DNA of 32,507 bases from Patescibacteria group bacterium (GTDB lineage Bacteria; Patescibacteriota; Minisyncoccia; JAHISW01; Tagabacteraceae), in contig JAHJQY010000011.1 of NCBI GenBank assembly GCA_018819015.1, positions 1 to 32,507 of the forward strand. The letters are read 5' to 3'. Positions within the stretch are counted from its first letter, which is position 1. The number at the start of each line of letters is the position of its first letter. A model generated the notes under the pieces. It was not told the origin of the DNA, searched no databases, and worked only from the letters and a program-made list of their open reading frames with translations. Shown piece after piece: positions 1-32,507 of the stretch. The translations under genes were made by a program, and so were the position numbers.

Positions 1-1
1 T

Positions 2-193
2 ATCGTTAAGGAAGCAGGTTTCGAAGAGATTAAGGTTGTAATTCGTCACCCACTTACTCCTCCAGAGGTAACAAAAATGGCTTCTTGTCCGACTGAAGAA
101 CTGATTTCTCCGGTTACAAAAGAAGATATTGTTCAAGCCCGAGGTAAAATAGTCAGCCTTAAGTTCACGGCAATCAAACCACAGACTAGTTAA
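2..193 (+). CDS. C-terminal end of a probable SAM-dependent methyltransferase (partial)
   Basis: The frame is open from the window edge to a TAA at 191-193, giving 63 residues that begin IVKEAGFEEIKVV. An AGFEEIKV-type segment followed by a strand ending IVSLKFTAIKP resembles the last two beta strands of class I SAM-dependent methyltransferases (ArsM/UbiE-like), where 'AGF..i.v' precedes the final beta hairpin. The nucleotide-binding half lies outside the window, so neither the substrate nor the family can be fixed. The gene ends about 320 bases before the next recognisable coding fragment. The family assignment is inference from a short tail and could be wrong; that this is a real coding tail is more secure. 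Confidence 0.45.
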   Translation: MVKEAGFEEIKVVIRHPLTPPEVTKMASCPTEELISPVTKEDIVQARGKIVSLKFTAIKPQTS

Positions 194-279
194 TCTAAAG
201 TGCTAAAGCTATACAAAAAGCATCTGGTATGAGATTACTTGATCTGTTCGTAACATTAGCAACTTAGGAAATATTATAG

Positions 280-462
280 GAGAAAATTAAAAAAGAATTT
301 GCCGCCAAAGAAAAACTTGAAATCGTCCAATCCGAAAGGGTCGCTTCTGCGGGCGGGCGGAAGGGGGGGTTGGGGGGAATTCCGCCACGCCCGAGCGAAT
401 ACAAAAAGCGGAGCGTCAAAATTCGCAGTCCGGATTTTCTTCAAAAAAAGTTCGGATTTTAA
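280..462 (+). pseudogene. Possible C-terminal coding remnant, unrecognised
   Basis: This frame runs without an ATG from just after a TAG at 277-279 to a TAA at 460-462, giving 60 residues (EKIKKEFAAKEKLEIVQ... ending in DFLQKKFGF). The first half looks like a charged helix and the end like a natural C-terminus, so it may be the tail of a gene whose body has been lost, as for other fragments in this region. It crosses the G-rich block at 351-377. I do not recognise a family, and it may be chance. Confidence 0.2.
351..377 (+). other. Potential G-quadruplex motif
   Basis: Four G runs are seen on the + strand: GGG at 351-353, GGG at 355-357, seven G at 363-369 and six G at 372-377, with loops of 1, 5 and 2 bases. 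This satisfies the usual G3+N1-7 intramolecular quadruplex pattern and stands out in an AT-rich genome. Function is unknown. Confidence 0.4.
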
Positions 463-515
463 CCAAAAGGCACCGCCAGATTACCAAGTTAGAACCGTGG
501 TAAAATAAGGCGGTT

Positions 516-737
516 ATGCAAAAACCATATTACGAAAAACCGAAATTCAAACTATACCAAGCAGATTGCTTGAATATTCTTGCTGAACTTCCCGAAAATT
601 CGGTTGATATGGTTTTTGCCGATCCGCCCTATCTTCTTTCAAATGGTGGGTTTACTGTTCACGCTGGACGGCGCGTTAGTGTCAACAAAGGCGAATGGGA
701 TAAAAGCAACGGATTAAAATATGAAGTTATCATTTGA
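516..737 (+). pseudogene. Truncated DpnA/Dam-like adenine-specific DNA methyltransferase
   Basis: The 73-residue product contains the N-terminal part of an N6-adenine DNA methyltransferase. The catalytic motif IV, DPPY, is at residues 36-39, followed by LLSNGGFTVHAGRR and VSVNKGEWDKSNG, a pattern typical of the M.DpnA-like beta class. Family members are roughly 250-280 residues; here the SAM-binding FxGxG motif and the target-recognition region are missing. The last residues (LKYEVII) overlap the start of the following DpnI-like gene by 17 bases. That is a normal overlap for a restriction-modification pair and suggests the middle of the gene was lost while its true 3' end remained. It cannot encode a working methylase. 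The alternative is a collapsed assembly rather than a genomic deletion. Confidence 0.75.
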
Positions 738-1554
738 AACACAACTTGCGGATAATTATACAAGCCAATCTCAAAAGGTGCGTGTTTTAACCGAGGCGTG
801 GGTCGATAGTGCCATTTATTGCCCTAATTGTGGGCATTTGGATATCGATAAATATCCAAACAATCAGCCGGTTGCAGATTTTTATTGCTCAAATTGTAAA
901 GAAGAATACGAGCTAAAAAGTAAGCAAGCAAGTGTTGGTGCAAAAATTGTAGATGGTGCGTACCGGACAATGATTGAACGATTGCAAGGCAGTAATAATC
1001 CCAACTTTTTTCTACTTAACTACGATTTACAAAGTTTTGAGTCTGAATTTACTACAAAAAGAGACAAAAAAGGCGTTCCAATTGGTAATCTAACTTCTCA
1101 AATTCTGGTTAACATTTATATGAATGAAATGGATCAATTTATAAAACAGAAATTGAAAGCAATAAATTATATCCGTTATGCTGATGATTTTATTGTTGTT
1201 CATTATGATACAAATTATTTGGCTGATTTATTGCTTAAAATTGAGGTTTTTCTCAAGAAAGAACTTAAAATTCGTTTACACCCGGGTAAAGTAACTATTC
1301 GTAAATATTGCCAGGGAGTCGACTATTTAGGATATGTTATTTTGCCTAAAGCAATTATATTAAGAACTAAAACCAAGCAAAGGATTTTTAGGAAGCTAAA
1401 ACAGAGAGTCAATGAATACAAAAAAGGTAAAATCGATGAGCATGCCTTAATGCAAACTTTTAATTCATATCTCGGGGTATTAAGTCACGCAAATAGCAAT
1501 AAACTTGAACAAGAAATACGACATAAGATGTGGGAGTGGCTTAAAGAAAATTGA
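721..1554 (+). pseudogene. In-frame chimera: DpnI-like endonuclease N-terminus fused to DGR-type reverse transcriptase C-terminus
   Basis: Residues 1-107 match the catalytic domain of DpnI/Dam-replacing endonucleases. Zinc-site cysteines are at C34, C37, C56 and C59, and the PD-(D/E)XK triad D53, E64, K66 sits in PVADFYC and EYELKSK, followed by DGAY and NNPNFF. DpnI's C-terminal winged-helix domain is absent. From about residue 108 (nt ~1040) the protein is the second half of a reverse transcriptase: GVPIGNLTSQ (the GxxxSQ form typical of DGR enzymes), YADD at 153-156, LHPGKV and GVDYLGY. The fingers and motifs 1-3 are missing. Each half is therefore incomplete, although the joined frame is open for 277 codons. 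It is most likely a deletion product, or an assembly join; a functional fusion seems unlikely because the polymerase half lacks its first catalytic Asp. Confidence 0.8.
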
Positions 1555-1578
1555 AATAAAAAAGGGACAGCCGAGACC

Positions 1579-1704
1579 TGCTGCCCACATTGACTGAAAC
1601 CCCAAAGGGCTCCAATTGTGGAGGACCGGCTGCCCCTTTCAGTCCACAATTGGACTAAAAAGACAGCGGCCCGTTGGGGGTATTCCCAGTCAATGTAGGC
1701 AGCA
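1579..1704. repeat. Long nested inverted repeat (126 bp) downstream of the RT fragment
   Basis: An 18-base arm at 1579-1596 pairs with 1687-1704 with one mismatch. Inside it, 1599-1610 pairs imperfectly with 1669-1681 (cccc-aa against ttgggg, agggc against gcccg), and 1611-1622 is the exact reverse complement of 1643-1654. The whole block could fold as one long interrupted hairpin. A competing pairing is also possible between 1562-1575 and 1625-1640. It is followed by the near-palindrome ttttagtatactataaaa. It may be a structured RNA tied to the lost retroelement, a MITE-like element or a recombination site; I cannot choose among them. Confidence 0.6.
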
Positions 1705-1729
1705 CTTTTAGTATACTATAAAATCATAT

Positions 1730-1773
1730 AAAAATAAAGAAATAAAGAAGGGTAGATCATTTCTGATCTACCC
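1730..1773 (-). terminator. Rho-independent terminator of the DUF5701 gene
   Basis: A perfect 10-bp stem (1750-1759 with 1764-1773) with a TTTC loop is followed on the minus strand by a T-rich tract (A-rich 1730-1749 on the plus strand). It lies about 90 bases beyond the stop codon of the minus-strand gene. Two further small hairpins, 1781-1792 and 1809-1821, lie between them. Confidence 0.6.
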
Positions 1774-1863
1774 CTTTGATTGCACCTTAGTGCAAAAAAT
1801 TGTAGCGACCGCCTTCGGCGGAAACAAAGAACAAGAAACCGAAAGGTCCGAAGTGCCGAGAAC

Positions 1864-2586
1864 CTAAACCCGACTACGGCAGGAAGCGGAACCCCACTTG
1901 TCATTCGAGCTGCCGAAGTAGCTCCAGTCAAGCAACGGCTTGTCGTCGTCGAGGTAGACATCCGGCACAAGGTCGGCGTGCGGGTAGCGGGAACCTGTGC
2001 AGTCCACGTAGTGCTCAGAGAGCACGTTAGTGTGAATGCATACGGCGATACCCTCATCAACCGTCAGGCAGGATCGTTTCTGCTCTGTGATGAGCTTCTC
2101 TGCCTTTTCGGGCGACTTACCGACCATGTCTTTGCCGTCTTCCACGTCGTAGATGAAATACGGATTCTTCGGGGTTTCCACTTGGTCGATGATCTCGTTC
2201 GGATCGAGGTAGGTGTAACCCACCTTATCACCGTTGCGGACCATGGGCATAAGTCCGTAGATGCCCATACAGGTTCGCGGAATCACAGGCACGAACGGGA
2301 TGTGTTCTTCGGGAATCTCCATCTCGGCCGCTTTGGACAGCACGGCGTCACGCTGGTTGCTGAACGCTTCCATGATCGCCTGCGGACAGCCCCGGGACTT
2401 CAGAGCCTCCATCTGACTGTCGAACAGTTTTGCAAATCCGTTCTTGCGTTCCTGCACCGTTTCGACAGTAGCCTGTTGTCTTGCCTCCGTCACCACATCA
2501 TCGATCTCTTCCACTGTCAGCCCCTTAAAAAAGGCTGTCAGTTTGGCCACGAGGCCTTCACGTTGGTCTTTGCACAGCTTTGCCAT
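1864..2586 (-). CDS. DUF5701-family protein, function unknown
   Basis: The 240-residue product resembles the DUF5701 family. It has a helical N-terminus (about 1-90), then FVPVIPR, VGYTYLDP, PYFIYDVEDG, a KSPEKAE segment, LTVDEGIAV, a GSR motif and a C-terminal WGSASCRSR. The family is widespread in actinobacteria and CPR genomes and has no known activity. The ATG at 2586 is preceded by AAGGAGGT, the best Shine-Dalgarno sequence in the window, and the gene has its own promoter and terminator, so it is a single-gene unit. It is visibly richer in G and C than its neighbours and lies in the scrambled region, which suggests recent acquisition. No signal peptide or membrane segment is seen. Confidence 0.65.
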   Translation of the reverse strand: MAKLCKDQREGLVAKLTAFFKGLTVEEIDDVVTEARQQATVETVQERKNGFAKLFDSQMEALKSRGCPQAIMEAFSNQRDAVLSKAAEMEIPEEHIPFVPVIPRTCMGIYGLMPMVRNGDKVGYTYLDPNEIIDQVETPKNPYFIYDVEDGKDMVGKSPEKAEKLITEQKRSCLTVDEGIAVCIHTNVLSEHYVDCTGSRYPHADLVPDVYLDDDKPLLDWSYFGSSNDKWGSASCRSRV

Positions 2587-2615
2587 GGCAAACCTCCTTC
2601 TGTTGGTTTTGGTTT

Positions 2616-2644
2616 ACGTATACGTTTTGTCAAACTGCAGTTTG
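2616..2644 (-). promoter_or_regulatory. Two palindromes in the DUF5701 leader
   Basis: The 5' untranslated region contains acgtatacgt (2616-2625) and the perfect 14-bp palindrome caaactgcagtttg (2631-2644), both between the predicted transcription start and the Shine-Dalgarno sequence. They could be operator half-sites or mRNA hairpins. Function is inferred only from position. Confidence 0.3.
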
Positions 2645-2679
2645 TTATACATTAACACAATTATTCAGTATAACAATTA

Positions 2680-2708
2680 AGTATAGCATATAAGGCTATA
2701 CTTGTCAA
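2680..2708 (-). promoter_or_regulatory. Sigma-70 type promoter of the DUF5701 gene with inverted repeat
   Basis: On the minus strand TTGACA (2708-2703), a 17-base spacer and TATACT (2685-2680) form a near-consensus promoter about 90 bases before the ATG. The arms gtatagc (2681-2687) and gctatac (2695-2701) form an inverted repeat covering the -10 box and spacer, placed where a repressor could bind. Confidence 0.7.
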
Positions 2709-2734
2709 TGGTTTTGGTGTAAAAATAGCTAATT

Positions 2735-2962
2735 TTAGCTATTTACCCCACTATTTTTATTTATAGAGTTAATATAACTGCAATAATCACAGTCTGGATA
2801 AGCCTGCGGAATGTTATTGCTGTTTAAACATTTATGAGCACCAACGATAGTTTTTTCAACCCAAGAATCGTTGCCTTTATAAGGAATCAACGTAACATCA
2901 AAGTCCAACTTAGCATCAAATGCCTCACGATCCGCTTTGCCATTGCAATAAACAAAATTAAA
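2735..2962 (-). pseudogene. C-terminal remnant of a Cas4/RecB-like PD-(D/E)XK nuclease
   Basis: Reading the minus strand from 2962 to the stop at 2737-2735 gives 75 residues: FNFVYCNGKADREAF..., LDFDVTLIPYKGNDSWVE and YPDCDYCSYI. The closing C-x2-C pair (DCDYCSY) is typical of the iron-sulfur-cluster tail of Cas4/AddB-like nucleases, and the SWVE...CL...IP.....DC.YC spacing matches small PD-(D/E)XK family proteins of CPR bacteria. The nuclease core is missing: the frame hits a stop at 2963-2965, where the DNA becomes the 5' part of the exonuclease VII-like gene on the other strand. The hairpin 2723-2744 spans its stop codon and may be an old terminator. Confidence 0.6.
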
Positions 2963-3217
2963 TTAAAAGATTCGTTAAAAAAGCTTGAGGAAATTGTTAA
3001 ATGGTTTGAAGAACAGAAAGAGGCGGATGTTGAAGTGGGACTTGAAAAGGTAAAAGAGGGGGCAGCCTTAATTAAAGAGAGCCGGAAGCAACTAGGGAAA
3101 TTAGAAAATGAATTTGAAAAAGTTAAGGCAGACATCGAAGAAGAAAACGATATTGATTATCCAGTAGAAGGAGATGAGGAGGATGGTAAATCCGATTCCA
3201 AAGATATACCTTTTTAA
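2834..3217 (+). CDS. xseB: Exonuclease VII small-subunit (XseB)-like protein with SSB-like acidic tail; 5' end chimeric
   Basis: From about residue 41 the protein (KIKLKDSLKKLEEIVKWFEEQ, then VEVGLEKVKEGAALIKESRK) is a two-helix coiled coil of the XseB family, the small subunit of the nuclease that degrades single-stranded DNA. Residues 1-40 do not belong to the family. They are encoded by DNA that, read on the other strand, is the nuclease remnant, so the native start is lost or replaced. No in-frame ATG/GTG/TTG exists between the ATG at 2834 and the conserved part. The C-terminus is a long acidic linker ending DSKDIPF, the same ending as the SSB encoded at 13007-13465. That is unusual for XseB and suggests binding to SSB partners. 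No large subunit (xseA) lies in the window. Expression of the chimeric form is uncertain. Confidence 0.6.
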   Translation: MSTNDSFFNPRIVAFIRNQRNIKVQLSIKCLTIRFAIAINKIKLKDSLKKLEEIVKWFEEQKEADVEVGLEKVKEGAALIKESRKQLGKLENEFEKVKADIEEENDIDYPVEGDEEDGKSDSKDIPF

Positions 3218-3223
3218 AATCAA

Positions 3224-3614
3224 ATGGCGAACATACAAGAATATATTAATAATAGGCATAAGTATAAGGTAAACCTGGATTATCAGCGTCCGCCTGGTGC
3301 ATGGTCCAAAGAAGACAACCAGTGCCTTATAGACACCGTATTGCGTAATGAGCCTATCGTTATTTTCTTTAATTAGAGAAATTGCCAAACGTCCGTTTAT
3401 GCGTGAGTCAGTTGGCATTTCTCAAAGTAGATATGGTAATTATCCTGATGCAGCTCGGATATTATTTTATGAAAAACTTGGCATTAGAGACTCTGGAACA
3501 CCCTCCTTAATAAATTTTTTCGAAGAACACAATAGGTGGCTGGTCAGAAAAAATCGTTACTTTGAGACGAGATATTTTGATAAAGGAATTTTTAAACAAA
3601 TATCCTCTTGTTAG
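3224..3614 (+). pseudogene. Broken DUF262 (GmrSD-like) gene in two frames
   Basis: An ATG 6 bases after the xseB stop opens a 50-codon frame (3224-3376). Its product includes YKVNLDYQRPPGAWSKEDNQ and LIDTVLRNEPIVIFF, the start of a DUF262 domain, as found in GmrSD-type modification-dependent restriction enzymes and related defence proteins. It stops at 3374-3376. In another frame, from about 3376 onward, REIAKRPFMRESVG and YGNYPDAARILFYEKLG resemble a later part of the same domain. The DGQQR core between them is gone, so an internal deletion with frameshift is the simplest reading. The remainder to 3614 may be antisense to another fragment. Confidence 0.6.
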
Positions 3615-3731
3615 ACCCCCGACCCACATGCCTAAAAATCGCTCTGGAAAATCTTTCAGAATAGCCTTATACTGTTTGTGTACCTTGGGTCCGAGTGTCC
3701 CGTCCGGTATTTCTTTGAAAAAATAGAACAA
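3507..3731 (-). pseudogene. Unrecognised minus-strand coding remnant
   Basis: The minus-strand frame from 3731 reads FYFFKEIPDGTLGPKVHK, then YKAILKDFPERFLGMWVGG, which looks protein-like for about 45 residues. It then runs antisense to the DUF262 tail fragment (beyond about 3600), where it is unlikely to be real. I do not recognise a family. It is probably another gene piece ending at a junction near 3600. There is no Shine-Dalgarno sequence or clear start. Confidence 0.3.
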
Positions 3732-3745
3732 TGGAGGTAAGGCAA

Positions 3746-4300
3746 GTGATTAAGAAAGGTTTAATTCTGTTTTTTTCTGTTTTTTTGGTTTTCGTTTTTT
3801 GTCCCAATATCTACGCCGCAGATAGCAGAGAAGAAGCTAGAAAAGAGTATTTGCGTATATACGAAAATTATTTACGCAGTCCCAAAGAAGGTGATTACAA
3901 TAAGATTGTTAAAGAATTGGCAATTGATAAATACGAAGATTTTATTAAGAAATATCCCGAAAGCGATTTAGTTGACGAAGCCGAGCTTAGAATTGCTGAA
4001 TTTTATAGCGTCATAGGTCAAACGTGGAAAGCGAAAAAATGGCTGGATGACATTATAAAAAATCACCCGCAAGGTTATCATGATAGCATCAAAGTTAATT
4101 TTGCCTGCGACGGAAGAAGTTATTCAAGTTTTGAATTATTGCCCCTACGGGAAAAAACCGCCGCCTGGGCATTGTATTACAGGGGAGCTTGGTTTTCTAA
4201 AAACAGGCGCGAAGACTTAAATAGAGTGGTAAAGGAATACAAAGACAGCGAGAAGCCGATTAGGTTGTCTGAATATATTTTGCGGAAAATAAAAAAATAG
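3746..4300 (+). CDS. Secreted tetratricopeptide-like protein
   Basis: I chose GTG at 3746 over ATG at 3731 because the upstream ATG lies inside the Shine-Dalgarno sequence (ATGGAGGT), which is correctly spaced for the GTG. The 184-residue product starts VIKKG with a hydrophobic signal peptide (about 5-22) and a likely cleavage after YAA. The mature part has helix pairs such as AIDKYEDFIKKYPESDLVDE and AEFYSVIGQTWKAKKWLDDI, typical of TPR/BamD-like repeats that bind proteins or peptides outside the membrane. It sits 10 bases before the peptidase-like gene and is probably co-transcribed. The specific role is unknown. Confidence 0.6.
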   Translation: MIKKGLILFFSVFLVFVFCPNIYAADSREEARKEYLRIYENYLRSPKEGDYNKIVKELAIDKYEDFIKKYPESDLVDEAELRIAEFYSVIGQTWKAKKWLDDIIKNHPQGYHDSIKVNFACDGRSYSSFELLPLREKTAAWALYYRGAWFSKNRREDLNRVVKEYKDSEKPIRLSEYILRKIKK

Positions 4301-4310
4301 GGAGGCCGGA

Positions 4311-4808
4311 ATGAACAGTTTGAAATTTGATTTAAGGACTACATACCTTGAAAGGCTTGCGGATTCTGTGGGATCCGGGTTATTTAGAAGATGTTTTTGT
4401 AAAGATGATAAAGGCGCTTTGGTAGACGTTTGTAGCGCCGGCTTGTTTGCTTGTGTCGTCTTTGCTTCCAATTTCTTAAAAATACACGATTTGATTAAGG
4501 TGTCGATGGCCAATGTCGGAACTTTTGAAAATGAATTGATTTCTTGCGGCTGGACAGTTTTTTCGGGCGGAGGCGATCCGCCAGCGGGCTCTGTTTTGTT
4601 CTGGGAGCCGAGGATGGGCAGCGATGGTAATTTGCATCGTCACGTTGGATTCTATTATTTTGACGAATTAGCCATAAGCAATGACCCCAGAAATTTAAAG
4701 GAGGGCAGCACGCGCGCCCCCATTATGCACAAAATGGACTGCAGCGATGTTTTGGGTTATGTTAGAAAAATTGAAAAAGTTTATTTTCATCCGTTGTTGA
4801 AGTGTTGA
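4311..4808 (+). CDS. CHAP/NlpC-like papain-fold peptidase or amidase, probable
   Basis: The start is preceded by GGGAGG. The 165-residue product carries the order expected of papain-fold cell-wall hydrolases. A helix-start cysteine lies in ACVVFASNFL (C48; C41 is also nearby). Then come a GDPPAGSVLFW segment of the 'GD.V.f' type and a histidine in HRHVGFY (H111), followed by a polar residue region near SNDPRN. The expected activity is cleavage of peptidoglycan peptides or an amide bond. There is no signal peptide of its own, which is odd for an extracellular enzyme; the secreted TPR-like protein upstream may be its partner. The gene ends at a strong terminator. The family call rests on motif order, not on close similarity. 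Confidence 0.5.
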   Translation: MNSLKFDLRTTYLERLADSVGSGLFRRCFCKDDKGALVDVCSAGLFACVVFASNFLKIHDLIKVSMANVGTFENELISCGWTVFSGGGDPPAGSVLFWEPRMGSDGNLHRHVGFYYFDELAISNDPRNLKEGSTRAPIMHKMDCSDVLGYVRKIEKVYFHPLLKC

Positions 4809-4818
4809 AATAAAATAG

Positions 4819-4849
4819 TCCCCGGCCATTTTAAGGCGCGGGGATTTTT
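4819..4849 (+). terminator. Rho-independent terminator
   Basis: A GC-rich stem (tccccg-gcc pairing with ggc-cgggga, one bulge) closed by an A/T loop is followed by TTTTT, 10 bases after the stop of the peptidase-like gene. Confidence 0.75.
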
Positions 4850-4857
4850 GTTATAAT
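4849..4857 (+). promoter_or_regulatory. Extended -10 promoter of the sugar-phosphate operon
   Basis: TGTTATAAT (TATAAT at 4852-4857) ends 7 bases before the ATG at 4865, so transcription should start at or next to the start codon, giving a leaderless mRNA. No good -35 box is seen, as expected for an extended -10 promoter. Confidence 0.6.
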
Positions 4858-4864
4858 TAATTTT

Positions 4865-5512
4865 ATGCAAGTTATACCCACTATAAATGCGGATTCTTTT
4901 GAAGAAATTCAAGAGCGTATAAAATTGATTGAATCTTATACTGATCCCGCCAAGGGCGGGATAAATTGGGTTCAGATTGACGCGGCCGACGGCACTTTTA
5001 CCAAAAATACGATTTGGCACAATGCCGGCGATTTGTTGTCTATTGAAACTCCGCTGAACATTGAGGTTCATTTGATGATTGATAAAATAGAAGACAGGGT
5101 GGAAGATTGGTTTTTGGCGCCGGTTAAAAGAATAATTTTTCATTTGGAGGCCGCCAAAGACCCGCATTTTGTCGTAAAAAAATGCAAAGAGGCGGGCAAA
5201 GAAGTCGGGGTGGCGATTGGGCCGGATACCCCTTGGACGCGGCTGGTGCCTTTTTATGGAAGAGTTGATTTGTTCCAGATTTTGGCGGTTTATCCCGGGC
5301 TGGCCGGCCAGAAATTTATTGAAGAAAGTTTGGAAAAGATAAGCGATTTACGAAAAAATTGCCCGGATGCTATAATTGAAGTTGACGGCGGCATAAATAA
5401 AGAAACGGCGAAAAAATGCAAAGAAGCGGGAGCGGATATTGTTTCAGCCGCCAGCTATATATTTAACAGCAAAAATATTGAACAATCTATAAATAATTTA
5501 AAATGTCTTTAA
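4865..5512 (+). CDS. Ribulose-phosphate 3-epimerase-like TIM-barrel protein
   Basis: The 215-residue product has the RPE fold and length: VIPTINADSF (where RPE has APSILSADF), EVHLMI, GVAIGPDTP, AVYPGLAGQKF, IEVDGGINKET and a C-terminal IF segment. The enzyme interconverts ribulose- and xylulose-5-phosphate using a metal held by two His and two Asp. Here the first metal motif HFDVMD reads Q37-I-D39-A-A-D, so one ligand His is Gln and the conserved Met is Ala. The N of the VNPGFGGQ motif is Y. The second His (HLM) and the last Asp (EVDGG) remain. Residues 27-32 (DPAKGG) are encoded by a perfect palindrome at 4944-4962 and look like an insertion. It is first gene of an operon with transketolase and overlaps tktN by 10 bases. 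Substrate may differ from classical RPE. Confidence 0.75.
   Translation: MQVIPTINADSFEEIQERIKLIESYTDPAKGGINWVQIDAADGTFTKNTIWHNAGDLLSIETPLNIEVHLMIDKIEDRVEDWFLAPVKRIIFHLEAAKDPHFVVKKCKEAGKEVGVAIGPDTPWTRLVPFYGRVDLFQILAVYPGLAGQKFIEESLEKISDLRKNCPDAIIEVDGGINKETAKKCKEAGADIVSAASYIFNSKNIEQSINNLKCL
4944..4962. repeat. Perfect palindrome inserted in frame in the epimerase-like gene
   Basis: Arms of 8 bases (atcccgcc and ggcgggat) around AAG encode DPAKGG, between the helix ending IESY and the strand INWVQID, where relatives as I know them have no such residues. It is one of four GC-rich palindromic insertions in core genes of this window. Confidence 0.6.
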
Positions 5513-6387
5513 GCGACGAAAGGATAAAATTTTTGGAAGAAAAGGCCAACGAAATCAGGCAGGATATTATAAAAATGCTTTTGGAAGCCGGTTCCGGCCA
5601 TTCGGCCGGTCCCTTGGGAATGGCGGATATTTTTACCGCTTTGTATTTTGAAGTTTTAAAACATGACCCCGGTCGGCCGGATTGGGAGGAACGCGATCGG
5701 CTGGTTTTGTCAAACGGCCATATTTGTCCCGTACAGTACGCCACAATGGCTCATGCGGGGTATTTTCCTGTTGAAGAACTGAAAACATTGCGGAAATTCG
5801 GCAGCCGTTTGCAGGGCCATCCTCATAGGACCGCGTTGCCGGGGCTGGAAACCAGTTCCGGGCCTCTTGGCTCCGGTCTTTCGCAGGCGGCGGGAATGGC
5901 CATTGCCGCAAGAATTGATTTGTCCAAGGAAGAGGGCAGCAGTTCTGATAATCCGATTTGGATTTATTGCTTGATGGGGGATGGAGAGCTTGATTGCGGG
6001 CAAGTTTGGGAAGCGGCCATGTTGGCTGGCAAAGAAAAACTTTATAATATCATCGGAATTATAGACAGAAATAATATTCAGATAGATGGTTTTACCGAAG
6101 ATGTTATGCCTTTGGAGCCGCTTAAAGATAAATTTGAATCTTTTGGCTGGCATGTTTTGGAAATAGACGGCCATAATATGGAAGCGATAATCGGCGCCAT
6201 AAACGAATCCAAGGCGGTTTTTAACAAACCATCGCTTGTTATCGCGAAGACTATTCCCGGCAAGGGAGTGGATTTTATGGAAAGGGAATTTTCCTGGCAC
6301 GGAAAATCTCCTAATTCAGAGGAAGCAGAAAAGGCGCTGGCGCAATTAAGAACATTACAAGGTAAAATTAAGAGCGAGCATGAATAA
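5503..6387 (+). CDS. tktN: Transketolase, N-terminal subunit
   Basis: The 294-residue product is the thiamine-diphosphate-binding half of transketolase. It has SGHSAGPLGMADIFTALYF at about 28-46, LSNGH, a SSGPLGSGLSQAAGMA stretch, and the ThDP/Mg motif GDGELDCGQVWEAAM...DRNNIQIDG. Together with the next gene it moves two-carbon units between sugar phosphates in the non-oxidative pentose phosphate pathway, in the cytoplasm. A split transketolase is usual in archaea and CPR bacteria. The ATG overlaps the epimerase gene by 10 bases and the end overlaps tktC by 8, so the two halves are translationally coupled. No transaldolase is seen in the operon. Confidence 0.92.
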   Translation: MSLSDERIKFLEEKANEIRQDIIKMLLEAGSGHSAGPLGMADIFTALYFEVLKHDPGRPDWEERDRLVLSNGHICPVQYATMAHAGYFPVEELKTLRKFGSRLQGHPHRTALPGLETSSGPLGSGLSQAAGMAIAARIDLSKEEGSSSDNPIWIYCLMGDGELDCGQVWEAAMLAGKEKLYNIIGIIDRNNIQIDGFTEDVMPLEPLKDKFESFGWHVLEIDGHNMEAIIGAINESKAVFNKPSLVIAKTIPGKGVDFMEREFSWHGKSPNSEEAEKALAQLRTLQGKIKSEHE

Positions 6388-7372
6388 TATTGAATTGGCG
6401 AAAAATTTATTTCACAAAGAAAAATTAGAACAAGCTCCGACCAGAAACGGTTATGGCGAAGGGTTGGTGCGGGCCGGGAAGGATGATGAAAATATTGTTG
6501 TTTTGTGCGCCGACCTTTCTGATTCCACGCGCTCTAAAATGTTTAAAGATGTTTTTCCTGAGAGATTTGTTGAGATGGGCATTGGAGAGCAGAATATGGC
6601 TTCTGTCGCTTCCGGGTTGGCGGCTATGGGAAAAATTCCTTTCATTTCTTCTTATGCTATGTTTTCTCCGGGTAGAAATTGGGAACAGATTCGTACCACA
6701 ATTTGTTACAATGATTCAAATGTGAAAATTGCCGGAGCGCACGCGGGTGTTTCCGTCGGCCCTGACGGCGCCACTCATCAGGCGATTGAAGATGTGGCGA
6801 TAACCAGAGTGATTCCGAATATGACGGTGATTGTCCCCTGCGACGCGATTGAAACGCGCAAGGCGACTTTGGCCGCCGCCAAGCACAAAGGGCCTGTTTA
6901 CTTGAGATTCGCGCGCGAGAAAACTCCTGTTTTTACGGCGGAAAAGACGCCTTTTGAAATAGGCCGGGCGGAAATTTTTTATAAATCCGATTCAAAAAAG
7001 ACAGACATTTCTATAATTGCCTGCGGTCCTCTTGTTTATAACGCTATTTTGGCGGCCGGGGAATTAGAAAAAGAAGGAGTGGGAGTAGAAGTGATAAACA
7101 GCCATACTATAAAACCGTTGGATGAAAAAACAATTATCGCCAGCGCGAAAAATTCCGGCGCCGTGGTGACAGTGGAGGAGCATCAGATAATCGGCGGACT
7201 TGGTTCGGCCGTGGCAGAAGTTTTAGCGAAGAATCATCCTTGCCCGGTGGAATTTATCGGTGTGCGGGACAGATTTGGCGAATCCGGCGAACCGGAAGAA
7301 TTGATTGAAAAATTCGGAATGGGAGTCGGTTCAATAAAGGAAGCGGTAAAAAAAGTTTTAAATAGAAAATGA
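6380..7372 (+). CDS. tktC: Transketolase, C-terminal subunit
   Basis: The 330-residue product contains the pyrimidine-binding domain with the catalytic-Glu region (GIGEQNMASVASGLAAMGK) and ISSYAMF. These are followed by AGVSVGPDGATHQAIED, VPCDAIET, and the C-terminal regulatory-type domain ending in GVRDRFGESGEPEELIEKFG. It forms the functional enzyme with the N-terminal subunit encoded just upstream (8-base overlap). Its stop overlaps the ATG of the pfkB-type gene by 4 bases (ATGA). Length and motifs are normal. Confidence 0.92.
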   Translation: MNNIELAKNLFHKEKLEQAPTRNGYGEGLVRAGKDDENIVVLCADLSDSTRSKMFKDVFPERFVEMGIGEQNMASVASGLAAMGKIPFISSYAMFSPGRNWEQIRTTICYNDSNVKIAGAHAGVSVGPDGATHQAIEDVAITRVIPNMTVIVPCDAIETRKATLAAAKHKGPVYLRFAREKTPVFTAEKTPFEIGRAEIFYKSDSKKTDISIIACGPLVYNAILAAGELEKEGVGVEVINSHTIKPLDEKTIIASAKNSGAVVTVEEHQIIGGLGSAVAEVLAKNHPCPVEFIGVRDRFGESGEPEELIEKFGMGVGSIKEAVKKVLNRK

Positions 7373-8370
7373 TGAAATACGATGTAATTACTTTTGGTTC
7401 GGCCACTTATGATATTTTTATGTCCAGCCGTAAATTTGAGACGGTTGAAGATGAAAAATTTATTACAAAAAAAGGGCTGTGCGTTTCTTTGGGTTCCAAG
7501 ATGCACGTTGAAGACGTTTTTTCTTCCATGGGCGGATGCGGCACAAATTCCGCCTGCAGTTTTTCCGAACAAGGTTTAAAGACCGCTTATTTTGGCGCGG
7601 TCGGCAAAGACATTTTTGGCGAGGCGATAAAAAAAGAATTGAAACGCCACGGAGTTTCTCTAAACTTGCTTAAAGAATCAGCCAAACACCCGACGGCTTT
7701 TTCTGTGGTTCTTTCTTTGCCCGGGGCGGAAAGGAGTATTTTGGAAAAATACGGCGCTTGTCACCAAGTAACGGAAAAAGATATACCCTTTGACCCTTCA
7801 ACAAAGCTTAGGGCTGATTGGTTTTATGTTTCTTCTTTGTCGGCCGGCAGTCACCAAATTCTGGTTCCTTTGTTGGAATTTGCCGCCAAAGAGGGAATTA
7901 AAGTTTCAGCCAATCCTGCTGGTAGCTTAAAGTCAGAAGAAAATACAAAAATTTTAAAAACAGTTTTGGATAAAATAGATATTTTAATTTTAAATCAGGA
8001 AGAGTGCTCCCTGTTAACCGGAATTGATTTTAACGAAGAGAAAAAAATTTTTAAAAAACTTGATGAGATGGTTAAAGGTATCGCCGTCATGACCAAAGGG
8101 CCGGCCGGAGCGGTTGTGTCCGATGGCAAGAAATTGTATTCGGCGGGAATACCGGAATCCGGTCTGGTTGACAGGACCGGCGCCGGCGACGCCTTCGGCG
8201 CCGCCTTTACGGCCGGCTATATGGAGACCGGAGATATTGTTCACGCGATTCAGCTGGGCACGGCTAATGCCACGGCGGTTTTGCAGGAGATGGGAGCGGC
8301 CAACGGCTTGCTGAAAAAAGGCGACTGGGGTCCATGGTCCAAGGTGGAAGTTGTCACGAAATCTATTTGA
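7369..8370 (+). CDS. PfkB-family carbohydrate/nucleoside kinase
   Basis: The 333-residue product has the ribokinase fold: an N-terminal sugar-binding region with GGCGTNSACSFSEQGLKTAY and FGAVGKDIFGE, the LNQEECSLL segment, TKGPAGAVV, and the ATP/anion-hole motif DRTGAGDAFGAAF with catalytic Asp. It transfers phosphate from ATP to a sugar, sugar-phosphate or nucleoside. Its place after the epimerase-like gene and transketolase suggests a pentose or ketose substrate feeding the non-oxidative pentose phosphate pathway, but ribokinase, fructokinase and adenosine kinase cannot be told apart from motifs alone. It is the last gene of the operon; no strong terminator follows. Confidence 0.85.
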   Translation: MMKYDVITFGSATYDIFMSSRKFETVEDEKFITKKGLCVSLGSKMHVEDVFSSMGGCGTNSACSFSEQGLKTAYFGAVGKDIFGEAIKKELKRHGVSLNLLKESAKHPTAFSVVLSLPGAERSILEKYGACHQVTEKDIPFDPSTKLRADWFYVSSLSAGSHQILVPLLEFAAKEGIKVSANPAGSLKSEENTKILKTVLDKIDILILNQEECSLLTGIDFNEEKKIFKKLDEMVKGIAVMTKGPAGAVVSDGKKLYSAGIPESGLVDRTGAGDAFGAAFTAGYMETGDIVHAIQLGTANATAVLQEMGAANGLLKKGDWGPWSKVEVVTKSI

Positions 8371-8405
8371 CAATTCTCTCTTTTTATTTTTATGTCTTTT
8401 TCGTA

Positions 8406-8433
8406 TTGACCGTTATTTTGGCAATGTTAAATT
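8406..8433 (+). promoter_or_regulatory. Probable promoter of the secreted protease gene
   Basis: TTGACC at 8406-8411 and TAAATT at 8428-8433 are 16 bases apart, with a TGT just before the -10 box. They lie about 60 bases before the ATG at 8495, which has a CGGAGGATGGAG ribosome binding site. Confidence 0.4.
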
Positions 8434-8494
8434 AAATACATAGGTTTAAGCCCTTTGAAAAACAAATAATAACGAACGAACGGAGGATGGAGCA

Positions 8495-9223
8495 ATGAAG
8501 AAAATTTTCTGCTTTCTTTGCGCTTTTTTCTTGCTGACAAGCGTTGGCTTGGTAGCTTTAGCCGACGATACGTTTGACTACGCAAAATTTTTCCCTCAAA
8601 AGACTTTTGAGGCGATAAATCAAAGCCAGGGGTCTTTTTATGTCTTCACTGTGGGTCAAACAGAAGGTATTATTTTGGACCCGGGAAAAGGCCTTGTTTT
8701 AACAGTTGCCCATCTTTTCGATTACTTAGTTGCTCCGGAAACTTCTTCTAAAATTTGTTTATTTATTTTTAAAGAGGAAATATTTAAGGTAAAAATTTTA
8801 AAAATTTCCCAAAAATTTGATTTGGCCTTAGTTCAATTAGAGCCAAAGGGGCTGAAGGGTAAAAGCTTGATTGATTTGGGGGCTAAAAAAGTTGTTTTCC
8901 AAGAAAAATTTAGTCCGTTTAAGGAATATTATTCTTTTGAAAGAGAATTTAGTTTTTCAATCTTCGGGATTGAAAAAATCTTGGAGTTGCCGTTTAGCGC
9001 CAGGATTGTTGGTAAAAAAACCATTAAATCTTTAAAAGATGGCGAGATGGTGTATTTGTATTTGGATAAAAATGTTAAGGGAGGTTTTTCCGGCGCCGGG
9101 GTTTTTAATGAAGAAGGAGAATTGTTGGGCATGGTGGATGCCATAGATGGCGGATATTCGCTTGTTATGCCGACGAGTGAAATTCGTAATTTTCTTGAGA
9201 GAAATAACGATAACGATAAATAA
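8495..9223 (+). CDS. Secreted trypsin-like (HtrA/S1-type) serine protease
   Basis: The 242-residue product starts with a signal peptide (hydrophobic 5-22, likely cut after ALA). The protease domain shows the catalytic triad in order: H73 in LTVAHL, D109 in KFDLALV and S199 in GGFSGAGVFN, followed by GELLGMV. This is the pattern of trypsin-like peptidases related to Deg/HtrA. No PDZ domain follows, so it is a minimal protease acting outside the membrane, perhaps in surface-protein turnover. It is a single-gene unit with its own promoter, ribosome binding site and terminator. Confidence 0.75.
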   Translation: MKKIFCFLCAFFLLTSVGLVALADDTFDYAKFFPQKTFEAINQSQGSFYVFTVGQTEGIILDPGKGLVLTVAHLFDYLVAPETSSKICLFIFKEEIFKVKILKISQKFDLALVQLEPKGLKGKSLIDLGAKKVVFQEKFSPFKEYYSFEREFSFSIFGIEKILELPFSARIVGKKTIKSLKDGEMVYLYLDKNVKGGFSGAGVFNEEGELLGMVDAIDGGYSLVMPTSEIRNFLERNNDNDK

Positions 9224-9249
9224 AAAAATGGGCCAAGGCCCGTTTTTTT
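9224..9249 (+). terminator. Rho-independent terminator
   Basis: A run of A, then gggcc-aa-ggccc and seven T directly after the protease stop codon. The A and T tracts can extend the stem. Confidence 0.75.
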
Positions 9250-9278
9250 GTTTGTCTTTATTATATTAATGGATGTAA

Positions 9279-9284
9279 TATAAT
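9279..9284 (+). promoter_or_regulatory. -10 box of ftsK, leaderless layout
   Basis: TATAAT ends 6 bases before the ATG at 9291, so the mRNA should begin at about the start codon. A weak TTGTCT lies upstream at non-ideal spacing. Confidence 0.5.
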
Positions 9285-9290
9285 AAAAAG

Positions 9291-11441
9291 ATGGCAGTTA
9301 AAATTAAAAAAACCAAAAAGTCCAAAGAGAAAGAAGAAAACGGCCGGTGGCATGACGGGCTCAAAGAAGAGACCAAGCATTCGGTTTGGGCGGTTATTTG
9401 TTTGGGTGTGTCGCTTTTTTTGTTGCTGGTGGTTTTCGGCAAAGCTGGGATGGCGGGGGTCTATGTTCGCGCCGGACTGGAATTTCTTTTCGGCGACGGA
9501 TTGTTTTTGGCGCCGGCGATTTTTTTCTTTGCGGCTATTTCATTATTTTCTTCTTTTCGGCCCAACCTTTTGGCTTCAAATTTAGTCGGCGGCTTGCTGG
9601 TTTTCTTGAGCGGCTTGGCTTTGGTGGAAGTTATTTTTGGAGAAAAAAGCGGCGGCCACACAGGATATTTCGCCGCCTTTCCGTTTTTAAAGCTTATTGA
9701 TTTTTGGGCAACGCTGATTTTGTTTTTGGCGATTTTATCGGTTGGTTTTTTAATAATGTTTAATTTGCCTATTTCTTTTTCTTTTTTAAGAAATAAATTA
9801 AAACAGCAAAAACTTTTTGACAACGAAGAAGATTATGAAGATGTTCAAGGCGGCGAGCCGGAATCCGTTAAGTTGGAAAAAGAAGAAACTTATAAAGAGG
9901 AATCTTATGAAGCTAGAGATGAAAATACGGAAGTTGGCCGCGAAATTTTAAAAAAGAAATCCGCGAAAATTTTTGGCCGAGGCCGAGCCGGACAAGAGGG
10001 CGAATTTCAGCCGCCGCCGCTTGATCTTTTGGAGGGAGACAAGGGAAAGCCGTCAGCCGGCGACATAAAGGCCAATTCAAATATTATAAAAAGGACTTTT
10101 CAAAATTTCGGCATTAATATTGAGATGGCCGAAATTTGCATAGGTCCGTCGGTTACTCAGTATTCCATAAAGCCCGCTGAAGGAATAAAGCTTTCAAGAA
10201 TTGTTTCTTTGAATAATGATCTGGCGCTTGCTTTGGCCGCGCACCCTATCAGAATAGAGGCTCCTATCCCGGGCAAATCTCTTGTTGGGATTGAAGTTCC
10301 CAATCGTTCTGCTTCTTTGGTGGGGCTGAAGCATTTGTTAAGAGAAGCCGATGCTTTGCAAAAAGAAATACCTTTGCTTATTGCCATGGGGCGCAATGTC
10401 GCCGGCAAGCCGGTTTTTTCTTCTATTTCTAAAATGCCCCACCTTTTGATTGCCGGCGCCACCGGTTCCGGAAAATCTGTCTGTATTCACGCGCTCATGA
10501 TGAGTTTGTTGTATCGGCATTCGCCGGCGGAATTGCAGTTTCTTTTAATAGACCCCAAAAGAGTGGAAATGAATATTTATAATGATTTGCCCTATTTATT
10601 GTCCCCGGTTATTGTTGATGCCAAAAAAGCGATTGTGGCCTTGAGGTGGGCGACCAAGGAAATGGAAAGGCGCTACGATGTGCTTTTGGGCGCCGGCGCT
10701 CGCGATGTAAATTCGTACCGCAAAAAAAATACCAAAGACAGTATGCCCTATCTGGTTATTGTAATTGATGAATTGGCTGATATTATGGCCACTTATCCGC
10801 GCGAATTTGAGGCATCAATAGTCAGATTGGCGCAGATGTCGCGCGCGGTCGGCATTCATTTGGTAGTTTCCACGCAGAGGCCATCCGTGGATGTCATTAC
10901 CGGATTGATAAAAGCCAATATAACGACTCGCATTGCTTTTCAGGTGGCGTCCCAAGTGGATTCCAGGACAATTTTGGATATGGCCGGAGCGGAGCGGTTG
11001 CTAGGGAACGGCGACATGCTTTTTTTGTCCGCTGATTCCACCAAGCCGAGGCGTATTCAGGGTTCTTTTGTTTCAGAATCTGAAGTGAAAAAAGTAGTTG
11101 ATTATTTAAGAAATAAATATGAGGATTCTGATTCTAACAGTTTGGGTTTGGCTGGAGGAGAAATGGAGCAGGCCTGCCTGCCGGGCAGGCAGGCGTCTAT
11201 TTTTGACGGGAACGCCGATGAATTCAATGAAGGGGAGGAAGATGAATTATACGAAGAAGCGCGCGCGCTGGTTATTGAAGCTGGGAAGGGGTCCTCGTCT
11301 TATCTTCAGCGGCGGCTTAGGGTGGGTTATGCCCGCGCGGCCCGGCTTTTGGATATGCTTGAAGAAAGAGGAGTGGTGGGCCCGCCGGACGGCTCTAAAT
11401 CCAGGGAAGTCTTGGTTGAAAAGCCAAGCGAAGATTATTAA
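9291..11441 (+). CDS. ftsK: DNA translocase FtsK/SpoIIIE
   Basis: The 716-residue product pumps chromosomal DNA through the division septum. Four membrane segments (about 31-50, 70-88, 95-115, 135-157) are followed by a charged linker. The motor follows, with Walker A GATGSGKS at 389-396, Walker B VIVIDELADIM, the STQRPSVDVITG loop, and a C-terminal winged-helix gamma domain (YLQRRLRVGYARAARLLDMLEERG) that reads DNA polarity signals. It is shorter than E. coli FtsK because the linker is short, like SpoIIIE. Residues 628-635 (ACLPGRQA), between motor and gamma domain, are encoded by a palindrome at 11172-11194 and look inserted. It heads a run with the small membrane protein and recA. Confidence 0.95.
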   Translation: MAVKIKKTKKSKEKEENGRWHDGLKEETKHSVWAVICLGVSLFLLLVVFGKAGMAGVYVRAGLEFLFGDGLFLAPAIFFFAAISLFSSFRPNLLASNLVGGLLVFLSGLALVEVIFGEKSGGHTGYFAAFPFLKLIDFWATLILFLAILSVGFLIMFNLPISFSFLRNKLKQQKLFDNEEDYEDVQGGEPESVKLEKEETYKEESYEARDENTEVGREILKKKSAKIFGRGRAGQEGEFQPPPLDLLEGDKGKPSAGDIKANSNIIKRTFQNFGINIEMAEICIGPSVTQYSIKPAEGIKLSRIVSLNNDLALALAAHPIRIEAPIPGKSLVGIEVPNRSASLVGLKHLLREADALQKEIPLLIAMGRNVAGKPVFSSISKMPHLLIAGATGSGKSVCIHALMMSLLYRHSPAELQFLLIDPKRVEMNIYNDLPYLLSPVIVDAKKAIVALRWATKEMERRYDVLLGAGARDVNSYRKKNTKDSMPYLVIVIDELADIMATYPREFEASIVRLAQMSRAVGIHLVVSTQRPSVDVITGLIKANITTRIAFQVASQVDSRTILDMAGAERLLGNGDMLFLSADSTKPRRIQGSFVSESEVKKVVDYLRNKYEDSDSNSLGLAGGEMEQACLPGRQASIFDGNADEFNEGEEDELYEEARALVIEAGKGSSSYLQRRLRVGYARAARLLDMLEERGVVGPPDGSKSREVLVEKPSEDY
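11172..11194. repeat. Palindromic repeat inserted in frame in ftsK
   Basis: Two 11-base arms (gcctgcctgcc and ggcaggcaggc) around a single G encode ACLPGRQA in the linker before the gamma domain. The element keeps the frame open. I recall similar ACLPGRQA-type peptides scattered in CPR proteins; the sequence itself shows only this exact copy. Confidence 0.7.
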
Positions 11442-11448
11442 AACTAAA

Positions 11449-11796
11449 ATGAATTCCTATCCTTTGTTATATATAAAAATTTTTGCCATATTGCTGATTG
11501 CGCTAGTTCTTGGTTTTTACTTTTTTCATCAAGCTAAAGGTTTTTTGGCAGGACCGCAAATAAAAATAGATTATCCGGAAAATGGCCAAACATTGGCAAA
11601 TTCTTTTATGTCGGTCAGGGGCGTTGTTACAAACACGGCAGTATTATTAATTGACGGGCAAAAAGTTCTGGCTGACAGTTTTGGTAATTTTAGAAAAGAT
11701 TTGCTTTTGGCAAAAGGATACAATATTATTGAGTTGTCGGCCAAAGACAGGTTTAACAGGGAAACTTATAAAAAATTAGAAGTTGTAAATAAATAA
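11449..11796 (+). CDS. Membrane-anchored protein with Ig-like (glucodextranase B-type) domain
   Basis: I placed the start at ATG 11449, 7 bases after ftsK; the longer frame upstream only overlaps ftsK. The 115-residue product has one N-terminal membrane segment (about 6-25) and then a beta-rich domain: [55 protein letters not shown]. This is the pattern of a small Ig-like 'glucodextranase domain B' module, usually used for extracellular binding. Single-domain anchored forms next to ftsK or recA have no known role. It ends 7 bases before recA. Confidence 0.6.
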
Positions 11797-11803
11797 TAAT
11801 AAA

Positions 11804-12805
11804 ATGGCGAAAAACAGAAAACTAAAAACTACAGGAGAAGAAATAAGCGTTGTTTTGGAAAGCATTAAGTCAAAATATGGCGAGGGCGCTATAATGAAGC
11901 TGGGCGACGTGCCAAAGGTCAATGTGGATGCGGTTCCGACAGGTTCTTTGGCTCTGGATATGGCTTTGGGGGTCGGCGGTTTGCCGCGCGGCCGGGTGGT
12001 TGAAATTTACGGCCCTGAATCATCCGGGAAAACAACGCTTGCTCTGCATGTTATTGCCGAGGCGCAAAAAAAAGGCGGCCTTTGCGCTTTTGTTGACGCT
12101 GAACATGCGCTTGATGCGGAATATACCAAAAAACTGGGAGTAAAAATCGACGACCTTTTGGTTTCTCAGCCCGATACCGGCGAGCAGGCTTTGGAGATTG
12201 TGGAAAGCTTGGTTCGTTCCGGCAAAGTGGATGTTGTTGTTGTTGATTCTGTGGCCGCGCTTACTCCTCGCGCTGAAATTGAAGGAGAAATGGGTGACAC
12301 CCACATGGGTCTTCAGGCTCGGCTAATGTCGCAGGCTCTTAGGAAGCTCACTGCTATTACCGCCAAATCAAAAACTATGGTTATTTTCATCAATCAGATT
12401 CGCATGAAAATAGGCATTATGTTCGGCAATCCGGAAACAACTCCGGGCGGCAAGGCCTTGAAGTTTTATTCGTCGGTCAGGATTGACGTGCGAAGAATCG
12501 CCCAGATTAAAAAGGGCGATGAGGTCATTGGGGGCAGAGTTAGGGCGAAAGTTGTAAAAAATAAAGTTGCCGCTCCTTTTAGAATGGCGGAATTTGACCT
12601 TATTTATAATGAAGGTATTTCCAAGGAAGGTGAGATTTTAAATTTAGGTGAAAAATACGGAATTATTAAAAAATCCGGCGCCAGTTATTCTTTTGGAAAT
12701 ATGAAATTGGGCGTGGGACATGAAAAAGCGAGACTGTTTTTGAAAGAAAACACTAAAACGACCCAAGAGATAATAAAGAAAATTAAAGAAGCTTTTAATG
12801 CTTAA
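11804..12805 (+). CDS. recA: Recombinase RecA
   Basis: The 333-residue product is a typical RecA: Walker A GPESSGKT at 70-77, [31 protein letters not shown] with the L1 loop, the L2-region [20 protein letters not shown], and [19 protein letters not shown]. It polymerises on single-stranded DNA and catalyses strand exchange; the coprotease surface is intact. The acidic C-terminal tail of E. coli RecA is absent, ending IKEAFNA. The last 11 bases overlap the 3' end of rpsR on the opposite strand, so the two transcripts converge without room for a dedicated terminator. Confidence 0.97.
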
Positions 12806-12995
12806 CAAAAGGCAGTAAGGCCAAAAAACGAGCTCTTTTTATCGCCAAAGCAAGACGTCTTTGGTGTTTGACGCAGAGATAAGTTTGCTTTTTGGGCAGA
12901 ATCTTTGCCTGGCTGTCAGTAAAGTTTTTTAAAGACTCCGCTTCTTTGTAGTCAATTTTTTTAAAGTTGTTTGTGCAAAAATAACAGTTTCTCAT
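12795..12995 (-). CDS. rpsR: Small ribosomal subunit protein bS18
   Basis: The 66-residue product has [13 protein letters not shown] and [20 protein letters not shown], the conserved bS18 core that binds bS6 on the 30S platform. The N-terminus [10 protein letters not shown] carries a C-x2-C pair, as in zinc-binding forms of S18, with another Cys in TYLCVKH. It is the last gene of the conserved rpsF-ssb-rpsR operon and overlaps recA tail to tail by 11 bases. Confidence 0.95.
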
Positions 12996-13006
12996 GGCTT
13001 ATTTTT

Positions 13007-13465
13007 TTAAAATGGTATGTCTTCCGGGCTATTGTTTTCCTCGGGGTATTCTATGGTGTCAATTATTTCTTTGTCCGCGCCTTGATTTGTGCCGGAGGCC
13101 GATGTTTTTTCTGTTCCGCTTTGGCCGGGCGTCGGGGACCTTCTGGGGCCGAATTGTATTCTTTCCGCCACGATTTCTGTTCGCGAACGCTTGACTCCGT
13201 CTTGGGCTTCCCAGTTTCTAGTCTGTATTCTTCCTTCTATAAGTGCCAATGCTCCCTTTTTTAAATACTGGCTGGTAGTTTCGGCTTGTTTGCCAAAAAC
13301 TACGATATTGTGGAATTGGACTTCTTGCTGTTTTTCTCCGCTTTGATTTTTCCAGACCCTGTTTGTTGCCACGCCGAAAGAAGCAACACTGGCTCCGGAA
13401 GGCAGGGAACGGAGTTCCGGATCTCTGGTTAAATTGCCTACGATAAAAATTTTATTTAAATTCAT
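13007..13465 (-). CDS. ssb: Single-stranded DNA-binding protein
   Basis: The 152-residue product has the OB fold: MNLNKIFIVGNLTRDPELR at the start, then VASFGVATNRVW, FHNIVVFGKQAE and YLKKGALALIEGRIQTRNWE. A Gly/Ser/Thr-rich linker follows and the protein-recruiting tail ends in SPEDIPF. It coats single-stranded DNA and recruits repair and replication proteins through that tail. It lies between rpsF and rpsR, the usual bacterial arrangement, with 9-11 base gaps. The same tail signature (acidic, YP, DIPF) occurs on the XseB-like protein at 2834-3217. Confidence 0.95.
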   Translation of the reverse strand: MNLNKIFIVGNLTRDPELRSLPSGASVASFGVATNRVWKNQSGEKQQEVQFHNIVVFGKQAETTSQYLKKGALALIEGRIQTRNWEAQDGVKRSRTEIVAERIQFGPRRSPTPGQSGTEKTSASGTNQGADKEIIDTIEYPEENNSPEDIPF

Positions 13466-13474
13466 ATTATTTTT

Positions 13475-13966
13475 TTATTCGCCTAATAATTCTTCTATTT
13501 TTTTATCAATTTCTTCCTCTTTTATTTTTATGTCTTCGGGGGTTTCTTTTTGTTCGGGAACTTCAGTCGGCTTTTGAGATATTTCTTTTGTTGGCATTTC
13601 CGTTTTTACAAAAATCGGCTTGGCCCTTCTTTCTCTTTTTATAACCGATTTGTGCTGTTTTTCTTTTGTTGCCCTCATGATTAAAAATCTAAGCACATCA
13701 TTTTGTTTTTCCAGGTATTTTTTTATTTCTTTGATGGCGGATGTTTCTGTTGAAATTGAAAATTTTATCCAGCTAAAAAAAGCGTTGTTTTCTTTTTTGA
13801 TAGGGTAGGCCAGTGTTTCTTTTTTTGTTTTTCCTTCGGATATAATCAGCCCGTGTTTTTCGGTTACGGCGTTTCTTAATTTTTCAGTAAAAGCCAAAAT
13901 TTCCTCTTCTTTAAGAGTCGCTTTTAAAAGATACCCGATTTCGTATATGTTTGTTTCTTTGGCCAT
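13475..13966 (-). CDS. rpsF: Small ribosomal subunit protein bS6 with C-terminal extension
   Basis: Residues 1-100 form the bS6 ferredoxin-like fold (YEIGYLLKATLKEEEI, KKETLAYPIKKENNAFF, YLEKQNDVLRFLIMRATKE), which pairs with bS18. Residues 105-163 are an added basic, then Pro/Glu-rich and acidic tail ending KIEELLGE, longer than in E. coli bS6. It is first gene of rpsF-ssb-rpsR, starting at the ATG at 13966 without a Shine-Dalgarno sequence but with a -10 box close upstream. Confidence 0.93.
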   Translation of the reverse strand: MAKETNIYEIGYLLKATLKEEEILAFTEKLRNAVTEKHGLIISEGKTKKETLAYPIKKENNAFFSWIKFSISTETSAIKEIKKYLEKQNDVLRFLIMRATKEKQHKSVIKRERRAKPIFVKTEMPTKEISQKPTEVPEQKETPEDIKIKEEEIDKKIEELLGE

Positions 13967-13986
13967 ACGGCGGTAAGTTATTAAGG

Positions 13987-13992
13987 ATTATA
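13987..13992 (-). promoter_or_regulatory. -10 box of the rpsF-ssb-rpsR operon
   Basis: On the minus strand TATAAT occupies 13992-13987, 20 bases before the rpsF ATG. TTGCAT at 14017-14012 is a possible -35 box, though the spacer (19) is long. Confidence 0.45.
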
Positions 13993-14022
13993 TTAACAGT
14001 TTTGCAAAATTATGCAACGCTC

Positions 14023-14898
14023 TTAAATTTTAAATTCTATAATGTCGCCGTCTCGGACGATGTAGTTTTTGCCCTCGGTGCGCAAGAGGCCCGCTTCGCG
14101 GGCCCGACTCCAACTACCGGTCTCCATGAATTTATCATAATTTATGACCTCGGCTCGGATAAACTTTTCTTTAAAATCACTGTGAATTTTTTCTCCGGCC
14201 TCGGGCGCGGTTTTTCCTTTTTCCAGCGCGGAGGCGCGCAGTTCTTTGCCGCCCTTGATGGTATAAAAAGTTATAAGGTTTAATGTTTTGTAGGCTAAAC
14301 TTATTAGTTTTGGCATGGCTGATTCAAAACCGATTTCCTTCTGTTCTTCCGAACTCATTTCGGATGCTTCCAGTTCCAGCCTAAAATCAATTTCCAAATC
14401 GCATTTTTCAAAAGAATTATTTTTGCCGGCGGATTTAATATTGCAGATATAAATAAAAGGTTTTTTAGATAGGGCCTCTTCTGGGGCAGTAAAAGTATCT
14501 TTTAATTCCAGTTCATTTTTTATTATTTCAAAATCGCGCCGGGGGTTGATTTCGTTTTCTACGTGGGCGATTTTTTCATCTTCAAAACATCGTATGACCA
14601 GCAAGATTGCGTCCACGGTATAGATATGGGAAAGAAATTGGTTGCCCAGCCCCTCGCCCTTATGCGCTCCCCTTACCAAGCCGGCAATGTCAACGAATTC
14701 AACTATGGCCGGTATTATTTTTTCCGGCTTGACAATTTCTGCGATTTTCTCAAGCCGTTGGTCGGGCACGACAGCAACCCCCACATTTGGATTGATGGTG
14801 CAAAATGAGTAATTGGAAATATCAACTTTCTTTTTCGTGATTGTTTGAAAAAGCGTTGATTTCCCGACATTCGGCAAGCCGACAATACCGATTTTCAT
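14023..14898 (-). CDS. ychF: Ribosome-associated ATPase/GTPase YchF (OLA1 family), coiled-coil deleted
   Basis: The 291-residue product has the Obg-like G domain: GLPNVGKST (P-loop, about 7-15), NPNVGVAVVPD, DIAGLVRGAHKGEGLGNQFL (G3) and YICNIKS where the nucleotide-specificity motif lies. A C-terminal TGS domain follows (FYTIKGGKELRA, EKIHSDFKEKFIRAEVI, YIVRDGDIIEF). Bacterial YchF is about 360 residues. Here the helical coiled-coil hairpin that normally links IKNELEL to the G4 strand is reduced to about ten residues (KDTFTAPEEAL). The protein binds ribosomes and prefers ATP in characterised members. It starts 24 bases from the divergent phosphomannomutase gene. Confidence 0.9.
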   Translation of the reverse strand: MKIGIVGLPNVGKSTLFQTITKKKVDISNYSFCTINPNVGVAVVPDQRLEKIAEIVKPEKIIPAIVEFVDIAGLVRGAHKGEGLGNQFLSHIYTVDAILLVIRCFEDEKIAHVENEINPRRDFEIIKNELELKDTFTAPEEALSKKPFIYICNIKSAGKNNSFEKCDLEIDFRLELEASEMSSEEQKEIGFESAMPKLISLAYKTLNLITFYTIKGGKELRASALEKGKTAPEAGEKIHSDFKEKFIRAEVINYDKFMETGSWSRAREAGLLRTEGKNYIVRDGDIIEFKI

Positions 14899-14905
14899 TA
14901 TCTAA

Positions 14906-14914
14906 TGTTATAAT
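14906..14914. promoter_or_regulatory. Shared divergent -10 element of ychF and phosphomannomutase
   Basis: TGTTATAAT on the plus strand is an extended -10 ending 8 bases before the ATG at 14923. The same bases read on the minus strand give TATAAC ending 8 bases before the ychF ATG at 14898. Only 24 bases separate the two starts, so one AT block appears to serve both directions with leaderless mRNAs. Confidence 0.5.
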
Positions 14915-14922
14915 AGGGCGTA

Positions 14923-16212
14923 ATGGATGTAAACGGGATAAATCCTAAAATTTTTAAGGCCTACGATATCAGGGGCGTTTATAAAAAAGACATAGACGAA
15001 GATATTTTTTACGCACTTGGCAAAGTTTTCGCCGCGCGCTCAAAAAATGGCAAAATCGTGGTGGGCCGCGATATTCGTTTAAGTTCAAAATCTTTGTCCG
15101 AAGCTTTTACAAAAGGCGTTTTAGATTATGGGCTGGATGTTTTAAATGTGGGCGAAGTGACCACCCCCATGCTTTATTTTGCCGTTGGCGGGTTGGGAGG
15201 CGCCGGGGGCGCCATGATAACCGCTTCGCATAATCCTCCCGAATATAATGGCATAAAATTTACAGATGAAAATACTCAGCCCATAGGCGGAAAAGAAATA
15301 GGGGAACTTTTAAAAAAAATAAATTTAGAAAATTCCAACAAAAGAGGAGCGGAAAAAATAACGGATATTTCTGAAGATTATTTGAATTTGATCTGTAGTA
15401 ATTTTAAGATAAGTCGTGAGATAAAAGTGAATATTGATGCTAAAGATAGCGCCGTTGGCTTGTTTTTGCAAAGATTTTTAAAAAAGTTAGGCATAGAATT
15501 TTGGGGTGGATCTTGCGCGGATTTTAAGGCTTCTTTTGACGCTGACGGAGATAGGTTGAAATTGTTTGATGAAAATCAAAATGAAATAAGGGGGGATATT
15601 GCCGGGGGCATTATAGCTGATAATTTTTTGAAAAAAGGAGATTTGTTTGTTTATGATCTGATTTCCACCAGAGCCTTGAGAGATTATTTTGGGGAAAGGG
15701 GGATTGAAACTATCGCAAGCAAGATCGGACATTTTTACATTAAAAAATTGATGAAAGAAAAAGCGGCGGTTTTTGCGTCAGAAATTTCCGGCCACTATTA
15801 TTTTGAATCGCTTAATTATAACGAGTCGGCGCTTTTTGCTTTGCGGGTGGTTTTGGAAGCGCTGGATAAAAATCCGGCCCTGAAAATTTCCGATTTGGCT
15901 AATCGTTTTTCCGGCTATTTTCATTCCGGCGAGATTAATTTTCCTCTTGCCTTAGAAGAAGACTGGGATAAAATTTTAGAAAAATTAAAAAATAAATATA
16001 ACGACGGTCAACAAAATTTTGAAGACGGTATTTCTGTTGAATATCCTTCGACTTGGCTCAGGACAAGTCCCGACCCCGCCGATGGCGGGGCAAGCTGGTG
16101 GTTTAATTTGCGCCCGTCCAACACCGAGCCGATTATGAGATTGGTCATTGAGGCCAAGACAAAAGAATTGATGGAGCAAAAAAAAGACGAGATTTTAGAT
16201 TTGTTGAAATAA
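14923..16212 (+). CDS. Phosphomannomutase/phosphoglucomutase
   Basis: The 429-residue product is an alpha-D-phosphohexomutase interconverting sugar 1- and 6-phosphates. It has the N-terminal AYDIRGVY, the phosphoserine loop TASHNPPEYNG (S102), the metal loop DADGDR at 206-211, the sugar-binding segment SEISGHYYF and the phosphate-binding RPSNTEP near the C-terminus. It probably supplies nucleotide sugars for surface polysaccharides, and connects with the cupin GPI encoded further right. Residues 376-391, just before the phosphate-binding loop, form an insertion encoded by a GC-rich palindromic element. It converges with rnj with 5 bases between stops. Confidence 0.92.
   Translation: MDVNGINPKIFKAYDIRGVYKKDIDEDIFYALGKVFAARSKNGKIVVGRDIRLSSKSLSEAFTKGVLDYGLDVLNVGEVTTPMLYFAVGGLGGAGGAMITASHNPPEYNGIKFTDENTQPIGGKEIGELLKKINLENSNKRGAEKITDISEDYLNLICSNFKISREIKVNIDAKDSAVGLFLQRFLKKLGIEFWGGSCADFKASFDADGDRLKLFDENQNEIRGDIAGGIIADNFLKKGDLFVYDLISTRALRDYFGERGIETIASKIGHFYIKKLMKEKAAVFASEISGHYYFESLNYNESALFALRVVLEALDKNPALKISDLANRFSGYFHSGEINFPLALEEDWDKILEKLKNKYNDGQQNFEDGISVEYPSTWLRTSPDPADGGASWWFNLRPSNTEPIMRLVIEAKTKELMEQKKDEILDLLK
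16046..16095. repeat. Palindrome-bearing insertion in the phosphomannomutase gene
   Basis: Relatives read YP-(D/E)GWFNLRPSNTEP, but here about 16 residues (STWLRTSPDPADGGAS) separate YP from WW. The inserted DNA contains ccccgcc-gat-ggcgggg (16074-16090) next to cttggctcaggacaagt. It keeps the reading frame. The insertion is inferred from knowledge of the family's conserved loop. Confidence 0.65.
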
Positions 16213-16217
16213 ATTTT

Positions 16218-17882
16218 TTAAACCTCAATTATGACCGGCAGGACCATCGGGCGGCGTTTGGTTTTTTGGAAAAGATATTTGCCAACTCGTTCCCTGATAT
16301 TGTCTTTCAGAAAGTTTATGTTCAACGGACGCATATTGGCTGATTCGTGAACGATTTTTTTAACGATATGGCGGGCGTTTTTCAGCAGTTCTTGAGATTC
16401 TTTCAAGTAGACAAATCCCCGAGAAATAATATCTGGTGAGCCTTTTATTTTGTTTTCTTTCGTGTCTATGACCGCGATAATGACAAAGATGCCGTCTTTG
16501 GAAAGCATTTGTCTGTCGCGCAAAACAATTTCTTTGACATCGCCTACGCCCAGCCCGTCAACCATGACATAGTTGGCCGGAGCAGTCTCTTTGAGCGTCT
16601 GGATTTTGTCTTTGGACACTTCTATTATAGCGCCGTTTCTTATCGGGACGGCGATATTGTCTTTTGGTATTCCGACGTTTTCCGCCAGCATAGAATTTGT
16701 TTTAAGCATGAAGTAATGCCCGTGTACCGGAATAAAGAATTTCGGTTTGAGCATTTTTATAATTAGTTTTAATTCTTCTGAATAGGCGTGTCCGCTGGCA
16801 TGGACATCGGCCACTTCATAGTGAATGATTTTGGCTCCCTGTCTGGCCAGATTGTCTTTCAGGTTTTGGATGCTTTTTTCATTGCCGGGGATAATGGAAG
16901 AGGAGAGAATGACTGTGTCGCCGCTATGCAGTTTTATGTGGCTGTGTTTGTGGCTGGCAATGCGCATTAAAGAGGCCTCTTTTTCTCCTTGCGCGCCAGT
17001 GCAGACGATTATAATTTTTTCTTCCGGGTAGTCGCCTATGTTTTTTACGGAGATGATGGTTTCTTTTCTGGGCTTGAATAGGTCAAGTTTTTTCGCGATT
17101 TCTATGTTGGATTTCATACTATATCCGTCTATGGCGACTTTTCTTTTTAATTTTTCGGCTATTTTTATTATTTCTATGATTCTTTCAATCTGCGACGAGA
17201 AAGTTCCGATAATAATTCTTTTCGGAGACTCTCTGAAAATTTTTTCAAGGTTTTTGCAAACCGTTGCTTCGGAGATGGAAATCCCGGGCTTTTCAGAATT
17301 AGTGCTTTCCAAAAGCAAAACCAGATTTTTTTCTTTTCCAAGTTTGATATATTCTTCAATTTTGGTTGGTTCGCCCTTGCTGTTGTGTTCAATTTTTGCG
17401 TCTCCCGGATAGATTATGTTGCCCAGAGGCGTTTCAATGGCGGTGCCAATGGCATCCGGAATGGTGTGCGTGATATCAAAAAATTTCGCCTTAAAATTTT
17501 CTCCGAGTTTTATTTTATCCCCGGATTTTATTTCCTGGATTTTTAGCATGGGCGCGTGGGGGAATTCTTCCTGTCGTTTTAATATCATGGCCTTGGTCAG
17601 TCTGGTGGTGTAGATGGTCGGGTTTCCGATTTTGTCCATCAAATAGGGAATGGCGCCGATGTGGTCCAGGTGGCCATGGCTTATTATTAATCCGCGTATT
17701 TTATTTTTTCGTTCTTCAAGATACTTTGTATTCGGAATTATATAGTCTATTCCGGGCGTTTCTTCTTCCGGAAATTGCAGGCCGGCGTCAAAGATAACAA
17801 TATCGTTTCTATATTCAACGATTGTCATGTTGCGGCCGATTTCCTCGGCCCCCCCGAGGGGGATTATTTTTATTTTTTCCAT
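16218..17882 (-). CDS. rnj: Ribonuclease J
   Basis: The 554-residue product starts MEKIKIIPLGGAEEIGRNM. I chose the ATG at 17882 because the longer open frame upstream is simply the antisense-free tRNA-Leu gene. It has the metallo-beta-lactamase motif SHGHLDHIG (68-76), FDAGLQFPEEETPGIDYIIP, the beta-CASP domain with CTGAQGEKEASLMRIA, VHASGHAYSEELKLII, VHGHYFML and the C-terminal domain. RNase J is a 5'-3' exo- and endonuclease for mRNA and rRNA processing. Its ATG begins 2 bases after the tRNA-Leu discriminator base, with no Shine-Dalgarno sequence, so processing of the tRNA 3' end would create a nearly leaderless mRNA. The length is normal. Confidence 0.95.
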   Translation of the reverse strand: MEKIKIIPLGGAEEIGRNMTIVEYRNDIVIFDAGLQFPEEETPGIDYIIPNTKYLEERKNKIRGLIISHGHLDHIGAIPYLMDKIGNPTIYTTRLTKAMILKRQEEFPHAPMLKIQEIKSGDKIKLGENFKAKFFDITHTIPDAIGTAIETPLGNIIYPGDAKIEHNSKGEPTKIEEYIKLGKEKNLVLLLESTNSEKPGISISEATVCKNLEKIFRESPKRIIIGTFSSQIERIIEIIKIAEKLKRKVAIDGYSMKSNIEIAKKLDLFKPRKETIISVKNIGDYPEEKIIIVCTGAQGEKEASLMRIASHKHSHIKLHSGDTVILSSSIIPGNEKSIQNLKDNLARQGAKIIHYEVADVHASGHAYSEELKLIIKMLKPKFFIPVHGHYFMLKTNSMLAENVGIPKDNIAVPIRNGAIIEVSKDKIQTLKETAPANYVMVDGLGVGDVKEIVLRDRQMLSKDGIFVIIAVIDTKENKIKGSPDIISRGFVYLKESQELLKNARHIVKKIVHESANMRPLNINFLKDNIRERVGKYLFQKTKRRPMVLPVIIEV

Positions 17883-17884
17883 AG

Positions 17885-17968
17885 TGCCCTCGACAGGATT
17901 TGAACCTGTACGGCCTTGCGGCCACAGCGTTCTGAACGCTGCGTGTCTGCCAGTTTCACCACGAGGGC
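17885..17968 (-). tRNA. tRNA-Leu(CAG)
   Basis: Read on the minus strand, the acceptor stem GCCCTCG/CGAGGGC encloses a D arm, an anticodon stem CAGCG/CGCTG with loop TTCAGAA (anticodon CAG), a long class II variable arm (GGCCGCAAGGCC) and the T arm ACAGG-TTCAAAT-CCTGT. The discriminator is A and CCA is not encoded. It lies 5 bases after the GPI stop and 2 bases before the rnj ATG, so it is probably cut out of a longer transcript. Confidence 0.97.
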
Positions 17969-17973
17969 GCAGA

Positions 17974-18675
17974 TTAAATTTTTGTGTAGCAATTTTCAAT
18001 AGTTAGAATATTTTTGTATTTTTTCGGATTGTTTAAAAATTCCAGTTGCCCGGCCGAGAATTCATAAAGAGGTTTGCTAAAAGTAATTTCTAATTCCGGT
18101 ATTTCTTTTGGTTTTAATTTTATTAATTCAGGAACATTAGTATAATTTGGATTTTTTTCAAAAATAATTTCACCACTTTCATTCTTTAAAATATAATAGC
18201 AGGCGCCATGAAATTGTTTGTATGGCAGATAGTCGCTTTCGGTTTTTAAGCTAACCCAATTTGAAAGAACCGTTTTTTCTTCTTCCCGGGGGTTTATACT
18301 GATGGCGCCAAAGTTAGTTGGAAAAATCGCTTTTTCTCCTTTCTTTGCTTCTATAAGATATGCTTCTTTGATAATTTTTGGGTCATTTTCATATTTTTGA
18401 ATTAACCACAGCGATTTTCCGGACACAACTTCCATAATTTCCATCATACTGTTTTTGTGATAGTGCCCATATGTTTTTGGCAGTTCGTCTTTAATTTTGC
18501 CGGGATAAAGAAAGGTTAGGTCGTAGCGCAGGTTGTCTGCTGTTGCAACATTGCGGTAAACATCATAAATAATTCGGCTCAATTCCCCTCCCGGTTCTTT
18601 TAGGACTTCTTTCATTTTTTCAAGCGTTCTTGATTGCGGTTTTTTGTTTTTTATCAATTCACGAAAATCTTCCAT
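17974..18675 (-). CDS. pgiA: Cupin-type glucose-6-phosphate isomerase
   Basis: The 233-residue product matches the GPI (PF06560) cupin family. It has DLTFLYPGKI, the metal-binding TYGHYHK (H71, H73) with the following Glu in MMEIMEVVSG, and a third His in KQFHGACYYI. It interconverts glucose- and fructose-6-phosphate and is unrelated to the usual bacterial Pgi. It was first known in archaea and is found in CPR bacteria. The start at 18675 overlaps the solute-binding-protein gene by 22 bases, and the stop is followed by tRNA-Leu after 5 bases. It links glycolysis with the phosphohexomutase and pentose phosphate genes in the window. Confidence 0.85.
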   Translation of the reverse strand: MEDFRELIKNKKPQSRTLEKMKEVLKEPGGELSRIIYDVYRNVATADNLRYDLTFLYPGKIKDELPKTYGHYHKNSMMEIMEVVSGKSLWLIQKYENDPKIIKEAYLIEAKKGEKAIFPTNFGAISINPREEEKTVLSNWVSLKTESDYLPYKQFHGACYYILKNESGEIIFEKNPNYTNVPELIKLKPKEIPELEITFSKPLYEFSAGQLEFLNNPKKYKNILTIENCYTKI

Positions 18676-20399
18676 ATTTTTTTTGTGTTAGTGTACCAAT
18701 TATAAACTTGCGAGAATCTTTCTGATGAAATTGTTATTGATGATTCGTTCACGCCCTTGAGCGAGGATGGCAAAAGATGTATGAAATAAGGCGAGTATAA
18801 GAAAATTGCCGGCGTATCTTTTTCTATTTCTTTTTGAAATTCATAATATTTCTTTTCTTTTTTTTGGGCATCAAAAATTGTTCTGACTTCTTCCAAAATT
18901 TTGTCGGCCGCTATATTTGCGTAAAGCGCTATATTGAGCCCGGGGTCGTTTCTTTGGGAGGAATGCCAAAAAGCGAAAGCGTCCGGGTCTCTTCCCATAA
19001 TTTCTCCGAAAAGCAGAGCGTCATATTTTCTTGGCCTGATAACATTTTGTTCCAAGTCGCCGATTTCATATATTTTAATGCGCGCCTTCGCTCCAATTTT
19101 TTCCCAGTCTTCTTTGAGTATGTTGGATATTTTTATCAAATCCGGCATATTGGATGTTGAAATTGAGAATTCTAATTTGACAATTTCTTTTTTATTTTTT
19201 TTCTCCATCACATTTTCTTCTTGGTTGAGTTCCCATCCGTTTTTTTCCAAGATTTTTTTTGCTTGTTCAATCCGTTGCTCAAAGTTTTCTTCGGACGCGG
19301 GTTTTTCAATGTGTCCTATGCTTCCCGGCGGGATTGGCCCATTGATAGCGGCGCCGAAATTTTGCAGCACTTCGCTGACAATTTTTTCTTTATCAACGCT
19401 TAAATTTAATGCCTCTCGCACTTCTTTTTTCGTAAAAACGGGCGCGTTGTCCTGATTGAAAAAGAAGGCAAAAATTCTTGATAAAAAATATGTTTTTAAC
19501 AAAGCGTCTTTGTTTTTTATTTCCAAGATCTGTTCCGGAGAAATGGCGCTCAGGCCGTCTATTTGTTTTTGTTTGTAGGCGTCCACAAGATCTTTTTCGG
19601 ATGGATAAAATTTTAGGATAATCTTTTTTAAAAAAGGAGCGCGCAAGGAAAAGTTTTTATTGGGGACCAATGCGCATGAAGAGATAATGCCCGACGAGCT
19701 TCTGGTTATTTTTTCAATTTTATAGGGTCCGGAACCTATTGCCTTGATGTTAAAATCACTTAACGGCATTTGTTCGGGAAGCACGTTTTTCCAGACATGA
19801 AGAGGCAAAATGCCCAAGGTCGTATTTTCTAAAAATGGCGCGTATGGTTTTTCAAGACAAAAATTTATCGTTCTTTCGTCAATTTTTTCTGCGTTAACTC
19901 CTTCCCAATTAGCTCTTTTTGGGCTTTTGGTTGATGGGTTTTTGATTTGTTCTATGGTAAATATAATATCATCACTGGTTAAAGGCGCGCCGTCCGACCA
20001 CAAAAGATTCGGTTTTAGCGTGAATGTGTAGCATTGTCCGTTTTCGCTTATTTCATAATTTTCCGCCAGATCCAATATGAGTTCATCTCCTTTTGCCCGC
20101 GTAAGTCCTGAATAAACAAGCATTGTCAGGTCGCGGTCGGCGTCGGAAATCGTCAGCGCCGGATTTACAAAACGCGGCGTTCCGATTATTCCTTCTCTTA
20201 TTGTGCCGCCTTCCGTCGGGACTTCTATGCTCAAGTTCTTATCTATTTGCCATAATAATAAAAGTCCGCTTAAAATCAGCAATGCCAGCAGAAACAGAAG
20301 TATTTTTTTATGCGCGCAGGGCAGTGTTTTTATGGCGTGTCGCAATCTTAATTCTGACAATAGAATTTTTGATTGCAGTATTTTGAGATGTTTTCTCAC
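18654..20399 (-). CDS. Membrane-anchored family 5 peptide/solute-binding protein
   Basis: The 581-residue product has one N-terminal membrane segment (about 32-50) and a family 5 extracellular solute-binding domain (DppA/OppA type). Segments are GIIGTPRFVNPAL, LVYSGLTRAKG, LKPNLLWSDGAPLTSDDIIF, GSGPYKIEKI, EALNLSVDKEKI and SGSIG-like GPIPPGSIG. It lacks a lipobox Cys at the end of the hydrophobic segment, so it is held by an uncleaved anchor. No ABC permease or ATPase genes are nearby, which is common for this gene in CPR genomes and leaves transport partners unknown. The start is taken as GTG at 20399, 22 bases after secG. It overlaps pgiA by 22 bases. Confidence 0.8.
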   Translation of the reverse strand: MRKHLKILQSKILLSELRLRHAIKTLPCAHKKILLFLLALLILSGLLLLWQIDKNLSIEVPTEGGTIREGIIGTPRFVNPALTISDADRDLTMLVYSGLTRAKGDELILDLAENYEISENGQCYTFTLKPNLLWSDGAPLTSDDIIFTIEQIKNPSTKSPKRANWEGVNAEKIDERTINFCLEKPYAPFLENTTLGILPLHVWKNVLPEQMPLSDFNIKAIGSGPYKIEKITRSSSGIISSCALVPNKNFSLRAPFLKKIILKFYPSEKDLVDAYKQKQIDGLSAISPEQILEIKNKDALLKTYFLSRIFAFFFNQDNAPVFTKKEVREALNLSVDKEKIVSEVLQNFGAAINGPIPPGSIGHIEKPASEENFEQRIEQAKKILEKNGWELNQEENVMEKKNKKEIVKLEFSISTSNMPDLIKISNILKEDWEKIGAKARIKIYEIGDLEQNVIRPRKYDALLFGEIMGRDPDAFAFWHSSQRNDPGLNIALYANIAADKILEEVRTIFDAQKKEKKYYEFQKEIEKDTPAIFLYSPYFIHLLPSSLKGVNESSITISSERFSQVYNWYTNTKKIWKIFVN

Positions 20400-20400
20400 A

Positions 20401-20433
20401 AATTTATTTGATTAATAAAATTTATTTGATTAA
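20401..20433. repeat. Short tandem duplication of the secG 3' end
   Basis: aatttatttgattaa occurs at 20401-20415 and again at 20419-20433, an 18-base period. On the minus strand this repeats the last codons (LIK) and the stop of secG in frame, and the second copy lies in the gap before the solute-binding-protein GTG. Confidence 0.75.
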
Positions 20434-20640
20434 CAAGGCCGCAAACGTAGATGCGAGGAAAAGAAAAGCCAAGACAATTGTTGAAATGAATAATATTTTT
20501 TCAAAACCTCTTTTTGTGTGGTAGCTTTCTCCGCCGCCGCCAAAAAGACCGGAAAGACCGGCTCCTTGCTGTTGTAAAAGGATAGTGGCTACCAGTAAAA
20601 CAGAAATAACTATTTGAATTATCGCTAGAATGTTTGACAT
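20422..20640 (-). CDS. secG: Preprotein translocase subunit SecG
   Basis: The 72-residue product has two membrane segments (about 3-22 and 50-70) around the SecG signature LLQQQGAGLSGLFGGGGE. It stabilises the SecYEG channel and aids SecA-driven export. It is first gene of the minus-strand run secG, solute-binding protein, pgiA, tRNA-Leu, rnj. A consensus promoter lies upstream, and a second TATAAT box sits only 9 bases from the ATG. Confidence 0.9.
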   Translation of the reverse strand: MSNILAIIQIVISVLLVATILLQQQGAGLSGLFGGGGESYHTKRGFEKILFISTIVLAFLFLASTFAALLIK

Positions 20641-20649
20641 AGTACGAGT

Positions 20650-20695
20650 ATTATAACGTTATTTTAAAGTATAGTCTAAGACTTGCAATTGTCAA
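20650..20695 (-). promoter_or_regulatory. Promoters of the secG operon
   Basis: On the minus strand TTGACA (20695-20690), 16 bases and TATACT (20673-20668) form a strong promoter. A second TATAAT at 20655-20650 is 9 bases before the ATG and could give an almost leaderless transcript. Confidence 0.6.
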
Positions 20696-20722
20696 GCGAC
20701 AAAGGTTGACCGTTTTAATTAA

Positions 20723-20753
20723 CAAAAAAAAGGGGGTGCTTTTGCAGCCCCCC
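20723..20753 (-). terminator. Rho-independent terminator
   Basis: On the minus strand a GC-rich stem (gggggctgc pairing with gcaccccc, loop AAAA) is followed by eight T. It lies about 20 bases after the stop of the gene ending at 20775 and separates it from secG. Confidence 0.8.
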
Positions 20754-20774
20754 TGTGAATGTGTTCGCGATTAA

Positions 20775-21377
20775 TTAAAAGTAAAAGTACAAGCTTTCTC
20801 CAAGCACGGAGACATGAACACATATTTCGGCATTGAACATCCCTCTAACGTACGATGGGCATAGCTGAATGCCGTACTCCTTGCCAAAACGTTCGATCAT
20901 CTCCGCGATTTTTGAAGCGTTACTGGTTGGCGACACTTCGCCGTTGTACATTTCGAAGCGGCCACCTTCCAGCAAGCGTCCACTATATTGTTTAATGCCA
21001 AAAGGTTGCAAGGTTTTCTTCAGAAGAGCGATAATTTCCCGTCGTTCTTCCTCAATGAATAATTTTGTGGCGCGGAACGCCTCTCGTTCGGTTACGTTGA
21101 TAAGTGCGGGATGTATAGTCCGCAACTCGTTAAGCGCCCTCGTCCTCTTTGGAACTTCGCGTAGTCGCCACCACATGGTGGCAACTCCAATTATGCAAAT
21201 TAGCACAAGAAAGAAAGCCTGCCACGATCCTTGCGCTTTGCCGAATATACTTGAAAATATCACGGCTACGGTCCAGCCACCAAAGTAGGCTACTGGGAAT
21301 ACTGTCGGTGTCGCATTTTCAATGATCTGGCGGGATAATCCCGCCTTGCTCTTATTGAAACTATTTAAACCATTCAT
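20775..21377 (-). CDS. Two-pass membrane protein of unknown function
   Basis: I chose ATG at 21377 because AAAGGAG lies 8 bases upstream; the longer frame to 21458 would run through the promoter. The 200-residue product has two membrane segments, near 32-48 (AYFGGWTVAVIFSSIFG) and 55-70 (WQAFFLVLICIIGVATMWW), then a soluble C-terminal domain of about 120 residues rich in charged helices (TEREAFRATKLFIEEERRE, EMIERFGKEYGIQL). I do not recognise the family. With its own promoter, Shine-Dalgarno sequence and terminator, and a richer GC content than its neighbours, it looks like an independent, possibly acquired gene. Confidence 0.6.
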   Translation of the reverse strand: MNGLNSFNKSKAGLSRQIIENATPTVFPVAYFGGWTVAVIFSSIFGKAQGSWQAFFLVLICIIGVATMWWRLREVPKRTRALNELRTIHPALINVTEREAFRATKLFIEEERREIIALLKKTLQPFGIKQYSGRLLEGGRFEMYNGEVSPTSNASKIAEMIERFGKEYGIQLCPSYVRGMFNAEICVHVSVLGESLYFYF

Positions 21378-21430
21378 GTTGCGGTCTCCTTTCAAAATTA
21401 AGGTTAAGGCGTGATATCGATTCTTAAACA

Positions 21431-21458
21431 AGAATACTATAAAATAAATAAAAGTCAA
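21431..21458 (-). promoter_or_regulatory. Promoter of the two-pass membrane protein gene
   Basis: On the minus strand TTGACT (21458-21453), a 16-base spacer and TATTCT (21436-21431) lie about 55 bases before the ATG at 21377. Confidence 0.5.
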
Positions 21459-21481
21459 TAGCGTGGGGTAATCTACGCATA

Positions 21482-21511
21482 TTGACTAGAAAATAGAGGG
21501 CGAGGTATGCT
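21482..21511 (+). promoter_or_regulatory. Promoter of the 21563 gene
   Basis: TTGACT (21482-21487), an 18-base spacer and TATGCT (21506-21511) face right, about 50 bases before the GTG start. The divergent promoter at 21431-21458 begins only 24 bases away. Confidence 0.4.
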
Positions 21512-21562
21512 TAAGAAAGATTTTGAAAATATTACGAACAAAAACATAGAAAGAGGGGTTTC

Positions 21563-22012
21563 GTGGGAAATAAGATTAAAAAAATTCTGCAAGCACACAA
21601 TATTTTACACCAAAGAAGCAAAGAAGTTCTTGCAAGTATTGTTAAAAATAAATGGATTGAATCTTTTGTTTTTACTCCAAGGCACGGGGAATTGGATATT
21701 CATGGCATTGATTTAACTTGGTCTTTTAGGCCGGGGCCAAACGGAGAGGTTGGAATTTCCTGCGCGCAAGAAAAAACCAGAGTTAAAGATATAAAAGTTC
21801 ATTTTAAAAAATATCCATGCATGCCGCTTTATCTTTTGCGGCCCGGTGACAGCAAAGAACAAATTGAGTATGCGTATATAACACTGATTTTAGCTTGCAA
21901 TTCGTATAATGCGGCAGAAAAATTAGCAATTGAAAAAAGGAAAAATCAATTGAGGGGAAAAGTCAGAAAAAAAGAAAGGAGAGTTTGGTTAAATTGGCTT
22001 GATTTTAAATAA
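21563..22012 (+). CDS. Hypothetical protein, possible PD-(D/E)XK-type nuclease fold
   Basis: The 149-residue product starts at GTG 21563 after AGAGGGG. Residues 43-75 read GELDIHGIDLTWSF, then a strand VGISCAQEK. An acidic residue followed about 15-20 residues later by a beta strand ending in (E/Q)-x-K is the layout of PD-(D/E)XK nucleases, and is the reason for the call. The exact residues are not a clean match and the N-terminal helix and basic C-terminal tail (KKERRVWLNWLDFK) are unassigned. Other possibilities are an uncharacterised DNA-binding protein or a nuclease pseudoenzyme. It is a single-gene unit with promoter and terminator. A second overlapping ORF from 21507 looks like a frame shadow. 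Confidence 0.5.
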   Translation: MGNKIKKILQAHNILHQRSKEVLASIVKNKWIESFVFTPRHGELDIHGIDLTWSFRPGPNGEVGISCAQEKTRVKDIKVHFKKYPCMPLYLLRPGDSKEQIEYAYITLILACNSYNAAEKLAIEKRKNQLRGKVRKKERRVWLNWLDFK

Positions 22013-22021
22013 AAAATAATA

Positions 22022-22055
22022 AAAGGGTCTGTCATTTGACAAGGGCCCTTTTTTT
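22022..22055 (+). terminator. Rho-independent terminator
   Basis: aaaggg...cccttt and gtca-tt-tgac pair in a two-part stem followed by seven T, 10 bases after the stop at 22012. Confidence 0.7.
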
Positions 22056-22120
22056 GTTTAAATTAATAGTAATTAAAAGTTCATAATTATTAGCAGTTTT
22101 TAAAAAATTATTTTATAGAT

Positions 22121-22432
22121 ATGGCTAAAAAATTTGATGTTATTCCTCTTGGCGACAGGGTTTTGATTGAACCATTGTCTCAGGAGGATAGAATGAAAAA
22201 GACAAAATTCGGAATCGTTATTCCGGAGACCGTGGACAAGGAAAAAGTTGATCGCGGGACGGTGTTAGCTGTCGGCCCCGGCCGGATAACCGAAGAGGGC
22301 AAGAAAATTCCGGTTTCGGTTAAAAAAGGTCAAATAGTTATTTTTTCCGAATTTAGTTCTGACAAGATTAAGGTCGACGACAAAGAATATTATATTGTCA
22401 GCGAGAATAACATTCTCGCGGTAATTGGCTAA
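22121..22432 (+). CDS. groES: Co-chaperonin GroES
   Basis: The 103-residue product has IPLGDRVLIEPL, the mobile loop region (SQEDRMKKTKFGIVIPETV), DRGTVLAVGPG and the C-terminal SENNILAVIG. It caps the GroEL ring. It heads groES-groEL-lemA-htpX; groEL follows after 9 bases. There is no CIRCE operator (TTAGCACTC-N9-GAGTGCTAA) upstream, so HrcA control is not indicated. A TTATAG box lies directly before the ATG. Confidence 0.95.
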   Translation: MAKKFDVIPLGDRVLIEPLSQEDRMKKTKFGIVIPETVDKEKVDRGTVLAVGPGRITEEGKKIPVSVKKGQIVIFSEFSSDKIKVDDKEYYIVSENNILAVIG

Positions 22433-24669
<2,237 letters not shown>

Positions 24670-24677
24670 TAAAAATA

Positions 24678-25574
24678 ATGAACCTTTATTCTCAAAAAGA
24701 ATCCAATATCCGCAGAACTTGGCTGCTTTTTACGATTTTTTTAATTGTAGTCATGGGCATCGGTTGGGTGTTTAGCCAAATTTACGGCAATCCGGGAATT
24801 TTGGTTTTTGCCGTTGTTTTTAGTTTTTTGATGAGTTTCTTCAGTTATTGGTATTCAGACAAGATTGTTTTAAAAATAAGCCGCGCGCAAAAAATAGAAA
24901 AGAAAAACGCGCCGGAGCTTTATAATATCTTGGAAAATTTATCTATTACGGCCGGTCTGCCAATGCCGAAACTTTATTTGATGGACGAGCAGGCGCCGAA
25001 CGCTTTTGCCACCGGTCGAAATCCGGAGCGCGCGGTGGTGGCGGTGACCAGTGGGCTTTTGGAAAAACTGGACAGGTCGGAGCTGGAGGGGGTTTTGGCG
25101 CATGAGTTGTCGCACATAGGTAACCGTGATATTCTGTTTTCAACAGTGGTTGTTGTTTTGGTCGGTTTTGTCGCTTTGCTTTCAGATTTTTTTATGAGGT
25201 CGCTTTTTTGGGGTGGTTTGGGTCGTGATAGAGAAAGAGGACAGGGTGGAGCAGTTTTAATGGTTGTGGGAATCGCGTTGGCGATTCTAGCGCCCATTGC
25301 CACTACTTTAATACAATTGGCGATTTCAAGAAAAAGAGAATTTTTGGCGGATGCATCCGGCGCGCTTTTGACCAGATATCCCGAGGGGCTGGCCAGCGCG
25401 TTGGAAAAAATTTCAAAAGACACCACTCCTTTGCGAGTCGCCAACAAAGCCACTAATCATTTATGGCTGACTGACCCAAAAAGAAACATTTTTAAACAAA
25501 AAATTAGCGGACTGTTTATGACCCATCCGCCGACAGAAGAAAGAATAAAGAGATTAAAAAATATAAATATATAA
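24678..25574 (+). CDS. htpX: Zinc metalloprotease HtpX
   Basis: The 298-residue product is an M48 membrane protease. Two N-terminal membrane segments (about 15-35 and 39-59) precede PNAFATGRNP, the zinc motif HELSH at 142-146, two more membrane segments (about 152-172 and 190-210) and the third ligand Glu in KREFLADASGA. It degrades misfolded membrane proteins. The C-terminal THPPTEERIKRL is also typical. The operon with GroEL and LemA suggests a stress or quality-control unit. Its stop is immediately followed by the ATG of the next small ORF. Confidence 0.95.
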   Translation: MNLYSQKESNIRRTWLLFTIFLIVVMGIGWVFSQIYGNPGILVFAVVFSFLMSFFSYWYSDKIVLKISRAQKIEKKNAPELYNILENLSITAGLPMPKLYLMDEQAPNAFATGRNPERAVVAVTSGLLEKLDRSELEGVLAHELSHIGNRDILFSTVVVVLVGFVALLSDFFMRSLFWGGLGRDRERGQGGAVLMVVGIALAILAPIATTLIQLAISRKREFLADASGALLTRYPEGLASALEKISKDTTPLRVANKATNHLWLTDPKRNIFKQKISGLFMTHPPTEERIKRLKNINI

Positions 25575-25826
25575 ATGTTTAATTTTGAATCAGAAAAAAT
25601 TAATAACACAGTAGACGGGAATATTCTTCAAAAGTTTGAAGATTATAAAAAAGAACAGATAAATTTTGATGATTTTTTCGGAGAGATGCAAAAATATAAA
25701 AAAGTTGTTTTTGAGGGCGGGAGTGTTCGGCAAAAAAAACTTTTTGACCGATTGGCCAGTGAGGCTTTGCAGGAAGAAGAAACTAGAAGAAGTCGCACGC
25801 AATCGCAACAAGGAGGAGTCGCCTAG
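25575..25826 (+). CDS. Small hypothetical protein ending inside tRNA-Ser
   Basis: The 83-residue frame starts directly after the htpX stop (0-base gap). It is acidic-helical at first (NTVDGNILQKFEDYKKEQINF, shortened here), then has KKLFDRLASEALQEEET and a basic/Gln-rich end. I recognise no family. The last four codons and the TAG (25812-25826) are the first 15 bases of tRNA-Ser, so RNase P cutting of a shared transcript would remove the stop. The even spacing after htpX argues that the ORF is real, but it could be a read-through stretch. Confidence 0.5.
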   Translation: MFNFESEKINNTVDGNILQKFEDYKKEQINFDDFFGEMQKYKKVVFEGGSVRQKKLFDRLASEALQEEETRRSRTQSQQGGVA

Positions 25827-25896
25827 TGGCCTATGGCGCTTGCTTGGAAAGCAAGTTGGGGGCAACCCCTCGCGAGTTCGAATCTCGCCTCCTCCG
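25812..25896 (+). tRNA. tRNA-Ser(GGA)
   Basis: The acceptor stem GGAGGAG/CTCCTCC encloses a D arm (GCCTAGTGGCCTATGGC), an anticodon stem CTTGC/GCAAG with loop TTGGAAA (anticodon GGA), a long variable arm (TGGGGGCAACCCC) and the T arm CGCGAG-TTCGAAT-CTCGC. The discriminator is G and CCA is not encoded. It overlaps the end of the small ORF after htpX. Confidence 0.97.
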
Positions 25897-25904
25897 TTTG
25901 TTTC

Positions 25905-25913
25905 TGTTATACT
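25905..25913 (+). promoter_or_regulatory. Extended -10 promoter of the DUF389 gene
   Basis: TGTTATACT (TATACT at 25908-25913) ends 7 bases before the ATG at 25921, giving a predicted leaderless mRNA. It begins 9 bases after the tRNA-Ser gene. Confidence 0.55.
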
Positions 25914-25920
25914 CAAAACA

Positions 25921-26610
25921 ATGGAAAACGGCGAAAAAAAGACAGACAACATAAAGGACATCGGTGTCCAAAAGGAAGCGGTGGACAAATTGATAGAATC
26001 CAGCACTTTGAATATGGATTTTTATTTTATGATGGTTTTGTCCAGCGCGATTGTTTGTTTGGGGATTCTTTTGAATAATATAGTGATTGTTATCGGCGGC
26101 ATGGTTGTGACGCCTTTTTTGTCGCCGCTTTTGATGCTTTCTCTTGCCTTTGTTATTTCCGACATAGATATTATCAAGCGGTCTTTCTTTATTATTTTAA
26201 AATCTGTTGCCGTGATTGTGGCGACTTCTCTGGTTGTAACTATTTTAGTTCCGTCTTCGGATGTTGATTTGTCTTTAATTAGCGGAATCGGCCACATTAA
26301 TTTGTCTTATTTTTATGTTTCTTTGGTTGTCGGCATTGCTGGCGCTTACTCATGGGCGAGGCCGAATTTGTCTTCCGTTTTGCCCGGCGTGGCTATAAGT
26401 GTCGCTCTTTTGCCGCCTCTCGTGAGTTTTGCCGTCAGCTTGGCCTTTTTTGACGCGGATTTGATTGCCGGTACAATCAGGTCGGCGGCCGCCAATATGA
26501 CGGGAGTTATACTGGCCTCTACTTTTGTTTTCGCCATCCTGGGGTTTTATCGGGTGAGAGGATATGTCCGAAAGGAAATCGGACAAAAAAAAGAAACAGT
26601 TTTGGAATAA
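25921..26610 (+). CDS. DUF389 multi-pass membrane protein
   Basis: I chose ATG at 25921 (after the leaderless-type promoter) because the longer frame would run through tRNA-Ser. The 229-residue product matches DUF389. It has a short soluble start, then about six membrane segments including IVCLGILLNNIVIVIGGMVV and PFLSPLLMLSLAFVI, a WARPNLSSVLPGVAISVAL region with the conserved LPP, and a last segment VILASTFVFAILGFY. The family is widespread and of unknown function, with transport suspected. It is a single-gene unit ending at a terminator. Confidence 0.85.
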   Translation: MENGEKKTDNIKDIGVQKEAVDKLIESSTLNMDFYFMMVLSSAIVCLGILLNNIVIVIGGMVVTPFLSPLLMLSLAFVISDIDIIKRSFFIILKSVAVIVATSLVVTILVPSSDVDLSLISGIGHINLSYFYVSLVVGIAGAYSWARPNLSSVLPGVAISVALLPPLVSFAVSLAFFDADLIAGTIRSAAANMTGVILASTFVFAILGFYRVRGYVRKEIGQKKETVLE

Positions 26611-26642
26611 TTACTTAATAAAATTTTGAATCAGGTTTTTTT

Positions 26643-26671
26643 ATCCACAGTTTTGGTGGATTTTATTTTTT
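26643..26671 (+). terminator. Rho-independent terminator
   Basis: atccac/gtggat stem with a 7-base loop followed by a T-rich tract (ttttattttttt), about 30 bases after the DUF389 stop. Confidence 0.55.
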
Positions 26672-26687
26672 GGAGTAAGATATAAAT

Positions 26688-29600
26688 ATGATAGATAAAT
26701 TTTCTCAAATAAAAATCCCGAAAAAAATTAAAAAACGGGATGGAAGAATTGTTGATTTTGAAAAAGGCCGCGTTGTGGAAGCGGTTTTTAAGGCCTTTGA
26801 AGCCAGCGGCCAGCCGGACCGCGCATTGGCAGAAGATGTCGCGCAAATCACTTTCGGTAAATTAAGCCAGAAATACCTGCCTCGCGGCAAGGCGGGCAAA
26901 AAAAATATTTCCAAAGCAATTCCTTTCATTGAAGAACTTCAGGATATTGTGGAAGAGTCTCTGGTTGAAAAAGGATTTGCCAAAGTTGCCAAGTCTTACA
27001 TTCTTTACCGGCAAAAAAGGGCGGAATTAAGGCGCGAAAAGCAGGAAATTCTGGAAAAAACCGAGATAGATGAAATTGACAAAATGTTTGATTCTAACGC
27101 TTTGCGGGTTTTGAAAAGCCGTTATTTGCGAAAAAACACAAACGGTAAAATAATAGAATCGCCTAAACAACTTTTTCAAAGAGTCGCTATCCATATTGTT
27201 TTGGCAGAAATTGTTCACGATAAGCGCGTTTCGTTAAGGCGTGGAAAGGAAAAAACAGGCGAAGAGGGAATTTTGGAAAACGAGAAGGCCATAGCCCTGG
27301 AAAATTGTTTAAGGATAGGCGGTTATTTCTTGAATCGTTTTCATGTAAAAGGGCTTTATCATTTTTTTAGCCGTTTTGAAAAAGAAGGAAGAACAAAAAT
27401 TAGCTGGGAGGACTTGGTTCGCTTGCTGAAAAATAATCAATTTAGTTCATATCAGAAAAAAATAGACGAATTTTACGAACTTATGGTTTCCCGGGATTTT
27501 ATGCCCAACACGCCGGCTTTGGCTAACTTCGGCAGTTATTTAGGCATGGGGTCTGCTTGTTTTGCTTTGGATATCGGCGATTCCATAGATTCCATAATGG
27601 AAACACTGAAAAGAGCTTCTATTATTTTCAAATCTGGCGGAGGGTTGGGGTATAATTTTTCCAAATTGAGGCCGGAGGGGGATTTTATAAAAACTACCGG
27701 CGGCACATCTTCCGGCCCTTTAAGTTTTATGCGGCTTTTTGACACAATGACCAACGTTGTTAAGCAAGGCGGAATCAGGCGAGGCGCGAATATGGGTATT
27801 ATGAATTCTAATCATCCCGATATAGAAAAGTTTGTGGTTGCCAAGGAGGGCAATGAAGCGCTGACGAATTTTAATATTTCAGTTTTGATAATGCCTGATT
27901 TTTGGGATTGTTATAAAAAAGATAAGCCATATCCGCTGGAAAATCCCAGAACCGGCGAAATTCAGCGTCAAGTTTCTCCAAAAGTTCTTTTTGAAAATAT
28001 AGTTTATCATGCTTGGGAGTCGGCCGAACCGGGAGTGCTTTTTTATGAAAAAATCAATGAGTTTAATCCTTTGTTGAAAGAATTGGGTCCGATTGTGACG
28101 ACTAATCCATGCGTGCCTGACAATACTTGGGTAATGACTTCCAGTGGGCCCCGGCAAGTTAAAGAATTAATCGGTCAAAAAACAGAAGTGGTGGTTGGCG
28201 GCAAAAAATGGTCCAACCGCGGACAGGGCTTTTTTCACACCGGCGACAAACGTCTTTTGAATTTAAAAACAAAAGAGGGGTTTTCAATGTCTTTGACCGG
28301 CAATCATTTGGTGAGAAAAGTAAAAAAACTTACAAGATACGCGATGGATTGTGAGTGGTTGCCGGCGGTTGAGTTAAAAATTGGCGACAAAGTGGCGCTT
28401 AATTTTAATGAAAATTTTTCCTGGGGAGGTCAATATGGAGGAAAAGAAGGATATTTGTTGGGGCACCTTGTGGGCGATGGTGTAATTTGGCGGGGCAAAG
28501 CATTTTTGGAAAGTTGGGGGGAAAGCAAGGGGGAGAAAAAAGTCCGGACAAAAATTGAAGACTCGGTAAAATCTTTTCCTCACAGAGTCGATTTTAAGGG
28601 TTGGGTTTTTAATAAATCGGGAGATAAATATCGGATAACTTCGGCCGCTTTTTCAAAATTGGTAGAAGATTTTGATATTTCAAATAAAAAAATAATAACG
28701 CCGTTTGTTGAGCGGGAGTCTTCAGATTTTTATAAAGGATTTTTAAGGGGATTTTTTGACACCGATGGCTCTGTTCAAGGCAGTCAATTAAAGGGTGTGA
28801 GTGTTCGTTTGGCGCAAAGCGATATAGAACGGCTGGAAGCTGTTCAGAGAATGCTTTTGCGGCTCGGAATATTTTCAAAGATTTATACAAATAGAAGGCC
28901 GGCCGGGTTTCGCAAGATGCCGGATGGCCATGGCGGCCTTAAATCGTATTTTACGAAAGCCAATCATGAATTGGTAATTAGCGGAGAAAATCTTGAGAGG
29001 TTTTATAAAAGAGTGGGTTTTGAAAATTTAGATAAATCGGAAAAACTTGAAAAACTTTTGAAAAAATACAGGCGGATGTTAAACAAGGAAAGATTTTTTG
29101 CCACCGTGTCCGAAATAGTAAAATCCGAAATAAAAAAAGTGTATGATATTCAAATTCCCGGAATTAACGCTTTTGATGCCAATGGTTTTTATGTTCACAA
29201 TTGTGGTGAATTATTGTTGTACCCAAATGAATCATGCAATTTGGGTTCTATCAATCTTTGGAATTTTGTAAAAATTTGCGAAGATGAAAAAAAAGATATT
29301 GATTGGGAAAAGCTGGAAAAGACCGTGCGGCTGGCAGTTCGGTTTTTGGATAATATTATAGATGTTAATCATTTGCCCCTAGTTGAGATAGAAGATATGA
29401 CTTTTAAAACAAGAAAAATAGGACTTGGCGTTATGGGGTTAGGCGATTTGTTTTTTGAGCTTGAATTACCTTACAATTCTCCGGCGGGGCGTGATTTGAT
29501 GGAAAAAATCGCGGAATTTATAAATTACCATTCTAAGCTGGAATCTGTGAAACTGGCCCGGGAAAAAGGAGCTTTCCCGTTGTTTAAAAAGAGTTTTTAC

Positions 29601-30413
29601 GCGGAAGGAAAACTGCCCTTTGCCGGTTTTTATGACAAAAAATCATGGAATTTTGACTGGAAAGAAGTCGCGGATAAAATAAAGAAATATGGTATTAGAA
29701 ATAGTTACACCACCGTTATCGCGCCGACCGGCTCCACATCAATGATTGCAGGATGTTCTTCCGGCATTGAACCGGTTTATTCTCTGGTTTATCAGAAAAA
29801 TGTCGCCGTTGGTTCGTTTTACTATATTGACGCGGTTTTTGAACAGGCCATGCTTCGCGAGGGGTTGTTTGATGAAAATTTAATAACGGACGTTGTTATG
29901 GCCAAAGGGTCGGTTCAGGAGATAAACTATATACCGCCGCGGCTTAAAAAATTTTTTGTGACCAGCCATGATATAAAACCGGAAGACCATATAAAAACTT
30001 TGGCTAGTTTTCAGAAATGGGTGGATTCTTCAATTTCAAAGACGATCAATTTTCCAAAAGAAGCCACGGTGGGGGATATGAAAAAAGCCTATCTTTTGGC
30101 GCATGAGCTGGGCTGCAAGGGAGTGACGGTTTACCGAGATACTTCCATCAAGGGCCAGGTTTTGAACACGGCTTCGGAAAAATCTAAGAGAGCCGACAGG
30201 GGCGACGGGCTTCAAAGAATAAAAGACGAAAAGGCGGAAGGCCTGGTTGTTTATCGCGACGCCTCCACGGTTTATCTGAATGGAAATGGCGGCGAATCCG
30301 CGACGGATTTCAGCGGCAATAAGGCCGCCAAATGCCCGAATTGCAAAATAGAAGTTTCTTTTAAGGAAGGGTGCGCGTCTTGTCCTGTTTGCGGCTGGGG
30401 GCTTTGCGCTTAG
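26688..30413 (+). CDS. nrdJ: Adenosylcobalamin-type (class II) ribonucleotide reductase with intein
   Basis: The 1241-residue precursor begins with an ATP cone (about 5-105; KRDGRIVDFEKGRVVEAVF). The reductase barrel contains MPNTPALANFGS, SACFAL, KSGGGLGYNFSKLRP, GGTSSGPLSFM, GGIRRGANMG, and TTNPC|CGELLLYPNESCNLGSIN split by an intein at 475-838. After the intein come GLGVMGLGDLFF, APTGSTSMIAGCSSGIEP and a C-terminal zinc-ribbon CPNCKIEV...CASCPVCGWGLC. These features fit class II NrdJ, which makes deoxyribonucleotides without a NrdB partner; none is nearby. Residues 64-70 (LPRGKAG), inside the ATP cone, are encoded by an imperfect palindrome and look inserted. Mature host length is 877 residues. 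A weak GGAG lies 12 bases before the ATG. Confidence 0.93.
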   Translation: MIDKFSQIKIPKKIKKRDGRIVDFEKGRVVEAVFKAFEASGQPDRALAEDVAQITFGKLSQKYLPRGKAGKKNISKAIPFIEELQDIVEESLVEKGFAKVAKSYILYRQKRAELRREKQEILEKTEIDEIDKMFDSNALRVLKSRYLRKNTNGKIIESPKQLFQRVAIHIVLAEIVHDKRVSLRRGKEKTGEEGILENEKAIALENCLRIGGYFLNRFHVKGLYHFFSRFEKEGRTKISWEDLVRLLKNNQFSSYQKKIDEFYELMVSRDFMPNTPALANFGSYLGMGSACFALDIGDSIDSIMETLKRASIIFKSGGGLGYNFSKLRPEGDFIKTTGGTSSGPLSFMRLFDTMTNVVKQGGIRRGANMGIMNSNHPDIEKFVVAKEGNEALTNFNISVLIMPDFWDCYKKDKPYPLENPRTGEIQRQVSPKVLFENIVYHAWESAEPGVLFYEKINEFNPLLKELGPIVTTNPCVPDNTWVMTSSGPRQVKELIGQKTEVVVGGKKWSNRGQGFFHTGDKRLLNLKTKEGFSMSLTGNHLVRKVKKLTRYAMDCEWLPAVELKIGDKVALNFNENFSWGGQYGGKEGYLLGHLVGDGVIWRGKAFLESWGESKGEKKVRTKIEDSVKSFPHRVDFKGWVFNKSGDKYRITSAAFSKLVEDFDISNKKIITPFVERESSDFYKGFLRGFFDTDGSVQGSQLKGVSVRLAQSDIERLEAVQRMLLRLGIFSKIYTNRRPAGFRKMPDGHGGLKSYFTKANHELVISGENLERFYKRVGFENLDKSEKLEKLLKKYRRMLNKERFFATVSEIVKSEIKKVYDIQIPGINAFDANGFYVHNCGELLLYPNESCNLGSINLWNFVKICEDEKKDIDWEKLEKTVRLAVRFLDNIIDVNHLPLVEIEDMTFKTRKIGLGVMGLGDLFFELELPYNSPAGRDLMEKIAEFINYHSKLESVKLAREKGAFPLFKKSFYAEGKLPFAGFYDKKSWNFDWKEVADKIKKYGIRNSYTTVIAPTGSTSMIAGCSSGIEPVYSLVYQKNVAVGSFYYIDAVFEQAMLREGLFDENLITDVVMAKGSVQEINYIPPRLKKFFVTSHDIKPEDHIKTLASFQKWVDSSISKTINFPKEATVGDMKKAYLLAHELGCKGVTVYRDTSIKGQVLNTASEKSKRADRGDGLQRIKDEKAEGLVVYRDASTVYLNGNGGESATDFSGNKAAKCPNCKIEVSFKEGCASCPVCGWGLCA
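26876..26896. repeat. Imperfect palindromic insertion in the nrdJ ATP cone
   Basis: cctgcctcgcggcaaggcggg is an imperfect palindrome that adds LPRGKAG between KLSQKY and KKNISKA. In related ATP cones as I know them, these motifs are adjacent. The reading frame is kept. Confidence 0.55.
28110..29201 (+). mobile_element. Intein with LAGLIDADG homing endonuclease in nrdJ
   Basis: The 364-residue element runs from C475 (CVPDNTWVMTSSGPRQVKE, block A) to N838 (GFYVHN, block G), and the next host residue is C839. Block B is LTGNHLV with its His. The two LAGLIDADG helices are YLLGHLVGDGVIW and FLRGFFDTDGSV, each with an acidic residue, so the endonuclease looks intact. Block F is VYDIQIPG...NAFDANGFYVHN. 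All splicing residues (Cys1, block-B His, penultimate His, terminal Asn, Cys+1) are present. It sits exactly before the CGE cysteine, the probable thiyl-radical residue, so the enzyme is dead until splicing. Confidence 0.95.
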
Positions 30414-30471
30414 TTCTAAAAATTGTTAAAATAATAGTATAAAAATAATTATTATTTTTTCAATTAATAAT

Positions 30472-30810
30472 ATGAATATAAGAGATTTAATAAAATTAAG
30501 ATTAACTAACGAAAAAAAAGAGAGAAAAAATTTGCCCAAAAAGCAGGTAAATTATTTTGTGATCGGCGTCGTAGCAGCAATAATAATTTTAGTGTTAGCC
30601 ACTATTGTTTATTATTTTTATTTTAGAGTTGAACTACTGGAAAAGACTGACGATAAATCAATCATAGTTTATCCGCCGGAGCCGACTAACGCGCCACCGC
30701 TTGAAGAAGACGATTTTCCAAAAGCAACAAATGTTCCGCCGTTTGGGGATGATAGCCCGGCGCCTGACCCGACCAACGCTCAGCCGTTGGAGGATTTAAA
30801 TTTGGAGTAA
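30472..30810 (+). CDS. Single-pass membrane protein with Pro/Asp-rich tail
   Basis: The 112-residue product has a short basic N-terminal region, one membrane segment (about 27-50, VIGVVAAIIILVLATIVYYF) and a low-complexity tail. The tail has three repeats of the type PTNAPPLEEDDFP, ATNVPPFGDDSP and PTNAQPLEDLN, about 14-17 residues apart. It resembles no family I know. It lies two bases before the truncated surface-protein gene and may be part of the same surface cluster. The region 30414-30471 before it is very AT-rich, with no clear promoter. Confidence 0.6.
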   Translation: MNIRDLIKLRLTNEKKERKNLPKKQVNYFVIGVVAAIIILVLATIVYYFYFRVELLEKTDDKSIIVYPPEPTNAPPLEEDDFPKATNVPPFGDDSPAPDPTNAQPLEDLNLE

Positions 30811-30812
30811 TT

Positions 30813-31010
30813 ATGTCCAATCAAAACACTAAGCAATTATTAATAACTCTAGCTGTCGTTATCTCTTTATTCCTGGTCAATCAAGCCATCATGGCATGGA
30901 CGGCGCCCAGCGGAGCGCCGCCGTCAAGCAATGCCGCTACACCCATTTCGCCATATGTAGTATTTGTCCATAATTTGTGGTATAGTATGAGATACAAACA
31001 TGGAAATTAA
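30813..31010 (+). pseudogene. Truncated N-terminal copy of the surface protein at 31385
   Basis: The 65-residue frame begins like the gene at 31385: a signal peptide (TLAVVISLFLVNQAIMA) then WTAPSGAPPSSNAATPI. After the last shared base (30946) it diverges into PYVVFVHNLWYSMRYKHGN and stops. The remaining body of the surface protein is absent. Its last bases overlap the start of the coiled-coil gene at 31000. It could be a dead duplicate, a silent donor for gene conversion, or a very short secreted peptide. Confidence 0.6.
30873..30946 (+). repeat. Direct repeat, copy 1
   Basis: A 74-base block from the end of the signal peptide to the NAATPI codons is repeated at 31439-31512 with a few substitutions clustered at the WT-P-G codons. 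The last 30 bases (from gcgccgccg) are identical between copies. Confidence 0.85.
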
Positions 31011-31368
31011 TAAAAAAGAACTAAAAGAGATTTTAGAAGGCCAGAGGGAAGAATATCAGAAATATCTCACAAAAGAACGAGAACAATATCAGTCTTACTT
31101 AGGTGTGCTAAAGGAGGATTTTGAGTCTAAAGTTTCTTTGGTTTCGGAACAGTATGTGGATATTAAAAAAACCTTGAATTTTCATACTGATATTTTGGAT
31201 TCTCATACCGAGATGATTGGTTCAATGAAGATTGATATAGAAGTTATTAAGTCAGATGTGGAGTTTATAAAAAATTCTTTAAAAAAGAAAGTTGATTTGG
31301 AAGAATTTGTCGCCCTGGAGAAAAGAGTCATTTTGTTGGAGAAAAGATTAAGCGCCGGCGCGGCGTAA
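31000..31368 (+). CDS. Coiled-coil protein
   Basis: The 122-residue product is almost entirely helical and charged: KELKEILEGQREEYQKYL, an ITKERE-like heptad region, then HTDILDSHTEMIGSMKIDIE and LEKRVILLEKRLSAGAA. Heptad repeats predict a coiled coil, and small proteins of this kind recur in CPR genomes. No signal peptide or catalytic motif is seen. It lies between the truncated and the full surface-protein genes. Confidence 0.6.
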   Translation: MEINKKELKEILEGQREEYQKYLTKEREQYQSYLGVLKEDFESKVSLVSEQYVDIKKTLNFHTDILDSHTEMIGSMKIDIEVIKSDVEFIKNSLKKKVDLEEFVALEKRVILLEKRLSAGAA

Positions 31369-31371
31369 TTA

Positions 31372-31377
31372 TATAAT
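31372..31377 (+). promoter_or_regulatory. -10 box of the surface-protein gene, leaderless layout
   Basis: TATAAT within the palindrome aattatataatt ends 7 bases before the ATG at 31385. Confidence 0.4.
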
Positions 31378-31384
31378 TATATCT

Positions 31385-31966
31385 ATGCAAAAAACAAAAC
31401 AAATTCTAGCCACCCTCGCCATAATCATTTCACTATTTCTGGTCAATCAAGCCATCATGGCCTGGACGACTCCGACTGGAGCGCCGCCGTCAAGCAATGC
31501 CGCTACACCCATCAACACTTCGGCCACCGCTCAAACAAAATCAGGAACATTGATTTCCAGCACAGACATGAGAGCCCCCATATTCTACGATCAAAACAAC
31601 ACCGGCTATTACGTAAGCCCAGATTCAAACTCCTGGCTTTATAGATTATATTCTTACGACATCAGATCCAGTATTTTCTATGATTTGGACAACACCGGAT
31701 ATTATGTTGATCCGGCAAGCACTTCAAAGTTTAATACAATAAATCTTGGAGGGGTGAACAGGAATAGTTGGCCGAGTGCAACTATAAATTATGGCGATTG
31801 CGTAATACTTGAACATTCTGAAGGAGGCCCAAATTGTGATGGTGATAGCAATTATGGCGCTTGGGGTATGTGCCCAACTAATTATGTAATGGTTGGCGCA
31901 ACAACTGGCCTAAGATTTCCAAACGCTTGCGTAGAAGCGCAAGTAAAATGTTGTAGATTACAATAA
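31385..31966 (+). CDS. Secreted surface protein with FYD-NTGYYV repeats and Cys-rich end
   Basis: The 193-residue product has a signal peptide (about 6-25, likely cut after MA) followed by WTTPTGAPPSSNAATPIN and SATAQTKSG. I know this N-terminal pattern from many CPR surface or pilus-like proteins. Two repeats of the form IFYDxxNTGYYVxP, 31 residues apart, resemble modules of phage tail-fibre and adhesin proteins. The C-terminal domain (about 130-193) has six Cys and ends VKCCRLQ. Host-cell or surface attachment is a reasonable guess but not shown. A truncated duplicate of its start lies upstream. Confidence 0.65.
   Translation: MQKTKQILATLAIIISLFLVNQAIMAWTTPTGAPPSSNAATPINTSATAQTKSGTLISSTDMRAPIFYDQNNTGYYVSPDSNSWLYRLYSYDIRSSIFYDLDNTGYYVDPASTSKFNTINLGGVNRNSWPSATINYGDCVILEHSEGGPNCDGDSNYGAWGMCPTNYVMVGATTGLRFPNACVEAQVKCCRLQ
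31439..31512 (+). repeat. Direct repeat, copy 2
   Basis: This is the second copy of the 74-base block at 30873-30946, here inside the intact surface-protein gene. Confidence 0.85.
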
Positions 31967-31985
31967 TTAGTAAGTTAAAATTATT

Positions 31986-32249
31986 ATGACAAAAAAGAAA
32001 GAAACAACAATTGAAGATTTGGCGGCAATGATAGCCAAAGGATTTGAAGACACGGCGACAAAATCCGATATTAAAAGATTGGATGAAAGAATCAGCCGCT
32101 TAGATCATAGAATGAACGAAAGATTAATTGTTATTGAACGCGATATTGCTGAGATTCGGAGTCATTTTGTCTATCGCGATGAGTTTGAAGATTTGGCGGA
32201 AAGAATGAAATATATAGAGCTTAAACTTGGAATTGAAAGCGGCAAATAA
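31986..32249 (+). CDS. Small coiled-coil protein
   Basis: The 87-residue product (TIEDLAAMIAKGFEDTATK, then DIKRLDERISRLDHRMNER and YRDEFEDLAERMKYIELKLG) is all helical with heptads of Leu/Ile/Met, predicting a coiled coil. The opening 'leu-ala-met-(ile/val)-xx-gly-phe' helix recurs in short proteins of CPR bacteria. Function is unknown. It lies 19 bases after the surface-protein gene and 4 bases before the next gene. Confidence 0.6.
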   Translation: MTKKKETTIEDLAAMIAKGFEDTATKSDIKRLDERISRLDHRMNERLIVIERDIAEIRSHFVYRDEFEDLAERMKYIELKLGIESGK

Positions 32250-32253
32250 TTAT

Positions 32254-32507
32254 ATGAACAGTAAAAATTCTAACAATTCAGATAGCCAAACAACAACCTG
32301 GCCGGCTTTGGATGTTGTTAAGTTTGTTTGCGTGACCATGATGGTGTTCATTCATGCCCATATGGTGCTAATCACGGATTCTTACAGGATTATCAATACC
32401 CATGGATTTTTTTATCAGATTACAAACAAATTAATGTTTCTTGGCTTGTTTTTGACCGCCTTGCCCATGATAGCCGGCGCTGTTTTAAGAATGAACAATA
32501 ATCGCAA
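32254..32507 (+). CDS. Start of a multi-pass membrane protein, possible acyltransferase (partial)
   Basis: The frame is open from ATG 32254 to the window end (84 full codons). After a polar start, TWPALDVVKFVCVTMMVFIHA is followed by HMVLI and a second segment (LMFLGLFLTALPMIAGAVLR). A first membrane helix with D..K....MVF.HAH resembles the active-site His region of acyltransferase-3 and heparan-alpha-glucosaminide acetyltransferase-like proteins, which modify surface sugars. The gene is cut off, so the assignment is tentative. Confidence 0.45.
   Translation, partial: MNSKNSNNSDSQTTTWPALDVVKFVCVTMMVFIHAHMVLITDSYRIINTHGFFYQITNKLMFLGLFLTALPMIAGAVLRMNNNR

What the first reader, a model, noticed from the sequence alone, without database searches (positions are those of the whole stretch)
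3127..3217. XseB-like protein ends in an SSB-type tail
The acidic C-terminus reads IDYP, then acidic residues, then SKDIPF. The window's own SSB ends IEYP, then acidic residues, then EDIPF. Such a tail is the SSB docking signal for repair proteins. An exonuclease VII subunit with the same tail could compete with SSB or join the SSB interaction network, and I know of no described case.
Basis: partly seen in the sequence, partly recalled or inferred. Interest (0 to 1): 0.65.

Follow-up and report, generated by a model that had tools for sequence, protein, structure and literature searches.

The report
Exonuclease VII subunit mimicking SSB tail
In a minority of tiny bacteria the small subunit of exonuclease VII ends in the same acidic "-PF" tail that the single-strand-binding protein uses to dock repair enzymes; this looks acquired several times independently, although the copy in this genome is a broken gene without its partner subunit.

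Summary
The + strand frame 2963-3217 encodes an exonuclease VII small subunit (XseB) whose disordered acidic tail ends KDIPF; the window's SSB ends EDIPF. Most homologues lack the ending, but it is not a one-genome accident. Among 179 distinct XseBs from two samples of Patescibacteria genomes, 9 end in PF, in 8 families. Of the 47 with a tail of six or more residues, 9 end in PF, against 0 PF pairs at 570 internal tail positions. On an XseA tree, 7 PF-tailed members need 6 changes. The last 6-8 residues resemble the same genome's SSB tail more than other genomes' SSB tails (permutation p 0.004-0.011, few genomes). XseA is a reported SSB partner in B. subtilis (PMC3000357), so the tail is best read as an SSB-tail mimic on ExoVII, probably docking on XseA itself or on other SSB partners. 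Binding is inferred, not shown. Two corrections apply to this copy. The genome has no detectable XseA, and the XseB frame has lost its native start codon at a junction near 2956, inside a mosaic of broken genes at a contig end. Here it is probably a remnant or an assembly chimera; intact XseA-XseB pairs with such tails occur in relatives.

The parts
2963..3145 (+). XseB core, two helices (LKDSLKKLEEIVKWF...LENEFEKVKADIEEE)
   Evidence: PF02609/TIGR01280 below cut-off; 55-75% identity (best segments) to 21 Patescibacteria XseBs; AlphaFold helices at residues 2-17 and 23-61, pLDDT 83-94
3146..3214 (+). Acidic disordered tail NDIDYPVEGDEEDGKSDSKDIPF
   Evidence: Sequence; modelled without structure, pLDDT about 52; tail homologous to that of G001 (same family), which ends DKVSF
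3200..3217 (+). SSB-type C-terminal tip KDIPF plus stop
   Evidence: Last five residues score 17.3 bits on a matrix of 23 SSB tails, whose own range is 12-18.9
2834..2956 (+). Foreign 5' extension of the listed ORF; not part of XseB; native start codon missing
   Evidence: No in-frame ATG/GTG/TTG between 2834 and the core; relatives start M-x-K-x-x-L at this point
2735..2956 (-). 3' fragment of a broken gene on the other strand (FVYCNGKADREAFDAKLDFDV...), cut off where XseB begins
   Evidence: Minus-strand frame with stops immediately upstream; weak Cas4-like hit, E 0.12, not significant
13007..13465 (-). ssb, protein ends IEYPEENNSPEDIPF; the only SSB of the genome found
   Evidence: PF00436 E 6e-40; one match in G000

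Best explanation
The tail is an SSB C-terminal-tip mimic carried by the small subunit of exonuclease VII. SHOWN: XseB in some Patescibacteria has grown a disordered acidic tail that ends, significantly often and in several separate lineages, in x-P-F-COOH, and it tends to resemble the same genome's SSB tail. INFERRED: the free C-terminal Phe, its carboxylate and the acidic residues fit the pocket, basic lip and basic ridge that SSB partners use for the SSB tip. Because XseA is itself a reported SSB partner, the most likely docking site is XseA's own SSB pocket. The many XseB tails would then act in cis as a built-in competitor that keeps ExoVII off SSB-coated DNA until SSB displaces them, or as a substitute for SSB contact. 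The second most likely site is other SSB partners in trans. In the window's own genome the module is decayed or mis-assembled: no XseA and no start codon.
For: Terminal PF enrichment. Recurrence in 8 families with 9 sequences; 6 changes for 7 rows on the XseA tree, with two sister lineages from different families both keeping a tail (L077 LKEAPF, L084 VEDMPF). Match to the cognate SSB: G277 ADDLPF/AEDLPF, G080 VEDMPF/VEDIPF, G038 LKEAPF/LKDVPF; permutation p 0.011 (last 6) and 0.004 (last 8) for 10 genomes, 0.010 and 0.007 for the 8 PF-tailed ones. The tail is modelled as unstructured. HRDC-XseA or XseA lies adjacent in 163 of 179. XseA is an SSB-Cter partner in B. subtilis: GFP foci lost in ssbDelta35 and co-purification with tagged SSB (PMC3000357). 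SSB-tip pockets need the C-terminal Phe side chain, the alpha-carboxyl and basic residues (PMC10164576).
Against: Most XseBs (170 of 179) lack the ending, and it turns over within a genus (g299: EELF, QTPF, EDFTS) and within families f1 and f53, so it cannot be essential to ExoVII. Several PF tails are weak SSB mimics (DNTPF, GQLPF, EQTPF). The cognate match rests on 8-10 genomes, is not significant on the last 4-5 residues alone (p 0.08-0.24), and related genomes are not independent. No binding was measured or modelled. The direct SSB-XseA contact was marked 'not determined' in vitro in the B. subtilis study.
Confidence: 0.5

Rival explanations
1. The tail recruits SSB partners other than XseA (RecO, RecQ, RecJ, PriA, RecG) to ExoVII, making ExoVII a second hub beside SSB.
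For: All characterised SSB partners use similar tip pockets (PMC10164576); ExoVII carries many copies of XseB (PDB 8txr lists 16 small-subunit chains), which would give avidity.
Against: No partner was tested. XseA is the nearest candidate pocket in space. Presence of the other partners in these genomes was not checked.
Confidence: 0.25
2. Compositional accident: acidic disordered tails drift, and a few happen to end in PF without function.
For: The ending is sporadic and turns over within genera. Some tails end in other F-containing ways (TLF, SLF, ELF, VSF).
Against: PF is confined to the terminus: 9 of 47 ends against 0 of 570 internal positions, with Phe only 1.1% of tail residues. Other ORFs almost never end so (2 of 565). 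Cognate SSB resemblance.
Confidence: 0.2
3. The tail was copied from the 3' end of ssb by recombination, or joined to xseB by mis-assembly.
For: The first 3.6 kb of the contig is a mosaic of broken genes. Similarity to SSB tails is genome-specific.
Against: Apart from the 17 bases that encode the tip, the xseB and ssb ends are not alike in DNA, and the DNA of the two tips differs in all nine genomes compared. The tail aligns with that of G001, where xseA-xseB is intact.
Confidence: 0.05
4. For this genome only: the ORF is a dead remnant or assembly chimera, so its tail does nothing here.
For: No XseA in a 98% complete genome; native start lost, fused to antisense sequence; neighbouring frames also truncated and fused, for example half a DpnI joined to half a reverse transcriptase. 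Compatible with the main explanation for relatives.
Against: The 84-codon frame and its tail are intact; translation from ATG 2834 or a rare start is possible; the remaining 2% of the genome could hide xseA.
Confidence: 0.7

Closest known systems
Exonuclease VII small subunit XseB (PF02609 / TIGR01280)
   Same: Two-helix core, gene downstream of xseA in relatives, sequence conserved
   Different: Scores just below the curated cut-offs; carries a C-terminal SSB-type tip; in this genome lacks xseA and a start codon
SSB C-terminal tip (SSB-Ct, DDIPF type; PF00436 proteins)
   Same: Disordered acidic stretch ending I-P-F with free carboxylate; IDYP/IEYP upstream in this genome
   Different: Sits on a two-helix exonuclease subunit without an OB fold; sporadic in XseB, near-universal in SSB (22 of 23 sampled end in PF)
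SSB-XseA contact in B. subtilis (Costes et al. 2010, PMC3000357)
   Same: Links ExoVII to the SSB tail
C-terminal acidic tips of phage SSBs such as T7 gp2.5 and T4 gp32 (from own knowledge, not tested)
   Same: Acidic tail with partner-binding role on ssDNA proteins
   Different: Those are ssDNA-binding proteins themselves

Membership tests
XseB (ExoVII small subunit) | Match to family model above curated cut-off | tested here: not met
   PF02609 23.0 of 24 bits; TIGR01280 25.5 of 35 bits
XseB (ExoVII small subunit) | Homology to XseBs that sit in an xseA-xseB operon | tested here: met
   55-75% identity (best segments) to 21 relatives; adjacent XseA in 163 of 179 distinct loci
XseB (ExoVII small subunit) | Partner XseA in the same genome | tested here: not met
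   No PF02601 match and no match of the G001 XseA protein in G000, 98% complete. Read as loss or mis-assembly, not as a different family
XseB (ExoVII small subunit) | Two-helix fold | tested here: met
   AlphaFold helices 2-17 and 23-61 with high confidence
SSB-type C-terminal tip | Acidic disordered stretch ending [hydrophobic]-P-F at the very C-terminus | tested here: met
   KDIPF-stop; 17.3 bits on SSB-tail matrix; pLDDT about 52
SSB-type C-terminal tip | Conservation among orthologues | tested here: not met
   9 of 179 XseBs end in PF
SSB-type C-terminal tip | Binds SSB-Ct pockets of partner proteins | not testable with these tools
   Needs binding assay or complex modelling
SSB protein (PF00436) | OB-fold ssDNA-binding domain | tested here: not met
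   No OB fold among the Pfam hits of the XseB frame

The most novel reading that the evidence does not exclude
SSB-tail mimicry is a repeatedly evolved control on exonuclease VII: the small subunit displays many copies of a tip tuned to the host's own SSB tail, which occupies XseA's (or other partners') SSB pocket and gates nuclease access to SSB-coated DNA. It occurs in several Patescibacteria families and perhaps in Actinomycetota.
Probability: 0.4. Interest if true: 0.72.

Novelty: new variant of a known kind. Interest (0 to 1): 0.55.

Why it matters
The SSB tail is regarded as SSB's own docking tag. A non-SSB repair nuclease that has independently acquired the tag, tuned to its host's SSB, would show that the SSB interaction code is copied by other proteins. 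It would give a concrete handle on how exonuclease VII, whose regulation is poorly understood, is brought to or kept from SSB-coated DNA. It is testable with short peptides and two purified proteins.

Tried and rejected
Tail copied from ssb at DNA level: rejected. Chance ending from tail composition: unlikely. Tail conserved in all XseBs: rejected. Conservation inside the order of G080: uninformative, only one of eight genomes has XseB. Conservation in the window's own genus and order: only one and three genomes held. PDB sequence search with the XseB profile gave only weak hits; the E. coli ExoVII small subunit (8txr) was at E 0.33. The G365 genome gave no PF00436 match, so it has no cognate comparison. 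Papers on ExoVII in Patescibacteria: none relevant. Some XseB tails ending LF (TATLF, DASLF, QTGLFGA) could be sliding-clamp motifs instead; noted, not pursued.

Full report
WHAT IS THERE. The + strand frame that ends at 3217 encodes LKDSLKKLEEIVKWF...LENEFEKVKADIEEENDIDYPVEGDEEDGKSDSKDIPF followed by TAA; KDIPF is 3200-3214. The genome's SSB (13007-13465, minus) ends IEYPEENNSPEDIPF. In the window no other open frame of 60 or more codons ends this way. The core scores just under the curated cut-offs for XseB (PF02609 23.0 of 24 bits, TIGR01280 25.5 of 35). Its closest relatives, 21 Patescibacteria loci, are 55-75% identical in the best segments and lie directly downstream of exonuclease VII large subunit genes, often with an N-terminal HRDC domain. 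AlphaFold gives two confident helices and an unstructured tail. So it is an XseB with an SSB-type tail.

THE COPY IN THIS GENOME IS BROKEN. Neither the Pfam family PF02601 nor the XseA protein of the relative G001 finds anything in the 552 kb, 98% complete genome. The homology to XseB starts at about 2957. No ATG, GTG or TTG is in frame between 2834 and the core, and the 40 codons before it are antisense to the 3' part of another truncated gene that ends exactly there. The neighbourhood is similarly scrambled: a methyltransferase N-terminus at 516-737, half a DpnI fused in frame to half a reverse transcriptase at 721-1554, and sharp changes of G+C. The window begins at base 1 of the contig. 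Whether this is real decay or a chimeric assembly at a contig end cannot be decided here. The tail itself is native: it aligns with the tail of the intact xseB in G001, the other family member with XseB, which ends DKVSF.

IS THE TAIL SHARED BY HOMOLOGUES? I read the C-termini of 179 distinct Patescibacteria-type XseBs, from two samples of 384 and 380 genomes plus 21 named contigs. Most end in short acidic stubs. Nine end in PF: the window (KDIPF), G277 (ADDLPF), G080 (VEDMPF), G038 (LKEAPF), G365 (DNTPF), G081 (KGIPF), G122 (EDAPF), G622 (GQLPF) and G411 (EQTPF), in eight families. Others come close (KVSF, SIPL, DVEF). Of the 47 with a tail of six or more residues, 14 end in F and 9 in PF; PF never occurs at 570 internal tail positions, and Phe makes up 1.1% of them. 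Among 565 other ORFs of at least 120 aa in the same loci, two end in PF; among 23 SSBs, 22 do. In a tree of the neighbouring XseAs, the 7 PF members with XseA need 6 changes; one pair of sister lineages from different families keeps the tail. The window and G122 are not in that tree because no XseA lies next to their XseB.

RESEMBLANCE TO THE COGNATE SSB. For ten genomes both tails were read. G277 pairs ADDLPF with AEDLPF, G080 VEDMPF with VEDIPF, G038 LKEAPF with LKDVPF. Summed similarity of own pairs exceeds shuffled pairs: p 0.011 (last 6) and 0.004 (last 8) for ten genomes, 0.010 and 0.007 for the eight PF-tailed ones; it is not significant for the last 4-5 residues. This is suggestive only, because the sample is small and partly related. 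At DNA level the ends are not copies.

OUTSIDE PATESCIBACTERIA. Of 70 XseBs from the phylum of the Oleimmundimicrobium genome (Actinomycetota in NCBI taxonomy), 3 end in PF (TDGEEPF, APPPPF, DEKEPF) and 3 in LSF or LKF. APPPPF lies in a very G+C-rich reading and may be low complexity. These were not compared with their SSBs.

MECHANISM. SSB partners bind the SSB tip by a hydrophobic pocket for the last Phe, a basic lip for the alpha-carboxyl and a basic ridge (PMC10164576). In B. subtilis XseA belongs to the SSB-tail interactome: GFP-XseA foci vanish when the SSB tail is deleted, and XseA co-purifies with tagged SSB (PMC3000357). The simplest reading is that tailed XseBs occupy the same kind of pocket. 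In cis on XseA they would compete with SSB and gate the enzyme; in trans they would collect other SSB partners on ExoVII. Shown: tail, terminal enrichment, recurrence. Inferred: binding, partner, effect.

VERDICT. I found no description of an SSB-type tail on an ExoVII subunit, in a library that lacks most subscription papers.

Noticed in passing
window 1-3700: Mosaic of truncated and fused genes at the contig's left end: methyltransferase N-terminus (516-737), DpnI 1-107 fused in frame to the C-terminal half of a reverse transcriptase (721-1554), DUF5701 gene of higher G+C (1864-2586, minus), gene fragment 2735-2956 (minus), xseB without start, short truncated ORFs near 3224-3376 and 3348-3614. 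Either real scrambling or assembly chimera.
   Followed up: partly
L003, L004, L005, L006, L008, L010, L012, L104: XseA of many Patescibacteria carries an N-terminal HRDC domain (PF00570 in L006, E 3e-21) ahead of the usual OB fold and nuclease domain; tested by profile in L006 only, the others look alike by eye.
   Followed up: partly
L150, L156, L157, L160, L162, L166, L168, L178: Other Patescibacteria XseB tails end in or near LF (EDTATLF, SADASLF, SKEELF, SETNLFE, DAANLFA, DQTGLFGA), which recalls sliding-clamp binding motifs rather than SSB tips; the small subunit tail may be a general site for short docking motifs.
   Followed up: no
L244, L246, L279; L248, L249, L255: Actinomycetota-side XseBs ending TDGEEPF, APPPPF, DEKEPF and DQLSF, DTLSF, DELKF; possible further SSB-type tails.
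   Followed up: partly
L012 (DFBH01000018.1); G733:C55: The Candidatus Oleimmundimicrobium americanum assembly holds a contig with a Patescibacteria-type HRDC-xseA/xseB besides a second xseB; probably binning contamination.
   Followed up: no
window 26688-30413: Ribonucleotide reductase ORF of 1241 aa appears to contain an intein (CVPDNTWVMTSSGP...FYVHNC inside the enzyme).
   Followed up: no
G365: Genome reported 99% complete with a tailed XseB (DNTPF) but no PF00436 SSB match.
   Followed up: no
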